A stretch of DNA of 64,000 nt from Nakamurella antarctica (GTDB taxonomy: Bacteria; Actinomycetota; Actinomycetes; Mycobacteriales; Nakamurellaceae): contig NZ_CP034170.1 of NCBI RefSeq assembly GCF_003860405.1, forward strand, positions 2,046,001-2,110,000, in the 5' to 3' direction. The position numbers and the translations under genes were made by a program. Below the pieces are notes generated by a model, which had not been told where the DNA came from, did not search any database, and saw nothing but the letters and a program-made list of their open reading frames with translations. Positions 1-64,000 of this stretch are shown here, piece after piece; position 1 is the first letter of the stretch; each line of letters opens with the position of its first letter.

Positions 1-4
1 GCTC

Positions 5-3000
5 CTACATCGCCAGAGTCATTTCTAGCGTGGATCCCGACGGGGTGTTACGGACGTAAAGCCGACTAGGAATCCGTTGCCGGAGTTCTTCGACGTGAGA
101 AATTACCCCCACGATCCGGCCTTCTCCACGGAGGGAGTCCAGGGTCTCCATCACCAAGTCCAGAGCGTCGGCATCGAGAGTGCCGAAACCTTCGTCTATA
201 AACATCGTGCTGAGAAGACCCGACCCGGACCTAGCCGCCACCACGTCGGCAAGACCGAGCGCGAGAGCCAAGGATGCTAAGAAGGACTCGCCGCCCGACA
301 AGGTCTTCGCCGGACGAGACACGCCCGAATACTCGTCAAAGATATCGAGGCCGAGACCCCCACTGCGCCCACGAGATTCCTTCGTTGTGGAGTGCAGGAA
401 CGAATATCGCCCGCTTGTCATGACCTGAAGGCGCGAGTTTGCCGCTACCGCAACCTCTTTCAGCCAGGAGGCGAGAACGTAGGTGCGTAGCGACATGCTG
501 CGCCTGTTGGACCCCTTTCCCAGCACCACATCCGTCATCCCAGCCAGTTCGGCATCGGCAGCAGATGCAGGTTTCAGTTCTTCCCAGTGGACAAACATCA
601 ATCGCGCCAGGCTATTGACCTGATCACACCGGGACTGGGCTGATTGAGCATCCGCATACGCCTCTGTTTCCTGTTGCTCGAGAGCAGCAGCAGTAGCTGC
701 TGCGTGCGAGCTGCGCTCTCGCAGGTCTGCCAAATGGGTGCGCGCGTCGCTATGCCACTGCGCTGAATCAGCTGGCAGCGCCCAATCGATATAGGTCTCG
801 GCGGCGGGAGCGGCACTGTTCCCTCCCGCTGAGCTGGCTGGTTCGGCCGAGCCGTGCGCGCCCGCGGATCGCAGGGTTGAAAGCGCCTCGCAGAAGGGAG
901 TGAGGTCAGGCTGTTGCAATTGAGCGCGCACCGCAGTCTCGTCATCCTCGGCCGCCCGTAGTTGCGTCTGCAACGCCGATTCGTCGGTTCCGCCTGCGGC
1001 ACGGACCTGTTCGATGTCGGTAAAGGCGGCGTTCTCCATTGCAGCGGCTAGTTCGCTTTCTCGCTCGCGAGCCAACCTCGTCGCCTGGGTTACCGCAGTG
1101 GCCGCAGCGCAGAACTGGTCCATAGAGTCCGCCAGGAGCAGAAGGTAGGCCCGGTGACTGGCCACATCGGCGTGCCCAGCCCGCCCGATCTCTAAGCGCT
1201 CCTCGCGGGCAGCCACACTTGCGGCGAGTTGCTCCCCGCGCTGCTGTTCGGAGATGATCCGAACATTCAGCTCCTGCTGCATGTCTGTCAGTTCTGCCCC
1301 GCGGGAGCGGGCGGCTTCCAGCGCCAGAAGTACGTCTGGCAGGGTTCTTCCCGCTGAAGATGCGGCTTCGAAAGCACTCTTGGCTTCATCGCGTTGCTGC
1401 GAGATCTCGTCCTTCGTGCGCTCACCCAGCCGCGCTGTGAGGGCAGCGAGATCTCGCTCGGTAGCCACCCTTACAGCGGTAAGTCGTTTTGCCTCAGCGA
1501 GCGCGCGGTTCTCAGTCTGCTCAGCCAGCTGAACCTGCTCCGCTCCCACCGGACTTTCGTCACCGATCGCCGCATCGGGATGATCCGCCGATCCGCATAC
1601 GGTGCAGGGCTGTCCATCCACCAGATCCGCGGCCAGTTCTGCAGCCATCCCGGCAAACCTGCGCTGTGTGAGTTCGAGCCGCTCATTGGTAGCAATCTGT
1701 GCGACGTCGATTGCCCGTTGCGCCTGGTCAATAGCGATTGTGGCGGTCTTGCTGATCGCGCTGAGGCGTCCGTGATCCACCACCGCTTCCTTTGCAGTGG
1801 CGAACTTCTCGGTACAGAGGGCGAGCGAAGCCGCAGTAACCCGCAGGGAAGTGGCCCGCTCGTCAAGCTCGGCGATGGCGGTAGGGAATTGTGCAATCTC
1901 TTCTTCGAGGCGTGACCGCTCTCGCTCCGCCGCCTCCGCGCGCGCTGTCACACCAGCGAGCGTGGCTCGTTCATCCTTCTGCAGCAAGGCCTGCTGAACA
2001 AGAGCTTGTAGTCCCCCAGCTCGGTCTCGCACATCGCGCCCGCTCGCTGCCAGGTAATTCTCCAGGGCGGGCCCGAATTCCTGACCAAGACCGGAAATGT
2101 CGAGTGCGCCAGAGGTATCGCGTGTGGCCAGGACACGCAACGCAGCACGCCTGCTTTCCGCAAGAGCCCAAGCCTGTTTCTTTGCATCCATGGCAAGCGC
2201 ACATTCCCGGTCTGCGAGCAGGACCGGGACGGCCGCTCGGCGCCGCTCGATTCTGTAGCGCAACCTTTCGCGTTCGGGTTGCTGCTCGGCGAGAACCAGC
2301 AACCGGGACAGCAGCGAGTAAGCCCGTTCAGTTCCCGATGTAGCAAGAATTGCGGCATCTCGCAGACGGCCAGCATCGGCTCGCTTGTCACGTACTGCCC
2401 TGAGCTGCTCATGTCGCAGCGCAGCCTCATCCGAGGCTCGATCTCGGACTGCAGCGAGCCAATCAGAGTTTGGGTGGTCAGGCGGCGACTGTAAGAGGAC
2501 CTGAGCAACACGGGCCGCCATTAAATCCAGCACGGTCTGCCGCTCGCGCAACTGCGCGCCGCTAGCCCGTCGCGCTTCCTGGAACCAGCTCTCGATACTC
2601 GAGAAGCGGCTGGTGTCAAAGAGTTGTTCAAGAAGCTTCTCGCGCTCCTCAGTATCCGCTCGCAAAAATTTTGCGAAGTCTCCCTGCGGCAACAGCACCA
2701 CCTGAAAGAATTGGTTTGCGTTCATCCCCAGCAGCTCACCGACCGCAGCAGTGACTTCGTCGATGCGGTGCAGGCCGCCCGGCACGGTGCCTGCTGGAAC
2801 TTCTCCCAGCCACACCAGGCTGGCTGTTGCTAAAGCAACGGTGGTGCCTATTCCGTTCTTCTTTGCGCGCTCGTATTTAGGGGTGCGGGTAATCCGCATC
2901 CGGTGCCGTCCGACGGTGAGCTCGAGAGTGACCGTGGTCGGCGTCCGTGGATCCGCTCGGTCGCAGCGCAGCCGACCCGCCTCTTGGCGCGCCCCTGGGA

Positions 3001-3166
3001 CAGAACCAAAGAGCGCGAAAGCGACTGCGTCCAGCAGTGTGGTCTTCCCGCTACCCGTGTCTCCGTGCAGGAGAAAGAGCCCGTCCGCGCCGAGGGCGTC
3101 AAAGTCCACAGCTACGTGTTCGGGGTAAGGACCGAAGGCTGTGAGTTCAAGTTGGTGAAGTTTCAC
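5..3166 (-). CDS. sbcC: Exonuclease SbcCD, ATPase subunit SbcC
   Basis: Large SMC-like ATPase that with SbcD (Mre11-like) opens and degrades DNA hairpins and protein-blocked ends; cytoplasmic. The N-terminus carries a Walker A motif (GDTGSGKT, near residue 35), long coiled coils follow, a zinc-hook CTVC lies at C521-C524 in the middle of the 1053-residue chain, and the C-terminus has an ABC signature (LSGGES) and Walker B (FIDEGFGTLD). The frame stays open 60 codons further upstream, but the GTG at 3166 begins the conserved family N-terminus and overlaps the sbcD stop as GTGA, indicating translational coupling, so I chose it. The TAG stop lies 5 bases into the window; the gene is complete. 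Confidence 0.95.
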   Translation of the reverse strand: MKLHQLELTAFGPYPEHVAVDFDALGADGLFLLHGDTGSGKTTLLDAVAFALFGSVPGARQEAGRLRCDRADPRTPTTVTLELTVGRHRMRITRTPKYERAKKNGIGTTVALATASLVWLGEVPAGTVPGGLHRIDEVTAAVGELLGMNANQFFQVVLLPQGDFAKFLRADTEEREKLLEQLFDTSRFSSIESWFQEARRASGAQLRERQTVLDLMAARVAQVLLQSPPDHPNSDWLAAVRDRASDEAALRHEQLRAVRDKRADAGRLRDAAILATSGTERAYSLLSRLLVLAEQQPERERLRYRIERRRAAVPVLLADRECALAMDAKKQAWALAESRRAALRVLATRDTSGALDISGLGQEFGPALENYLAASGRDVRDRAGGLQALVQQALLQKDERATLAGVTARAEAAERERSRLEEEIAQFPTAIAELDERATSLRVTAASLALCTEKFATAKEAVVDHGRLSAISKTATIAIDQAQRAIDVAQIATNERLELTQRRFAGMAAELAADLVDGQPCTVCGSADHPDAAIGDESPVGAEQVQLAEQTENRALAEAKRLTAVRVATERDLAALTARLGERTKDEISQQRDEAKSAFEAASSAGRTLPDVLLALEAARSRGAELTDMQQELNVRIISEQQRGEQLAASVAAREERLEIGRAGHADVASHRAYLLLLADSMDQFCAAATAVTQATRLARERESELAAAMENAAFTDIEQVRAAGGTDESALQTQLRAAEDDETAVRAQLQQPDLTPFCEALSTLRSAGAHGSAEPASSAGGNSAAPAAETYIDWALPADSAQWHSDARTHLADLRERSSHAAATAAALEQQETEAYADAQSAQSRCDQVNSLARLMFVHWEELKPASAADAELAGMTDVVLGKGSNRRSMSLRTYVLASWLKEVAVAANSRLQVMTSGRYSFLHSTTKESRGRSGGLGLDIFDEYSGVSRPAKTLSGGESFLASLALALGLADVVAARSGSGLLSTMFIDEGFGTLDADALDLVMETLDSLRGEGRIVGVISHVEELRQRIPSRLYVRNTPSGSTLEMTLAM

Positions 3167-4455
3167 TGAGATGCCTCGACAATTCGTAGATCCGTCAAAG
3201 CCTGAAGCACTAAATCTTGTTCGCCGCTGCTTGGTGCGCTGCCTCGGCATTCCAGCAGGAAATTCGCAATCAGATCGGAGTCCGGAATCATCCGGCTGGC
3301 CTGGCCGAAATCCAGCTCTGCCACTGCCATCTGTCCCGGCAACCATTCCAAGCGAACCGTGTGGGGAAAGCGCTCACGGAGACGGCGCATGGGGTCCGTC
3401 GGCCGAATCTCGTCAGTTAGTTCCACTGTGAGGTAGTGCTCGATTAAGTCCCCATATCCGGCGATCACGTCGGCCAACGTTCCCCGAACGGTGGCAAGCG
3501 GTCTGACCACAGGAAGTTTGAGGGCACGAACCTGATTCAGTCCAGCGGCGTCGAGATCGACAAGCCAGACACTCTTGGCGTACCCCGCTTCGGAGAACGA
3601 GTACGGGAGAGGAGAGCCCGAATAGCGCTTGTTGTGCGCGATTTCCTGCGGACGATGCAGATGTCCCAGGGCAACGTAGTCAACGCCATCAAAAACACTC
3701 GCTGAGACCGACCCGACGGTGCCCACGTGCATGACGCGCCCGGATTTTTCACCTTCGGTTCGCCCACTGTCTTGCCCCGTGCTAGCCACGTCGCTGCCGT
3801 ACGCCCCGTGACCACTCGGGCCCTCGAGAGCTAAATCACTGCCGATCACCTCTGTGCCGATCACCTCTCGGGCATCGATCGCACGCTCAGAATCGCTGGA
3901 CTTCCCGCCCACGACAAATGCGTGCGCCAGCACCACCGAGCGCATACCACTCGGTTGCTCGCTCAGGTTGAGTCTGATTCGACGCATCGCCTCCGCGAGC
4001 ACCCCGGCGTGGCCCTGGCCCCGGGGCAAACTCATGACGTGGGCCGCAATTTCGGGCTCCAGATACGGAATCGAGTAAAAAGCGACCGGCCCGTGATCAT
4101 CATTCAGGACCACCGGCCTATCCAGTGCGTCGATGGTGGCTCCGATATGCAAACCGCCCGCCGACAGGAACTCCGCAAAGGCCCCTAACCGAGGTGCCGA
4201 GTCGTGGTTGCCCGAAGAGACAACGATGTGCGCACCAGCGTCCCGAATGCGCCCAAGCGCTGTGGTCGCAACTTGGACCGCATCAGCAGACGGCACGGCT
4301 CTGTCGTATAAGTCGCCTGCCACCACGACCACATCTACGCGATGTTCGGTCACTAAATCCGCGATGTCGCCGAGGATTTGCTGTTGATCGGCCAGCAGAC
4401 GATGGCCGTGAAACGTCCGGCCAATATGCCAGTCGGAGGTGTGCAGGATTCTCAT
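3163..4455 (-). CDS. sbcD: Exonuclease SbcCD, nuclease subunit SbcD
   Basis: Mn-dependent nuclease subunit of SbcCD. The calcineurin-type metallophosphoesterase motifs are all present near the N-terminus: DWH (D8, H10), GDLYD and GNHD. At 430 residues it is slightly longer than usual, owing to a low-complexity Ser/Gly-rich insert around residues 205-235. It starts with ATG directly at the conserved MRILHTSDWH sequence. It is the first gene of a two-gene operon with sbcC, which begins inside its stop codon. DNA repair and replication-fork hairpin processing is the expected role. Confidence 0.95.
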   Translation of the reverse strand: MRILHTSDWHIGRTFHGHRLLADQQQILGDIADLVTEHRVDVVVVAGDLYDRAVPSADAVQVATTALGRIRDAGAHIVVSSGNHDSAPRLGAFAEFLSAGGLHIGATIDALDRPVVLNDDHGPVAFYSIPYLEPEIAAHVMSLPRGQGHAGVLAEAMRRIRLNLSEQPSGMRSVVLAHAFVVGGKSSDSERAIDAREVIGTEVIGSDLALEGPSGHGAYGSDVASTGQDSGRTEGEKSGRVMHVGTVGSVSASVFDGVDYVALGHLHRPQEIAHNKRYSGSPLPYSFSEAGYAKSVWLVDLDAAGLNQVRALKLPVVRPLATVRGTLADVIAGYGDLIEHYLTVELTDEIRPTDPMRRLRERFPHTVRLEWLPGQMAVAELDFGQASRMIPDSDLIANFLLECRGSAPSSGEQDLVLQALTDLRIVEASQ

Positions 4456-4554
4456 AGCTAAACCGTAGAGGCAGGCACCGACACTGATTGCCGACCCTGC
4501 CGGAGCATTCCGTTGCGGCTCACGAACTCTGGCCGTCGGCTTCTCGTTCGGTTA

Positions 4555-6393
4555 TCACTGCGTCGACACCGAGACGATCCGGTAGCCGTCAGGAACTTCG
4601 ATCAATTCCATAGTTCGAGTAGTGGCGGAACTGGCAGTCGTAGCTCCGACGACTGTCCCGGTCTCGTCCCGGATCGGATAGGCCGGCAGCTGATCGGTAA
4701 CCAGCACATGAAGGCCGGCCTGCCCCAAGAGCTCGACGCTGAGTATGCGATGTTCCGCGCCGTCGACGCGGTAACCGCCAGCACTGAGCTCCGCGATTTT
4801 TGCAGCGTCCTGCGCCAGCGCAGGAACTCCTTTTTGGTACACGTTTTGCAACGCATCGATATCTCTGGTGGCAAATGCCATGGAGCGTGCTTGGTCAAGT
4901 TGAGCGATGACGGACATCCACACCGGCTCGGTGGCAGGCCGCCCCTTTTCATTAATGGGAGCGATATCAACGCCCTCACTGGCTTCAATCACTGGCCGAC
5001 AGTTCGCCGTAGATGACTCGATCACTCCCGGCGCAGCGGGTAGCGCCGCGGGCGCGGGGGCTCCCGTTGTCGCCCACCACAAGCCAGCCCCCACGGCGGC
5101 TGTCGCCAGTACTCCGACTACAGACACCACGGTCACGACAGACACCACTGAAGCGCCCTTTCTCCCGGCTGGAGACGGCGCCACATTACGCTTTTTCACT
5201 CGAATGCCCCGTAGTCGCGGGGCGCGCATCGGCGGGGTTGCGTCGACGCCAACGCGGCCACTGCGAACTTGAGTCAGCACCCTGCCCGGACCGTCGTTCG
5301 GGTGTGGGATTGTGTCCGAAAGCCACTCATCAGATGGCGTCATGCCTGGCGGAATGGGGTGTCGCCCTCGGGGTGTGCGCTCCTGGCTCACTGCGTCATC
5401 AGGAATACCCTCTTCGGAGCCAGCGTGTCTGCCTCGATCTAAAACGTGGGCTCGGAACAATGGCTCGGCGATGCCCGCGAGTTCAATCCTGGAGCGAGGG
5501 CGGTCTGCCCCATTTGTTCCAGTCGAAATCGAGGTATCAACGTCGTCTTCCTGTGTGGGAGTGCTGCCGAGATCAAGTGATAGAGCACCCTCCGACAGCG
5601 GATGGCCGAAACCAATTGCTTGGGGCACGTCGGCACTGCGCAGATCCATCACCACCTCCGCAGCCTTTGGACGCAGATGCGGATCCTCGCTCAGCAGAGC
5701 GCGGACCAAGGTGAGAAGTGTTTGACTCGCACCGGCGCCGGCGCCCGGGTCGGGCCACAGTCCCGCCGTTGCTTGGATCGCCACCACCCGGAGATCCTCA
5801 GCGGGCCAGGCGGGTCGACCACACAGACAATGCAGCGCAATGGCGCCGAGGGAAAACATATCGGCGGCCGGTGTCGGGGTTGCGCCGCGAGCCACTTCTG
5901 GCGCCACATAACCCGGGGTCACACACACGGGCAGGCTCAGATCCGCCGCGGCGCGCGCCGCACCGAGATCAGCCAACAGCGGCCTTCCTGATTGATCGAA
6001 CAGTATGTTGCTGACCGAAATATCGCCGTGCGTCAGCCCACGCTCATGCGCGAGAGCTAGCGCCGCAGCAATGGGGGCTAGGACCGTCACCGTCTCCCCG
6101 GGTGAGAGTGTCCGCGAGTCCAACAGTTGCTGCAGACTCCCTCGGTCGGCAGATTCCATCACGAGAGCAGCCCGTTCATCGTCTGCCACAACATCCAGCA
6201 CAGGGAGAAGATGCGGATGATCTATGTATCCAGCCAGCGCTGCCTCCCGGGTGATTTGGGCAAGCTTGGCGCGGGACATCACTTTCAACACCACACGGCG
6301 CTGGGAGTCTGTTTGCCTCCCTGACCACACCGTCGCCGTTGATCCGGTCGCCACTAGCGTGTGGGCCGTGTAGTCACCGATACAAAATGTCAT
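4555..6393 (-). CDS. Membrane serine/threonine protein kinase with divergent catalytic motifs
   Basis: Eukaryotic-like kinase domain (about residues 5-265), a Pro/Arg-rich cytoplasmic linker, one transmembrane helix (about 414-442) and an extracytoplasmic domain of about 170 residues that I do not recognise (no PASTA repeats). Seen directly: a catalytic Lys at K37, a candidate Glu at E50, HGD instead of HRD at 122-124 with N129, and DLG instead of DFG at 142-144. The glycine loop is also loose (GSTATV). All phosphotransfer residues remain, so it is probably active but is a non-RD kinase. It stands alone, divergent from lipB. Substrate unknown; the outer domain may be a sensor. Confidence 0.88.
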   Translation of the reverse strand: MTFCIGDYTAHTLVATGSTATVWSGRQTDSQRRVVLKVMSRAKLAQITREAALAGYIDHPHLLPVLDVVADDERAALVMESADRGSLQQLLDSRTLSPGETVTVLAPIAAALALAHERGLTHGDISVSNILFDQSGRPLLADLGAARAAADLSLPVCVTPGYVAPEVARGATPTPAADMFSLGAIALHCLCGRPAWPAEDLRVVAIQATAGLWPDPGAGAGASQTLLTLVRALLSEDPHLRPKAAEVVMDLRSADVPQAIGFGHPLSEGALSLDLGSTPTQEDDVDTSISTGTNGADRPRSRIELAGIAEPLFRAHVLDRGRHAGSEEGIPDDAVSQERTPRGRHPIPPGMTPSDEWLSDTIPHPNDGPGRVLTQVRSGRVGVDATPPMRAPRLRGIRVKKRNVAPSPAGRKGASVVSVVTVVSVVGVLATAAVGAGLWWATTGAPAPAALPAAPGVIESSTANCRPVIEASEGVDIAPINEKGRPATEPVWMSVIAQLDQARSMAFATRDIDALQNVYQKGVPALAQDAAKIAELSAGGYRVDGAEHRILSVELLGQAGLHVLVTDQLPAYPIRDETGTVVGATTASSATTRTMELIEVPDGYRIVSVSTQ

Positions 6394-6528
6394 GTTCGCA
6401 AACTAAGGGGTTCGCGAAATCTCACTACCGGGTTATCCACATTCTGCTGTTCCGTGTAGCCACAGGTCACCGGAGAGATCCCCGCGCTCGGCAAGGGCGC
6501 TGTCGGGGGTCACGGGTACCGTGGCATC

Positions 6529-7224
6529 ATGCGGGAAAGTGCGGCGCCCATCACCTATCTGATGCCTGGATTGGTGGATTACCAAGTGGCCTGGGACCAG
6601 CAGCGCCAGATCTCCGAGGCTCGGCTTCGCGAGGAGGTGGGGGACACGATTCTGTTGCTGGAGCACCCGCCGGTCTACACCGCTGGCCGCCGCACGGAGA
6701 AAAGCGATCTCCCCGTGGGGGGAACCCCTGTGGTGGAGGTTGACCGCGGCGGGCGCATTACGTGGCATGGACCGGGCCAGCTCGTGGCATATCCCATCAT
6801 CAAACTCGCGCAGAAAATGTTTGTCGTCAACTATGTGCGCATGCTTGAGCGCGCATTGATTGCCGCGTGCCGAGACCTCAATCTTGAGCCGATAACAGTC
6901 GCTGGCCGGACAGGGGTGTGGTTTGCAGCTGCCGACGACAGGCCAGAACGTAAGGTCGCTGCCATCGGCGTGCGTGTTGCCAAAGGGGTCACCTCACACG
7001 GCATTGCAATCAACTGCAATGCGGACCTCGCAGCGTTTGACCGCATAGTCCCCTGCGGTATCGCAGATGCGGCTGTAACCTCCTTGTCGTCCGAATTAGG
7101 ACGTGACGTTTGCGTGGCGGAGGTGCAGCCGATCTTGGCACTGCGCCTTGACGAGGCCCTGAATGGGAAGCTTCCTGCACCATCCCCACAACTGCAGCAT
7201 GAGGAAGGCAACGAAACATCGTGA
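6529..7224 (+). CDS. lipB: Octanoyl-[acyl-carrier-protein]:protein N-octanoyltransferase LipB
   Basis: Transfers octanoate from acyl-ACP to lipoyl domains, the first step of de novo lipoate synthesis; cytoplasmic. The protein has 231 residues. The family signature with GRR, the RGG-ITWHGPGQ block, the catalytic K142 (KVAAIG) and the catalytic C176 (VPCGI) are all present, with K142 and C176 at the positions I recall for the mycobacterial enzyme. ATG start at the conserved N-terminal region. lipA follows, but one gene is inserted between them. Substrate proteins encoded in this window are SucB and, functionally linked, the glycine cleavage H protein (not seen here). Confidence 0.95.
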   Translation: MRESAAPITYLMPGLVDYQVAWDQQRQISEARLREEVGDTILLLEHPPVYTAGRRTEKSDLPVGGTPVVEVDRGGRITWHGPGQLVAYPIIKLAQKMFVVNYVRMLERALIAACRDLNLEPITVAGRTGVWFAAADDRPERKVAAIGVRVAKGVTSHGIAINCNADLAAFDRIVPCGIADAAVTSLSSELGRDVCVAEVQPILALRLDEALNGKLPAPSPQLQHEEGNETS

Positions 7225-7294
7225 GGGGACAAAGTTGGACCCCCGGTGCAGTGCCAGACATGCGTTCGCTGTAATCCGGGTACAAAACGGGGCA

Positions 7295-7324
7295 AGATGG
7301 TCTGCGACGCAGATACTGCCATCT
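7295..7324 (+). other. Nested hairpin in the leader of the LEA-like gene
   Basis: AGATGG (7295-7300) pairs with CCATCT (7319-7324), and TCTGCG pairs with CGCAGA inside it across a single base. It lies 36 bases before the ATG at 7360. Function unknown; it could stabilise the mRNA or mark a promoter region. A GGGTAC at 7278-7283 resembles the -10 of stress sigma factors (SigB/SigF type), but no well-spaced -35 was found. Confidence 0.3.
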
Positions 7325-7359
7325 AAAGAAAACACCAAGCTTCAACTAAGGAGAATGCC

Positions 7360-8259
7360 ATGAGTAATTCAGTAACTTCCGATTTCGCGGCTAAGGCATC
7401 TGATGTGGCAGACAAGGTCACCGAGGTGGGTCACGAAGTAGCCGACCGAGCCCTCGAGTTAGGACACGACGCTGCGACCAAGGCCACAGCGCTAGCAACT
7501 TCCGCGTCTCAGATGGTCGCCCCACTGGTGGGGAAGGTGTCCGAATCCATCAGCGAGAGCGCCGCGAACGTCGGTCGACGCGCGCGCAAGAGCGCGGCCA
7601 AAGCAGCCCGCCACGGCGCCAGCGCTGCTCGGAGCGCTGAAGCAACCGCAGCAAAAGCTGCCGCACTCGCGGTGCGTGCGGAAAAATCTGCTGGCCACAA
7701 ATCCACGTCATTGAAATCGTTAGCCAATGAGGTGGAACCGAAGAAGTCCCACAAGATGCGATCGCTGCTTATCCTCACCCTCATCGCTGGAGCTGTTGCT
7801 GCCGCAATGAAGGCGCTCCGTAGCGAGCCACTGCCCGCCCCTGTCACAAAACCAGCACCCACGGCAAAGCCCGCCGCTCATGGCACTGCAGCACACGATG
7901 GCGCGGCCGCAGTGGGTGCGGTGGCAGAGGCCGCGAAGGATAAGTCCGCCGAAACAGCCGAGAAGAGTGTGCACAACGCTGATGCAGTGGGCAACAAGAT
8001 CGCCGACAAAGCAGCTGAAGCCAAAGACAAGACCGAAGCCGCTGCTGACAAGGCTGCCGATGTGGCCACCGCGGTAGGGGAAAAAATCTCGGATAAAGCT
8101 CAGGAGGTTGGCCACAAGGCGGACAAGGCCGCTGAAAAAGCCGCGGACGTCGTAAAAGATGCCACCTCCGATGTCTCCCAAGCCGCGGACCACGCGGGCC
8201 ACGCTGCCTCGAAGGCGGCAGAAGCTGCAAAGACGAAAGTTGACGGACAGAACAAATGA
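7360..8259 (+). CDS. Ala/Lys-rich LEA-like or YtxH-like stress protein, unassigned
   Basis: 299 residues, very rich in Ala, Lys, Asp and Glu, without recognisable catalytic motifs. Imperfect 11-residue-like amphipathic repeats ([24 protein letters not shown]) run through the N-terminal 100 and C-terminal 100 residues, as in LEA group 3 and apolipoprotein-like proteins. One hydrophobic segment (about 130-147, [15 protein letters not shown]) may anchor it in the membrane, followed by a Pro/Ala linker. RBS AAGGAG at about 7349 decides the ATG at 7360. Its TGA overlaps the lipA ATG (ATGA), so lipA translation is probably coupled to it. It interrupts the usual lipB-lipA pair. Role inferred only: desiccation or envelope stress, or a scaffold. 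Confidence 0.7.
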
Positions 8260-9203
8260 CTCTTATTCCCGAGGGCCGCAAACTTCTTCGGCTAGAGGTG
8301 CGCAATGCACAAACGCCGATCGAGAAAAAGCCCGAGTGGATCAAGACCCGGATGCGTACGGGCCCGGAGTTCACCAAGATGCAGTCCCTCGTTAAAGGCG
8401 AGGGGCTGCACACGGTGTGCCAAGAAGCGGGTTGTCCCAACATCTTTGAATGCTGGGAGGATCGGGAGGCCACATTCCTCATCGGCGGCGATCAGTGCAC
8501 GCGACGGTGCGATTTCTGCCTCATCGACACGGGTAAGCCAACCGAACTCGATCGCGACGAGCCGCGTCGCGTCGCGGAGTCGATCGCGAAGATGGATTTG
8601 AACTACGCGACGATCACGAGTGTCGCCCGCGACGATCTTGAGGACCAAGGCGCATGGTTGTGGACAGAAACTGTCAGGCTCGTTCGCGAATCCGCACCTA
8701 AAACCGGGATTGAAATCCTGGCTCAGGACTTCAATGGAGATCCGGATCTGTTGAAGCAAGTCTTCGAATCAAAACCAGAAGTATTCGCCCACAATCTGGA
8801 AACCGTCCCTCGTCTGTTCAAGCGCATCAGACCCGCGTTTCGCTACGAACGATCGCTCGACGTGATCACCCAAGCGAGAACCGCACGGATGATCACCAAA
8901 TCGAACCTCATCCTGGGCATGGGTGAAACGCGCGCGGAAATTTCAGAGGCGCTCGTTGACCTGCATGCTGCCGGCTGCGATCTGCTGACAATCACGCAAT
9001 ACCTTCGCCCCAGTCCACGCCATCACCCGATCGACCGCTGGGTCAAACCTCAGGAATTCGTTGAATTACGTGAAGAGGCATTGCACATGGGCTTCTCTGG
9101 AGTGATGTCGGGTCCGCTGGTGCGATCTTCCTACAAAGCCGGGACGCTGTATCGCCAAGCCCTCGAACGCCGCGAGCAGCTGCAGTCCGATCGGCGTTTT
9201 TGA
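8256..9203 (+). CDS. lipA: Lipoyl synthase LipA
   Basis: Radical-SAM enzyme that inserts two sulfurs into octanoyl groups on lipoyl domains. The auxiliary [4Fe-4S] cluster ligands C55, C60 and C66 are present, as are the radical-SAM CxxxCxxC at C81, C85 and C88 and the C-terminal RSSY motif whose Ser ligates the auxiliary cluster. The length of 315 residues is normal. The ATG overlaps the stop of the preceding LEA-like gene by four bases; no independent RBS is obvious. It acts with LipB on SucB and other lipoyl enzymes. Confidence 0.96.
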
Positions 9204-9261
9204 TCCGAAACCGGATCCCTTGAGGTTCTCAGCAACGACCACAGGGCCGTATCCTAAAGGC

Positions 9262-10035
9262 ATGGCCAAGGCAGCAGTCAGTTCGGCGAACGTGAAGCCG
9301 ACCAAGGTAGAGAAGAAGGCCATCAAGGCCGCCAAGAAGGCAGCGGCGAAGGAACGTCGCGGCCAACTGTGGCAGGCCTTCCAGATGCAGCGTAAGCAGG
9401 ATAAGAACCTGCTGCCAATAATGGTCGGCATCCTGGTCGCGACGACCGGTGTCGGTGTTGGCCTAGGTTTCCTCTTCGGTGGCGGCTTGTTCTTGGTCAC
9501 GATGACGATCTTCGGCGTGTTTCTGGGGATCCTGGTCGCCCTGTTTATCTTCTCTCGCAGAGTCCAGAACTCGGTGTACAAGCAGGCTGACGGCACCCCT
9601 GGCGCGGCGGCGTGGTCGTTGCAGAACAACTTGCGCGGAAAGTGGCGGATTACTCCGGCGGTTGCCGGAACAACGCACCTTGACGCGGTTCACCGGGTGA
9701 TCGGACGGCCGGGGATTGTGCTGATTGCCGAGGGATCACCAGCACGGATTATCCCGCTGTTGGCTCAAGAAAAGCGGCGCGTTGCTCGTATTGTGGGGGA
9801 CGCCGTCCCGATTTACGACATCGTCGTTGGTAACGAGGACAAGCAAACTCCGCTGCGCAAGTTGAATACATCATTGATGAAATTGCCCCGAAATATTAGC
9901 GCTGCCCAGGTGGAAGCCCTCGACACCCGCCTTAAGGCCCTCGCCGGGAGATCCGCTCAGGCGGGCATACCTAAGGGTCCGATGCCCGCGGGCGCGAAGC
10001 CACGTAGCGTCCAACGCAGCGCCCGGCGGCGCTAG
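9262..10035 (+). CDS. DUF4191 family membrane protein
   Basis: Actinobacterial DUF4191 protein (257 residues), conserved next to lipA; molecular function unknown. A Lys/Ala-rich basic N-terminus precedes two adjacent transmembrane segments (about residues 50-95), then a conserved cytoplasmic region with HRVIGRPGIVLI and PLRKL blocks. An in-frame TTG at 9220 exists, but the ATG at 9262 starts at the usual family N-terminus; the RBS is poor for either. The last three codons and the stop lie in the first unit of a 16-bp tandem repeat. Probably co-transcribed with lipA. Confidence 0.85.
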   Translation: MAKAAVSSANVKPTKVEKKAIKAAKKAAAKERRGQLWQAFQMQRKQDKNLLPIMVGILVATTGVGVGLGFLFGGGLFLVTMTIFGVFLGILVALFIFSRRVQNSVYKQADGTPGAAAWSLQNNLRGKWRITPAVAGTTHLDAVHRVIGRPGIVLIAEGSPARIIPLLAQEKRRVARIVGDAVPIYDIVVGNEDKQTPLRKLNTSLMKLPRNISAAQVEALDTRLKALAGRSAQAGIPKGPMPAGAKPRSVQRSARRR

Positions 10036-10101
10036 TTCCCGGCTGCACTAGTTCCCGGCTGCACTAGTTCCCGGCGGCGCTAGCGCCCGGCGGCGCTCAG
10101 A
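10022..10101. repeat. Five tandem copies of a 16-bp unit including a stop codon
   Basis: Units of the form CCCGGCGGCGCTAGTT start at 10022, 10038, 10054, 10070 and 10086. The second and third units are identical and the others differ at a few positions. The first unit encodes the end of the DUF4191 protein (Arg-Arg-Arg-stop), so the array looks like a duplication of the gene's own 3' end. Likely a variable-number locus. Confidence 0.85.
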
Positions 10102-10119
10102 GCATATGTACTGAACGAC

Positions 10120-10186
10120 CATCGTTGGTGCAGGAGAGCGCAAAACCGGCAGGTTTGCCGCTTCTTCTTGCCCTGCACCGATGATG
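10120..10186. terminator. Imperfect stem-loop between convergent genes
   Basis: 15-base arms at 10120-10134 and 10172-10186 match at 13 of 15 positions, with an inner hairpin (GCAAAACC/GGTTTGC) in the loop. It sits between the 3' ends of DUF4191 (+) and the RDD gene (-), where a bidirectional terminator is expected. No clear T-run. Confidence 0.4.
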
Positions 10187-10216
10187 CGTCGGCAGGCGCG
10201 GCAGGATAGCTGGCGC

Positions 10217-10642
10217 CTACCTGGTTTTGACCACGACAGTGTGACAAAGCTTGTCGAGAAGGCTGCGGCCGTCGCGATCGCGCAAGAGCGCTGGCACCAC
10301 GAGCCCGACCAAAATGGTGCGCGGCACCGCCCACAGACCGATCAGAAATCGTTGTCCAGGTCGGCCGAACGTCGCGACCCGAATGCCGAAGACAAAATGC
10401 CCCGGTGTTTGGCCAATCACTCCCACACACACGATTGTCACGACGCCCCACGCCAGCAGGCTCCAGTTCTTTGGCGCTTCCGGCGCTGTGAAAAGCCAGG
10501 ACACGCCAGCCGCGATGGCGATATCAACGAGGAAGCCGCCCACTCGTTGCCCGAGCGAAGCCACCGCCCCGGCCCCTTCGGCGGGTGCACCAAAACTGAT
10601 CCCCGGCCATTGGGGCCCGCCTGAATCAGCCACGACGCTCAC
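10217..10642 (-). CDS. RDD family membrane protein
   Basis: Small integral membrane protein (141 residues) of the RDD family, which commonly lies beside glnA in actinobacteria; function not established. The family's first conserved Arg lies in GQRVGGFLVDIAIA. Two to three hydrophobic segments follow (about 36-50, 60-78 and 100-118), then the loop GQTPGHFVFGIRV and a C-terminal DRDGRSLLDKL block, matching the family layout. GTG start at 10642; the RBS is weak and the N-terminus is uncertain by some residues. Encoded opposite to its neighbours. Confidence 0.82.
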   Translation of the reverse strand: MSVVADSGGPQWPGISFGAPAEGAGAVASLGQRVGGFLVDIAIAAGVSWLFTAPEAPKNWSLLAWGVVTIVCVGVIGQTPGHFVFGIRVATFGRPGQRFLIGLWAVPRTILVGLVVPALLRDRDGRSLLDKLCHTVVVKTR

Positions 10643-10946
10643 CGAACCAGGAAATAGGAGCGCCGCACTGATGGTGCGGGAACACTAGAGAATCGGCGCG
10701 GCCGAGAGCGAGCGGGAGCTGAGCAAACATAAGTCCAGCTTAATGACCGCTGGGGGCGCGCAGATTGCGAGATACGTGGCGCCGGGCAATCAGCGTTCAA
10801 TGCCCGATTCAATACCCGACGTCCGCGGCGAACCCGTCCAGTTAACAACCGTGAAATGATACGGAGACGAGCCAGCAACACCTCGCGCATACGTTGCGGT
10901 GGTTCGATCACACATCAGGATTGCATAATCGACAAGGAGCGTGTGC
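10643..10946. promoter_or_regulatory. Divergent RDD/glnA intergenic region
   Basis: 304 bases without a gene. It should hold promoters for both the RDD gene and glnA. A possible GlnR half-site is annotated separately. A CATAAT at 10924-10929 is too close to the glnA RBS to be a convincing -10. No other gene or RNA is visible. Confidence 0.6.
10841..10857 (+). promoter_or_regulatory. Candidate GlnR-type half-site before glnA
   Basis: GTTAAC, six bases, then GAAAT, resembling the AC-n6-GAAAc half-site bound by actinobacterial GlnR. It lies about 90 bases upstream of the glnA start. Only one half-site is good, so this is tentative. Confidence 0.33.
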
Positions 10947-12365
10947 GTGTTCTCCACACCCGAAGAGCTAGTTACCTACCTCGCAGAGCACAAAATCGAA
11001 GTTCTGGACATTCGATTCTGCGACCTTCCCGGCGTCATGAACCACTTGACAGTGCCCGCGTCGACGGTGACGGTTGAGTCGCTCGCGGCCGGGATGGCCT
11101 TCGACGGCTCCTCGATCCGCGGTTTCCAATCGATCCACGAATCTGACATGACGCTTCTACCTGACGTCACCACAGCGCGGATTGATCCCTTCCGCAAGCG
11201 CAGCACCATGCTGCTGAACTTCTTCGTGCACGACCCGCTGACGCTCCAGCCCTACTCGCGCGACCCCCGCAACGTGGCCCGCAAAGCTGAGGAATACCTG
11301 GCGTCAACAGGATTTGCTGACACGTGCTTCTTCGGTGCCGAAGCTGAGTTCTATGTCTTCAACAACGTCCGCTTCGAAACCAAAATGAACGGGTCGTTCT
11401 ACGAGGTCGACTCCGACGAGGGATGGTGGAACACCGGGCGCCAGGAAGAGGGCGGCAACCTCGGCTACAAAACTCGGGTCAAGGGTGGGTACTTTCCAGT
11501 TCCGCCGTACGACCACCAAGCGGACCTTCGCGAAGATATGGTCGCGAACCTCACTGCGACGGGCTTCGACGTTGAGCGTGGACACCACGAGGTCGGCGGC
11601 GGCCAAGCGGAAATCAACTACAAGTTCAACACTTTGCTGGCCTCGGCTGACGAGGTCATGCTTTTCAAGTACGTCATCAAGAACACCGCCTGGGAACAGG
11701 GCAAATCTGTGACCTTCATGCCAAAGCCGCTCTTTGGCGATAATGGCTCCGGCATGCATGCCCACCAGTCGTTATGGAAGGACGGCAAACCGCTGTTCTA
11801 CGACGAGACCGGATACGGCGGCCTTTCAGATCTGGCGCGCTACTACATCGGTGGATTGCTCCACCACGCGCCGTCGCTTCTCGCCTTCACCAACCCCACG
11901 GTCAACTCCTATCACCGCCTGGTGCCCGGTTACGAAGCGCCGGTCAACTTGGTGTACTCCGCGCGCAACCGTTCCGCGTGTATTCGCATCCCGCTAACTG
12001 GAACCAATGCCAAGGCCAAGCGCCTCGAATTCCGTTGCCCCGACCCTTCGGCCAACCCGTATTTGGCCTTCGCCGCCATGATGATGGCCGGCCTCGACGG
12101 CATCAAGAACAAGATCGAACCGCCAGCGCCAGTGGATAAGGACCTGTACGAGCTGCCACCGGAGGAAGCTGCAGACATTGCGCAGGTGCCGTCCTCGCTG
12201 GACGAGGTGATCAACAACCTCGAGGCTGACCACGACTACCTGCTTGAAGGCGGCGTATTCACTTCGGATCTCATCGAGACGTGGATTCGGATCAAGCGCG
12301 AAGAAATAGACGCTATCCGGTTACGTCCACACCCGCACGAGTTCGCAATGTACTACGACATCTAA
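10947..12365 (+). CDS. glnA: Glutamine synthetase type I (GlnA1)
   Basis: Dodecameric ATP-dependent ligase making glutamine from glutamate and ammonium. The whole protein (472 residues) matches actinobacterial GlnA1: FDGSSIRGF near the N-terminus, [15 protein letters not shown], and NRSACIRIP. The adenylylation tyrosine is present as Y401 in DLYELPPEE, so GlnE control is likely. RBS AAGGAG at 10934-10939 sits 7 bases before GTG 10947; a GTG two codons upstream is only one base from the RBS and is rejected. A strong hairpin terminator follows. Confidence 0.97.
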
Positions 12366-12423
12366 AAACCCACACGACATTTAAGACCTAACAAGACATC
12401 TCACCCCTTACCACGGCATCCTG

Positions 12424-12464
12424 CGCCGGCGTCATCGGTCAACACCGATGACGCCGGCGTTTCT
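12424..12464 (+). terminator. Rho-independent terminator of glnA
   Basis: Perfect 16-bp inverted repeat (12424-12439 with 12444-12459), loop CAAC, followed by TTTCT. It lies about 60 bases after the glnA stop. Confidence 0.85.
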
Positions 12465-12570
12465 ATTCCGCGAGCTGCCCCCGACCCCGCTAGCCACACC
12501 ACAGCGACGGCTCGAAGGGGCCCGTCATACTGTTGATGCGATTACATCCACACACATTCGGGAGTCTGGA

Positions 12571-12867
12571 ATGACCGTTTTTGCCGTGCAGTACTTCTAC
12601 AACGATAAATCTGCCGCACGCGATACGCACCGGCCTGCCCACCGCGCCTACCTCAAGAACTACCTCACGTCCGGGGCGCTGCTTGCTTCCGGCCCATACA
12701 CCGACGACGCCCGAGACGGCGCCCTCCTGATATTTTCGGTGCCAACACCGACCGACCTGCACGAGATTCTCGAATCCGATCCGTTCAGCATCGAATCTCT
12801 TATCGACCACGTCGACATCCGGGCCTGGAATCCGGTGATGGGCCCGTGGGCAGATAACCCAACCTGA
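12571..12867 (+). CDS. YciI family protein
   Basis: 98-residue member of the YciI-like family (ferredoxin-like fold, dimeric). A conserved His in the THRPAHRAYLK block and the GALLASGPY and DPF motifs fit. The biochemical role is unknown for most members. The open frame extends to 12448 through the glnA terminator, but ATG 12571 with a GGAG just upstream starts at the family N-terminus and is preferred. It ends 13 bases from the smc stop (convergent). Confidence 0.85.
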   Translation: MTVFAVQYFYNDKSAARDTHRPAHRAYLKNYLTSGALLASGPYTDDARDGALLIFSVPTPTDLHEILESDPFSIESLIDHVDIRAWNPVMGPWADNPT

Positions 12868-12880
12868 GACCCATCGCGCC

Positions 12881-15800
12881 TCACACCTGGAGTTGGACGG
12901 CAGCTTCCGCGTCGCGCCCGCGAATGCGCTGCGAGATCACTTGCGTGATCCCGTCCCCGCGCATGGACACTCCGTACAACGCATCAGCCGATTCCATCGT
13001 GAACTTCTGGTGGGTAATGATGATCAACTGGCTGGAGTCCCGCAGTTCGGTCAGCAGTCCAACCAGCCTGTTGAGGTTGGTTTCGTCCAATGCTGCCTCT
13101 ACCTCATCCATGATGTAGAACGGGCTGGGTCGGGCCCGAAAGATGGCGACCAAGATGGCCACGGCGGTCAGCGACCTCTCGCCCCCGGAGAGCAACGACA
13201 GCCGCTTCACCTTTTTACCCGGCGGTCGAGCGTGCACCTCGATACCGGTGGTGAGCATGTCATCCGGGTTAGTCAGCACCAGTTCGCCCTCCCCACCAGG
13301 GAACAGCGTGGCGAAGACTGTCACAAATTCTCGGGCAACGTCGTGATAGGCGCTGGTAAACACTTCGAGTATTTTTCCGTCGACCTCTCCGACCACGGTG
13401 AGTAGGTCACGGCGCGTGTCTTTGAGGTCTTCCAATTGCGTAGCGAGGAATGCATGCCGCTCCTCAAGTGCAGAAAACTCCTCAAGGGCCAACGGGTTCA
13501 CCTTGCCTAGAAGCGCCAAGTCTCGTTCACCGCGTTTGACGTTGCGCTGCTGCGCCTCTCGCTCATATGCCATCGGTTGTGGCGCGGTGACGGACTCCCC
13601 CGCAGCTCTTGCCGCCTCATATTCAGCCATCTCCGCAGCGCTCGCCGGAACCGGAACATGTGGGCCATATTCTGCGATCAGATCTTCGACCGTAAGAGCG
13701 AATTCATCAGTAATTTTTTCCACGAGTTGTTCAATTCGGACGCTTTGCTGGGCCCTGAGCACCTCGTCGCGGTGCACCTCAGTGGTCAGCTTTTCCCACG
13801 CCGAGCTCAGTTCCATCAACCTGCTTCGAGAACTCTGGGCACGCAGTTCAGCGGCTGCGCGCGCGGCGGTGCTTTCCTCGCGCGCGAGGTGCGCGATGTC
13901 GAGTGAAGCCGAAAGATGTTGCCCCGACTGATCTGCCAGAAAGGCGACCTTATTCGCCACGGCGGCGCTCGCTGCGCGCCGAATCCGTGCGGCTTCGGCG
14001 CGCACCCTGGACTCTCGTTCGGCTTTTGCCTGGCGCCGCAGTCCTTCCGCCGCACCGGTGGTGGCTCTGGCTCGCTCTTCGGCGGTCCGCAAGGTGAGCC
14101 GCCACTCCATTTCGGCTTGCCGCTTGACGGCGACGGCGTCAGCGAGCTCGTCCCTTACTGACGTGTCGATGCTAGCGGGCGTCTCATCGGATTCCGCCGC
14201 ACCAAGTCGAAGCTCCAGCTCTGCCAAAACCTCTTCCTGCGCAACCCTGGAGTGCTCGGCGGTCTCTCGTTGATTCACGAGTCGTTCGGCCTCTGCAGCG
14301 GCGGAGCGAGAGATCTCTGCGAGTCTGCCGAGCTCTTCGCCCACCGCGGACATCTGCGCATCGGATTCGCCCAGAGCTGCTAGCGCCGCCGCTGCGTCTC
14401 GGGCTCGGAGTTCTGCCTCCGCGCGGGCCCCGGAGAGGGCCGCGTCTATCGATGAAATCTTGGCTGTGACATCGGCTAGTTCCGCTGCTGCCGAATCTAA
14501 CGCAGCCTGCAACTCGAGGACGGACTGCTTACCGGCGCTACCGCCCACCGCCCAATCAGATCCCAACAGGTCGCCGTCACGGCTGACCGCGCGAACTTCG
14601 GGCAGCTGCTCCACTAACTTTTGGGCCGAGGCCACATCCGCGGTGACGGCCACCCTGTCAAGTGCTTTGGTTAGCGCCGATAGCACTACCTGCGGCGCCT
14701 GAACGAGATCAATGGCCCAGGTCGCGTCGACCGGCAGCTGTGGCCACGTCAATCGATCTACCAGGGGTGGGCCGCCGCCCACCAGTAGGCCCGCACGGCC
14801 ACTCTGCGATTGCCGCAGCAGCGCCAACGCAGCTGCTGCTTCAGCCACACCCACCACGGCTACGGCATCAGATATCGCGCCCAATGCGGAGGCGAGGGCG
14901 GCCTCGGCCCCAGCGGAGACCGTGAGCACTGTAGCCACCGAACCTAAAAGGCCGGGCATACGAGAGCTTTGCGCTAGCAATACGGCGCTGCCGTCGCGCC
15001 TGTTAAGACCCAGCGCGAGTGCGTCGACCCGAGCTTGGAGTGCGGCTTGCCGAGCTCGACTCTCCCGCCCAGCTTCGGTCAGTTCGGCCACTCGGGCCGC
15101 GGCGGAATCGCTCGCAGCAGCTGCCTCCTCGTGAGCCTCGTCGAGGCCGACCTCGAACTCGCCGAGCTCGCCGACCGATTCTTGAAGAGTTTCAAATTGG
15201 GCGTCGGCTTGATCCGCGCGGGCATGTGCATCGCCGAGGGCAAGTGAAAGCCGGTTTGTCTCCTCGCCAATGGCGGTGAGACGGGATCGCACGCTGCTGG
15301 CCTGCCCGGTAAGTTTGGCCAGCCCCTCACGCCGATCAGCTATCGCAGCAGTGGCGGCCAGCAACTCGCGTTCCGCGGCTTTGTGCATCGCTTCCGTTTC
15401 GGACCGTTCCGAAACGGCCTCAGCCAATTCGGCACGGGCGTTTTCCACCGCTTCCTCTTTCTCCTCCTGTTCTATCTCAGCGGCTTCAGCAGCAGCGTCC
15501 AGGTCCTCGGGATCCCTGCCCGACCTAGGCACTTCCCCGCCCTGGGCGGTGAGGCTGCGAGCACGTTCCTGCGCCAGATTCAGCGTGCTGCGCAGCCTTT
15601 CAGCCAGGGCTGAAAGCGCGAACCAGGTGTCTTGGGCCTCCTGCATCGCGGGGGCTGCCGCCGACAGTTCACGCTGGGCGGTTGCCTCAGCATTCGTCGC
15701 AGCTTCAAGTTCGGCGGCGATGCGGTTGCGGTGCTCCTTCGCTTGCTGCTCGTCGGCCGTCTCCTTCTCCACCTGGGTCTGCAGGGTCACCAGATCATCG

Positions 15801-16492
15801 GCAAGCAGGCGAAGACGTGCCTCCCGCAGCTCCGATTGCACCGTTACGGCTCGGCGAGCCACCTCTGCTTGCTTCCCCAACGGCTTGAGCTGCCGGCGCA
15901 GTTCGGAGGTCAAATCCCCGAGCCGGGTGAGGTTGGCCTGCATCGCGTCGAGTTTGCGCAGCGCCTTTTCTTTTCGTTTGCGGTGCTTGAGAACGCCAGC
16001 GGCCTCTTCGATGAAGGCACGCCGGTCCTCGGGGCGTGCCGAGAGCACAGCATCGAGCTGACCTTGACCAACAATGACGTGCATCTCGCGGCCAATGCCC
16101 GAGTCCGAAAGCAACTCCTGGATGTCGAGCAGCCTGCAAGTAGATCCGTTGAGTTCGTATTCGCTCGCACCGCCCGCGAACATTCGCCGGGTGATTGCTA
16201 CTTCGTTGTAGTCGATTGGCAGCGCGCCGTCGGCGTTGTTAATGGTGAGGGTGACTTCCGCTCGCCCAAGGGGCGGACGACTAGCCGTGCCAGCAAAGAT
16301 GACGTCTTCCATCTTGCCGCCCCGAAGCGCCTTGGCACCTTGTTCACCCAGCACCCACGCGATGGCGTCGACGACGTTGGATTTGCCTGATCCGTTGGGA
16401 CCGACGACAGCGGTGATGCCCGGCTCAAAATTGAGCGTGGTGGCCGAAGCGAAGGACTTGAAACCCTTGAGAGTCAGACTCTTCAAATACAC
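12881..16492 (-). CDS. smc: Chromosome segregation ATPase SMC
   Basis: Condensin core protein (1203 residues) that loops and organises the chromosome with ScpA/ScpB (not in the window). Walker A GPNGSGKSN is near residues 32-40; long coiled coils flank a hinge (about 510-660), and the C-terminal head has LSGGERSL and Walker B FYIMDEVEAALD. The open frame begins 13 codons earlier, but GTG 16492 gives the family N-terminus (YLKSLTLKGFKSFA). In mycobacteria acyP directly precedes smc; here a ThrE-type exporter and a small membrane gene lie between them on the other strand. Confidence 0.96.
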   Translation of the reverse strand: MYLKSLTLKGFKSFASATTLNFEPGITAVVGPNGSGKSNVVDAIAWVLGEQGAKALRGGKMEDVIFAGTASRPPLGRAEVTLTINNADGALPIDYNEVAITRRMFAGGASEYELNGSTCRLLDIQELLSDSGIGREMHVIVGQGQLDAVLSARPEDRRAFIEEAAGVLKHRKRKEKALRKLDAMQANLTRLGDLTSELRRQLKPLGKQAEVARRAVTVQSELREARLRLLADDLVTLQTQVEKETADEQQAKEHRNRIAAELEAATNAEATAQRELSAAAPAMQEAQDTWFALSALAERLRSTLNLAQERARSLTAQGGEVPRSGRDPEDLDAAAEAAEIEQEEKEEAVENARAELAEAVSERSETEAMHKAAERELLAATAAIADRREGLAKLTGQASSVRSRLTAIGEETNRLSLALGDAHARADQADAQFETLQESVGELGEFEVGLDEAHEEAAAASDSAAARVAELTEAGRESRARQAALQARVDALALGLNRRDGSAVLLAQSSRMPGLLGSVATVLTVSAGAEAALASALGAISDAVAVVGVAEAAAALALLRQSQSGRAGLLVGGGPPLVDRLTWPQLPVDATWAIDLVQAPQVVLSALTKALDRVAVTADVASAQKLVEQLPEVRAVSRDGDLLGSDWAVGGSAGKQSVLELQAALDSAAAELADVTAKISSIDAALSGARAEAELRARDAAAALAALGESDAQMSAVGEELGRLAEISRSAAAEAERLVNQRETAEHSRVAQEEVLAELELRLGAAESDETPASIDTSVRDELADAVAVKRQAEMEWRLTLRTAEERARATTGAAEGLRRQAKAERESRVRAEAARIRRAASAAVANKVAFLADQSGQHLSASLDIAHLAREESTAARAAAELRAQSSRSRLMELSSAWEKLTTEVHRDEVLRAQQSVRIEQLVEKITDEFALTVEDLIAEYGPHVPVPASAAEMAEYEAARAAGESVTAPQPMAYEREAQQRNVKRGERDLALLGKVNPLALEEFSALEERHAFLATQLEDLKDTRRDLLTVVGEVDGKILEVFTSAYHDVAREFVTVFATLFPGGEGELVLTNPDDMLTTGIEVHARPPGKKVKRLSLLSGGERSLTAVAILVAIFRARPSPFYIMDEVEAALDETNLNRLVGLLTELRDSSQLIIITHQKFTMESADALYGVSMRGDGITQVISQRIRGRDAEAAVQLQV

Positions 16493-16625
16493 AGCTGAGT
16501 CCACTCGCCTTCTGATTGGGTCAGGCCGCATCGCGATGCGTCGTTGAGGAGATTACCCCGTTCCACCGTGCCGTTGGGGTAGGAGCGGCACCGGAAACCG
16601 CGGCTGCTGCACTACCGTAGCGAGC

Positions 16626-18212
16626 GTGTCTAGGACAGAAGCAACCGCAGACGATCCGAAGTCGCATTCCGCACGCACACCATCGCTGCGGCGGCGCGCC
16701 GGAAACGCTGACGCCAGGGCGCGCCGGGCGATTAAATCTACTTCCGGGAAAACTGCCGCGTCGGTCGCGCTCCCAGCGCGTAACACTCTGACCAGCGCTG
16801 TTAAGAAGACTGATCTGCATCAAGCAACGCGTGCCCAGACGTTACGGGACAGAGCCCGGCGGGTCGTCGCCGACTTGGAGCCGCCGGTCGAGCTGTCACC
16901 GGCGGTCAGGCAGAGCGGGCTCAGCCTCGAGACCGAGAAGGACGTCCTCGATCTCGCCCTGCGCATTGGCGAGTCGATGGTCTCCACCGGGGCATCCGTT
17001 GCCTCCAGCACCACGGCCATGCTACGCGTGGGCAGGGCCTACGGTGTGACCAGTCTCTTCGTGGACATCACTTTCACCTCGATCTCAGCCACGATAGAGC
17101 GGGAGGACGCACCCATCACACGCATTCGCGTTGTAGCTTTACGCTCCCCCGACTACAGCCGCCTCGCCGCCTTGGGCAAGCTGGTGAGTGATGCTGGCGT
17201 CCTTCCGTTGCCCAACGCGCTTGCGCGTTTGGACTCGATCCTGGCGCAGTCGCATCCGTACCGCCGCGGGGTGGTGACTATCGCGCTCGGCGCCATGGCG
17301 GCGGGCGTCGCGATCCTGGTTGGGGGTGGTATTTTCGCGGCGTTAGTGGCGTTCGGCACCACCGTCATGATCGATCGGACCCTGCGTTGGATGCGAAACC
17401 GCGGACTGCCCTACCTCTTCCAGCAGGCTTTGGGCGCAGCTATCGCCACCGGGGTTGCGCTGGTGCTGATCCGCGGAAAGGAGTACTTCAGCTGGGGTCA
17501 ACTGGTTCCGCCCTCGGTGGTGGTGGCCTCCGGCATTGTGGTTCTGCTCGCCGGGTTGAGCACGGTCGGCGCCGCAGAGGACGCGATCGCGGGGTTTCCG
17601 CTGACGGCGGCAGCACGCACTTTCGAGGTCGTGTTGTACACCGCAGGGATCGTTATCGGTGTCGGCATTGTGCTTGATTTTGGTGGCCGCATTGGGATTC
17701 CGCTCAACATCATCGTGCTAGGGACACCGGAACCACCCTGGTTTCTTCAGATGGTCGCGGGTGCCGTGATCTCCGCGGGCTGGGCGGTCGCGTCGTATTC
17801 CCTACCCCGGACCATTCTGGTAGCCACGGGGGTCGGCGCACTGGCTGCGGGAGCCGCAAAGCTCATGCTCTCCTTAGGTTTTGGAGGTATTACCTCTTCG
17901 TTCATCGCCGCACTTTTCGTCGGGTTTCTCGCGTACGCTCTCAGCGAGAAGCTAGGTGTTCTGCCAGTTGTCGTGACGATCTGCGGGATCACCCCGCTGC
18001 TACCGGGTCTCGCGATCTATCGAGCGATGTTCACCGCGGTGGAGTCGAACAATGTGCTCGAGGGCGCCAGTTTGCTCGTCGGCGCAGCTGGGATCGGGTT
18101 GGCGCTCGCTGCCGGTGTCACGCTGGGTCAGTTCCTTGCCGCCCCCATCGAAGGAGAAATGGGTCGCTGGCAGCGCCGCATTTCCAGGAGGGGCAGGGGC
18201 AGCCGCGCCTAA
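16626..18212 (+). CDS. ThrE-type threonine/serine exporter
   Basis: Integral membrane protein (528 residues) of the ThrE family. A long basic N-terminal tail (about 90 residues) precedes the ThrE N-domain (LALRIGESMVSTGASV and a Thr/Ser-rich catalytic-like region) and about ten hydrophobic segments from residue 215, covering the DUF1212-like and DUF3815-like halves fused in one chain, as in Corynebacterium ThrE. GTG start at 16626 with no good RBS; the start could be further downstream within the basic tail. Divergent from smc, apparently with the next small membrane gene. Predicted role: proton-driven export of threonine or serine. Confidence 0.85.
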   Translation: MSRTEATADDPKSHSARTPSLRRRAGNADARARRAIKSTSGKTAASVALPARNTLTSAVKKTDLHQATRAQTLRDRARRVVADLEPPVELSPAVRQSGLSLETEKDVLDLALRIGESMVSTGASVASSTTAMLRVGRAYGVTSLFVDITFTSISATIEREDAPITRIRVVALRSPDYSRLAALGKLVSDAGVLPLPNALARLDSILAQSHPYRRGVVTIALGAMAAGVAILVGGGIFAALVAFGTTVMIDRTLRWMRNRGLPYLFQQALGAAIATGVALVLIRGKEYFSWGQLVPPSVVVASGIVVLLAGLSTVGAAEDAIAGFPLTAAARTFEVVLYTAGIVIGVGIVLDFGGRIGIPLNIIVLGTPEPPWFLQMVAGAVISAGWAVASYSLPRTILVATGVGALAAGAAKLMLSLGFGGITSSFIAALFVGFLAYALSEKLGVLPVVVTICGITPLLPGLAIYRAMFTAVESNNVLEGASLLVGAAGIGLALAAGVTLGQFLAAPIEGEMGRWQRRISRRGRGSRA

Positions 18213-18281
18213 GGGTGGCTCACTTCTCGAAGACTGACCGGCGTAGGTTCAGATGACGACGAAGACCGGAAAGGAAATCAG

Positions 18282-18743
18282 ATGACGATTCCCGCACGAG
18301 TCCCTGAGTCCCGCTCGCACACCTCGACTACGTTCCGACACCGAGTTCTGACCGCTGGCATCTACGTAATTTTCATCGTCCAACTGCTGTTTCTGATCGC
18401 CCATATCGCACGGTTTTATTACACGGACATTCCGGCGGCCTCTGCCATTGACAACTGGCCGAGCGGCCTCATCTTCGGTGCGCTCGTCCTTGCTTGGGCT
18501 GCTTCCATGACATCCCTGGTGGTTACAGGTAGCGCTGCTTGGGTCTGCCTCACCGCAGTCCTCACGAGTATCGTTGCCACTTCAGTCAATGCAGGTGGGG
18601 GAACTATGGACGAATCTGGACGGGTGACTACATGGAGCACCGGCGATCCGCGGCTCGTCGGCGCGATCGGTGTGTGCGCTGTAGTTCTGTTAGTGCTTGG
18701 CTGGCTTCGACGTCAGCATGGTCTCCAGTCCGCCGCAAACTAG
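18282..18743 (+). CDS. Four-helix membrane protein, unassigned
   Basis: 153 residues with four hydrophobic segments (about 25-43, 63-80, 83-103 and 126-143); no family recognised. An RBS (AAGGAAA) lies 5-6 bases before ATG 18282. It follows the ThrE-type exporter by 69 bases on the same strand and may share its transcript. A polar loop (about 104-125) contains a Gly/Ser/Thr-rich stretch. It converges on acyP. Confidence 0.7.
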   Translation: MTIPARVPESRSHTSTTFRHRVLTAGIYVIFIVQLLFLIAHIARFYYTDIPAASAIDNWPSGLIFGALVLAWAASMTSLVVTGSAAWVCLTAVLTSIVATSVNAGGGTMDESGRVTTWSTGDPRLVGAIGVCAVVLLVLGWLRRQHGLQSAAN

Positions 18744-18777
18744 CTGGCACGTCCGCGCTCCGAATCAGCGCATGAGG

Positions 18778-19095
18778 TCAGCGCTCCACGAATCCGGTGA
18801 TCGGTCCCTTGGGAACACCCACCAACTCCACCACTACGTCGACTCGTCCAGGGGTGTCGCCGTTGCGCAGCAGCGCCAGCAGACCCCGACACACCACTTC
18901 CGGTCCCTGTGCCACCACCTCCACCCGACCGTCCGACAGGTTGCGGGCGGAGCCGACAAGGTGCAGTTCCAGCGCCCGCGCCCTCGTCCACCATCGGAAA
19001 CCAACACCCTGCACGTGGCCGTGCACCCACATCGTCATCCGGATATCAGGGGGTGAGTCAGACACATCGGAGTCACCGGGACGGGCATTCACCAT
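18778..19095 (-). CDS. acyP: Acylphosphatase
   Basis: Small enzyme (105 residues) hydrolysing acyl phosphates. The signature GHVQGVGFRWW includes the catalytic Arg, and the catalytic Asn is in SARNLSDGRVEV. The family core starts around residue 20 (MTMWVHG), so a start at that internal Met is possible; the longer start at 19095 overlaps the preceding stop by 7 bases and suits coupling. Last gene of the operon running from sepIVA or further upstream. Confidence 0.92.
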   Translation of the reverse strand: MVNARPGDSDVSDSPPDIRMTMWVHGHVQGVGFRWWTRARALELHLVGSARNLSDGRVEVVAQGPEVVCRGLLALLRNGDTPGRVDVVVELVGVPKGPITGFVER

Positions 19096-20606
19096 GCGCG
19101 AAAGACCACAAGACGTTCGGGGTCCACACTGATCACGGCAGACTCGCGTGGCGCATCGACCTCGCCATCGTGCGCGATCAGCAATGGGTTGCCCACCATC
19201 TTCAGCTCCAACCGGTCGGTGTGCAGGCAGCCGTACACACCGGAGCGCTCAACCTGGCCGACGAGGGATCCCAGCACCGCTCGCAATCTCGAATACTTCT
19301 TGTGGGCATAAATAAACTGCACGTCGATCTGCCCGTCAGACATCTGATCGCGGGTTGAAGAAACAAGACCTCGCGGCGTGTAATGACCATTTCCTACGAA
19401 GATGGTCCACAGTTTCATTGGGTTTCCGTTGACGACCACCTCGATGGGGGTGGCGCGCTTCAAGACCCGCGGCAGCGCGATCATCGCCGCCGGCCACTTG
19501 CCGAATTTGCCAGAAAGCCGGTCCCGCAGCCGAACCAGTTCCGGGTACATCCCCACCGACGCCGTATTCAGGAATGGCACCCCCTCGACCTCCGCCACAT
19601 CGACAGCGCCCGCAACACCGGCCTCAACTGCCGCAGCTGTATCGGCAAAGCTGTTCAGCCCCAGTGCTTTTGCGAAGTGATTCAGGGTTCCGGCTGCAAA
19701 GACCGCCAGCGGGAGTTGATGTTCCAGCGCTACGCCTGCAACTGCCGCAACTGTGCCGTCACCTCCAGCCACTCCGAGGGCCACGACGTCGCCACCGATT
19801 CCTACCAGGTCCGCGATCGTCTCCGGTCCATCCTCGGGATCCCACTGGACGATGACTGCGCTGGGGAGTAGTTGTCTGATCTCGTCGGCGGCTCCGGTCG
19901 CAGAACCAGACGCTCGGTTCACTACGACGGTCAAACCTGCCCCCTGAGGCATCGCGGGAACGTTCGCCGGTAAAGAGTCTGCGGGTCCGTGTTCTCTCAC
20001 CTCCCACAGTTTCTTTATCAAGACGGCAACTCCCGCCCCTACTGCTGCGCCGGCAATCACGTCGCTGCGGTAGTGCACTCCAACGTGAACTCTGGAGTAG
20101 GCAACCGCTGCCGCCAAGGGAACCACACCGATTGCGGCAAGGGGGAACTCCATAGCGGCGCCCACGGCAAAAGCTGCGGCCGATGCCGAATGGCCACTGG
20201 GGAAAGATGAAGTCCACGGCTTTTCGCCGATCCGGCGCGCCAACCGGGTGCGTTCTAGATCGGGCCTGCGGCGGCCCACCATCGGTTTCACCAAGCTGTT
20301 GCTCACAAAGCTGGCCCCCGCCAAGCTCGCGATACCGCGGAGCCCGGCTCGCCTGGGCTTACCACCCACGACGACACCCACCGCCGCGAGCCCGAGCCAC
20401 AACTTGCCGTGGTTGGCGGACTGGGTGAGGAATTTGAGCGCTAAGTCGACTGCCCGGGGGGCCTCCGAGGCCGCCAAAACCGTATCGGGGTCTGGAACGG
20501 CGCCCCGTGGGTCGCGCATCGGATGCGCACCGGGTGTGGCATCACTGGCTTGCAGAGGCCCAGAACCTACTGTGGCGTGAGGAAACATTCTTCCAACTCT
20601 AAGCAT
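19089..20606 (-). CDS. PAP2 phosphatase - diacylglycerol kinase fusion protein
   Basis: Two enzymes in one chain (505 residues). The N-terminal half is a PAP2 phosphatase with K107...RP115, SFPSGHS (PSGH 136-139) and SR...H...D at 171-182, and about four membrane segments. The C-terminal half (from about 224) is a DAGK/LCB5-type lipid kinase catalytic domain with the nucleotide loop GGDGT at 281-285. This fusion is known in actinobacteria; the pairing suggests phosphatidate/diacylglycerol interconversion or recycling of a prenyl or lipid phosphate at the membrane. Four bases separate it from mutM. Confidence 0.9.
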   Translation of the reverse strand: MLRVGRMFPHATVGSGPLQASDATPGAHPMRDPRGAVPDPDTVLAASEAPRAVDLALKFLTQSANHGKLWLGLAAVGVVVGGKPRRAGLRGIASLAGASFVSNSLVKPMVGRRRPDLERTRLARRIGEKPWTSSFPSGHSASAAAFAVGAAMEFPLAAIGVVPLAAAVAYSRVHVGVHYRSDVIAGAAVGAGVAVLIKKLWEVREHGPADSLPANVPAMPQGAGLTVVVNRASGSATGAADEIRQLLPSAVIVQWDPEDGPETIADLVGIGGDVVALGVAGGDGTVAAVAGVALEHQLPLAVFAAGTLNHFAKALGLNSFADTAAAVEAGVAGAVDVAEVEGVPFLNTASVGMYPELVRLRDRLSGKFGKWPAAMIALPRVLKRATPIEVVVNGNPMKLWTIFVGNGHYTPRGLVSSTRDQMSDGQIDVQFIYAHKKYSRLRAVLGSLVGQVERSGVYGCLHTDRLELKMVGNPLLIAHDGEVDAPRESAVISVDPERLVVFRAW

Positions 20607-20610
20607 CGGA

Positions 20611-21459
20611 TCAGGCGTGGGCGTTACGCGGCCTGGGCTGACACGCTGGGCATCTGGAAGACGAGCGGTTCATGAATGCCTCACGAACAATCGGGGTGCC
20701 GCAGCGAGGGCACGGTTTACCTGCTTGGCCGTAAGCGTTCAGCGAACGGTCGAAGTAGCCGGATTCGCCGTTGACGCTGACATACAGTGCGTCAAAAGAA
20801 GTTCCACCTGCGAGTAACGCTTCCCGCATGACGATGCTGGCTTCAGTGATCACCGTGGCGGCCTGAGATTTCGTCATAGTGGCAGTGGCACGTGCGTAAT
20901 GCAGTTTCGCCCGCCACAGCGCTTCGTCTGCGTAAATATTGCCAATTCCAGAGACCACGGTCTGGTCCAGCAGCGCGCGCTTGAGACCGGTATTTTTAGC
21001 TCGCAGGCGCGCGATCGCGGCGCCAAGATCGAAAGTTTCCTCCAACGGATCCTGCGCGATGTGCGCGATCTCCGGCGGCAACTCTGCTCCCCCGTGCGAA
21101 TAAGCGAGGCCACCGAAGGTGCGTTGGTCGACGAAGTGGACCTCGGGCCCGTCGTCATGGAAAGAGAAGCGCACTCGTAGGTGCGGGGAATCTACGGTTG
21201 ATCCCACTCGAAATTGGCCGCTCATCCCGAGATGCGCAATTACCGCGTCACCATCGTCGAGGGCAAACCACAGGTATTTTCCGCGCCGCCTAGCCGCCGT
21301 TACCGTCCGGCCCAGTAGCAGCGCGGTGAAGTCGGCGGGCCCGGCGACGTGCCGGCGGACGGCCCGGAGATTGAGGACCTCAACCCCACCAAGCGTGCGG
21401 CCCACGAGGTGATCATCTAGTCCGCGCCGGACGACCTCTACCTCGGGAAGTTCAGGCAC
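20611..21459 (-). CDS. mutM: Formamidopyrimidine-DNA glycosylase MutM (Fpg)
   Basis: Bifunctional glycosylase/AP lyase removing 8-oxoguanine. The mature N-terminus PELPEVE (catalytic P2, E3) is intact, and the C-terminal zinc finger CPRCG...CPACQ is complete. Length 282 residues is normal. The ATG overlaps the end of rnc by 8 bases, so the two are translationally linked. Confidence 0.96.
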
Positions 21460-22255
21460 CGACGGATTCGCTGGGTTCAGGCTGATCAGACTCGGACGAT
21501 GCCGCAGGATGTTCCGAGCTCACCAGATCATCCGTAGGGACCTCATCCGTGGGGACTTCAGGAGAGAGCGCTCCGTAGGCCAAAGAGGCAGCCTTCTGTT
21601 CGGCTTCTTTCTTGGTCTTGCCAGTGCCAGTGCCGCGGTCAACGCCAGCGACGATCACCGACGCAGTGAATTCCTTGGCGTGGTCTGGTCCGACTTCAGT
21701 GAGTTCGTAGGACGGCACACCCAGATCAAGACTGGCAGTCCGTTCCTGCAGCGACGTCTTCCAGTCGAGGCCAGCACCCACCAGCGGCGCCGCCGTGATC
21801 AGTGCCGCAAATAACCTATGGATCAGTTCGCGAGCGACTTCGAGTCCGTGCTGGAAATACACCGCCCCGAGGAGTGCTTCCACAGCATCCGCGAGCAGCG
21901 ATGCTTTGCTGCGTCCCTCGGTGAGTTCCTCCCCGCGGCCAAGCCGCAAGTATTCGCCCAGGCCTATTTCACGGGCCACCCCCGCAAGCGCGTGCATATT
22001 GACGATGCTGGCGCGCAACTTAGCGAGCTGACCCTCCGTGTAGTCGGGATGACCGTTGTACAGCGCGTCGGTCACCACCAACCCCAGCACCGAATCGCCC
22101 AGAAACTCCAGACGCTCGTTCGTGGGCAGCCCACCGTTTTCGTAGGCAAACGAGCGATGTGTGAGGGCAAGCACCACAAGCTCGGCGTCCAATTCGACGC
22201 CGAGCTTGGTGATCAGCATTGTCGAGTCAGCAGTAAAAGACCTCGACTTCGCCAT
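21452..22255 (-). CDS. rnc: Ribonuclease III
   Basis: Double-stranded-RNA endonuclease processing rRNA and mRNA. The signature [13 protein letters not shown] is present, the second acidic cluster lies in [12 protein letters not shown], and a dsRNA-binding domain occupies about residues 165-235. A Glu/Ser/Pro-rich tail with a repeated PTDE unit (about 236-267) is extra to the family. It starts 4 bases after the rpmF stop. Confidence 0.95.
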
Positions 22256-22259
22256 GGAG

Positions 22260-22439
22260 TTACGCCCCGATGACCTGACGACCGTCGTACTGCCCGCATG
22301 TCGGGCAAGCGGTATGCGGCGGCTTCAGCTCGCCGCAAGCGCGGTTGGAGCAGGTTGCCAAGGTGGGGACAGTTGTCTTCCACTGCGAACGACGAGCATG
22401 GGTGTTTGCACGGGAAGTTCTGCGCTTCGGGACAGCCAC
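22260..22439 (-). CDS. rpmF: 50S ribosomal protein L32
   Basis: 59-residue ribosomal protein found by reading the gap between rnc and DUF177. It begins [14 protein letters not shown] and carries a zinc-binding CSNRAC...CPTC arrangement (C4 type), so this is the zinc-containing form. GTG start, TAA stop. Spaced 2 bases from DUF177 and 4 from rnc, the classical DUF177-rpmF-rnc order. Confidence 0.95.
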
Positions 22440-22441
22440 GG

Positions 22442-23020
22442 TTAATTCTCCTCTGAATGTATTGCTTCGCTACTCGCGCCGAACTGAGCCTGCAATGCAG
22501 CCCAGCGAGGATCAAGTATTTCATGGTTATGGTCGGGTTCTACAACATCCAACCGCTCACCGCAGACCGAACACAGGCCTGGGCAGTCTGGGCGGCACAG
22601 CGGAGCCAGCGGCATCTGCACCACAATTTCATCTCTCACCAGCGGCTCGAGATCGATCAGCTCATCCACCAGCAGAGGAATTTCATCCTCCTCCGTCGTC
22701 TGAGCCGTCAGGGAATTTGGGTAGGCATACAGCTCTCGCAGATCAGCGCCAACAGGGATATCGATATCGGTTAAACACCGAGCGCACTCCCCCTTGGCTC
22801 GGCTGATCGCGGTGCCGGACACCATTACACCTTCGAGAACGGTCTCAAATCGCAGATTCAGTGCGACCTGTTCACCGGCCGGAATGGCCAAAACCGGAAT
22901 ACCCATCGAATCTGGCGTGACCAAGCTCATTTTGAGGGTTTTCATGGTGCCCGCGCGACGCCCCATGTCTCGGGTGTTGTACACCCAAGGCGAGGTCGGG
23001 TCAGGCTGCGTGGTCGTCAT
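22442..23020 (-). CDS. DUF177 (YceD-like) 23S rRNA accumulation protein
   Basis: 192-residue DUF177/YceD protein, always beside rpmF. YceD homologues are linked to 23S rRNA accumulation; the exact action is not known. The family's C-R-C-L pattern appears as CARCLTDIDI, and CRPDCPGLC..CGERLD near the C-terminus forms a second Cys-rich site, probably zinc-binding. ATG 23020 follows AAAGAAGAG closely. A TATAAA about 20 bases upstream may be the operon's internal promoter. Confidence 0.9.
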   Translation of the reverse strand: MTTTQPDPTSPWVYNTRDMGRRAGTMKTLKMSLVTPDSMGIPVLAIPAGEQVALNLRFETVLEGVMVSGTAISRAKGECARCLTDIDIPVGADLRELYAYPNSLTAQTTEEDEIPLLVDELIDLEPLVRDEIVVQMPLAPLCRPDCPGLCSVCGERLDVVEPDHNHEILDPRWAALQAQFGASSEAIHSEEN

Positions 23021-23115
23021 ACTCTTCTTTGCATGTGAATTTATACTCTTGTGGCGGACACATAACGCTATTCCAGCTTGAAAACAGGGTATTGACCCTA
23101 GCCGGATCAGATAAC

Positions 23116-23139
23116 GAAGCCCGCAAGAAGGCGGGCTTC
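23116..23139. terminator. Hairpin between sepIVA and DUF177
   Basis: Perfect 9-bp inverted repeat GAAGCCCGC/GCGGGCTTC with a 6-base loop, in the 198-base gap between the two genes. No strong T-run on the minus strand, so it may attenuate rather than stop transcription. Confidence 0.45.
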
Positions 23140-23218
23140 ATCGGCCAAACTGCAACTCTCCCAGAGTAGTCGATGTTCGCTGATCTACCCAATCGGGAAC
23201 AACTGCCGGTTCAGCGGA

Positions 23219-23992
23219 TCAGTCGCGATAGTCGGCCGTGGATCCCGAACGCAGGGACGTTCGCCCACGGCCCACGGTACGGAGGGTTTTGGTGAGTGTT
23301 TCTTCAAGGCCGGCGAGCTTCCCGTCCACGTACGAATCGCACTCTGCACGCAACCGATCTACATCAGCATGGGCTGCGTCCAAGATCCGCGCCGACTCCA
23401 CATGCGCAGCCTGCACCACTTCGGATTGCGACACCAGTCGTGCTTGTTCGGCGCGGCCTTCAGCGATTGCCCGCTCATAGGTGGCGCGTCCCGATGCAAC
23501 AAGACGCTCAGCTTCCCCATGTCCTCGGGACACCAAGTTGTCGTGCTGATCCTGCCCAGACTGAATGGTGCGATCGGCGTCAGCTTGCACCCGCGCCATG
23601 ATGGCCTCCGCTGCAGCGGTGGCGTCCTCGACACGACGATTGGCTTCTGCCTGCGCGCCCGAGACAGTCGCCTCTGCTTGCTCGCGAGCGCTGGCAACAG
23701 TTTCCTGAGCCTCCGCTCTGGCTTCGGCAACCTGCCGGGTGGCACTGGCTTCGGAGTCGCTGAGAGTCTTCTCAGCGGTCGCGCGTGCCTCGTTGATCAT
23801 CTGGTCTCGGTGGTCGAGCACGTCCTGCGCGTCGTCCACCTCACCGGGAATCGCGTCTCGGACATCGTCGAGGAGATCAAGAACATCCCCCCGCGGCACC
23901 ACGCAAGACGCCGTCATCGGCAGGCCGCGGGCCTCTTCGACAATCGTCACTAGCTCATCGAGCGCTTCGAATACCCGATACACGATGGGCAC
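23219..23992 (-). CDS. sepIVA: DivIVA-like septation/cell-elongation protein SepIVA
   Basis: 257 residues. A DivIVA-like N-terminus (YRVFEALDELVTIVEEARGL, then PRGDVLDLLDDVRDAIP) is followed by a long Ala/Glu-rich coiled coil and the conserved ending (DSYVDGKLAGLEE...VGRGR). Sequence and position match mycobacterial SepIVA (Rv2927c), which helps organise division and polar growth at the inner membrane. GTG at 23992 lies 3-4 bases after AAAGG; GTG 23983 (VYRVFEAL) would match the mycobacterial N-terminus, so the start is uncertain by three codons. A 161-base gap separates it from coaD. Confidence 0.88.
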   Translation of the reverse strand: MPIVYRVFEALDELVTIVEEARGLPMTASCVVPRGDVLDLLDDVRDAIPGEVDDAQDVLDHRDQMINEARATAEKTLSDSEASATRQVAEARAEAQETVASAREQAEATVSGAQAEANRRVEDATAAAEAIMARVQADADRTIQSGQDQHDNLVSRGHGEAERLVASGRATYERAIAEGRAEQARLVSQSEVVQAAHVESARILDAAHADVDRLRAECDSYVDGKLAGLEETLTKTLRTVGRGRTSLRSGSTADYRD

Positions 23993-24153
23993 TCACCTTT
24001 CTCCGCGCAGCCGCCACTTCGCCTGCCCTACCAAATTTGACCTGATCAGTGTGACAAGCCCAGCGGCGCATCGGGTGGTGCCACGCGGGCGGCACTGAAA
24101 CTGACCTTCCGCACCAGCCACCGCAGCGCCCACCCAGAGCCCGTCGCCGTGAC

Positions 24154-24627
24154 TCAGGCGAGTTTGGCCTGCATTGCGGTGTGGACGACATCGGGCAACA
24201 AATGGGAAACGTCCCCGCCGTAGCGGGCCACCTGCTTCACCAACGATGACGAGAGAAACGAAAATTCTGGACTCGTCGGCATAAACAGGGTGTCGATGCC
24301 CGTCAAACGCTTGTTCATTTGCGCCATCTGCAGCTCGTAGTCGAAGTCGGATACCGCCCTGAGTCCCTTAACGATGGCATCAATGCTGTGGGTCCGGCAG
24401 TAATCGACCAGCAATCCGTTGAACGAATCAATGGTGATGTTTTTCCACTCGGATGTAGTGGCGTGCAATAGTTCCTGGCGTTCAGGGACGCTAAACATGC
24501 CGTCTTTCGAGGGGTTCACCAACACCGCAACGGTCAGTTCGTCAAAAAGTCCTGCGCTACGTCCAATGATGTCCAAATGTCCGAACGTGGGCGGGTCAAA
24601 CGACCCTGGACACACGGCGCGTCTCAT
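24154..24627 (-). CDS. coaD: Phosphopantetheine adenylyltransferase CoaD
   Basis: Penultimate enzyme of coenzyme A synthesis (157 residues). The nucleotidyltransferase motif PGSFDPPTFGHLD at the N-terminus and the SSSLVKQVARYGGDVSHLLP block near the C-terminus are intact. The ATG overlaps the rsmD stop (ATGA), a pairing conserved in many bacteria. Confidence 0.97.
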   Translation of the reverse strand: MRRAVCPGSFDPPTFGHLDIIGRSAGLFDELTVAVLVNPSKDGMFSVPERQELLHATTSEWKNITIDSFNGLLVDYCRTHSIDAIVKGLRAVSDFDYELQMAQMNKRLTGIDTLFMPTSPEFSFLSSSLVKQVARYGGDVSHLLPDVVHTAMQAKLA

Positions 24628-25184
24628 GGTGCCCGCCCGTAGCAGAGCAGGGTGTCACCGTATTTTTTCGTCCGGAGGCCCACCATCGGGTCAGGCCAGA
24701 CCATTTCACCGGCCCGCTTCGGGCGTTCCACGACCAAATCCGCCCCCGGGTTGAGCAGGCCACGTTCCAGCAGGATGGACAGAATCTGGGCGAGCTCCTG
24801 GGTGGTTAGCGGGTAGGGCGGGTCAGCGACAACTATGTCGAACTTGGTGGTGCCTACGGCGGTCGCCACATAGTCGGCGGCGCTCGCTGGCACCACTCGC
24901 ACCGAAGTGGCTTGCAGTTTCTCAACATTCGCCCGTGCAGCGGCCACTGCCGCCCGATCATTATCTACCAATACGACCGACGCAGCTCCTCGCGAGGCGA
25001 GTTCCAACCCCAGCCCCCCAGAGCCTGCAAACAGGTCAAGCACGTTGGCGCCCGCCAAGGCCCCGGCCGCCTGGAGCGAATTTGCCATCGCAGCTCTTAC
25101 CTTTTCGGAAGTCGGCCGTGTGTGCGGGCCCTCCGGGGTAGCTAGCGTTCGGCCGCCCCACTGCCCGGCTACCACTCTTGTCAT
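24624..25184 (-). CDS. rsmD: 16S rRNA (guanine966-N2)-methyltransferase RsmD
   Basis: SAM-dependent methyltransferase acting on 16S rRNA in the 30S particle (186 residues). Seen: RPTSEKVRAAM, the SAM-binding VLDLFAGSGGLGLE, and the catalytic VADPPYPL. It lies 6 bases from pyc upstream and overlaps coaD downstream, suggesting a pyc-rsmD-coaD transcript. Confidence 0.95.
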   Translation of the reverse strand: MTRVVAGQWGGRTLATPEGPHTRPTSEKVRAAMANSLQAAGALAGANVLDLFAGSGGLGLELASRGAASVVLVDNDRAAVAAARANVEKLQATSVRVVPASAADYVATAVGTTKFDIVVADPPYPLTTQELAQILSILLERGLLNPGADLVVERPKRAGEMVWPDPMVGLRTKKYGDTLLCYGRAP

Positions 25185-25190
25185 CGCTAC

Positions 25191-28100
25191 TTAGCCTTTC
25201 AACACCATGAGTAGATCGCCACCCAAGACCTGCTGGACCTGGCCAATGGCCGTCCGCGACACGACTCCGCCTGTCTGGCTCGTGATCGACGCTTCCATCT
25301 TCATGGCCTCAATTGTTGCCACGACGGCCCCCGGTTCGACCGTGTCGCCTTCGTCAACCTGCAGCGTCACCACGCCGGAGAACGGCGCGGCCACGTGTAA
25401 CGGGTTGGCTGTGTCTGCGCGTTCAGCGGCGCGAACGTCTACCGCGACCGTCCTGTCGCGGATCTGCAATGGTCGAATCTGGCCATTCAGAGTGGCCATC
25501 ACGGTGCGCATCCCACGCTCGTCTACCTCGCCGATTGCTTCCAACCCGATGTAGAGCTGGACGCCGTGTTCAAGGTCGACAACATGCTCCGTTCCTTGGC
25601 GAAGCCCGTACAGATACTCCGGCGTCGGAACCACGGACAGGTCCCCGTACTCCTCGCGTGAGGCCCGGAACTCTGCGTCGGGTCCGGGAAAGAGCAGCCG
25701 GTTCAGCGTGGGCCGCGGGGAGCGCTGTAGAGCTTCCGAATCGGACTCGGACACCACCGCACTGGCCGGGGTGAAAGTGCGCCCCGCTAATGCCTTGGTG
25801 CGGAAAGGCTCCGGCCAACCGCCGGGCGGATCACCCAGTTCGCCGGAGAGGAACCCGATGACGGAGTCCGGGATATCGAACTTGCCGGGATTGGCTTCGA
25901 ATTCACCGGGCGAAACACCTGCGCCCACAAGGTGCAATGCCAGGTCCCCCACCACCTTCGATGACGGAGTGACTTTCACCAGGTGCCCGAGCATTCGATC
26001 AGCGGCGGCGTACACCGCTTCGATGTCTTCAAACCGATTGCCCAATCCCAGCGCAATCGCCTGCTGCCGCAGATTCGACAACTGCCCTCCGGGGATCTCG
26101 TGCGTGTAAACCCGGCCTGTTGGCGCCGTCAAGCCGGATTCAAACGGCGAATACACCGAACGCACTGCTTCCCAGTACGGCTCGAGATCGTTCACCGCCT
26201 TGAGCGAGAGGCCAGTCTCCCGATCGCTGTGATCGGTAGCCGCCACCAAGGCCGACATCGGTGGCTGCGACGTGGTTCCGGCCATCGGCGCCGCAGCAAC
26301 ATCGACGGCGTCGACACCTGCGGCAGACGCGGCGAGGTAGGTAGCCAATTGGCCGCCCGCGGTGTCGTGGGAATGCAGATGCACCGGCAGATCAAAGTTC
26401 TTACGGAGGGCGGTAATCAGAGTGGTTGCCGCCGGGGCTCGGAGCACGCCCGCCATGTCCTTGACTGCCAAAATGTGCGCGCCAGCTTTGACCATCTTCT
26501 CTGCCAAGGCGAGGTAGTAGTCCAGCGTGTAAAGCTTCTCGGCAGGATCTGACAGATCACCGGTGTAACACAGGGCCACTTCCGCAACCACAGTTCCGAG
26601 TTCGCGTACCGCGTCGATCGCGGGTCGCATCTGTTCGACATCGTTGAGAGCGTCGAAGATGCGGAAAATGTCCACGCCGGTTCTGGCCGCCTCGGCAACG
26701 AAGGCAGAGCTGACCCGAGTGGGATAAGGGGTGTATCCCACGGTGTTTCGCCCCCGCAGCAGCATCTGCAAACAGATATTGGGGACCGCTTCGCGCAGGG
26801 CCTCCAAGCGCTCCCACGGGTCTTCCGCCAGAAAGCGGAGAGCCACGTCGTAGGTCGCGCCGCCCCACGCTTCGACCGAAAGGAGTTGCGGCGTCAAGCG
26901 CGCCACCGCGGGTGCCACCGCAACGAGATCCCGGCTACGCACCCGGGTTGCGAGTAACGACTGGTGCGCGTCCCGGAAGGTGGTGTCGGTAACGGCCAGG
27001 GTCTTTCGGGCCCGCAACGCAGCCGCGAAGCCAGTTGGCCCCAAATTAGTCAGAAGTTGTTTGCTGCCATCGGGTATCGGCTCGGTGGCGTCAAAAACTG
27101 GGATTTTGAGGGATGGGTCGATCAAGCCAACGCCCGCACCATGGGGCTGGTTGACCGTGACGTCGGCCAAGTACGTCAGCACTTTGGTACCGCGATCGGC
27201 GGAGGAACGAGCGGTTAAAAGCTGCGGGTGAGTCTCAATGAAGGAGGTGGTGACACCGCCCGCAGCGAAGTCCTCGTCATCGAGAACCGCCTGCAGGAAG
27301 GAGATATTGGTGGACACGCCACGGATCCGAAATTCGGCCAGCGCGCGGCGGGCGCGCCGCACAGCAGTGGGCCAATCGGCGCCGCGGCAGGTCAGCTTGA
27401 CCAGCAAAGAGTCGAAGTGGGCGCTCACTTCGGCGCCAGCGTGCACCGTCCCGCCATCGATACGCACTCCGGCCCCGCCGGGGCTGCGGTAGGTGGTGAT
27501 TTTGCCGGTATCGGGCCTAAATCCGTTGGTGGGATCCTCGGTGGTGATGCGACATTGCAGTGCCGCGCCGCGGATCCGGATATTTTCCTGCAGGAGACCA
27601 AGTTCGGGCAAAGTAGCGCCAGCAGCGATTCGGATTTGCGAGGACACCAAATCCACGTCGGTGATTTCCTCGGTGACCGTATGCTCCACCTGAATTCGTG
27701 GGTTCATTTCGATGAAGACGTGGCGGCCCTGCGCATCGACCAAGAACTCAACGGTGCCCGCGTTCACGTAACCGATATGACGGGCGAAAGCCACCGCGTC
27801 GGCGCAGATCTGCTCCCGCAACGCGGGGTCCAGTCCGACCGCCGGCGCCACTTCGATTACTTTCTGATGCCTGCGCTGCACCGAGCAGTCCCGCTCGTAC
27901 AGGTGAACCACATTGCCCGCCGCGTCGGCCAAGATTTGTACTTCGATGTGCCGTGGTTCGATAACAGCGCGTTCCAGAAACATTGTGGCGTCACCGAACG
28001 CTGATTCCGCTTCGCGCATCGCTGTCTGCAGGGCCTCTGGCAATTCCGCGGGCGTGTCGACGCGGCGCATCCCGCGACCGCCTCCGCCCGCAACCGCCTT

Positions 28101-28571
28101 CACGAAAACCGGGTACCCCACCCGGTTGGCGGCGGCGATCAGCTCGTCGATGTCCTCCGATGGCTCCGACGATTCCAACACCGGGATACCGGCCGCTCTG
28201 GCGGCAGCAACAGCGGTGGATTTATTTCCGGCCATCTCCAAAATTGACGAGGCGGGGCCAATGAAGGCAATGCCCGCGTCCGCACACGCCTGCGCCAAGT
28301 TCGGATTCTCAGACAAAAAGCCGTAACCGGGATAGACCGCGTCAGCTCCCGAAGCAATTGCGGCCCTGACGATCTCGTCGACATCCAGGTAGGCGCGCAC
28401 CGGGTGCCCCACCTCACCGATTTGAAACGATTGCCCTGCTTTTTGCCGATGGAGTGAGTTGCGGTCCTCATAAGGGAATACCGCCACCGACCCCACGCCC
28501 AGCTCGTAGAGGGCGCGAAAAGCACGGGTGGCGATCTCGCCGCGGTTTGCTACCAGGACTTTAGAAAACAC
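25191..28571 (-). CDS. pyc: Pyruvate carboxylase
   Basis: Biotin- and ATP-dependent, bicarbonate-using anaplerotic enzyme making oxaloacetate (1126 residues). Order: biotin carboxylase (about 1-450, with GGGGRGMR ATP loop), carboxyltransferase (from about 520, with TFRDAHQSLLATR), and the C-terminal biotinyl domain with the biotin lysine K1091 in EAMKME. RBS AAGGAG eight bases before GTG 28571 fixes the start at the family N-terminus; the frame is open 20 codons further but without RBS. Bicarbonate supply by the DAB pump elsewhere in the window could be relevant. Confidence 0.97.
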   Translation of the reverse strand: MFSKVLVANRGEIATRAFRALYELGVGSVAVFPYEDRNSLHRQKAGQSFQIGEVGHPVRAYLDVDEIVRAAIASGADAVYPGYGFLSENPNLAQACADAGIAFIGPASSILEMAGNKSTAVAAARAAGIPVLESSEPSEDIDELIAAANRVGYPVFVKAVAGGGGRGMRRVDTPAELPEALQTAMREAESAFGDATMFLERAVIEPRHIEVQILADAAGNVVHLYERDCSVQRRHQKVIEVAPAVGLDPALREQICADAVAFARHIGYVNAGTVEFLVDAQGRHVFIEMNPRIQVEHTVTEEITDVDLVSSQIRIAAGATLPELGLLQENIRIRGAALQCRITTEDPTNGFRPDTGKITTYRSPGGAGVRIDGGTVHAGAEVSAHFDSLLVKLTCRGADWPTAVRRARRALAEFRIRGVSTNISFLQAVLDDEDFAAGGVTTSFIETHPQLLTARSSADRGTKVLTYLADVTVNQPHGAGVGLIDPSLKIPVFDATEPIPDGSKQLLTNLGPTGFAAALRARKTLAVTDTTFRDAHQSLLATRVRSRDLVAVAPAVARLTPQLLSVEAWGGATYDVALRFLAEDPWERLEALREAVPNICLQMLLRGRNTVGYTPYPTRVSSAFVAEAARTGVDIFRIFDALNDVEQMRPAIDAVRELGTVVAEVALCYTGDLSDPAEKLYTLDYYLALAEKMVKAGAHILAVKDMAGVLRAPAATTLITALRKNFDLPVHLHSHDTAGGQLATYLAASAAGVDAVDVAAAPMAGTTSQPPMSALVAATDHSDRETGLSLKAVNDLEPYWEAVRSVYSPFESGLTAPTGRVYTHEIPGGQLSNLRQQAIALGLGNRFEDIEAVYAAADRMLGHLVKVTPSSKVVGDLALHLVGAGVSPGEFEANPGKFDIPDSVIGFLSGELGDPPGGWPEPFRTKALAGRTFTPASAVVSESDSEALQRSPRPTLNRLLFPGPDAEFRASREEYGDLSVVPTPEYLYGLRQGTEHVVDLEHGVQLYIGLEAIGEVDERGMRTVMATLNGQIRPLQIRDRTVAVDVRAAERADTANPLHVAAPFSGVVTLQVDEGDTVEPGAVVATIEAMKMEASITSQTGGVVSRTAIGQVQQVLGGDLLMVLKG

Positions 28572-28763
28572 CTGTCGGTCTCCTTGCGGTTGAACAGCGT
28601 CAGCAGGCGAAAAGGTTCTTTCGAGAGACAATTCGTGAAGTAAAGCGGATCGGTTGATGCGACGTTTGCCTCGGAAATTTGCGCCGTGCCGAAGCCGTGC
28701 GTCCTAAAACGTTAGCGTGCGCTCACCCGCGGACCCGCACCGAGCGTCCGGAGGGATTCCCGG

Positions 28764-31070
28764 TCAGCCTTTTTCGAGGAAATCTTGAGTCACTTCGGCG
28801 ATGAGCGCATTGGCCATTTCTGCCAGACCGGGCCAACGTTTCAAGTCCTCTTCATCAGCAACGAATTTGATCGCATCTTCTCGGGCCATCAGGATGATTT
28901 CTTCATCCCGCAGCAAAGAGAGCAACTTAAGGCTGCTGGAACGTCCCGCTTGGATCCTGCCGAGGATGTCGCCCTCGCGGCGCAGCGCAAGGTCGGCCTT
29001 CGCCAATTCAAAGCCGTCGAGGGTTGCGGCCACGGCTGAAAGCCGCTGCAGCGACGGGCTCCCTTCCGGCGCCTGCGTCACCAGGAAGCAGTACCCAGCG
29101 TGCCCTCCTCGTCCGACGCGGCCGCGAAGTTGGTGCAGCTGGGACATCCCAAATCGGTCGGCGTCCAGAATCACCATCATGGTGGCATTGGGGACATCTA
29201 CACCGACCTCGATGACGGTGGTCGCCACGAGGACGTCAATCTGACCCTGTTTGAATGCCGTCATAGTGTCGTCTTTGTCGTTCGCGTTCAGGCGCCCGTG
29301 CAGCGTCGCCAACTTCAGACCGGCGAGTGGGCCCGCACTCAGTTCGGTGAGCGCGTCAACAACCGCCACAGCCTGACGTTTTCCATCGTCATCGGCGCCC
29401 TCGTACATTCCTGGTTCGCTGCCATCGAAGCTATCGAAGCCGCTCAGGGTATCGGGGCCGTCGGGCCCCACGTCACCGATCCGCGGGCACACCACGTAAA
29501 CCTGGCGCCCCTGCGCGACTTCCTCCCGTACCCGCTCCCACACCCGCTCGAGCCAATGAGGTTTCGCGTGCGCGGGAACCATGTTGGTGACAATCGGGGT
29601 GCGGCCCTTGGGTAGCTCGCGCAGCACCGAAGTCTCCAAATCCCCGTACACCGTCATGGCTACAGTGCGCGGGATCGGGGTGGCAGTCATCACCAGCACG
29701 TGGGGCGGTGATGTCTCAGGGTTGGTTCCGCGCAACTGATCGCGCTGCTCCACACCGAAGCGGTGCTGCTCGTCGACCACCACCAACCCCAGGTTGGCGA
29801 ACATTACGTGCTTGCCCAGAAGTGCGTGGGTTCCGATGGCGATCCCCGCCTGCCCGGAAGCGATGTCCAGCAGCGCCTGTTTGCGGGCCGCGGCACCGAG
29901 CGATCCCGTGAGAAGTGTGACCTTGGTCGCGCCATCGGGGGCGCCCAGTTCGCCGCCAGAGGCCAACCGGCCCAGGACTTCTCGTACCGAGCGTGCGTGC
30001 TGGGTCGCTAGCACCTCGGTCGGCGCCATCAACACCGTCTGGCGGCCGTTGTCGATCACCTGCAGCATCGCGCGCAACGCCACCACAGTTTTCCCCGACC
30101 CCACCTCCCCTTGAAGCAGCCGGTTCATCGGGTGCAGGGTTGACAGGTCGTCGCTGATCGCTCGACCCACTTCTTGTTGCCCGTGGGTCAGCTCGAACGG
30201 CAAGCGCGCGTCGAACGCGGCGAGTAGGCCGCCGGCGCGGGGTGGGCACGGCTCGGCCGGGTAGCTTTTGATCCGCGCTCGGCGCTGCGCCAGCACGAGC
30301 TGCATTGCCAGCGCCTCGTCGAAGCGGAGGCGCGTAATGGCATTTTCCAGAGTCTTCTCGTCCACCGGCCGATGGATGTGACGCAGCGCCGTCGCCAAGT
30401 CGGTGTAGCCGCGATGCGCCAGAAGTGACGTGGGGAGTGGATCAACGACCGAATCCAGTTGGTCGAGAACAAGTTTCACCGACTTCTGGATCACCCAGAG
30501 GCTCACGCCTTCGGCAAGCGGATACATCGGGGTGATGCCGTTGCCGAAATCTTCGATCGCCTCGGTAACCCCGGCGAGTTCTGCTATGTGATCAACTCCC
30601 GCTCCGTCATGGGTACTCGCCATAGTCTCGGCGTGAGCGGAGCTCATTTGCACTGTGTCTCTGAACCGACTCACCTTGCCCGAGAAAATAGCGCTGGTCC
30701 CGATCGTGAAGTCCTTCATCCGATGGCGTTGATTGAAGAAGCTGCACTCGATGTGCATCGTTCCGTCACTAATGGTGAGGATCAGAACGTGCAGGCGCCC
30801 CTTCGGACCGGGCACGTTTTTACGCTGTGATTCCCTCACCTTGACGCCGGTGACTTTGGCCACGATGGTGGCTCGTTCGCCCTCCACCAGAAAGCGCATG
30901 TCCGTCAACTCGCCGCGGCGGTTGTACTTGCGCGGGTAGTGCCGCAGCAGATCCGAGACCGTGACGAGTTGCAACTTCTGCTCCAGCAGTTTCGCCGTCC
31001 GAGCGCCGAGCAGTGAGTTGAGCTTGTCGCCTAGCCCCACACCCCTGGGCTGCTGGTCCGTGCCGGCCAC
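28764..31070 (-). CDS. recG: ATP-dependent DNA helicase RecG
   Basis: Branch-migration helicase rescuing stalled forks (768 residues). An N-terminal wedge/OB domain precedes two helicase lobes: Walker A GEVGSGKT, DEQH box, TATPIPRT, and QLRGRVGRGGHAGYC. GTG start at 31070 follows GGAGAGG. It is longer than E. coli RecG because of a small insert around FDSFDGSEPGMYEGADDD in the helicase region. Located between pyc and rpmB, as in other actinobacteria. Confidence 0.96.
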   Translation of the reverse strand: MAGTDQQPRGVGLGDKLNSLLGARTAKLLEQKLQLVTVSDLLRHYPRKYNRRGELTDMRFLVEGERATIVAKVTGVKVRESQRKNVPGPKGRLHVLILTISDGTMHIECSFFNQRHRMKDFTIGTSAIFSGKVSRFRDTVQMSSAHAETMASTHDGAGVDHIAELAGVTEAIEDFGNGITPMYPLAEGVSLWVIQKSVKLVLDQLDSVVDPLPTSLLAHRGYTDLATALRHIHRPVDEKTLENAITRLRFDEALAMQLVLAQRRARIKSYPAEPCPPRAGGLLAAFDARLPFELTHGQQEVGRAISDDLSTLHPMNRLLQGEVGSGKTVVALRAMLQVIDNGRQTVLMAPTEVLATQHARSVREVLGRLASGGELGAPDGATKVTLLTGSLGAAARKQALLDIASGQAGIAIGTHALLGKHVMFANLGLVVVDEQHRFGVEQRDQLRGTNPETSPPHVLVMTATPIPRTVAMTVYGDLETSVLRELPKGRTPIVTNMVPAHAKPHWLERVWERVREEVAQGRQVYVVCPRIGDVGPDGPDTLSGFDSFDGSEPGMYEGADDDGKRQAVAVVDALTELSAGPLAGLKLATLHGRLNANDKDDTMTAFKQGQIDVLVATTVIEVGVDVPNATMMVILDADRFGMSQLHQLRGRVGRGGHAGYCFLVTQAPEGSPSLQRLSAVAATLDGFELAKADLALRREGDILGRIQAGRSSSLKLLSLLRDEEIILMAREDAIKFVADEEDLKRWPGLAEMANALIAEVTQDFLEKG

Positions 31071-31164
31071 GCTTGGTTCCTCTCCGTTGATCAGAACTCG
31101 CGCTCTCGCCGGTTCTCGTGCACTTGCTCTGGGTGCTCCAGTCTCTCCCTGAACACCGACAACG

Positions 31165-32100
31165 CTAAATCACCCTTCGGACCAGGGCCGGCTCGGCAAC
31201 GTAATCGATGTTCAAATCCCACAATCTGCCCACCGCTACAGCAGCTTCGATGGCCTCGCCCGGCTGCCGCGTGAGCAACACCACGCCGGTTCCGACACCG
31301 GAGCCAGCAGGACCGAACGACATGTCGAGGCTTAACCAGAGCAATGCATCGGTCAGTTCGGCGTATCCGCCACTGCTGCTGAAGGTAATCCGGAAAGAGC
31401 CCGGGCTGCCTTCCGGCATCCGCGCCGAGGGCAGCAGGACAGCAGCGAGTGCTTCGAGGACCTGCGACACCGCGCCCGCCGCAGCACCCCTGGGCAGGGA
31501 CCCTGCTGCCGCAGCGCTGACTACCGCAGCCAACGAAGCACCATCGCCCGCTGGGTCTACCGCCGAGGACGCCGCGGCTGCCGCAGCGCGTGCTTCGGCC
31601 CCCCAAAATTCCTGACCGCTCTGTGTCGCGTCAGCCAGTGCGGCGGCGCCAGCCAGCAGGCCCGCTGCGAAAACGATCGGAGCACACCCGTTTTGCGAGG
31701 ATTCGAGGTCGTTGATGCGGGCACTGGCCATTCCGCTGGCGACGGCTCCGAAGTAGCGTTCCAGAACCGCGAGCACAGAGGCTGGGGCGCCCAAGCTCCG
31801 CCACAGGTCTCTGGCCCCATGGACATCGGGCGGGGCGAAGGATGATTCACCCGCCCCTAGTCCCGCCGCCGCCATAAGCTTCCCCGTCCACACCGGGACC
31901 CGCTCGCGCAGGGCTCGTCCCGCACGCTCTGCCCCGACAGCGTCGGAAACCGACCGGAGGTGCAGGTGCTCCGCAACCCTGTCCATCCAGAGCTGGATCA
32001 CCACTGCATCCAAGGTTCTACTGCCTGCTGCAGCGCCTAGGCCCTCTCTGTTCTCTGCGCGCTCCCCATGCTGTTGGTGGGAGTCAGGGTTTTCGCTCAC
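31165..32100 (-). CDS. Ala-rich protein in the DAK2 position, unassigned
   Basis: 311 residues, strongly Ala-rich, no signal peptide and no catalytic motif I recognise. In actinobacteria the slot between recG and rpmB normally holds a DAK2/FakA-type kinase gene. A segment near residue 30 (LDAVVIQLWMD) resembles a DAK2 N-terminus, but the phosphate-binding DGDTGTN motif is absent and the chain is too short for the usual DAK2 plus DegV-like layout. It may be a degenerate descendant or an unrelated replacement. GTG start, with AAAGAG five bases upstream. The frame is intact and codon use looks normal, so it is probably expressed. Confidence 0.65.
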   Translation of the reverse strand: MSENPDSHQQHGERAENREGLGAAAGSRTLDAVVIQLWMDRVAEHLHLRSVSDAVGAERAGRALRERVPVWTGKLMAAAGLGAGESSFAPPDVHGARDLWRSLGAPASVLAVLERYFGAVASGMASARINDLESSQNGCAPIVFAAGLLAGAAALADATQSGQEFWGAEARAAAAAASSAVDPAGDGASLAAVVSAAAAGSLPRGAAAGAVSQVLEALAAVLLPSARMPEGSPGSFRITFSSSGGYAELTDALLWLSLDMSFGPAGSGVGTGVVLLTRQPGEAIEAAVAVGRLWDLNIDYVAEPALVRRVI

Positions 32101-32393
32101 GGCGTCTCTTTCGGGAGGATGACTGATAGCGGCAAGCGCTGTGGCAGGCGGCAGAATTGCTGAGGTGGATCAGACCGGATGGTGATGACCCGCCCCGCCC
32201 ATCCTGCCCGTCGCTTGCGCCGGGGGGTGAACTTCCCGCGAGGGCTGGAGCTGATTTTGCGCGTGCGACGATCGGGCGTTACTCTTGCAAGGTTGCCCGG
32301 CTTCGGCCGGGTTCTTCCATGTCTGCTCACGCGTCCGGCCCAACATCATCAGGGTTTGAAGTCGAATGCGAATATTTGATTGGGGTGTGCCAA
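32101..32393. promoter_or_regulatory. Divergent intergenic region before rpmB
   Basis: About 290 bases between the unassigned gene and rpmB. It must contain the rpmB promoter and that of the minus-strand gene. No RNA gene, repeat or clear operator is visible. Confidence 0.4.
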
Positions 32394-32588
32394 GTGGCTG
32401 CCGTCTGTGATGTCTGTGGCAAGGGCCCTGGCTTTGGGATGAACGTGTCCCACTCCCACCGTCGCACCAAGCGTCGTTGGAACCCGAACATTCAGGCCGT
32501 GCGCGCCCTGATCAAGCCGGGAACCGTCCGCAAGGTCAATGCATGCACCTCCTGCCTGAAGGCTGGCAAGGTCGTTCGCAGCGCGTAA
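32394..32588 (+). CDS. rpmB: 50S ribosomal protein L28
   Basis: 64-residue ribosomal protein, whole family sequence present ([32 protein letters not shown]). The CxxC pairs indicate the zinc-binding form. The frame is open well upstream, but GTG 32394 gives the family N-terminus (MAAVCDV); a weak GGGTG lies before it. A terminator follows directly. Confidence 0.96.
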
Positions 32589-32600
32589 TTTACTTCGCCA

Positions 32601-32638
32601 AGAGCGGTGACGGGAACCCCGGTTCCTGTTGCCGCTTT
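32601..32638 (+). terminator. Rho-independent terminator of rpmB
   Basis: 15-bp stem with G-U pairs (32601-32615 with 32620-32634), 4-base loop, then a run of five T from 32634. It lies 12 bases after the rpmB stop. Confidence 0.85.
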
Positions 32639-32660
32639 TTGCTATTCCCTCCCAACTGAA

Positions 32661-32700
32661 CGTGACCTGCCACTCCAGGCGTCGGGTGTGGCAGGTCACG
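32661..32700 (-). terminator. Inverted repeat downstream of ilvE
   Basis: Perfect 13-bp inverted repeat CGTGACCTGCCAC/GTGGCAGGTCACG with a 14-base loop, 11 bases after the ilvE stop on the minus strand. It lacks a T-run, so it may be a Rho-assisted or bidirectional terminator. Confidence 0.6.
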
Positions 32701-32711
32701 TCTGACTCGCT

Positions 32712-33806
32712 CTAGCAGAGCGGGTACATCCAACCGTTTGGGTCTGGCGCGTCGCCCACCTGTAGGGCTGTCAAGGCCGCGCGGAGCTGCATCGTCACGG
32801 GACCAGGCTCCCCGTTGCCAATGACAAACCCACCGGACTCGTGCTTGACCGATCCGACCGGCGTGACCACTGCCGCCGTCCCACAGGCAAAGACCTCGGT
32901 GAGTTCGCCCGCCGCAGCCCTCTTGTCCCACTCATCGGTCGAGATTCTGCGTTCAGTAGCGGTGTAACCGAGCTCACGGGCAATCTGCAAGAGCGAGCGT
33001 CTGGTGACACCTGGCAACAGCGAGCCACTCAATTCCGGGGTGACAATCTCGATCTCGTTGCCTGAGCCAAAAACGAAGAACAGGTTCATCCCGCCCATCT
33101 CCTCGACCCAGCGGCGTTCCACAGCATCCAGCCACACGACTTGGTCACAGCCTTTGTGGGCCGCCTCCGCCTGGGCCGCGAGCGAGGCGGCGTAGTTGCC
33201 GCCGGTCTTCGCGGCGCCGGTACCCCCGGGCGCCGCGCGCACGTACTCCGTCGACCACCAGACACTCACCGGCTTCACGCCGCCAGCGAAATAGGCACCC
33301 GCTGGCGAGGCGATAACGGCGTAGACGTATCGACTTGCTGGCCGCACACCCAGACCGACTTCGGCGGCAAACATGAAGGGCCGCAGGTACAGTGACTCCT
33401 CCGCGCGAGACGGCACCCACGCGCGGTCGGCTTCCACCAGCACCCGCAGTGACTCAACGAAGAGCTCTTCGGGCAGTTCCGGCATTCCCATCCGGCGCGC
33501 CGAGTTGTTAAGCCTCTCCGAGTTTTCGCCCGGTCGGAATGTCGAGACACTTCCGTCGGGCTGCTGGTAGGCCTTAATGCCTTCGAAAATTTCTTGGCCG
33601 TAGTGCAGCACCATGCTTGCCGGATCGATCAAGAACGGTGCGTATGGAACGAGTCGGGCGTCATGCCAGCCCTTGTCGCCCGTCCAGTCGATGATGACCA
33701 TGTGGTCGGTGAAGTGCTTGCCAAAGCCTGGAGATTCCAGCTTGGCGCGTCGGCTTGTTTCGCTGGCCGGCGCCGGATTGGGAGTGCGAGAAAACTGTGT
33801 AGTCAT
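32712..33806 (-). CDS. ilvE: Branched-chain amino acid aminotransferase IlvE
   Basis: PLP enzyme for the last step of valine, leucine and isoleucine synthesis and the first of their breakdown (364 residues). The PLP lysine lies in [11 protein letters not shown]; the [23 protein letters not shown] and [10 protein letters not shown] blocks match class IV transaminases of the IlvE2 type. ATG start at 33806. Monocistronic, with a hairpin downstream and an intergenic repeat upstream. Confidence 0.95.
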
Positions 33807-33879
33807 GGCGCCACAATATCGCTTGCTCTGACGTCAAACTAAAACGCGGGGCAAGGCCAGCTTCCAGGGACTCGCACTT

Positions 33880-33945
33880 GCGCCGAGCGGTGCGTTAGTG
33901 CGCGGGAACCCGGGAACATTCGGCCCATAGAGCACCGCTCGGCGC
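33880..33945. repeat. Intergenic inverted-end repeat, copy 1
   Basis: 66 bp with perfect 14-bp inverted ends GCGCCGAGCGGTGC (33880-33893) and GCACCGCTCGGCGC (33932-33945), enclosing 38 bases. Lies between the gcvT stop and the ilvE start. The ends match those of the element at 36673-36737. Confidence 0.85.
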
Positions 33946-33962
33946 AGTGGCGACCTCACGAG

Positions 33963-35081
33963 CTACCGCACGTGCGAGGTGACGAATGGCGGTTTCACGA
34001 TGCGGGCAACGAGTTTGCGCCCGCGAACATCCACCAATACGTCATCACCCTCACCCAGGCCGGCCGAAGTATCGATCAGCGCCAAGGCGATGCCTTGACC
34101 CAAAGTTGGCGAGTGGGTCCCGGAGGTTACCTCCCCGATGACGGTCCCATCGGAGGCCATAACTTGTTGGTGCGCGCGGGGTATGCCCCGATCCAACACC
34201 AGCAGACCCCATGCCAGCCGCGACGGGCCAGCCTCCTTCTCCGCGAGCAGAGCATCGCGCCCGAAGAACTCCTCCTTCTTCCAGCCGACGGCCCACCCGG
34301 ATCGTGCCTGCACGGGCGAGATGTCAGCCGAAAGATCCTGCCCGTGCAGGGCGTACCCCATCTCGGTCCGCAGAGTGTCTCGGGCTCCAAGTCCTGCGGC
34401 TCGGCCGCCGATAGCATCGGCCTGGGCGAGCAGCGAATCCCACAGCGGCAGCGCAACATCCCAAGCGGGAAGTAGCTCGTAGCCGTGCTCGCCGGTGTAC
34501 CCGGTTCGGCACACTCGCACTGGCAAACCTTGGAACTCGCTGTCGGCCCAAGCCATGTACTCCAGATCGGTGGGCAGGCCCACCGCTGCCAGCGTCGCGG
34601 CCGACTGCGGACCCTGAACTGCGATCACGCCGAAATCCCGGTGCTGATTCGTGACGGTGATACCGCTACCCTGGGCGGCCTCGGACAAAAGCTCAACCAC
34701 CGCAGCGGTATTGGCGGCGTTCGGGACAAGGAATACTTCCTCATCGCTCACGTAATAGGCGATCAAATCGTCCACGACACCGCCGGAGTTGTTGCAGCAC
34801 AGGGTGTATTGCGCCTGGCCCGGCCCAATCCGCGTGAGATCATTTGAGAAGCAACGGTTCACGAACTCCGCTGCCCCCAGACCGGTGATGCTGGCTTTAC
34901 CGAGGTGGGAAACGTCAAAGATGCCGACCGAGTTTCGGACCGCCTGATGCTCGGCGACAACTCCTGAGTTGGCATAGGAAATCGGCATCTGCCAGCCACC
35001 AAACGGCGCCATCGTTGCGCCAAGAGCGAGGTGGGCAGAATGTAAGGGAGAAAGCAGCAACTCGTCTGCGGGAGTGGTCAT
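33963..35081 (-). CDS. gcvT: Glycine cleavage system T protein (aminomethyltransferase)
   Basis: Transfers the methylene group from lipoyl-bound aminomethyl on H protein to tetrahydrofolate, releasing ammonia (372 residues). It starts with a GcvT-typical [20 protein letters not shown] and has [10 protein letters not shown], and a [13 protein letters not shown] block. ATG start. No gcvP or gcvH lies in the window; an isolated gcvT between ilvE and pepA is the usual actinobacterial arrangement. Uses lipoylated H protein and so depends on LipA/LipB. Confidence 0.95.
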
Positions 35082-35192
35082 AGAAGTACGGTAGCGAGAA
35101 GGTCAAGACCGGCGCCAGCTACCGTCTACTGCTATATCGGCCAGCATCGGAATCCGTCCGGCCTTTTTTAACGAAAGAGGAGCACCACCGCA

Positions 35193-36641
35193 ATGAGCTC
35201 AGCAGCCCTGTCCGCCGCTAACCCGGTTACCGCCGCAGTCGAAGCCCTCGTGATCGGCCTCTATGCGAGCGATGATGGACCAATCGCCGCCGATCCAGCT
35301 CTCGGCGACCTGGCAGAGTTACTCGCCGTCGCAGGAGCCACGGGCCGTCCGGGCGAGACCACCGTGATCCCAGCTCCCGCCCACTACAAGGCGCTACGGA
35401 TCGTGGGCGCCGGCCTGGGCCCGCAGTCCGACCTCACCCCGGAGCGGATCCGCAAAGCAGCCGGAGCAGCCTCCCGCGCACTTGCCGGTAACCGGAGCGT
35501 CGGCAGTTTGCTGTCGCGGCTCAACATCGGCGCAGCAGCCGAAGGGCATCTGCTGGGGGCGTACGTGTTTGACGCCTACAAAGAACCCAAGAAGCAGCCG
35601 GTCGAAAAGTTTGTGCTTTTCACCGAAGCCAATTCCGCAGCAAACAAGTCGATCCTGCGCAGGGCCGTCATCGGGGCGGAAGCCGTTGGCCTGGCCCGCG
35701 ATCTGGTCAATACTGCCCCTAACGACCTGCCGCCAGCTGTCTTCGCCCAACGCGCCAACGCTGCTGCGACCGAAGCTGGGCTCAAGGTTGAAATCCTGGA
35801 CGAGAAGGCTCTGGCCAAAGGTGGCTACGGCGGCATTCTCGGAGTCGGGGCGGGATCGTCGCGGCCACCACGCCTCGTTCGGATTACCTACACACCCACC
35901 CGATCCAAGGCCACGGTCGCGCTGATCGGGAAGGGCATCACATTCGACTCCGGCGGGCTATCCATCAAACCAGCCGCTGGCATGGACCATATGACGAGCG
36001 ATATGTCAGGTGCAGCAGCCGTAGTCGCGACCGTCATCGCCGCAGCAGCCCTCAAGCTGCCGATCACTATCACCGCGACCGCGCCGCTGGCGGAGAATCT
36101 GCCCTCCGGCAGTTCTTACCGTCCCGGCGACGTACTCACCCACTTCGGCGGCAAGACGGTTCACGTGCTCAACACCGACGCCGAAGGGCGTCTGGTTCTT
36201 GCTGACGCCATTGTTCGAGCGGTCCAGGACAAGCCGGATTTCCTGATCGAGACCTCCACCCTGACGGGCGCTCAGGTGGTTGCTCTTGGAAACAGGACCA
36301 TGGGAGTCATGGGTACAGAGGCGTTCCGAGACCGCATCGCACTGTTGGCAAGGGAGGTCGGCGAAGGTGGCTGGGCGATGCCGATGCCGGAGGAACTGCG
36401 CGAGGGGCTCGACTCGGCGATAGCCGATATCGCCAACGTCGCAGGCGACCGCGCAGGCGGCATGCTTGTCGCAGCGCACTATCTCAAGGAGTTTGTCCCC
36501 GAGGGCCTGACCTGGGCCCACTTGGACGTCGCCGGTCCCGCATTCAATACCTCAAAGCCGTATGGCTACACCGGCCAGGGTGGCACGGGAATCCCCGTAC
36601 GCACCCTGTTGGCCGTGCTGGAGGACATTGCGGGGGCCTGA
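35193..36641 (+). CDS. pepA: Leucyl aminopeptidase (M17 family)
   Basis: Hexameric two-metal cytosolic aminopeptidase (482 residues). The metal-binding core is visible: GKGITFDSGG, DMSGAAAV, and the M17 signature NTDAEGRLVLADA. An RBS (AGAGGAG) 10 bases before ATG 35193 supports the start. Divergent from gcvT. The second intergenic repeat lies directly after its stop. Confidence 0.95.
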   Translation: MSSAALSAANPVTAAVEALVIGLYASDDGPIAADPALGDLAELLAVAGATGRPGETTVIPAPAHYKALRIVGAGLGPQSDLTPERIRKAAGAASRALAGNRSVGSLLSRLNIGAAAEGHLLGAYVFDAYKEPKKQPVEKFVLFTEANSAANKSILRRAVIGAEAVGLARDLVNTAPNDLPPAVFAQRANAAATEAGLKVEILDEKALAKGGYGGILGVGAGSSRPPRLVRITYTPTRSKATVALIGKGITFDSGGLSIKPAAGMDHMTSDMSGAAAVVATVIAAAALKLPITITATAPLAENLPSGSSYRPGDVLTHFGGKTVHVLNTDAEGRLVLADAIVRAVQDKPDFLIETSTLTGAQVVALGNRTMGVMGTEAFRDRIALLAREVGEGGWAMPMPEELREGLDSAIADIANVAGDRAGGMLVAAHYLKEFVPEGLTWAHLDVAGPAFNTSKPYGYTGQGGTGIPVRTLLAVLEDIAGA

Positions 36642-36672
36642 CGCTGGCCCTCCCCCACCTCTCCCCCACCTC

Positions 36673-36737
36673 TCGCCGAGCGGTGGGCTATGACCTACAT
36701 CTCGCCGAAATCGGCGCACCAGGGCACCGCTCGGCGA
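36673..36737. repeat. Intergenic inverted-end repeat, copy 2
   Basis: 65 bp with perfect 13-bp inverted ends TCGCCGAGCGGTG (36673-36685) and CACCGCTCGGCGA (36725-36737). The 39-base interior contains its own hairpin (CGCCGA/TCGGCG, 36703-36716). Located between the convergent ends of pepA and the next gene, where it could also serve as a terminator. Confidence 0.85.
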
Positions 36738-36757
36738 ACGTTTGACGCAGCACGCCG

Positions 36758-37099
36758 TTAATCGCTGGATCGAGCCCTCTTGGCCAGCAGAGTTTGTCGA
36801 CGTGAATAGTCGCGCATCCGCTGCGGGTACCCGACAACGGTCGCGTCGTAGATCGGGATCGAATGATGACGTGCAAACTGCTTCGCCTCATCCGGCGAAC
36901 TAATCGGCCGCCGGGTGAACTCACCGTCGTGGCCGACCAGCATCATCGTGGATTCTGTCATCGAAGTTCTCGGCTCCACATACACTTCGACGCCGCGTCG
37001 CGAATTGACCCACTCATCAAGGTAGGCAGCGGTTTCTTCCCGTTCGTCGCTGGAGCTCGAGGGTGAGCCAATTTTCTTTTTACGACTGAACCAACCCAT
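36758..37099 (-). CDS. Small charged protein, unassigned
   Basis: 113 residues, no family recognised, no signal peptide or membrane segment. It begins MGWFSRKKK and contains a Ser-rich stretch, then a likely folded part (about 25-95) ending in IPIYDATVVGYPQRMRDYSR, followed by a basic tail. RBS AGGAAGG supports ATG 37099; the frame is open to 37423 without support. Divergent from lpdA and convergent with pepA. Short proteins with this start occur beside lpd in other actinobacteria as far as I recall; function unknown. Confidence 0.75.
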   Translation of the reverse strand: MGWFSRKKKIGSPSSSSDEREETAAYLDEWVNSRRGVEVYVEPRTSMTESTMMLVGHDGEFTRRPISSPDEAKQFARHHSIPIYDATVVGYPQRMRDYSRRQTLLAKRARSSD

Positions 37100-37359
37100 G
37101 CGAAGACCTTCCTGACCGCGGCACAGAGCCGCTGACCTGACCAACTGCCCTTGTTCGGGCCGCGGGAGTGCCTTGATCCTCTCCCATTGACGGGCCAGCG
37201 TAATTACGTTGATGGTGAACGATACGCAGTCACCAGACCCCGGGCGCTGGATAAACATGGCAAAGGTGCGAGAATAGGTGATGGAGTCTGGGACACGCGT
37301 GGCTGTCTCTACCGCAGCCCACCCTGCTCCCATGAGATCACTGAGGAGTCCCACCAGCA

Positions 37360-38736
37360 ATGACCGAGAACAACTTTGACCTGGTCGTCCTAGGCGGAGG
37401 GTCCGGTGGCTACGCCGCCGCACTGCGCGCAGCCGAACTGGGCCAGAGCGTGGCGCTTATCGAGAAGAACAAGCTCGGCGGCACATGCTTGCACTGGGGC
37501 TGCATTCCGACCAAAGCGCTGCTGCACGCGGCCGAGGTAGCGGACAACGCCCGTGAAGGAGCGCAGTTCGGTGTTCAGTCAACCTTCTCCGGCATCGACA
37601 TGGCTGGCTTGGCCAGTTACAAGGACGGCGTCGTCGCCCGCCTCTACAAAGGCCTGCAAGGTTTAGTGAAATCCCGCGGGATCACCGTCGTGGAAGGGGC
37701 GGGCACGTTCGCAGGCGGGACCACCGTCCGTGTCGGTGGCGATTCCTACACCGGCAAGAACGTCATCCTGGCTACCGGTTCCTACTCCCGCACGCTGCCG
37801 GGTCTCGAACTGGGCGGCCGCGTCATCAGCTCATACGAAGCACTCACATTGGACTACGTGCCCAAGAGCGTGATCGTTCTGGGCGGCGGGGTCATCGGCG
37901 TTGAGTTCGCATCTGTGTGGAAGTCCTTCGGTTCCGATGTCACGATCGTCGAGGGCCTACCGCGATTGGTCCCCGTTGAAGACGAGTGGGCCTCGAAGAT
38001 CCTGGAGCGCGCCTTCCGTAAGCGCAAGATCAACTTCAAGGTGGGAGTCCGCTTTAGCGGCGTCACCCAGGACGATGCGGGAGTGACCGTCACCCTGGAG
38101 AACGGCGAGACCTTGCAGGCAGATCTGCTGTTGGTCGCCGTTGGTCGTGGCCCCATGACGGCGGGCTGCGGATTCGAAGAAGCGGGCGTGGCAATGGATC
38201 GCGGATTCGTGACCACCAACGAGCGCTTGGCCACCAACCTGCCGAACGTCTATGCGGTTGGCGACATCGTCGTTGGCTTGCAGCTCGCGCACCGCGGCTT
38301 CCAGCACGGCATCTTCGTCGCCGAAGAAATCGCTGGCTTGGCACCGCGGGTAATCACCGACGCCAACATCCCAAAGGTCACGTACTGCGATCCAGAAATC
38401 GCCTCCGTCGGGTCATCCGAGGCCAGCGCCAAGGAACTTCACGGAGCAGACAATATCGAGACTTTGGTCTACGACCTCGGCGGTAACGGGAAGTCACAGA
38501 TTTTGAAGACCGCTGGCGGCATCAAAATTATTCGCCGCAAGGGCGGTGAGGTCTTAGGAATTCACATGGTCGGTGCACGGGTCGGCGAATTGGTCGGCGA
38601 GGCTCAGCTAGCCGTGAACTGGGAAGCATTCCCCGAGGATGTTGCACCCCTGATCCATGCTCACCCCACTCAAACCGAAGCGCTGGGTGAGGCGTTCTTA
38701 GCCTTGGCCGGCAAGCCTTTGCATGTCCATAACTGA
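37360..38736 (+). CDS. lpdA: Dihydrolipoyl dehydrogenase
   Basis: FAD/NAD flavoprotein (458 residues), E3 component reoxidising dihydrolipoyl groups of 2-oxoacid dehydrogenases and glycine cleavage. Seen: FAD-binding GGGSGGYAAALRA, the redox disulfide GGTCLHWGCIPTK, a second NAD-binding GGGVIGVEFA, and C-terminal HAHPTQTEALGEA with the catalytic His-Glu pair. GAGGAG lies about 12 bases before the ATG, a somewhat long spacing. It is followed after 43 bases by sucB. Confidence 0.96.
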   Translation: MTENNFDLVVLGGGSGGYAAALRAAELGQSVALIEKNKLGGTCLHWGCIPTKALLHAAEVADNAREGAQFGVQSTFSGIDMAGLASYKDGVVARLYKGLQGLVKSRGITVVEGAGTFAGGTTVRVGGDSYTGKNVILATGSYSRTLPGLELGGRVISSYEALTLDYVPKSVIVLGGGVIGVEFASVWKSFGSDVTIVEGLPRLVPVEDEWASKILERAFRKRKINFKVGVRFSGVTQDDAGVTVTLENGETLQADLLLVAVGRGPMTAGCGFEEAGVAMDRGFVTTNERLATNLPNVYAVGDIVVGLQLAHRGFQHGIFVAEEIAGLAPRVITDANIPKVTYCDPEIASVGSSEASAKELHGADNIETLVYDLGGNGKSQILKTAGGIKIIRRKGGEVLGIHMVGARVGELVGEAQLAVNWEAFPEDVAPLIHAHPTQTEALGEAFLALAGKPLHVHN

Positions 38737-38779
38737 CCAGCCAGCACTCAAAACCCTCAAAAAATAGGAGACTCGCCGC

Positions 38780-40621
38780 ATGTCCCAGTCCGTGCAAATG
38801 CCGGCCCTTGGCGAAAGCGTTACCGAAGGCACCATTACCCGTTGGTTGAAGAACGAGGGTGATCGCGTCGAGGTCGACGAGCCGCTGGTGGAGGTTTCAA
38901 CCGACAAGGTTGATACCGAGATCCCCTCACCCTTTGCTGGCATCTTGGAAAAGATCGTGGTCCAGGTGGACGAGACCGCAGAGGTAGGCGCCGACTTGGC
39001 GATTATCGGCGACGGTTCTGGTGGCGGCTCCGCACCAGCAGCCGAGCCCGCGACCGAGGCAGAGGCTGAAGTCCCCTCCACCGACGCACCCGCACCCGGT
39101 GAAGATTCAGCTGCGCACGCGCCAGTACCGGCCGCTCCTGCTGATTCGGCGAATGAGTCTGCTGGCTCCGGCGCCTCGACTGACTCGCCTGATCAAGGAT
39201 CCAGCACCTCTGTGACGTTGCCCGCCATGGGCGAGTCGGTGACCGAAGGTACCGTGACGCGGTGGCTCAAGTCCGTTGGTGATTCCGTCGCTGTGGATGA
39301 ACCACTGGTCGAGGTCTCCACCGACAAGGTCGACACCGAGATTCCGTCGCCGGTTGCAGGGACCCTGCTCTCTATTACCGTCGCCGAGGACGAGACCGCC
39401 CAGGTGGGCGGCGAACTTGCCGTCATCGGTACCGCTGGCGGATCTGTTCCAGCGGAATCCGCTCCGAGCCCCGCCGCCACTCCTGCGCCGGTCGCTGCTC
39501 CCACTTCAGCGCCACTCGAAGCAGTAGCCGCACCCGCTGAGCCAGCACCCGCCGCACCTGATGCAGCCGCACCCGCTGCTGCACCCGCACCCGCTGCTGC
39601 GCCAGCACCCGCTGCTGCACCCGCGTGGCAGCCCCCGACACCGCCGGCGACTACCGGTTATGTCACCCCCGTCATTCGCAAGCTGGCAGCTGACCACGGC
39701 GTTGACTTGGGCGAAGTTACGGGCACCGGGGTAGGTGGCCGGATTCGGCGAGAGGACATCACTGCAGCCGCAGCCGCCAAGACTGCGGCCGCAGCAGCCG
39801 CGGCGCCGTCCGCCGTTGCACCCTCCGCGCCCGTCGCACCGGCTTCTGCTGCTGCAACGTCGTCTGCTCCCACCACACCCAGCGCCGAGGCTGCGGCACT
39901 TTCAGGTACTACGCAGAAGCTGCCGCGCATCCGCCAATCGATCGCCAAGAACATGCTGTTGGGGCTTCACACAGCCGCGCAGCTGACGACGGTGATCGAA
40001 GTGGACGTGACTCGCATTGCTGATCTGCGTTCCAAGGCCAAGAGCGGCTTCGAATCCCGCGAGAACGTCAAGCTTTCGTTCCTGCCATTCTTCGTGAAGT
40101 CCGCCATCGAGGGCTTGAAGCAGTTCCCAGTTCTCAACTCAACGATCACCGAGGACCTGAAGGAGATCACCTATCACGCGGGCGTCAACCTCGGCATCGC
40201 CGTGGACACCCCTCGCGGTCTGATCGTCCCCGTCATCAAAGAAGCTGGTGACCTCAACATTGCCGGCATCGCCCGCAAGATCGCTGATCTTGCTTCTCGT
40301 ACTCGGGACAATAAAATCGGTCCTGACGAGCTATCCGGTGGCACATTCACCATCACGAATACGGGTTCCGTCGGCGCGTTGTTCGACACCCCCATCTTCG
40401 TTCCACCGCAGTCGGCGATCTTGGGAACCGGAGCCATCGTGCGTCGGCCCATGGTCATCAAGGATGCTGACGGCAACGAAGTCATCGCTATTCGGTCTAT
40501 GTGCTACCTGGCGCTCTCCTACGATCACCGCAACATCGACGGCGCGGATGCCTCGCGATTCCTTGGCGCAATGAAGATTCGCCTCGAAGCGGGCGACTTC
40601 TCTGGAGATCTCGGGCTGTGA
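38780..40621 (+). CDS. sucB: Dihydrolipoamide acyltransferase with two lipoyl domains
   Basis: E2 component (613 residues) of an actinobacterial 2-oxoacid dehydrogenase complex. Two lipoyl domains carry modification lysines K43 and K183 in identical [11 protein letters not shown] contexts. Long Ala/Pro linkers follow, then a peripheral subunit-binding domain ([19 protein letters not shown]) and a catalytic domain with [14 protein letters not shown] (HxxxDG). In mycobacteria the orthologue (DlaT) serves pyruvate dehydrogenase and peroxynitrite defence, so substrate assignment as succinyltransferase is by annotation habit only. Preceded by AAATAGGAG. Stop overlaps the next GTG. Confidence 0.94.
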
Positions 40622-41505
40622 CAAAGCGACTGGTGGCGGCAGGAGTCAGCGGATTCCTTGGACCCCGCGTGGTTGCTGCTGCCACCGCCCAGGGCTACGA
40701 GGTAACTACCCTTGTTCGCCGCGCAACTTCGGCGGCGAACGAGGTCCAGTGGAATCCTGACTCGGGCGAGCTACCCAAGGGAATCCTCGAAGGCGCCGAC
40801 GCTGTGCTGAACCTGTGCGGCGTCGGCGTGGCCGATAAGCGCTGGAATGATGAGTACCGGAAGCTCATTACCTCCTCGCGGGTAAATCCGACCAAGCTGC
40901 TTGCTTCCCGGTGCATCGCAGAGGGCGTGCCATCTCTCATCAATGCAAGCGCGGTCGGATATTACGGTCCCCGCGGCAGCGAGATCATCGACGAAAAAGC
41001 CCTGGTGGGACGAACGTTTCTGGCGAAAGTCTGCAAAGACTGGGAAGAGGCTGCCGACATTGCTGCCGACGGCGGCGTTCGCGTGGTCAAACTTCGCACT
41101 GGGCTCGTCTTGGGCCCAGAGGGGGGTCTCATACCCAAACTACGGACGCTAACCAAGCTTTTCGTCAACGGACGGATCGGATCTGGGAAGCAGTACTGGC
41201 CGTGGATCTCGGTCGACGACTGGGTGGATGCCACGATGTTTTTGATTAATGGCACCTTCAGCGGACCGGCGAACCTCACCGGACCGCAACCTGTGACCAA
41301 CGCGCAATTCACCAAAGAAATCGGCAAAATCCTGTCGCGTCCGACACCGTGGATCATTCCCGGTTTCGCCGTGCATGCCGTTTTGGGAGATTTTGCCGAG
41401 GAAGTCCTCACTGGGCAGCGCGCCATTCCCGCTGCCTTAGAAGATGCGGGTTTCACCTTCAGCCATGCCACAGTGCACGAGGCCCTTCGCGCCGAACTGA
41501 GCTAA
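40618..41505 (+). CDS. TIGR01777-type SDR epimerase
   Basis: 295-residue NAD(P)-binding short-chain dehydrogenase-like protein of the YfcH/TIGR01777 family; substrate unknown. The Rossmann loop [10 protein letters not shown] is at the N-terminus; [27 protein letters not shown] and the C-terminal DUF1731-like region ([20 protein letters not shown]) are typical. GTG 40618 overlaps the sucB stop (GTGA). Same gene order (E2-epimerase) as mycobacterial Rv2215-Rv2216, which there continues into lipB; here lipB is about 34 kb away. Confidence 0.88.
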
Positions 41506-41609
41506 ACCGAATTCACCCCAATCGAACCACTTGGGGACGCTGGAAGCAGCAATAGACATCACAGTGCTTCCAACGGCCGCGATGTGAGCTGGCCCACAAC
41601 GGTGGGAAC

Positions 41610-42407
41610 CTACGATTCGTAGGGCTCATCCGGCGCTGGAATAGTTTCCAACGCGACCACTGTGGCGCTGGGAATATAGTTGTTTCCCTCGTCACCAGTG
41701 TCTTTGACTGCTCGGACAGTAGCGTTCACCCAAGTATTCGCTGGCACGGGTGAGTCGCCATCGACATGAACCCGCTGCGCGAAAGCGTCTGCGGCGCAAC
41801 ACGATATGCGCAGCCGCACCAGATCATATCCGCCCTCCTTGCAGGATGACGGCACGACGAACACCGTCACCCGAACATCTTCGTCGACTACCGAATACGA
41901 CGAGTCGTACAAGGCCCGAGAGATAAAGTCCGCCATGGTGAGTTGCGGCGGTGAGCCGTCCGGCAGCGGCGGTGATGGGTCGGTCCGACGGCTGGGGTGG
42001 ACGAGGCCGTCTCCGCCGTTATTGAGGCAAACAGTCGACCTTTCAACAGAATCCGCACCCAGCGCGGGTGGCGCCACCAGCAGTAGCACCAGCACCGGCG
42101 CCATAATCAGCCACGGAGCCTTGGACTTGCTGTGGTCATGCCCATGAGTGTCATGCCCGTGGCTGTCATGCCCGTGGGTCTTTTTTTCGCTCTGTTTGGC
42201 ATGCTCTGCAGCTTTTGCCGCACGCACGTCGTCGCGAATCGTCATCAGCAAATTCAGGATCCCCACAACCACCAAGATGACGCCAGCTGTCAACAGCACG
42301 GGTCGGAAGCCTGGCTTCACGTACGAGGTAAAAATGCCGGACAGAGTGATGGAAATCAGCAACCCTCCCAACATCGTGGTCACAATCGACTGGGTTTCTT
42401 TATTCAC
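41610..42407 (-). CDS. TIGR03943 family membrane protein with His-rich linker
   Basis: 265 residues. Two N-terminal and one central transmembrane segment (about 10-30, 37-55 and 98-115), then an extracytoplasmic domain with the conserved CCAAD. The loop between helices is strikingly His/Asp-rich (HGHDSHGHDTHGHDH), suggesting metal binding. TIGR03943 proteins pair with ArsP-type permeases, as here: it starts 30 bases after the permease stop. Predicted role is a subunit of a metal or small-solute export/handling system; substrate unknown. Confidence 0.85.
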   Translation of the reverse strand: MNKETQSIVTTMLGGLLISITLSGIFTSYVKPGFRPVLLTAGVILVVVGILNLLMTIRDDVRAAKAAEHAKQSEKKTHGHDSHGHDTHGHDHSKSKAPWLIMAPVLVLLLVAPPALGADSVERSTVCLNNGGDGLVHPSRRTDPSPPLPDGSPPQLTMADFISRALYDSSYSVVDEDVRVTVFVVPSSCKEGGYDLVRLRISCCAADAFAQRVHVDGDSPVPANTWVNATVRAVKDTGDEGNNYIPSATVVALETIPAPDEPYES

Positions 42408-42437
42408 CGATCCACCGATTCCTTGGCCACCTGCGCA

Positions 42438-43475
42438 TTATCGCCATCCTCCGAAGAAGAGAAGGCCGACGCCCACTCCCGTCACCAACGCGACGATGAA
42501 CGTCAAAGGCGCGAATCGGACCGCAAATTTGCGGCCAAAGGTTCCAGCTTGCAGCGCCACCAATTTGACGTCGACCGCGGGTCCCACTGTTAAAAACACC
42601 AGCTTGCCGATGAAGGGGATGGTGGTAAAAGCCGCGGCAACGAAGGCATCCGCCTCGGAGCACAGCGCGAGGATGAAGGCCAAGCACGCCATCAACACGA
42701 TGGTCAGCACTATTGACGATCCGACATGCTCCATGAAACCTGCGGGGATCAAGACGTTGAAGGTGGCAGCGGCAGCGGCGCCGATCACGAGGAAGCCCGC
42801 CACTTGGGCGAAATCCCCGGCAACGGTCGACAGGAATATCCGCGATTTCGGCGTTCCGTCGTCGTCATCACGCAGATCTACCCGCGGCTTCATCCACTCC
42901 GGACGGCCTATCCGCTCCCAAATCCAGCCAACGATCACGGCAGTCAGAAGCCCTCCTACCAGCCGTGCCCACACCATTCGCGGCTCATTCTGAAACGCTA
43001 CCGCCGTGGCCACCAGGACGATGGGGTTGATCGCGGGCGCCGAGAGCAGAAATGCCAAAGCGGCGCTGGTGCGCACCCCGCGATCCATCAACCTGTTCGC
43101 GATGGGGACCGACCCGCATTCGCAGCCGGGCAACGCGATGCCGCACATCCCCGCAATGGGCACTGCCAGTGCGGGATTGTCTGGAAGTAGCTTGGCGAAC
43201 ACCCGCGCGGGAACGAAAGCCGCAATGGCGCCGCTGACCACCACGCCCAAGACTAGGAACGGTGTCGCCTGCACGCAGACGGCAATAAATACGGTCGACC
43301 ACGTCTGCATGCCTCCGTGATTGAGCAGCGACTTCAGCGGGCCGCGAAAGACGATGGCCAGAAACAGAATGGCTCCGAAGATTTCCAGCGAGCCGGGACG
43401 GTATTTCGACTGCGCGTCCGTAGGACTCTTCGACCCTGGGCTCTTCGATGCAGGGCTTACCGATGCCGGAGTCAC
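42438..43475 (-). CDS. ArsP/YraQ-type permease (PF03773-like)
   Basis: Polytopic permease (345 residues) with about eight hydrophobic segments. The signature [19 protein letters not shown] holds conserved Cys residues and [12 protein letters not shown] follows; both match the DUF318/ArsP_1 family. The basic N-terminus has a repeated Ser-Lys-Ser-Pro motif. The ATG overlaps the uppS stop by 4 bases, so it is in the recO-uppS transcript, followed by the TIGR03943 partner. Members export organoarsenicals in some bacteria; here the substrate cannot be inferred. Confidence 0.85.
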
Positions 43476-44281
43476 CGCTGTGCGCCGCCAAATCTACGGT
43501 CGCGGTCGGCGTAGATCTGGCAGGCCCGCCACAGGTCGCGCCTGTCAAAATCCGGGAAAAGGGTATCGAGGAAAACCATCTCGGCGTACACGGACTGCCA
43601 GGGCAAAAAATTGCTGGTGCGCTGTTCCCCGGAAGAACGCAGGAAAAGGTCAACATCTGGCATATCCGGTTCGTCCAAGTGACGCGCGACCATGGCCTCG
43701 TCCACTTTGTGAGGATTGATCGTCCCGGCAGCAACGCCCAGCGCGATTTGTTTGACAGCGTCGGCGATTTCGGCGCGTCCGCCATAGTTCACACACATTG
43801 TCAAGGTCATCACCGTGTTGCCAGCGGTGAGTTCTTCGGCTGCCTCGAGCTCATTAATGACGCTTCGCCAGAGCCTGGGCCGACGGCCAGCCCACCTGAC
43901 GCGGACTCCGCGGGCGTGCATACCGTCACGTCGGCGACGGATTACATCGCGGTTAAAGCCCATCAGGAACTTCACTTCCTCCGGCGAGCGCTTCCAATTT
44001 TCGGTGGAAAACGCGTACGCAGAGAGGTTTTTCACGCCTAACTCAATGCAACCCTCAACGACGTCGAACAATGCCGCCTCACCACGTTTGTGCCCTTCGG
44101 TGCGCGGCAGTCCGCGGGACTTTGCCCAACGCCCGTTGCCATCCATCACCAGGGCTACGTGCTTCGGCACGAACATTGCAGGAATCTGTGGGGCACACTC
44201 CCCTGACGGGTGCGGTACGGGTGGCTGTACCTGCGGTTTGCTCGCACCGTTCATCTCCGGCGTCACCGTACTTTTCCCCAT
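43472..44281 (-). CDS. uppS: (Z)-prenyl diphosphate synthase UppS
   Basis: cis-prenyltransferase making the C50/C55 lipid carrier for cell-wall synthesis (269 residues). The catalytic MDGNGRWA has D47; [22 protein letters not shown] and the C-terminal [10 protein letters not shown] are intact. An N-terminal extension of about 37 residues (Pro/Gly-rich) precedes the core. The start overlaps recO by 19 bases. Actinobacteria usually make the decaprenyl product with this class. Confidence 0.95.
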
Positions 44282-45216
44282 CCGGAGCTGGCGCTTGTCG
44301 CATCGGTCAATTCAGCATCTTCCATTTGGTGTGTCGAGTCGTCAATCGCGAGTGGCACTCCAGCAGGAACAGGGTCTGTACTTTCGCGCTCGGCGGATTC
44401 AGCTCTCGCGCCGAATGCGTCGGCAAACCCTGTGTCAACCCTGGGCGCCGCGACGGTCCGTATCTGGTCCGGAAGCTCGGCGGGGGCACTACGTTCGACC
44501 ATCGGCAGCGAGCGCAACCCCCGCTCCAAATGCCATTGCACCAGGGCTGCCACCAACCCCGAGGCTTCCCGCCGGTGCGTACTCTCTCCGGCCTCCGCTG
44601 TGGCCCAATCGCCCGTCGCGAGTGCCTGCATTAGCACCACCGACCCGGGCGCTGGGCGCATTACGGCCCCGGACCGGCAGCTCACACACAGTGCCCCGCC
44701 CGCTGCCACGTTGAAGGCGGAGTGTGGCCCCGGCGCCCCGCACTTCGCGCATTCACTCAAAGCGGGCGCCCAGCCGGCAAGCCCCATGGCGCGCAGCAGG
44801 AACGCGTCGAGAATCAAGGACGGGTCACGCTCGGTTTCAGCCAACGCACGAAGTGCCGACACCAGCAGTAGGTACAACTTGAGGCTGGGCTCACGCTCTT
44901 CGGCTGTCAGCCGTTCGCTCGTTTCCACCATGGCACTGGCGGTCGTGTAGCGCCCGTAATCGCTGGTCAATTTAGCGCCAAAGGAGTCGAGCGACTCTGC
45001 CTGGGTAACAATATCGAGGTTGCGCCCCGCGTACAGCTGGACGTCTACATGGCTGAATGGCTCAAGTCGAGCGCCAAATTTGCTTTTCGTGCGCCGGACC
45101 CCCTTGGCGACTGCACGCACACGGCCGGTGTGACGAGTGAGCAAGGTGACGATGCGGTCAGCCTCGCCAAGTTTGCCCACTCGGAGCACCACGGCGGTGT
45201 CGCGATACACGGTCAC
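44263..45216 (-). CDS. recO: DNA repair protein RecO
   Basis: Loads RecA with RecF/RecR in gap repair (317 residues). N-terminal OB fold ([24 protein letters not shown]), and a zinc-binding set ECAKCG...LCVSC in the C-domain. A low-complexity C-terminal tail of about 65 residues is longer than usual and its last codons overlap uppS. First gene of the recO-uppS-permease-TIGR03943 run. Confidence 0.94.
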
Positions 45217-45338
45217 CGCTCCATGGTGCCACCCTCAGACGGCTCTAGCTCCCAGGCGGTGCCGCAGCACCGATGGGAAACAGGTGGGTGAAGCTGAGCC
45301 GACAGCACCCCCGCACGCGGGAGTGGAATGATGGAATC

Positions 45339-47642
45339 ATGGCACGCAAAGCTCCGAAAGCAGATATTAACGAAGCAAACCTCGTGATCGGGCCCGTCCA
45401 GGACCACGCTGCCGGTCTCAAGGCAGTCGGTGTCGCGCTCAAGCGAGGTGTCGAAGAGTCCGGGGTCGTGCGAACTGCCAGATCGTTAGCCAGGCTGAAT
45501 CACAGAGGCGGTTTCGACTGCCCCGGCTGCGCGTGGCCTGACCCCATGGGTGTCCGCCGACCTGCCGAGTTCTGCGAAAACGGCGCCAAAGCTGTCGCAG
45601 AGGAGGCAACCCTACGCACCGTCACACCACAATTTTTTGCCCAGCATTCCCTTGCCGATCTGGAAACGAAGACCGACTACTGGCTTGGACAACAGGGACG
45701 GCTCACGCACCCCATGGTGCTGCGCTCCGGGGGAACCCACTACGAACCCATCTCCTGGCATGACGCGTGTGAGTTGGTCGCAGAAAACCTCAACCGCATC
45801 AGTCCGGATCGAGCCGTGTTTTACACGTCTGGTCGCACCTCCAACGAGGCGGCATTTCTCTACCAATTATTTGCTCGCTCCTACGGCACCAACAACTTGC
45901 CCGACTGCTCCAATATGTGCCACGAATCATCCGGTTCCGCGTTGAGCGAGACCATTGGCATCGGCAAAGGGTCCGTCAGTCTGGAAGATATCCACCAAGC
46001 CGACCTCGTCTTGGTGGTGGGCCAAAACCCCGGAACAAACCATCCCCGGATGCTGACCGCTCTCACTGAAACCAAGTCCCATGGCGGCCACATCGTTGCC
46101 GTGAACCCACTCCCCGAGGCTGGGCTGATGAACTTCAGCGACCCGCAGACCCCTTCGGGGATCATCGGGCGCGGCGTGAAGATCGCAGACGATTTCCTAC
46201 AGATCAAAATTGGTGGTGACCTTGCGCTATTCAAAGCACTTGGAACTCTCATTCTGCAGGCCGAGAAAGCCTCTCCGGGAACGGTTCTGGACCACGATTT
46301 CCTTACCCAGCACGTGAACGGTCTTGCCGAATACGCCCATGACGCCGAACAGCTCGACTGGGACGACGTCATCACCGCTACCGGGTTGAAACGAGAGGAA
46401 ATCGAAGCGCTCGCGGCGCGAATGGTGAGCGCTAGCTCCATCATCGTCTGCTGGGCAATGGGATTAACGCAGCACAAACACTCGGTTCCTACGCTCCGCG
46501 AGATCATGAACGTCTTATTGCTACGAGGGATGATCGGGAAGCCGGGGGCGGGCGTCTGCCCGGTCCGAGGACATTCCAACGTCCAGGGCGATCGCACCAT
46601 GGGAATTTGGGAGCAGATGCCAGAGAAGTTCCTCGCCGCACTCGACTCAGAGTTCGGCATCAGCTCGCCTCGCAAGCACGGCCTGGATACCGTGGATACG
46701 TTGCGCGGCATGGCTCATGGAAATGTTGATGTGTTCGTTTCGATGGGCGGAAACTTCGTCGCTGCTACCCCCGATACCGCAGCGACCGAGGTTGGGATGC
46801 GGAAAATCGGCCTCACCGTTCAGATCTCGACGAAACTCAACCGTTCCCATGTCGTCCACGGGCTCCAGGCATTGATCCTGCCGACGTTGGGACGCAGCGA
46901 CAAGGACGACCAGCACACGAGTGGCGCTCAATTCGTCACCGTTGAGGATTCGATGTCGGCCGTCCATAGTTCGCGGGGCCGCCTCGCTCCGGTCTCGGAC
47001 TGCTTGCTGGCCGAGCCCGTCATCATCACCCGACTCGCCCAGGCGGTGCTGGGTACCGACCACCCGGTGGATTGGGCGGCAATGGAGCAGGACTACGACC
47101 TGATCCGCGACCACATCGCCGCGGTAGTAACTGGTTTCGACGACTTCAATACAAGGGTCCGGGATAAGAACGGATTTGTCCTGCCGCACCCACCGCGAGA
47201 TTCACGAAGCTTCAACACTGCCAGCGGCAAAGCCGAACTAGTGCTTAACGAGCTCAGCTGGCCGAAGGTGCCGGCGGGGAGATTGTTGCTGCAATCGCTT
47301 CGTTCTCACGATCAGTACAACACCACCATCTATGGCTTGGACGATCGCTATCGGGGCATCAAGGACGCCCGCAAAGTGATCATGATCAATCCCGACGATG
47401 TCGCGGAGTTAGGCCTTCGGGATCGGCAGTTGGTCAACATCATCAGTGAATGGCCGGATGGTAAGGGAGGCATGCAGGAGCGCTGGGCGAAAGATTTCCG
47501 GATCGTCGTCTACCCGACCTCCCGCGGCTCGGCGGCAGCTTATTATCCGGAGGCCAACGTACTCATTCCCACCGATTCGGTAGCCGATACGTCGAACACG
47601 CCCACCTCTAAATCCGTCGTCATCCGGGTTGAGGCAGCCTAG
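45339..47642 (+). CDS. FdhF/YdeP-type molybdopterin oxidoreductase
   Basis: Molybdopterin-dependent oxidoreductase (767 residues) of the FdhF/YdeP (TIGR01701) family. A short CPGC motif (C61, C64) replaces the four-Cys iron-sulfur set of true formate dehydrogenases; the Mo-bis-MGD domains follow (GRTSNEAAFLYQLFAR, CHESSGSALSETIG, RGHSNVQGDRTMG) and the C-terminal domain includes SLRSHDQYNTTIYGLDDRY. The conserved position CHESS carries no selenocysteine. ATG 45339 is chosen over the open frame upstream. Substrate unknown; relatives relate to acid or formate metabolism. fdhD lies two genes downstream. Confidence 0.88.
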   Translation: MARKAPKADINEANLVIGPVQDHAAGLKAVGVALKRGVEESGVVRTARSLARLNHRGGFDCPGCAWPDPMGVRRPAEFCENGAKAVAEEATLRTVTPQFFAQHSLADLETKTDYWLGQQGRLTHPMVLRSGGTHYEPISWHDACELVAENLNRISPDRAVFYTSGRTSNEAAFLYQLFARSYGTNNLPDCSNMCHESSGSALSETIGIGKGSVSLEDIHQADLVLVVGQNPGTNHPRMLTALTETKSHGGHIVAVNPLPEAGLMNFSDPQTPSGIIGRGVKIADDFLQIKIGGDLALFKALGTLILQAEKASPGTVLDHDFLTQHVNGLAEYAHDAEQLDWDDVITATGLKREEIEALAARMVSASSIIVCWAMGLTQHKHSVPTLREIMNVLLLRGMIGKPGAGVCPVRGHSNVQGDRTMGIWEQMPEKFLAALDSEFGISSPRKHGLDTVDTLRGMAHGNVDVFVSMGGNFVAATPDTAATEVGMRKIGLTVQISTKLNRSHVVHGLQALILPTLGRSDKDDQHTSGAQFVTVEDSMSAVHSSRGRLAPVSDCLLAEPVIITRLAQAVLGTDHPVDWAAMEQDYDLIRDHIAAVVTGFDDFNTRVRDKNGFVLPHPPRDSRSFNTASGKAELVLNELSWPKVPAGRLLLQSLRSHDQYNTTIYGLDDRYRGIKDARKVIMINPDDVAELGLRDRQLVNIISEWPDGKGGMQERWAKDFRIVVYPTSRGSAAAYYPEANVLIPTDSVADTSNTPTSKSVVIRVEAA

Positions 47643-47699
47643 ACAGTGCGCTGAAGCACGTTCGTCGCCGTGCACTAGGCTAGCCACTAGACAAGAGGG

Positions 47700-47729
47700 C
47701 CGGTCGAAAAGTGTCGTGGGGTCGACCGG
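47700..47729 (+). other. Hairpin in the 134-base gap before the GNAT gene
   Basis: CCGGTCGA (47700-47707) pairs with TCGACCGG (47722-47729). A second hairpin GAAGAA/TTCTTC follows. Together they fill the gap between the oxidoreductase stop and the GNAT start (47643-47776). It could be a terminator or structured leader; I recognise no riboswitch class. Confidence 0.4.
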
Positions 47730-47776
47730 AAGAACCCGTCAGTTTCTTCCTCGACGGATGCCGGTAGGTCCCCTAG

Positions 47777-48259
47777 ATGAATCTCGCTCCGACAATCCGC
47801 AAAGCTGCTCCCGAAGACGCGGCCGCTTTTGCGGCCTGCCAGTACGTCTGCTGGCAGGAGGCTTACGGCGACCTATGGGACGCCGCAAGGTTTGCGGAAA
47901 TAGACCAGCAGGCCCTTGCCCAGATTCGCCTCGAGCAGTTGGAAGCTGGCGACCTCGAGCATTACGTTGCCGAAGTCGGCGACGAAGTGGTGGGCATTGC
48001 TGTGTCTGGCGCGAGCCGCGACGAAGATAAGGCCACCGACCTAGAGCTGTACGCGATCTACGTCAGAGAAGCCATGTACGGCACCGGCATCGCAACCCTG
48101 TTGCTGAATGCTGCAACGGGTGAAGTTCCCGTGTCGCTGTGGGTTTACCGGGACAATCCCAGGGCCACGGCGTTTTACATCCGGCAGGGATTCATTCCCG
48201 ATGGGGCAGAGCGGGTAGATCCGTCGGGCATCCTCGAACTTCGTTTCTGCCGGAAGTAA
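47777..48259 (+). CDS. GNAT family N-acetyltransferase
   Basis: 160-residue acetyl-CoA-dependent acyltransferase of the GNAT fold. The core is visible: LYAIYVREAMYGTGIATLLLNAA (acetyl-CoA loop with GTGIA) and the C-terminal VYRDNPRATAFYIRQGF. Substrate unknown. It lies between the molybdopterin oxidoreductase and fdhD; the three + strand genes may share regulation, but gaps of about 100 bases separate them. Confidence 0.9.
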   Translation: MNLAPTIRKAAPEDAAAFAACQYVCWQEAYGDLWDAARFAEIDQQALAQIRLEQLEAGDLEHYVAEVGDEVVGIAVSGASRDEDKATDLELYAIYVREAMYGTGIATLLLNAATGEVPVSLWVYRDNPRATAFYIRQGFIPDGAERVDPSGILELRFCRK

Positions 48260-48359
48260 CGCCCGCACCTGCCTCGACCGGGGAGTCACCCTCGTCCCGA
48301 CTCCGCGGTAGAGATGCCTGCGGGGTGACGACGGCCGCAGGAGATGGCACTCTGGTGAT

Positions 48360-49190
48360 ATGAGACGTGGCACCACCCGTACCAAGATCGCCCGCTTCGC
48401 CGCGGGTGATTTCACCTACCGCGAAGACCAGGTGGCAGGCGAGGAGCCCCTCGAGATTCGCGTCGGCGGCAAGCAACTTTCCGTCACCATGCGCACGCCT
48501 GGGCATGACGTAGAGCTAGTCCATGGCTTCCTGCACGCCGAGGGAGTGATCGGCGGCCGCGAGGACATCCTCGTAGCTCGTTACTGCGACGGAGTAGACG
48601 ATCAGGGTCGCAACACCTACAACGTGATCGACATTGCGCTGGCTGCCGGTCTCGCCGACCCCGTGCCGGATCGGTCCCGTGCCGTTGTCACCAGTTCCGC
48701 CTGCGGCGTCTGCGGTAGCGCGTCGATTGACAGCATCGCCCAGCGGTCCCGCTACTCCCCCGGCGGTCCGGCACGCCTCACGCCCGATGTGATCATGGCG
48801 CTCCCCGAGGCCTTGCGAGTGCACCAAAAGACCTTTGCCCGGACAGGCGGAATCCACGCCGCGGCCTTGGCGACCCAAGCCGGCTCACTTAGCTTGATCC
48901 GGGAGGATGTGGGGCGACACAATGCTGTCGATAAAGTTATCGGCGCCGCGTTGCTTTCGGATCAGCTACCACTCTCAGAGCACGCGCTGGTGGTTTCCTC
49001 GCGGGCCTCATTTGAACTGGTGCAGAAGGCGGTGCTTGCGGGCATCGGGACGCTGATCGCAGTCTCGGCCCCGTCCTCCCTGGCAGTCGAGTTGGCAACC
49101 GAGACTGAGATGACCTTAATCGGGTTCACCCGGCAGACCGGGTTCAACGTGTACACCGGCCATCACAGGGTGGTTGGCGCCGAAGCCTGA
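48360..49190 (+). CDS. fdhD: Formate dehydrogenase accessory sulfurtransferase FdhD
   Basis: Transfers sulfur to the bis-MGD cofactor of formate dehydrogenase-type enzymes (276 residues). The functional cysteines C115 and C118 lie in SSACGVCGS; HGFLHAEG, GGIHAAAL, EDVGRHNAVDKV and the C-terminal GFTRQTGFNVYTG blocks match. ATG 48360. The nearby FdhF/YdeP-type enzyme is its likely client. Convergent with clpX (32-base gap). Confidence 0.95.
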   Translation: MRRGTTRTKIARFAAGDFTYREDQVAGEEPLEIRVGGKQLSVTMRTPGHDVELVHGFLHAEGVIGGREDILVARYCDGVDDQGRNTYNVIDIALAAGLADPVPDRSRAVVTSSACGVCGSASIDSIAQRSRYSPGGPARLTPDVIMALPEALRVHQKTFARTGGIHAAALATQAGSLSLIREDVGRHNAVDKVIGAALLSDQLPLSEHALVVSSRASFELVQKAVLAGIGTLIAVSAPSSLAVELATETEMTLIGFTRQTGFNVYTGHHRVVGAEA

Positions 49191-49221
49191 CCGCCGCGCT
49201 GCTGCCACACCCCGAGAAGGG

Positions 49222-50490
49222 TCAGGCAGATTTTTCGCGAGGTTCCCGCTTCGCTTTGCGAGGGACAATCGTCGGATACACGTTCTCGCGCACGGTTTCG
49301 CCCGTCACTACAACCTTTTCGACGTCCTCACGTCCAGGCACGTCGTACATCACTGGTAGCAGAACTTCTTCCATGATGGCGCGCAGACCGCGAGCACCGG
49401 TACCCCGAAGGATGGCCTGGTCGGCGATCGCATCGAGCGAGTCCGGAGTGAACTCCAGAGCCACGCCATCCATTTCGAACAAACGCTTGTACTGTTTCGA
49501 CAGGGCATCACGCGGTTCGGTTAGAATTTGCACGAGCGACTGCTTGTCCAGGCTCGTGACGGTCGCAATGACGGGAAGTCGACCGATAAATTCGGGAATC
49601 AGACCGAATTTGATCAGGTCTTCCGGCATCACCTCGGAGAACACGTCGGCATCTTCCATGTCGAGCTTCGAGCGCACTTCGGTGCCGAAGCCCATGCCGC
49701 GCTTTCCAACGCGGTCGCTGACAATTTTTTCGAGACCTGCGAAAGCCCCCGCGACAATGAAGAGGACATTGGAGGTATCGATCTGGATGAACTCTTGGTG
49801 CGGATGCTTGCGCCCGCCCTGCGGTGGTACCGACGCCTGGGTGCCTTCCAGGATCTTGAGCAGTGCCTGCTGGACGCCCTCACCGGAGACGTCCCGGGTA
49901 ATCGACGGGTTCTCTGACTTACGTGCGATCTTGTCAACTTCGTCGATGTAGATGATCCCTGTCTCTGCCCGCTTCACGTCGTAGTCCGCTGCTTGAATCA
50001 GCTTCAGGAGAATATTTTCCACGTCCTCGCCGACGTAACCCGCTTCGGTGAGCGCCGTGGCATCAGCGATAGCGAACGGCACGTTCAGCATTTTCGCGAG
50101 GGTCTGCGCCAAGTAGGTTTTTCCGCAGCCCGTGGGGCCCAACATCAAAATATTGGACTTGGCAAGTTCAACGGCATCCGGGCCGCGATCGGGGCCAGCC
50201 TGGATGCGCTTGTAATGGTTGTAAACCGCGACGGCTAGTGCCTTCTTCGCTGGAGTCTGGCCAATCACGTACTGGTCAAGGAAATCGTTGATGGCAATCG
50301 GCTTCGGAAGCTCGTCGAGTTTGACCTCGGATGTTTCAGTGAGTTCCTCTTCGATGATCTCGTTGCAGAGATCGATGCATTCGTCACAGATGTACACGCC
50401 GGGGCCGGCAATCAGTTTCCGAACTTGCTTTTGGCTCTTCCCGCAGAACGAGCACTTCAGCAGATCGCCGCCGTCACCGATGCGTGCCAT
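49222..50490 (-). CDS. clpX: ATP-dependent Clp protease ATP-binding subunit ClpX
   Basis: AAA+ unfoldase feeding ClpP (422 residues). The N-terminal C4 zinc finger (CSFCG...CDEC), Walker A GPTGCGKT, Walker [11 protein letters not shown] and the pore loop GYVGEDVE are intact; the ClpP-binding GFG loop is in [14 protein letters not shown] start. It is separate from the clpP genes by 331 bases with its own structured leader. Confidence 0.97.
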
Positions 50491-50512
50491 GTGCCCTCAT
50501 ACTCCTCAGGTT

Positions 50513-50562
50513 CTTCCAGCGCGGTGGCACTGAAATGTGGTGCCAGCGCCTAGCGCTGGAAG
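50513..50562 (-). promoter_or_regulatory. Nested and mutually exclusive hairpins in the clpX leader
   Basis: CTTCCAGCGC (50513-50522) pairs with GCGCTGGAAG (50553-50562), with TGGCAC/GTGCCA pairing inside. Alternatively CCAGCG (50543-50548) pairs with CGCTGG (50554-50559). The two outer structures exclude each other, and the region lies 23-72 bases upstream of the clpX ATG. Confidence 0.5.
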
Positions 50563-50766
50563 CTGTCCGTCTCGGATCGTGCCGTCATCTATCTCAGACG
50601 CAGGCAGCGTCCGCTCGCCAACCTGCTCAAACGCTACCCGGTTCCGTGCCCGACGGAGCGGCTTTGCACCGATACCGACACGCCTATTTCTCCACTCCCA
50701 CTGTATCCAGTACTTCGCTCGCGCGTTCGGCTGCAGCCAGGGCCACATGTGTACTGCTCACACAAG

Positions 50767-50796
50767 CGGCCGGTTCCCAGTAAGGGGAACCGGCCG
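50767..50796 (-). terminator. Hairpin after clpP2
   Basis: 12-bp inverted repeat CGGCCGGTTCCC/GGGAACCGGCCG with a 6-base loop, 25 bases after the clpP2 stop. The T-run on the minus strand is weak. Confidence 0.6.
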
Positions 50797-50821
50797 GCTT
50801 AAGCACATCTCACGCGCTGAA

Positions 50822-51484
50822 TCAGGAAGGAATCATCTTCCGGTATTCCAAAACCTGGTCGATCAAGCCATATTCCTTGGCCTCCGCCGCGGTCAGAATC
50901 TTGTCGCGCTCGATGTCCTGACGAACTTCTTCCGGACTCTTGCTGGAGTGGTGCGACAGGATGTTTTCAAGCGTCGTCCGCATCCGCTGGATCTCGTTGG
51001 CTTGGATCTCCAAATCGGACACCTGACCGTAGACGCCCTCCGTGGCTGGCTGATGGATAAGGATCCGAGAGTTGGGCAGTGCCAATCGCTTTCCCGGGGT
51101 ACCAGCTGCCAGCAGCACCGCTGCGGCCGAGGCTGCTTGCCCGAGGCAGACGGTCTGGATCGGCGGTCGGACAAACTGCATGGTGTCGTAAATCGCTGTC
51201 ATCGACGTGAACGAGCCACCAGGCGAGTTGATGTACATCGTGATTTCGCGGTCCGGATCGTTGGATTCCAACGTCAGAAGCTGGGCCATCACGTCATTGG
51301 CTGAAGCGTCATCGATTTGCACGCCGAGGAAAATGATGCGCTCCTCGAACAGCTTGTTATAAGGGTTGGATTCCTTCACGCCATAGCTCGTCCGCTCCAC
51401 GAAGGAAGGCAGGATGTAGCGCGACGACGGGGCGTGTGAGGAATCGCTTGGGTAAGCGGAACCACCGGGCTGAAAAGAGTTCAT
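50822..51484 (-). CDS. clpP2: ATP-dependent Clp protease proteolytic subunit ClpP2
   Basis: Serine protease subunit (220 residues). Catalytic triad S119 (GQAASAAA), H144 (LIHQPA) and D194 (ERDK). The start is 15 bases after the clpP1 stop, so the two are co-transcribed; in mycobacteria ClpP1 and ClpP2 form one mixed complex. The N-terminal 30 residues are a flexible Ser/Pro-rich extension that may be a propeptide. Confidence 0.95.
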
Positions 51485-51499
51485 GGTGTTTTCTCCCTC

Positions 51500-52141
51500 T
51501 CACTTAACCGGGCTCTGGGAGGCCTTGGTGATGACCTTGTCGATGAACCCGTACTCCAGCGCCTCTGCGGCGGTGAACCACCGGTCGCGGTCGGAATCGA
51601 GAGTAATTTTCTCCACAGTTTGCCCCGTGTGGGACGCGATGATCTCGGCCATTTCCTTCTTGGTCCGGTTCAACATGTCGGCTTGGATTTTAATATCCGA
51701 GGATGTCCCACCGACTCCAGCCGACGGCTGATGCATCAGGATCCGAGCGTGTGGCAGTGCCGCACGCTTACCGGGCGTGCCGGCCGAGAGTAGGAATTGT
51801 CCCATCGAAGCAGCTAGCCCCATCGCGATGGTGGCAACGTCAGGCTCGATGAACTGCATGGTGTCGAAGATGGCCATCCCCGCTGTCACCGACCCGCCTG
51901 GCGAGTTGATGTACAGGGTGATGTCTTTTTCGCCGTCTTCTGCGGCTAACAGCAGCAGCTGAGCCGTGATTTCATTGGCGTTGGTATCCCGCACTTCTGA
52001 GCCGAGCAAGATGATCCGCTCGCGCAGCAGTCGTTCGGAAACCGAGTCAGTCAGCGACATGCCGGGTGTCCCGCGCATGATGGCAGGCAAAATTTCGGGT
52101 GCGACAGCCTCGATGGCTGCCAGGGGGTGACGGTGGCTCAC
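51500..52141 (-). CDS. clpP1: ATP-dependent Clp protease proteolytic subunit ClpP1
   Basis: 213-residue ClpP with catalytic triad S112 (GLAASMGQ), H137 (LMHQPS) and D186. RBS AAGGAG seven bases before GTG 52141 fixes the start; the frame is open 58 codons further upstream but without support. First gene of clpP1-clpP2, separated from tig by a hairpin. A ClgR-like box lies about 145 bases upstream. Confidence 0.95.
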
Positions 52142-52283
52142 TGACTTCTCCTTGGTCGGATCGTCTTTTCTACGATTAGCCCTCCGGCGTGCAGATGCAG
52201 CTAGGAAATCTGCGTCTTTCACGGGAGGTCTTGTATTGACAGTAACCACGACGGGCGGACAAAGGTGCCCGTCTCGGCGCTCT

Positions 52284-52297
52284 GTTCGCTGTCGGCG
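52284..52297 (-). promoter_or_regulatory. Candidate ClgR operator upstream of clpP1
   Basis: GTTCGC-N5-GCG at 52284-52297, which matches the ClgR motif described for actinobacterial clp genes as I recall it. It sits between the tig terminator and clpP1, about 145 bases before the clpP1 start. Confidence 0.42.
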
Positions 52298-52335
52298 TGA
52301 AGCTGGCCGCACCACCAGGGAGCGGCCAGCTTCAC
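52297..52335 (-). terminator. Hairpin after tig
   Basis: Perfect 14-bp inverted repeat GTGAAGCTGGCCGC/GCGGCCAGCTTCAC with an 11-base loop, 25 bases after the tig stop. No T-run, but the stem is very stable. Confidence 0.65.
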
Positions 52336-52360
52336 GGTCTAAGCGTCGCTGCTCGGCAGA

Positions 52361-53779
52361 TCAGGCCTTGTCGGCTTCTTCAGATGCTTCAGGCACCGAA
52401 CCTTCAGCTGCTTCGTCAACCACATCCCCGGCAACGGGCTCCGCCTCGTCTTCCACCGGCTCAAAACCAAAGAGAGAGGCGACGTCAAGTTTGTTCCCTG
52501 ACGCGTCGGTGACGGACGCGTGCTGCACTGCGTTGGCCAGAGCTTTACCCCGGCGGACATCGGCGAACACTGATCCGAGCTGGTTCTGCTCCTGCAAGCG
52601 CTTGAAGTACTCGTCCGGGCTCATCCCGTAGCGCTGCGCGCTGAACAGGATCCGCTCGGTGAACTCCTCCTGAGAGACGCCCACCTCGTCCTTCTCGGCC
52701 ATGGCGTCGAGCAGTAACTGGGTCTGGATAGCTTCGTTGGCCACTGCCCTCAGCTCGATCTCGTGCTCTTCCTTCGTCTTTCCCTGCTCCTCGAGCCAGA
52801 CGTTGAAGGCGCCTTCGTCGTGTCCGAGCGAGTGCAGCACATCGTGTTCGCGCGAGTCGTACTCTGCCTTTGCGACGGCTTCGGGTACGGGGATCTCCAC
52901 CGCTGCGAGCAATGCTGCGAGAACCTTGTCCCTGGCCTGTGCACCCTGGGCCTGGTTCTTGACCCTGCGGATTTTCTCGACTAGGTCGTCACGCATTTCG
53001 GCGACGGTATCGAATTGCGACGCTTCGGCGGCGAACTCGTCGTCGATGGTAGGAAGCACCCGCTCTTTGACGGTGTTGACGGTCACCGTCACGTCGGCGT
53101 CTCCGCCCGCGTGCTCGCCAGCCACCAATTTGGTGACAAACGTGGTGGACTCTCCAGCGGAAAGGCCCAGGACGGCGTCGTCGATGCCGTCAACCAAGTC
53201 GCCGGATCCGACGCGATAGGTCAGATCATCGGCAGTGGCGTCTTCCAGGTCTTCGCCGTCGATGCTGGCGCGAAGGTCCACTGTGATGACGTCACCGTCG
53301 GCAGCTGCCCGCTCGACCACGGTGATGGTCGCGAAGCGGTCACGCAGGGCTTCGATCTGCTCGTCAATGTCGGCGTCGGTGACCTCGACATCATCGACCG
53401 TGACAGCGATCCCGGACGAATCCGGCAGGGTGATTTCGGGGCGAATATCTACTTCGGCCGTGAAGTGAAACTCGTCGTTGTCTTCAATTTTGGTGATTTC
53501 GATGTCGGGCTGACCCAACGGCGTGATGTCGTTTTCGGCCAACGCCTGGTTGTACTTGTCCGGAAGCGCATCGTTCACCACCTCCGACAAGATGGCGCCA
53601 CGACCCACACGCGCATCGATGATCTTCGCCGGCACCTTGCCCGGACGGAATCCAGGAACCCGGACCTGGCCAGCCAACGTTTTATAAGCTTTGGCAAAAT
53701 TCGGTCCGAGCTCGTCGAACGGAACCTCAACGGTGAGCTTCACCCGGGTGGGGTTCAAATGCTCGACAGTGCTCTTCAC
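52361..53779 (-). CDS. tig: Trigger factor
   Basis: Ribosome-bound chaperone and peptidyl-prolyl isomerase (472 residues). The ribosome-binding signature is GFRPGKVPAKII; the PPIase domain (about 155-245) and a C-terminal substrate-binding domain follow, with an acidic tail. RBS GAGGAG eight bases before GTG 53779 fixes the start over an open frame 12 codons longer. Upstream of clpP1P2 as in most bacteria, but ended by its own hairpin. Confidence 0.96.
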   Translation of the reverse strand: MKSTVEHLNPTRVKLTVEVPFDELGPNFAKAYKTLAGQVRVPGFRPGKVPAKIIDARVGRGAILSEVVNDALPDKYNQALAENDITPLGQPDIEITKIEDNDEFHFTAEVDIRPEITLPDSSGIAVTVDDVEVTDADIDEQIEALRDRFATITVVERAAADGDVITVDLRASIDGEDLEDATADDLTYRVGSGDLVDGIDDAVLGLSAGESTTFVTKLVAGEHAGGDADVTVTVNTVKERVLPTIDDEFAAEASQFDTVAEMRDDLVEKIRRVKNQAQGAQARDKVLAALLAAVEIPVPEAVAKAEYDSREHDVLHSLGHDEGAFNVWLEEQGKTKEEHEIELRAVANEAIQTQLLLDAMAEKDEVGVSQEEFTERILFSAQRYGMSPDEYFKRLQEQNQLGSVFADVRRGKALANAVQHASVTDASGNKLDVASLFGFEPVEDEAEPVAGDVVDEAAEGSVPEASEEADKA

Positions 53780-53926
53780 AGGAAATGCTCCTCGGTCGGG
53801 AAGTTGCGGATGCACAAGGGCGGCGCTTTACAGCGCAAATGCCCTGCCGAGTCTAGGGGACGGCTGGACGCGCCCCTAATGCGAGAAGGTTCGAACATGC
53901 GCTGGGGGTGTCACCGAGAGCGCGAC

Positions 53927-54154
53927 CTACTCCGTGACAATCCTGATTTCTTTCTGAACCTGCTTCTGTACCCGCTCCAGCTCCGTGGCTACCCACGTAG
54001 CGACGGCGCCTCTGGCCTCGTCGCCTTCCTGCTCGTTGATGCGCTTCCAGATCATCTCTTCGAACTCGTAGAAGCCAGCGACCAGGGCGTCCTGCGATCC
54101 GACGACCTCGGCGACCAATTCCTCAGTTACCTGGTCGGGCTGGGTCTCACTCAT
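53927..54154 (-). CDS. Small acidic protein, unassigned
   Basis: 75 residues, acidic, no membrane segment. The sequence (MSETQPDQVTEELVAEVVGSQDALVAGFYEFEE...) looks helical and ends in a Gln/Lys-rich stretch. ATG 54154 follows GGAGAG; the frame is open to 54277 without support. It lies 148 bases upstream of tig on the same strand, so it could share its promoter region. Function unknown. Confidence 0.65.
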   Translation of the reverse strand: MSETQPDQVTEELVAEVVGSQDALVAGFYEFEEMIWKRINEQEGDEARGAVATWVATELERVQKQVQKEIRIVTE

Positions 54155-54474
54155 GGCTCTCCAATGGTTACGGCTTTCGATGAACGGAACTGTGGTGGTG
54201 CGACGCACGCTGGTGGGAGGGTGGTTGTGGCCCAGCGCGCCACAGGAACATGAGCCTAAGCCTGCCATTGCACGCAAAGATCCTCGGTAACGGTTCGCCT
54301 ACTAAACTTCGACGTCCGCGGACCGCGAGCCGATGGGCCACGCAAGGTCGACGATTCTTGGGACATCATTGAGTGCAAGATTGCCGGTCCCGGCGACATA
54401 GGTCCAGTAACCGCGAACCGCAGGGACACCCTGCGTGGCTCGTGCACGCGATTGATGACCTAAGAGGGGGCCCA
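54155..54474. promoter_or_regulatory. Divergent region before the ECF sigma gene
   Basis: 320 bases without a gene, between the small acidic protein and the sigma factor. I searched it for an ECF-type promoter (GGAAC-N16/17-CGTC) and found only poor matches, so autoregulation is not supported. No RNA gene is visible. Confidence 0.4.
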
Positions 54475-54987
54475 GTGCCGGATGAGAACGAGGACTGGTT
54501 CAACAACCTGTTCCAGGCCCATTCCGAGGCGGTGTTTCGCTACTTCGTCCGGCGCGCGCCCGTCGACGATGCGCAAGATCTGACAGCTGACGTCTTCGTC
54601 ATCGCTTGGCGCCGCCGCAACGACGTTCCGGCAGATTCAGAGCTGCCGTGGCTTTACAAAACCGCTGGCTATTTACTTGCTAATTATCGGCGAAAAGGTC
54701 GGGCGATACCGCTGTCCCCTTTCACCGATTCCGACTTCGCTGACGTGAGTGCGGAAACCAGCACGGTGCATTGGTCTGATAACTCGACTCAGGTAGACGA
54801 AATAGCCGAGGTACTCCAAGCTTTATCAGCAAAGGATCGACAGATTTTACTGCTGAGTGCGTGGGAAGGGTTGTCTGGCAACGAGATTGCTGGAGTGCTT
54901 GGCATCTCTCGCTCTGGCGCCGACGCAGCATTATCTCGGGCTCGCGCTCGGCTGCGATCGGCTTGGGCCGTCGTCGACGCGCACTGA
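54475..54987 (+). CDS. ECF-type RNA polymerase sigma factor
   Basis: 170 residues with sigma-70 region 2 (FQAHSEAVFRYFVRRAP, DDAQDLTADVFVIAWRR) and region 4 (LSAKDRQILLLSAWEGLSGNEIAGVLGIS) separated by a linker. GTG 54475 is chosen because AGAGGGG lies 5 bases upstream and the upstream frame has no support. It is followed after 101 bases by a membrane-anchored protein that could be its regulator. Confidence 0.9.
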   Translation: MPDENEDWFNNLFQAHSEAVFRYFVRRAPVDDAQDLTADVFVIAWRRRNDVPADSELPWLYKTAGYLLANYRRKGRAIPLSPFTDSDFADVSAETSTVHWSDNSTQVDEIAEVLQALSAKDRQILLLSAWEGLSGNEIAGVLGISRSGADAALSRARARLRSAWAVVDAH

Positions 54988-55088
54988 ATACGCCATTTGG
55001 TCATCGCTTTTGCACGCAAGAAATGATGCGCCCGTGACACATACCGGGTAGAACGCCACACTGACTCCTCACGCAAGGTTGGAACACC

Positions 55089-56594
55089 ATGAGCGACACC
55101 ATTGGTCCGGAGAATTCCCACCACGACAGCGCCGGCTTTGACGGGGCCGATCCCGCCTTCGACCGTGTGGTGCAAGCAGACCCCGCGTCCGGAGTGCGGC
55201 CCGATCTGGGCGCGATCCGCGCCGCGGTCCTTCGGGCAACGTCGGTTGAGCAGGCCCCTGTCGGTCCCCCCTCCCATCCCGAACATGTTGCTTCCGTTAC
55301 CTCTATCCGACGGGCACCGACTACCCGTTGGCTTCAGGTGGCAGCGGCTACCGCAGCCGTGCTTGCGGTGGGCCTGGGCGGCTATGCGATCGGTTCCAAG
55401 CAGGTTCCGACCCAGCAGGCCGCCGCAGCAGCGGCTACAACCGCACCGTCGGTAGCAATGAGCAGACCGGGAGTTGAAGGCGGGGCTGCCCCGGCGGCGG
55501 CCCCGGTGAGGCCCGGGAGTCCTGGCGGCGAAATGCTCGGGAGTCCCCAGGCGCGATCAGCGGGCTCGGGTGGTTTCGCCGCCAGCGGCGCCGACGGCAA
55601 AATGTCATCGATGCCCGGCTACTTCGGCCGAACAGTCTTCACGCAGAACGGTCTGTCCACCGAGGGCGCCACGGCGGCGGCCTATGGCTTCGATCCGGCA
55701 GCGGTGGCGACCTCGGCCACGGTAGCTGCGCTGGCAGCAAAGTTGGGCGTGACCGGAGAACCTCGGCTCGAATTTAACTCCTGGACAGTCGGGGCATCGG
55801 ACGGCACTGGGCCTGTTGTCTCTTTGTCAGTCGATGGGGTTGCCAATTTCAACTACTACAACCCGCAGGTGGACGCCTGGTATTGCCCGCAAGCCATCGC
55901 CCCCAGTGATGCTGGATCCAGTTCTGAACCCGGCCCCGACACCACCCCGGGGCCGCTGACCGATGTAGCGCCGTCCTGCGCACAGCGCGATGTCGGAAGC
56001 GCTCCCACCGGCGACGAAGCCATTGCCAGGTTCACAGAACTACTCACAACCGTCGGCGTCGATCCGGCCACCCTCGAGTTCGAGGCAAGCCCAGCCGACC
56101 CGTCAAACCCCGGCTACTCCTACGTTTCGGGATATGCGCTCCTTGACGGGGCTCGAAACGGAATCAGCTGGTCCATCGGATTCTCCGGACCGGAAATCTC
56201 CTCGTTGTACGGATCTTTGGCTCCCTTGGTGAGCGCCGGGAACTACCCCGTCATTAGTCCAGCAGATGCCGTAGCGCGGCTCGGTGATCCCCGATTTGGC
56301 GCGGCCAACGTGATGTACGCTGCCGAAACGGTGCGATCTGATGCCCCTGTCCCAGCCACTGTCCCAGCCCTGGCTCCACCCGCGGACGGCGTTGCCCCCG
56401 CGGCGCCCACACCCGGCGCGCCGATCGCGTGGCCGGTCACCACTGTCACCATCACTGGCGCCACCCTCGGATTGGCGCTGCAGTACTTAGACTCCGGCGC
56501 CTCCCTGCTAATTCCCACCTACACGCTGACGGACGGAACCGGGGCGACCTGGTCGGTGATCGCGGTCGCTGATTCCGCACTCAATTTCGGCTAG
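55089..56594 (+). CDS. Single-pass membrane protein linked to the sigma factor
   Basis: 501 residues: an acidic cytoplasmic N-terminal segment (about 1-80), a transmembrane helix (about 82-103) and an extracytoplasmic domain with Pro/Ala-rich linkers. The position after the ECF gene and the topology suggest an anti-sigma-like regulator, but no zinc-binding anti-sigma motif (HxxxCxxC) is present. The outer domain has two related-looking segments with VSLSVDG and YALLDGA patterns. ATG start at 55089 with AAGGTTGGA upstream. Function inferred only. Confidence 0.6.
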   Translation: MSDTIGPENSHHDSAGFDGADPAFDRVVQADPASGVRPDLGAIRAAVLRATSVEQAPVGPPSHPEHVASVTSIRRAPTTRWLQVAAATAAVLAVGLGGYAIGSKQVPTQQAAAAAATTAPSVAMSRPGVEGGAAPAAAPVRPGSPGGEMLGSPQARSAGSGGFAASGADGKMSSMPGYFGRTVFTQNGLSTEGATAAAYGFDPAAVATSATVAALAAKLGVTGEPRLEFNSWTVGASDGTGPVVSLSVDGVANFNYYNPQVDAWYCPQAIAPSDAGSSSEPGPDTTPGPLTDVAPSCAQRDVGSAPTGDEAIARFTELLTTVGVDPATLEFEASPADPSNPGYSYVSGYALLDGARNGISWSIGFSGPEISSLYGSLAPLVSAGNYPVISPADAVARLGDPRFGAANVMYAAETVRSDAPVPATVPALAPPADGVAPAAPTPGAPIAWPVTTVTITGATLGLALQYLDSGASLLIPTYTLTDGTGATWSVIAVADSALNFG

Positions 56595-56652
56595 GCCTGT
56601 CTGCCTGGGTCCTAAAAGCTTTTGCCGGGCAGTTATTGTCGGCGATCCCACA

Positions 56653-56691
56653 CCGTGGGGGCGAACCGCAAGGTTCTCCCCCACGGTTTTT
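56653..56691 (+). terminator. Rho-independent terminator
   Basis: 15-bp inverted repeat with one mismatch (56653-56667 with 56672-56686), loop GCAA, then TTTTT. It ends the sigma factor/membrane protein operon and lies just before the convergent DUF6671 stop. Confidence 0.88.
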
Positions 56692-56711
56692 GTCACCCTC
56701 GCGATTTTCTA

Positions 56712-57572
56712 TCAGGGATTGCAGCGCGGACACCAGAGCGGTTCTGCGAACGAGGATGGCCTGGCTAGTTTCTGCCTATGTGCACACGCCGGACAGGTGT
56801 AAATATCCTGTAATGCGAGGTCGGTCGGTGTGCCGCAATCGGAGCAAGGCAGACCCAGATCGGTGCCGGTCCGGCCAAACCCGGGACTTGCACACATCGG
56901 GCACAGGCTGCTCAGCCGCTGGGCCACAGCGAGGCCGAGCTGGGTGAGAACTGCTTGCCTGGTGGGGTTGTGGTGGGCTCGAAGATCTGGTTCCACGAGT
57001 GCGCGCCCATCAACAGAAGACTGGAATGACGCCGCAAGCGCGGAGCGGAGGGCACGTTCTGTCGTGATGCCCTTGACGATATCGCTGGCTTCACCCCCAA
57101 CCGCTGGCCGGCAGATCAGACCCTGAGCCGGGAATCCCCACTCGGCAAGTGCTGACTCAATTTCGGTGAAATCGCTTACACAGCAGGCAGTTCCGGGAGT
57201 AATGAGCGACCGGCTGCCTTCAATAATTTCCAGTCCACGCTCTCCATCTATGAAGAGCAATATCTCCTCGTGGCCGGAGATGCCGATACCTGGGAGTGGC
57301 CCGTAACTTGCTTCGCTCGCCAATCCGTAAGGCAGTCCCGTTGCCCGCATCCCGAGCTGAGCCTTCGCTCGCGCCGCCGCCAACGGCGTCAGAGTGCGCC
57401 TGACATCACCGGCAAAAGTTCCGAACTGGTCGGTATCCACCGCATCCGTTGCCACGACAAGGGCGCCAAGAATGTCGGCAAACGCCGCCCGGACGTGATC
57501 TGCCTTGCCATGCAAGCTGGCGAATGCGACGGCTGCGTTGCGGTAGGGGTTCACCTCGTGCGGTTGTGTCAC
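56712..57572 (-). CDS. DUF6671 zinc-ribbon protein
   Basis: 286 residues, matching what I recall of DUF6671: N-terminal ASLHGKADHV, DTDQFGTFAG, GLASEASYGPLP, RALVEPDLRAHHNPTR. The C-terminus holds four CxxC pairs (CPMC, CSDC, CPAC, CPRC), two zinc ribbons. Function unknown. The GTG overlaps the upstream regulator's stop (GTGA), so the two are translated together. They diverge from dabB. Candidate member of the carbon-transport locus; the role is inferred from position only. Confidence 0.78.
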   Translation of the reverse strand: MTQPHEVNPYRNAAVAFASLHGKADHVRAAFADILGALVVATDAVDTDQFGTFAGDVRRTLTPLAAARAKAQLGMRATGLPYGLASEASYGPLPGIGISGHEEILLFIDGERGLEIIEGSRSLITPGTACCVSDFTEIESALAEWGFPAQGLICRPAVGGEASDIVKGITTERALRSALAASFQSSVDGRALVEPDLRAHHNPTRQAVLTQLGLAVAQRLSSLCPMCASPGFGRTGTDLGLPCSDCGTPTDLALQDIYTCPACAHRQKLARPSSFAEPLWCPRCNP

Positions 57573-57871
57573 GACTGCGCGGCGTCAGGTACTTCGACAT
57601 TTGGCTGCAGCAACGTCAGGATGTCTCCGATACGGTGCGCGTTTTCTACCGGATGACGCAGGGGCATGTCCAGGCACACCCGATACCGGTTGCGACGACC
57701 ATCCCGCGCCCGCTCGAGGTAGCCAGATTCCACGAGATCAGCGACGATGCGCTGCGCAGCCCGCTCCGTCACCCCCACTCGCTCCGCAACATCGCGCAGC
57801 CGAATCTCGGGATCCCGGGCGATGCAAAAGAACGCATGCCCGTGATTGGTGAAGAAGGTCCAGTCGCTCAT
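57569..57871 (-). CDS. Winged-helix transcriptional regulator
   Basis: 100-residue DNA-binding protein of the small MarR/ArsR-like winged-helix type. HTH: LRDVAERVGVTERAAQRIVADL, followed by a wing ESGYLERARDGRRNRY. No ligand-binding domain beyond the core. ATG 57871 lies 6 bases after a TATAGT, so the message is probably leaderless; the earlier TTG at 57886 is less likely. Co-translated with DUF6671 and divergent from dabB, which it likely controls. Confidence 0.85.
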   Translation of the reverse strand: MSDWTFFTNHGHAFFCIARDPEIRLRDVAERVGVTERAAQRIVADLVESGYLERARDGRRNRYRVCLDMPLRHPVENAHRIGDILTLLQPNVEVPDAAQS

Positions 57872-57877
57872 TTCCCC

Positions 57878-57883
57878 ACTATA
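57878..57883 (-). promoter_or_regulatory. Likely -10 element of the wHTH-DUF6671 promoter
   Basis: TATAGT on the minus strand, with six bases to the ATG at 57871. A transcript starting at the ATG would be leaderless, a common actinobacterial arrangement. Confidence 0.5.
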
Positions 57884-57886
57884 CAA

Positions 57887-57923
57887 GACGTGACTTTTCT
57901 AACACGTCATTCAATAGGTGTTA
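57887..57923. promoter_or_regulatory. Overlapping palindromes in the divergent DAB promoter
   Basis: GACGTG (57887-57892) with CACGTC (57903-57908), and TAACAC (57900-57905) with GTGTTA (57918-57923). The second pair has centres 18 bases apart, suitable for a wHTH dimer. They lie between the regulator start and dabB (58005). Confidence 0.55.
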
Positions 57924-58004
57924 TAAATGTCATGTGTTGTGTAAGGTTTCCACCGGATCAAGTACCAACACAGCGAAAGCGAGAACACAGATGGTGACCT
58001 TCTT

Positions 58005-59591
58005 ATGACGGGCCAGGGCGCAGTGCTCATGGCAATCGTCGCCGCGCCATTACTGGCAGCGGTGTTCGCGGTTACCGCTGGCCGACGGAATTCACTCACC
58101 CGCACTGTCAACCTAGTGGGCGCCTGCGCAGCGGGAATCAGCCTGCTGTTGAGCGTGGTGGTCACTGTCATTGTTTTTCAGCCCGGAACTGATGCGATGT
58201 CGGCAGACCTCTGGCCTGGCTCAGGGGTGCCCGCGTTGTCTTTGATGGGTGACCGCATTACTGCGGTTCTGCTGTTGCTGGTGTGTTCGGTGTCAACCAT
58301 CGTCCAGCTATTCGCCGGTCGTTACCTCACGGGTGACTCTAGAGCGAGCTGGTTCACCGCTTCGACAGCGCTGCTCACCGCCGCTTCGGCCGGACTCATG
58401 AGCGCGGGGACTTTGATCACCTTCGCCATTTGTTGGAGCGTGGCCGGGCTAGCAATGTGGCTACTCCTGGGCACCAACCGGAGCTTGCCGGACGCGCGAG
58501 ATGGTCAAACCAAGACCGCGCGGGCGTTCTTGGTGGGCGATGGTGCACTCTGGCTCGCCGTCATTCTCGTTTCCGTCTCCGTTGGCACGGTGCAGTTGAA
58601 CGAACTGAACCTCGGCCTACTCGCCGAGCACCCCGTCACGCTCACCGCAGCTGGCATTCTGGCCGTCGTTGCCGCTCTTTCCCGGTCGGCGCAGCTCCCG
58701 CTTCCGGGTTGGCTGCCCGCCACCTTGGCAGCGCCTACGCCCGTCTCCGCACTGCTGCACGCCGGCGTGGTGAACGCCGGCGGAGTGCTGCTCATCAGGT
58801 TGGCCCCGCTTGTTCGCCCCAGCGACGTTGCTATTGCACTGGCGGTCGTGGCAGCCACCGCCACCATTGGGTACGCGGGCGTGCTGATGCTGGTGAAGCC
58901 GGACATCAAAGGCTCCCTGACCCGCTCCACTATGGCGCAGATGGGCTTCATGATCCTGACCGGCGCTCTTGGCCTCTACGCCGCGACCCTGTTCCACTTG
59001 GTCGCGCACGGCCTCTATAAGGCCAGTTTGTTTCTCTCCTCCGGCGCCGAGACTGCTCACGTTCAACGTGGCCGCGCAGCACCGCCAGCGCCCAAGCGCA
59101 GTCGGGGCTGGCTCGCGGGCACGCTGGTGTTGGCTCTCGCCGCACCCACACTGACTCTGCTGGCCGCCGAATACCTCCTGGCGAACAACACACATACCGC
59201 CTCCGCACTGGCGCTGCTGCTCTTCGCTCTGGCAAGCTCTGCGACACTGCTGTACTCCTGGCTTCGTCGTGCCCCCGGCATCGCCTCGGCGGCGTCCTTC
59301 ACAGTCCTGATTTGTGTGGCCGTCTTTGCCTATGCCGCAGTGGTTCTCGGTTTCACGAACGTTCTTGATACCGCCCTGCCACCCTTTGCTGCCATCACGG
59401 CCGCGCCGTGGATTTTGGTAGCTATTGCGCTCATTCTCACCGGATTGTCAGTCTTCATCCGAGCAGGTGGGTCCAGTCGCTTTGGCGGCCTACGTCATGC
59501 CGTGTACGCCTACGCGCTGGCCGCCAGCCACGTCACCCCCGCTCATGTCCACTCCTCAACTCGCAAGACCACAGCAGGAGCCACCAGATGA
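58005..59591 (+). CDS. dabB: DabB-type inorganic carbon transporter membrane subunit (NuoL-like)
   Basis: Polytopic membrane protein (528 residues) of the proton-conducting NADH dehydrogenase 5/NuoL family with about 13 hydrophobic segments. A conserved helix pair with SALLHAGVVNAGGVLL contains the charge-relay-like residues, and VAHGLYKASLFL is retained. With DabA it forms the DAB pump, energised by ion flow. There is no NADH dehydrogenase gene cluster around it, so it is not a respiratory NuoL. ATG 58005. It overlaps dabA by 4 bases (ATGA). Confidence 0.92.
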   Translation: MTGQGAVLMAIVAAPLLAAVFAVTAGRRNSLTRTVNLVGACAAGISLLLSVVVTVIVFQPGTDAMSADLWPGSGVPALSLMGDRITAVLLLLVCSVSTIVQLFAGRYLTGDSRASWFTASTALLTAASAGLMSAGTLITFAICWSVAGLAMWLLLGTNRSLPDARDGQTKTARAFLVGDGALWLAVILVSVSVGTVQLNELNLGLLAEHPVTLTAAGILAVVAALSRSAQLPLPGWLPATLAAPTPVSALLHAGVVNAGGVLLIRLAPLVRPSDVAIALAVVAATATIGYAGVLMLVKPDIKGSLTRSTMAQMGFMILTGALGLYAATLFHLVAHGLYKASLFLSSGAETAHVQRGRAAPPAPKRSRGWLAGTLVLALAAPTLTLLAAEYLLANNTHTASALALLLFALASSATLLYSWLRRAPGIASAASFTVLICVAVFAYAAVVLGFTNVLDTALPPFAAITAAPWILVAIALILTGLSVFIRAGGSSRFGGLRHAVYAYALAASHVTPAHVHSSTRKTTAGATR

Positions 59592-62200
59592 CGAACACCT
59601 CTCCCGCCCACCCCGCGTCCACCGAAAGCTCCCCCCCAGCACCCAATCTCAGGGCGCGGGCCACATTGCGATCGAGCGTTGCCGTGGCCGCTCGGATCCT
59701 CCCGACGCACTATCCGCTGCGGACCTTTATCGCCGTAAATCCTCTTGACGGGCTCAAGCATCTCCCGTTCGACACGGCCGCCTTTCGGGCCGGTGAGCTC
59801 TACGGTGCCACGGCCGCACTTCCCGAAGGTAAGTACCGCGACTACTTTTCGCAGGGCCGCATCAGCACCGTCGACCTCGACCATGCCTTGGCTCGCAGAT
59901 ACCCGCAGCTAGGCTCGGAGCCGCCGCTGGCATCAGGTGGCAAAACCTTCAGCGCCTTCGACATCTTGCGAGCCGATCTGCTCGCCGGAGCTCCGGCCCC
60001 TGAACCGGTACGGGTCTACCGGACCCGGAGCGAGCAAATCGCTCCGTCGGTTGCCGACCAGGTCAACGAGCTAAGCAGCCGATGGTGCGCGGCCTACCTC
60101 ACCACCGACAGCACCGCGTGGGCAATGCCCGAGCATCCTGACGGGTTTTTCGCGTCGTGGCGTGCACTGGCCTATCGCGACCCCACCTTAAACCGCTCCG
60201 TCCGGGCCGCGCTCCGTAACCTTCCTGAGCGCGCGGATGACGCGGCTCTGATCGCTCTCAACGCCCTCGGCGTCGCCGATTCCGCTTACCGCGACTACGC
60301 CACCGCGCACCTGACGCAGCAGCCCGGCTGGCCCTCGCACATCCGTTGGCATAACGACCACACGGCGCCGGTGCGGATCACGATGTTCGATTATCTCGCG
60401 ATCCGGCTGACGTATGAGGCGCTGCTCCTCGCTGGCCACCAAGCGCCTGCCACGCCTGCCACCACCTTGACCCCCGAGGTCGCCGAACGCCCTGCGCATC
60501 TTCCGGCTCGGGCATCTCACGCCCTTGCCGCGCTGGGTATCACGAGCCCCCTCGACACCGATATCACCCGGGCAATACGCCTTCTCGGTACCTTGCCTGT
60601 CAAAGACCGCACGTTGGTGTGGGTGGAGGCTTTCGAGTTCCACTACCGTGACGCCTTGCTCAAGCAGATGCCCGCGACGGATGTCGAGCCGGCCAGCACC
60701 GCCTCAGGTCCACGGCCAGCGGCGCAGATCGTCAACTGCATCGACACTCGGTCTGAGGGACTGCGCAGGCACCTCGAGGTCACTGACAAGTACCAAACCC
60801 TCGGGTTCGCGGGCTTCTTCTTTGCTGCGATCCGGTTCACCGATTTGGCTCAAGGGGACTCCAACGATTTGTGCCCCGTGCTCATTAAGCCGTCTTTCGT
60901 CGTCAGCGAGACCCCCGCCCCGGGCGCGGATCTGGGCAGCCGAAAGCGCTTGGCGGGGCTGCAGACCCTGACGGGAGCGCACAATGCGTTCCACAGCGCG
61001 AAGGACGACTCTGTGAGTCCATACGCGCTCGCTGAAGCCTCCGGGTGGTTGGCCGGACCCGCAAGTGCCGCGCGGACGCTCGCTCCCCGGGTGGGATCGG
61101 CAATCGCCCGGTTCGTGCGGCGCCAGGTCGCGCCAGCAGCCGATACCCAGATCAGCCTGGAAGACGGGTTCGGCATCGCGGATCGCGTTAACTACGCACG
61201 CGTCGCGCTGTCCACCATGGGCCTGATCCGCAATTTTGCACGGCTCGTCGTCTTCTGTGCCCACGGCAGCACCACGAGCAACAACCCGTACCAGGCATCG
61301 CTCGACTGCGGGGCCTGCGGCGGGCAACGCGGGGGGCCCACGGCTCGGACGGCAGCGTTGATCTTCAACGATCCCGAAGTCCGCGTTGGGCTGCGGGAGC
61401 ACAACATCAACATTCCTGCCGACACTGTCTTCATATCGGCCGAGCACGATACCGCCACCGACCGGGTCGTCATTTTGGATGAGTATGCGATTCCGCCCAG
61501 CCATCGGGCCGAGCTAGACGAACTTTGTGCGGACCTCGCCGCTGCTGGAGAAGCCCTCACCGCCGAACGCAGCGCGCTCCTGCCCTACGCGCCAGGGCGG
61601 GCTCGGAAGAACCCCGCCGTAGCATCACGGCACGCCAGCACGCGCTCTGCTGACTGGGCCCAGGTGTATCCGGAATGGGGTCTGGTGGGGAACGCCGCGT
61701 TCATCATCGGGCCCCGCGCCCAGACCTACGGGATTGATCTAGAGCGCAGGGCGTTCCTACACTCCTACCTGCCGCAGGACGATCAGGACGGCAGCGTCCT
61801 CGAGACTATCTTGACCGCCCCGTTGGTGGTCGCGCAGTGGATTAACGCGCAGTACTACTTCTCCACGGTGGCACCGGATATTTTTGGTGCAGGCAGCAAA
61901 ACGATCCATAACGTGCTGGGCGGCGTGGGCGTTCTCGCCGGGCACGCCGGCGACCTGCAACTGGGTCTGCCGTGGCAATCGGTTGCCGTTGGCGACACCC
62001 TCATTCACGAGCCAATGCGGCTGTTGACCGTCATCCATGCACCCACCGATCGCATAGACACGATCGTCGAACGGAACCCCATCCTGCAGGAGCTCCTGCA
62101 CGGCGAGTGGTTCACCTTCACCGCGCCAGATTACGAAACGGGCACCTGGAAACTCCGCACTGCCGCGGGTTGGCAGTCGTGGTCCGGACCGAGCAACTGA
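59588..62200 (+). CDS. dabA: DabA carbonic anhydrase-like subunit (DUF2309)
   Basis: 870 residues, DUF2309. The zinc-site residues of the beta-carbonic-anhydrase-like centre are all present: C384 and D386 in CIDTRSE (the CxDxR motif, R388), H559 in CAHGS, and C574 in DCGACGG. The 175-residue spacing from C384 to H559 and 15 residues from H559 to C574 agree with the reference DabA (C351, D353, H524, C539). It hydrates CO2 to bicarbonate inside the cell, coupled to DabB. ATG 59588, starting within the dabB stop; the open frame upstream is a shadow of dabB. Confidence 0.95.
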   Translation: MTNTSPAHPASTESSPPAPNLRARATLRSSVAVAARILPTHYPLRTFIAVNPLDGLKHLPFDTAAFRAGELYGATAALPEGKYRDYFSQGRISTVDLDHALARRYPQLGSEPPLASGGKTFSAFDILRADLLAGAPAPEPVRVYRTRSEQIAPSVADQVNELSSRWCAAYLTTDSTAWAMPEHPDGFFASWRALAYRDPTLNRSVRAALRNLPERADDAALIALNALGVADSAYRDYATAHLTQQPGWPSHIRWHNDHTAPVRITMFDYLAIRLTYEALLLAGHQAPATPATTLTPEVAERPAHLPARASHALAALGITSPLDTDITRAIRLLGTLPVKDRTLVWVEAFEFHYRDALLKQMPATDVEPASTASGPRPAAQIVNCIDTRSEGLRRHLEVTDKYQTLGFAGFFFAAIRFTDLAQGDSNDLCPVLIKPSFVVSETPAPGADLGSRKRLAGLQTLTGAHNAFHSAKDDSVSPYALAEASGWLAGPASAARTLAPRVGSAIARFVRRQVAPAADTQISLEDGFGIADRVNYARVALSTMGLIRNFARLVVFCAHGSTTSNNPYQASLDCGACGGQRGGPTARTAALIFNDPEVRVGLREHNINIPADTVFISAEHDTATDRVVILDEYAIPPSHRAELDELCADLAAAGEALTAERSALLPYAPGRARKNPAVASRHASTRSADWAQVYPEWGLVGNAAFIIGPRAQTYGIDLERRAFLHSYLPQDDQDGSVLETILTAPLVVAQWINAQYYFSTVAPDIFGAGSKTIHNVLGGVGVLAGHAGDLQLGLPWQSVAVGDTLIHEPMRLLTVIHAPTDRIDTIVERNPILQELLHGEWFTFTAPDYETGTWKLRTAAGWQSWSGPSN

Positions 62201-62240
62201 TCGCTATCCGCACCATCCACCTGAAGATAAGGAAAACAGC

Positions 62241-62564
62241 ATGAATCGCGACAACCTGACGAAGATGACGAAACTCGAAGTCGTCGTTACCGGCGCCGAC
62301 GCTCCCGCCGTGCACGACCTGTTCCGCAGCTGCGGAGCAACCGGCTTCACGAGCCTTTCCGGCGTGTCAGGCCTTGGCCATCACGGCTACCACCAAGGGC
62401 GACTGCTCTTCAACCAGCAGGCAACACTCGAACTGCTCATCACCGTCGTTCCGGACGACAAAGCTGACGCTTTGCTGGCCGGACTCACCGCGTTATTCGA
62501 AGAGACCGCCGGCGTGATGTTCCTGACCGACACCTACGTAAGCCGCGCGGACTACTTCAGCTGA
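62241..62564 (+). CDS. PII-like signalling protein of the DAB operon
   Basis: 107 residues with the PII fold pattern: VVVTGADAPAVHDLFRSCGATGF, then a long loop in the T-loop position (SGVSGLGHHGYHQGRLLFNQQ), LLITVVPDDKADALLAGL and an ending EETAGVMFLTDTYV. It lacks the classical GlnB uridylylation Tyr context. RBS AAGGAAA before ATG 62241; 40 bases after dabA. PII-like proteins accompany DUF2309 genes in autotrophs (CPII) where they sense adenylates or bicarbonate; the ligand here is unknown. Confidence 0.85.
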   Translation: MNRDNLTKMTKLEVVVTGADAPAVHDLFRSCGATGFTSLSGVSGLGHHGYHQGRLLFNQQATLELLITVVPDDKADALLAGLTALFEETAGVMFLTDTYVSRADYFS

Positions 62565-62587
62565 TAGCTGGAAGGCCACCGGGGTTC

Positions 62588-62606
62588 ACCGTCTACTCAA
62601 GACGGT
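62588..62606 (+). terminator. Short hairpin after the PII-like gene
   Basis: ACCGTCT/AGACGGT with a 5-base loop, 23 bases after the stop. Weak on its own; a stronger stem follows. Confidence 0.4.
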
Positions 62607-62615
62607 TCGGGCCGG

Positions 62616-62651
62616 GATGCCGCAGCGCGACAATCGGCTCGCTGCGGCATC
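62616..62651. terminator. Bidirectional hairpin between PII-like and sortase genes
   Basis: Perfect 12-bp inverted repeat GATGCCGCAGCG/CGCTGCGGCATC with a 12-base loop, between convergent stops. Confidence 0.65.
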
Positions 62652-62672
62652 TCAGCCGACACGTTTTTGTCC

Positions 62673-63515
62673 TTAGGCGGGGTGGGAAGACTCGAGCGAG
62701 GCATACACGATGATATTGCTCTCATAACTTCTCGCGTTCGGATCGAACTCTCCACCGCAGGTGATCAAACGCAGGCCAGCATTGTCGATATTGCCGTAGA
62801 CCTTTTCGGTGGGGAACTCGCTTTTAAGGATGGACTGGACCTCGTCCACGTTGAAGACCGCGACCGTGCCGTCATCACGAGTGACGTCTATTTTGTCGCC
62901 CACTTGCATTGCCCCCAGCTTATAAAACGATCCGGGGCCGTACTTTTTACTGTCTACGTGGCCCAGGATGATCGACGGGCCAAGTACTCCGGGGGCAGGC
63001 GATTGGCGGAACCAGCCGGGCTTGGATTCTGGATCGTCCAGCGGCGGTACTTCCACCGTGCCGTCTAGATTCAGCCCCACATCGATCATCTTCGACGAGA
63101 CTCCCAGGCTGGGGATGTCAATCTTTATTGGTTGTGCGGCCGGCAAGATGAGCCCATTGTCCGGGTTTTGCGGGGCTTCTTCCGCTACGGATGCTTGCGA
63201 CGCGACTGACGGCTGACTCGTTTCGGGTGCTGCCGCAACGGGCGATTCCGCGGCGGACGGTACTGCGGCGGGCGATAGCTCCACGGACTGCTCACTCGTC
63301 GGCGCCGGTTCGGAAGTCGGCGAACTAGCTTGTGGAGCGCTTGCGACAGCAGCTGGCGCACTCGCCGCGGATCTCGTCACGTCTGACGAAGCGGGCTGCG
63401 GTGGCCCTGGGGTAGAGGAGCACGACGCGACGGTGATCAAAATGATTCCGATGATCGCGAGAAGGCCCGCTGTCAAACGCTGCAACTGCGGAGACTGCTT
63501 AAACCTGTGCAGCAC
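62673..63515 (-). CDS. Class E/F-like sortase with lipobox-like N-terminus
   Basis: 280 residues. A basic start and hydrophobic segment (about 17-31) end in VASC with C32, which fits a lipoprotein lipobox as well as a signal anchor. A long Ser/Ala/Pro linker (about 33-125) leads to the sortase fold with catalytic H186 (ILGHVD), C253 (LITCGG) and R262. RBS GAGGAG six bases before GTG 63515 fixes the start; an upstream TTG at 63581 is rejected. No LPxTG substrate or other surface gene lies nearby. Its role is attaching or processing surface proteins, by family. Confidence 0.86.
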   Translation of the reverse strand: MLHRFKQSPQLQRLTAGLLAIIGIILITVASCSSTPGPPQPASSDVTRSAASAPAAVASAPQASSPTSEPAPTSEQSVELSPAAVPSAAESPVAAAPETSQPSVASQASVAEEAPQNPDNGLILPAAQPIKIDIPSLGVSSKMIDVGLNLDGTVEVPPLDDPESKPGWFRQSPAPGVLGPSIILGHVDSKKYGPGSFYKLGAMQVGDKIDVTRDDGTVAVFNVDEVQSILKSEFPTEKVYGNIDNAGLRLITCGGEFDPNARSYESNIIVYASLESSHPA

Positions 63516-63878
63516 GGACGGCTCCTCTATTACTTTCGTTAGTGCGACCCTACTCTCGGCGCCTATCCACCAGGCCGTCAAAAAAACGATCCTTGGTTTC
63601 GCCGAGCTGCGCTCGGTTCGGGGCGGCAGCTGATGCCGAGGGAGGTTTTGGTCACGACAGTTATCGCACGATGCATAATCGCCGCACAGCTATCCAGCCG
63701 GATTCGCTGGTATGTACAGCGTGATGGTGGTGAGCGTATGCGTGAGAACGTCCGGTGGGAAGCTTATGGACGGCGCTGGAAAATTGTTCACCCGTCGGGA
63801 CCGCTGCCTGGGCCCAGCACCACTGATGCGCGTCGAATCACGATTCCGCGCTCCCGAAAAGGGAAAAGCACCATATTG
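63516..63878. other. Intergenic region upstream of the sortase
   Basis: 363 bases. No convincing gene: a 49-codon plus-strand frame from 63738 runs into the tRNA and has no clear RBS. It should hold the sortase promoter. No repeat or operator noticed. Confidence 0.4.
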
Positions 63879-63952
63879 TCGGGGTGACAGGATTTGAACC
63901 TGCGACCCTCCGCTCCCAAAGCGGATGCGCTACCAAGCTGCGCTACACCCCG
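63879..63952 (-). tRNA. tRNA-Pro (anticodon UGG)
   Basis: 74 nt. The cloverleaf reads cleanly on the minus strand: acceptor CGGGGTG/CACCCCG, D-arm GCGCAGCTTGGTAGCGC, anticodon stem TCCGC/GCGGA with loop TTTGGGA (anticodon TGG), T-arm GCAGG/CCTGT with TTCAAAT. The discriminator is A and the CCA end is not encoded. The base before the window's end is upstream sequence. Confidence 0.97.
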
Positions 63953-64000
63953 TTGACTGTTGAAACGATACCTTGCTCCTCGAGCGGTTTTTTCCAGTGC

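Follow-up and report, generated by a model that had tools for sequence, protein, structure and literature searches.

Among described systems, REPINs come closest to the repeats reported in the present study; in the parts of the published accounts on which we draw, they consist of paired and inverted conserved ends around a variable spacer, occupy extragenic sites, and lie beside a partner gene, and a GT(A/G)G head marks REPs (PMC3116915; PMC2817692). A second structured family, the Myt-1 stem-loops of M. tuberculosis, was described as 75 copies of 72 nt (PMC2267715). The units found in Nakamurella antarctica are similar in size and also form a structured multi-copy family, and Myt-1 may be a mycobacterial counterpart, an identity that is a guess from a comparison by description rather than by sequence; the portion of the Myt-1 account cited here mentions no partner gene (PMC2267715). 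The protein that we propose as the partner of the Nakamurella units resembles, in the folds of its two parts, AbiEi antitoxins, the Vsr mismatch endonuclease, and I-Bth0305I; unlike in AbiEi and Vsr systems, both folds are joined in one protein and no AbiEii toxin gene adjoins its gene. In a listing-level search of the open-access literature, we found no description of DUF559/AbiEi-type genes paired with palindromic repeats and none of a nuclease pairing for Nakamurella repeats, and this gene-repeat pairing seems to be previously undescribed.

The window, which is the whole stretch of 64,000 nucleotides analysed, corresponds to positions 2046001-2110000 of the single 3.378-Mb contig. Two elements, neither assigned to a strand, were found where an earlier sequence-only reading had placed them: element 1 at 33880-33945 (GCGCCGAGCGGTG...CACCGCTCGGCGC), with a 62-bp core (33882-33943) and two palindromic base pairs per side, and element 2 at 36673-36737 (TCGCCGAGCGGTG...CACCGCTCGGCGA), with a 61-bp core (36675-36735), two palindromic bases on its left, and two on its right. 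The shared ends, near-equal length, and differing interiors recognised in that reading are borne out by the cores, and the 12-mer CGCCGAGCGGTG has four exact matches in the window, all inside these two elements. Family profiles agree with the neighbours it had named. The aminomethyltransferase gene gcvT (33963-35081, minus strand; NF001567 and TIGR00528 over cut-off) has its 3' end beside element 1, and the leucyl aminopeptidase gene pepA (35193-36641, plus strand; NF002073 over cut-off) has its 3' end beside element 2, with 33 bp between the stop codon and the element; both are ordinary neighbour genes. As with element 1, an element lies 3' of gcvT in G010, a genome of the same genus (gcvT 62.5% identical over 280 aa; distances 15 and 57 bp). 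An Rfam search of window positions 30000-40000 returned nothing relevant. A short tandem duplication without strand (36648-36672; ctcccccacct, twice), read from the sequence, directly adjoins element 2, and tandem duplications also adjoin other copies in this genome, at 2727840-2727973, at 61850-61925, and to the right of 3260504; one of those beside a copy has a 32-bp unit, the left half of the element, repeated four times.

These two sites belong to a family that in Nakamurella antarctica is composed of about 20 hairpin-like units, each with constant 11-bp ends, a variable interior, a length of 61-62 bp, and a strong predicted hairpin. The pattern GCCGAGCGGTG-N28..58-CACCGCTCGGC occurred at 12 exact places genome-wide and, when read backwards, at none; the spacer measured 39 bp in 11 of these copies and 40 bp in one, element 1 of the window. 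With the spacer fixed at 39 bp and up to three mismatches allowed in the ends, 16 places were found (the reversed pattern again gave 0), which together with the 62-bp copy, element 1, make up the total of 17 used below. A covariance model added at least four further candidate places in this genome among the matches listed, in counts that include both strands. Exact copies were also present in two genomes of the genus, with 23 in G003 and 14 in G010, all of 62 bp, and in none of the other 14 genomes of the genus or the 44 genomes of the order covered by that search. Mean interior identity was 47% in Nakamurella antarctica and 73% in G003/G010, against 94% and 100% for the ends, a comparison that on its own is biased because the copies were found by their ends. 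Pairing within the interiors in the former genome occurred in 59.6% of cells versus 55.7% after shuffling (18 of 500 shuffles were as high), and selection for it was set aside as weak. In Ktedonobacter robiniae (locus L016, 5362-5421), the same 11-bp ends close a perfect palindrome of 60 bp whose interior is unrelated, possibly by coincidence.

The copies tend to sit shortly after stop codons. With genes called by a simple hexamer method trained on this genome, thirteen of the 17 lie within 80 bp of the 3' end of a gene, whereas random placement in 179 intergenic gaps would give 24% (p = 8e-6). Convergent genes flank eight of the copies, two others or some of the same overlap a predicted ORF, and the annotated neighbours are ordinary genes. 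The sequence-only reading had favoured a scattered family of REP-like palindromes over a pair of chance terminators, to be weighed against the outcome of only two copies with no enrichment between genes; a genome-wide search for the spaced ends instead yielded 12 exact copies and 17 with mismatches, mostly intergenic, and the excess near 3' ends given above. No consistent direct repeat, such as the target-site duplication of a MITE, was seen in the flanks of the copies. Clustering at the replication origin was also considered (the first ORFs of the contig read by eye as dnaA and dnaN, with recF at 4.3 kb): eight of the 17 copies lie within 160 kb of the contig start (Rayleigh p = 0.015), but the p value rises to 0.11 and 0.21 once neighbours are merged, and a cluster around the nuclease gene described below accounts for the data better.

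Whether the ends are maintained was addressed at orthologous sites of G003 and G010. Of 24 G003 copies in hand, 17 had a corresponding G010 region in the fetched stretches; 14 of the counterparts carry the element, and at the other three different sequence has taken the place of the spacer, leaving neither a clean empty site nor a target duplication. At 13 sites (one of the 14 was dropped for its inexact G003 ends, and the comparison used the best-matching 62-mer of each G010 stretch), mismatches number 6 over 286 positions in the ends, 6 over 156 in the inner stem, and 55 over 364 in the loop (ends versus loop, p = 3e-9). Picking G003 copies for exact ends could lower the end rate by about half, which falls short of a sevenfold difference. 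Immediately outside the elements, sequence is often scrambled between the two genomes, and no element movement was seen in this comparison. Conservation of the ends at old sites suggests continued use of the arms at each of them, either by the nuclease or by the same protein acting as a regulator, and does not fit a purely selfish, decaying element. At one G010 locus (C1:28033-29692, L116), two copies enclose approximately 1.5 kb for which the matching G003 site has no counterpart.

The covariance model also detected families with other arms in G015 and G006. Among 26 chosen copies from six genomes, 13 of the 17 pairs in the stem showed change on both sides, a level that none of 500 shuffles reached; covariation of this kind can arise in RNA but equally in DNA whose arms a single protein recognises. 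When 150 genomes of the order were searched with a second model under stricter filters, matches were found in 30, and outside the genus these were mostly in G026, G033, and G062. Another genome, G063, which is probably a Mycobacterium, contains 61-63 bp hairpins with GAGCAGACGC-type arms; the best match of the gene beside one of them is PDB 2wu8, which we take to be an M. tuberculosis enzyme, and GCGAGCAGACGC hairpins are abundant in M. tuberculosis. A G063 hairpin had no match in either the plasmid or the phage collection, and at two loci (L135 and L156) the hairpin occupies the entire gap between two convergent stop codons. A 14-mer of the GCGAGCAGACGC arm occurs in a primer given in a mycobacterial paper (PMC4155686). 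Sites shared between species included several close cases, a number that exceeds a rough chance estimate by only a few, and are not used as main evidence because they are near chance and because two of the cases are the nuclease gene itself. Nuclease genes beside GATCTTGCACTT or GATCATGGAG arms (L247, L248, L250, and L251 of family f15; L241 and L243 of family f16) represent a second broad arm class.

Regarding the partner of the repeats, the sequence-only reading had pointed to a RAYT-type transposase, and this suggestion failed. The Y1 transposase profile PF01797 had 0 matches in Nakamurella antarctica and in every genome of the genus with an element family; its one match in the 17 genus genomes was in G016, in which the models find no element family, and five of 14 control genomes had matches. 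The label "REP-like" thus holds for appearance and not for membership of the REP/RAYT class, the partner being a gene for an AbiEi-like/Vsr-fold nuclease. This ORF lies outside the window, at 83062-84021 of the genome, between copies at 82900-82960 and 84005-84065, the second of which overlaps its last codons; its neighbours encode a Gfo/Idh-type dehydrogenase and a luciferase-like monooxygenase, and no AbiEii toxin gene was present among them. In the predicted structure of its 319-aa product (pLDDT 87), residues 25-211, the DNA-binding region, match an AbiEi antitoxin (Z 8.8), a match that is only loose because the rmsd is 7.2. Residues 214-319 match Vsr-type nucleases with Z values of 10-12 (10.1 to 1cw0 and 11.5 to 3r3p), the nearest folds include the homing endonuclease I-Bth0305I, and E219, D251, E262, G265, and D277 are invariant in 18 homologues. 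By this model, the domain falls in the Vsr-like fold superfamily with conserved acidic residues, and nuclease activity is predicted for it. Profile searches were less sharp: the protein scored 32.3 bits against PF18741, below the curated cut-off of 38.2, the proteins at the G003 and G010 nuclease loci had no PF18741 match, and the PADLOC AbiEi profiles matched the protein weakly and some of its homologues clearly. Since dN/dS between G003 and G010 is approximately 0.14, the nuclease gene is kept.

Homologous ORFs in G003 and G010, which are 41-42% identical, are also enclosed by elements, as are ORFs of the same type in G002, G033, and G047; all five loci had been examined because of their elements, and these observations do not count as tests. 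Pfam assigned six of ten ORFs near element pairs to the MTES_1575/DUF559 type and one to polyprenyl synthetase, with no assignment for another, and the G003 and G010 ORFs showed only a weak SfsA-nuclease match. The association has exceptions: the pair at 61926/63089 in Nakamurella antarctica encloses a dehydrogenase gene rather than a nuclease gene, the main G015 family has arms that differ from those at the cognate-type gene of G015, and a tblastn search of 19 loci at other close pairs for nuclease remnants hit only the G006 gene itself (L205). Nakamurella antarctica also contains a pair of 60-bp hairpins with GCCGAGTGGTCGCT arms at 2942975-2943034 and 2943720-2943779 (L213), 745 bp apart, with no trace of a nuclease between them.

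Bracketing by matching arms was then compared with controls. Within the genus, matching-arm hairpins were found on both sides of seven of 22 PF18741 loci (L183-L204, a set that omits eight long ORFs, L175-L182), as opposed to one of 424 other ORFs under the same settings (p = 2e-9). A cognate-subfamily profile run against 150 genomes supplied 30 loci for inspection, with almost every genome represented by a single locus; across the order, matching arms bracketed 13 of these, with L244, which is cut by a contig end, scored as a miss. Outside the genus, 8 of 22 were bracketed, which is the cleanest bracketing figure; under the same settings, 400 kb drawn from 19 of the genomes outside the genus showed bracketing at none of 212 ORFs and at 63 of 6000 random intervals (p = 2e-9 and 7e-11, respectively). 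The control in Nakamurella antarctica and G010 found it at none of 410 ORFs and at 12 of 10,800 random intervals, with an ORF picker that missed the G010 nuclease gene itself. Seventeen of the 30 homologous loci fail the thresholds, leaving passes at fewer than half, and the loci are not all independent because some are in both tests and the G003/G010 pairs are orthologues. Homologues of the protein were present in 123 of the 150 genomes searched, and PF18741 genes in 16 of the 17 genus genomes, many of them without nearby hairpins and some in genomes for which the models report no element family.

The arms also follow the protein. Arm classes, assigned by hand, cluster on the protein tree (8 changes versus a shuffled mean of 14.2; 0 of 200 shuffles as low), and arms taken by script correlate with protein distance across 33 loci (Mantel r 0.43, p = 0.0002). 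In Nakamurella antarctica, the region within 25 kb of the nuclease gene holds five of the 17 copies against 0.25 expected, and three of 15 when the two bracketing copies are removed (p = 0.001), a clustering that was noticed after the fact. Within the genus, a cognate-type protein scoring above 490 bits was found in six genomes, and five of these six have element families (p = 0.001), with none detected by the model search in the other eleven; this co-occurrence is to some degree circular, since the same genomes supplied the sequences for both profiles, and the search would miss families with other arms elsewhere.

Taken together, we consider it fairly probable that the hairpin unit and the AbiEi-like/Vsr-fold nuclease work as a pair in the manner of REPIN-RAYT, the enzyme being a different one. 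The two window sites would be copies of a dispersed 61-62 bp inverted-repeat unit, the 11-12 bp arms of which would serve as the recognition part, with an interior mostly free to drift except in length. The AbiEi-like region may recognise the paired arms, either as two duplex sites or as an extruded hairpin, and the Vsr-like domain may nick or cut at the unit; repair or template switching would then generate further copies elsewhere, and the ones that landed directly behind a stop codon would survive. The likeness to REPIN-RAYT lies in the anatomy (conserved inverted ends, a variable spacer, and extragenic placement), in the bracketing of the partner gene, in the co-variation of repeat and protein, and in the clustering of copies near the gene, all of which match the published descriptions, to the extent of the parts cited (PMC3116915; PMC2817692). 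The pair is not a member of that class because the enzyme fold differs, AbiEi-like/Vsr rather than Y1 transposase, and because the GT(A/G)G head is missing: the head was not seen as a rule in the flanking bases, and the arms begin (C)GCCGAGCGGTG. The copy number also differs, at approximately 20 as opposed to the up to hundreds given in those parts of the REPIN descriptions.

Several other explanations share part of this evidence. A transcription regulator is an unlikely alternative, in which the AbiEi-like protein would bind the inverted arms, the units at its own gene being autoregulatory and the dispersed ones a regulon, with the nuclease acting elsewhere and the units immobile. AbiEi proteins autoregulate through inverted repeats, and the AbiEi-like fold over residues 25-211 would suit such a role, as would a fixed length and, at old sites, much stronger conservation of the ends than of the loop, both of which are expected of paired binding sites. 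The copies nevertheless lie past stop codons rather than in promoters, a matching unit is also found on the 3' side of the nuclease gene, the stem changes on both sides between families, and interiors within a genome share sequence beyond the arms. It is less likely still that the hairpins are an older, independent family and that the nuclease, like a homing parasite, inserts into or beside them and thereby acquires a unit on both sides. The proximity of its fold to I-Bth0305I and the many PF18741 genes of the genus without nearby hairpins are in keeping with this idea; however, the arms vary by gene and track the protein tree, which a parasite of any hairpin would not need, and the dispersed copies cluster around the organism's own nuclease gene.

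Bidirectional terminators or mRNA 3'-end hairpins that were spread by ordinary duplication, with an incidental link to the nuclease, would lie past stop codons and between convergent genes and would fold strongly, as the units do, yet we consider this account improbable. Because a T-run of at least four within 15 nt downstream was found in only two of 19 gene-directed cases, the units are not ordinary Rho-independent terminators; moreover, terminators need pairing and not constant arms, whereas here the arm sequence is uniform in each genome but changes from one genome to another, and the bracketing of nuclease genes is left unexplained. That the units are a REP/REPIN family of the classical kind, moved by a RAYT (Y1) transposase, is hardly credible. 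Paired inverted conserved ends, a variable spacer, and extragenic sites beside a partner gene are features of such families in the cited parts of their descriptions (PMC3116915; PMC2817692), but PF01797 is absent from every genus genome with an element family, the arm has no GT(A/G)G head, and copies number in the tens, not the hundreds.

If the pairing of hairpin unit and AbiEi-like/Vsr-fold nuclease is right, palindromic repeats are partnered by a nuclease without the RAYT fold, and gene-repeat partnerships would have arisen more than once; the predicted DNA target of each member of a widespread actinobacterial family would be readable from the flanks of its gene, and the origin of many intergenic hairpins in the order would become directly testable. 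The wider proposal, that AbiEi-like/Vsr-fold (DUF559-type) proteins form an order-wide actinobacterial class in which each recognises and spreads or maintains its own hairpin repeat, appears to us evenly balanced. If true, it would set beside REPIN-RAYT an independent counterpart built on a different catalytic fold, explain many of the intergenic hairpins of mycobacteria and their relatives, and assign a role to a large uncharacterised protein family.
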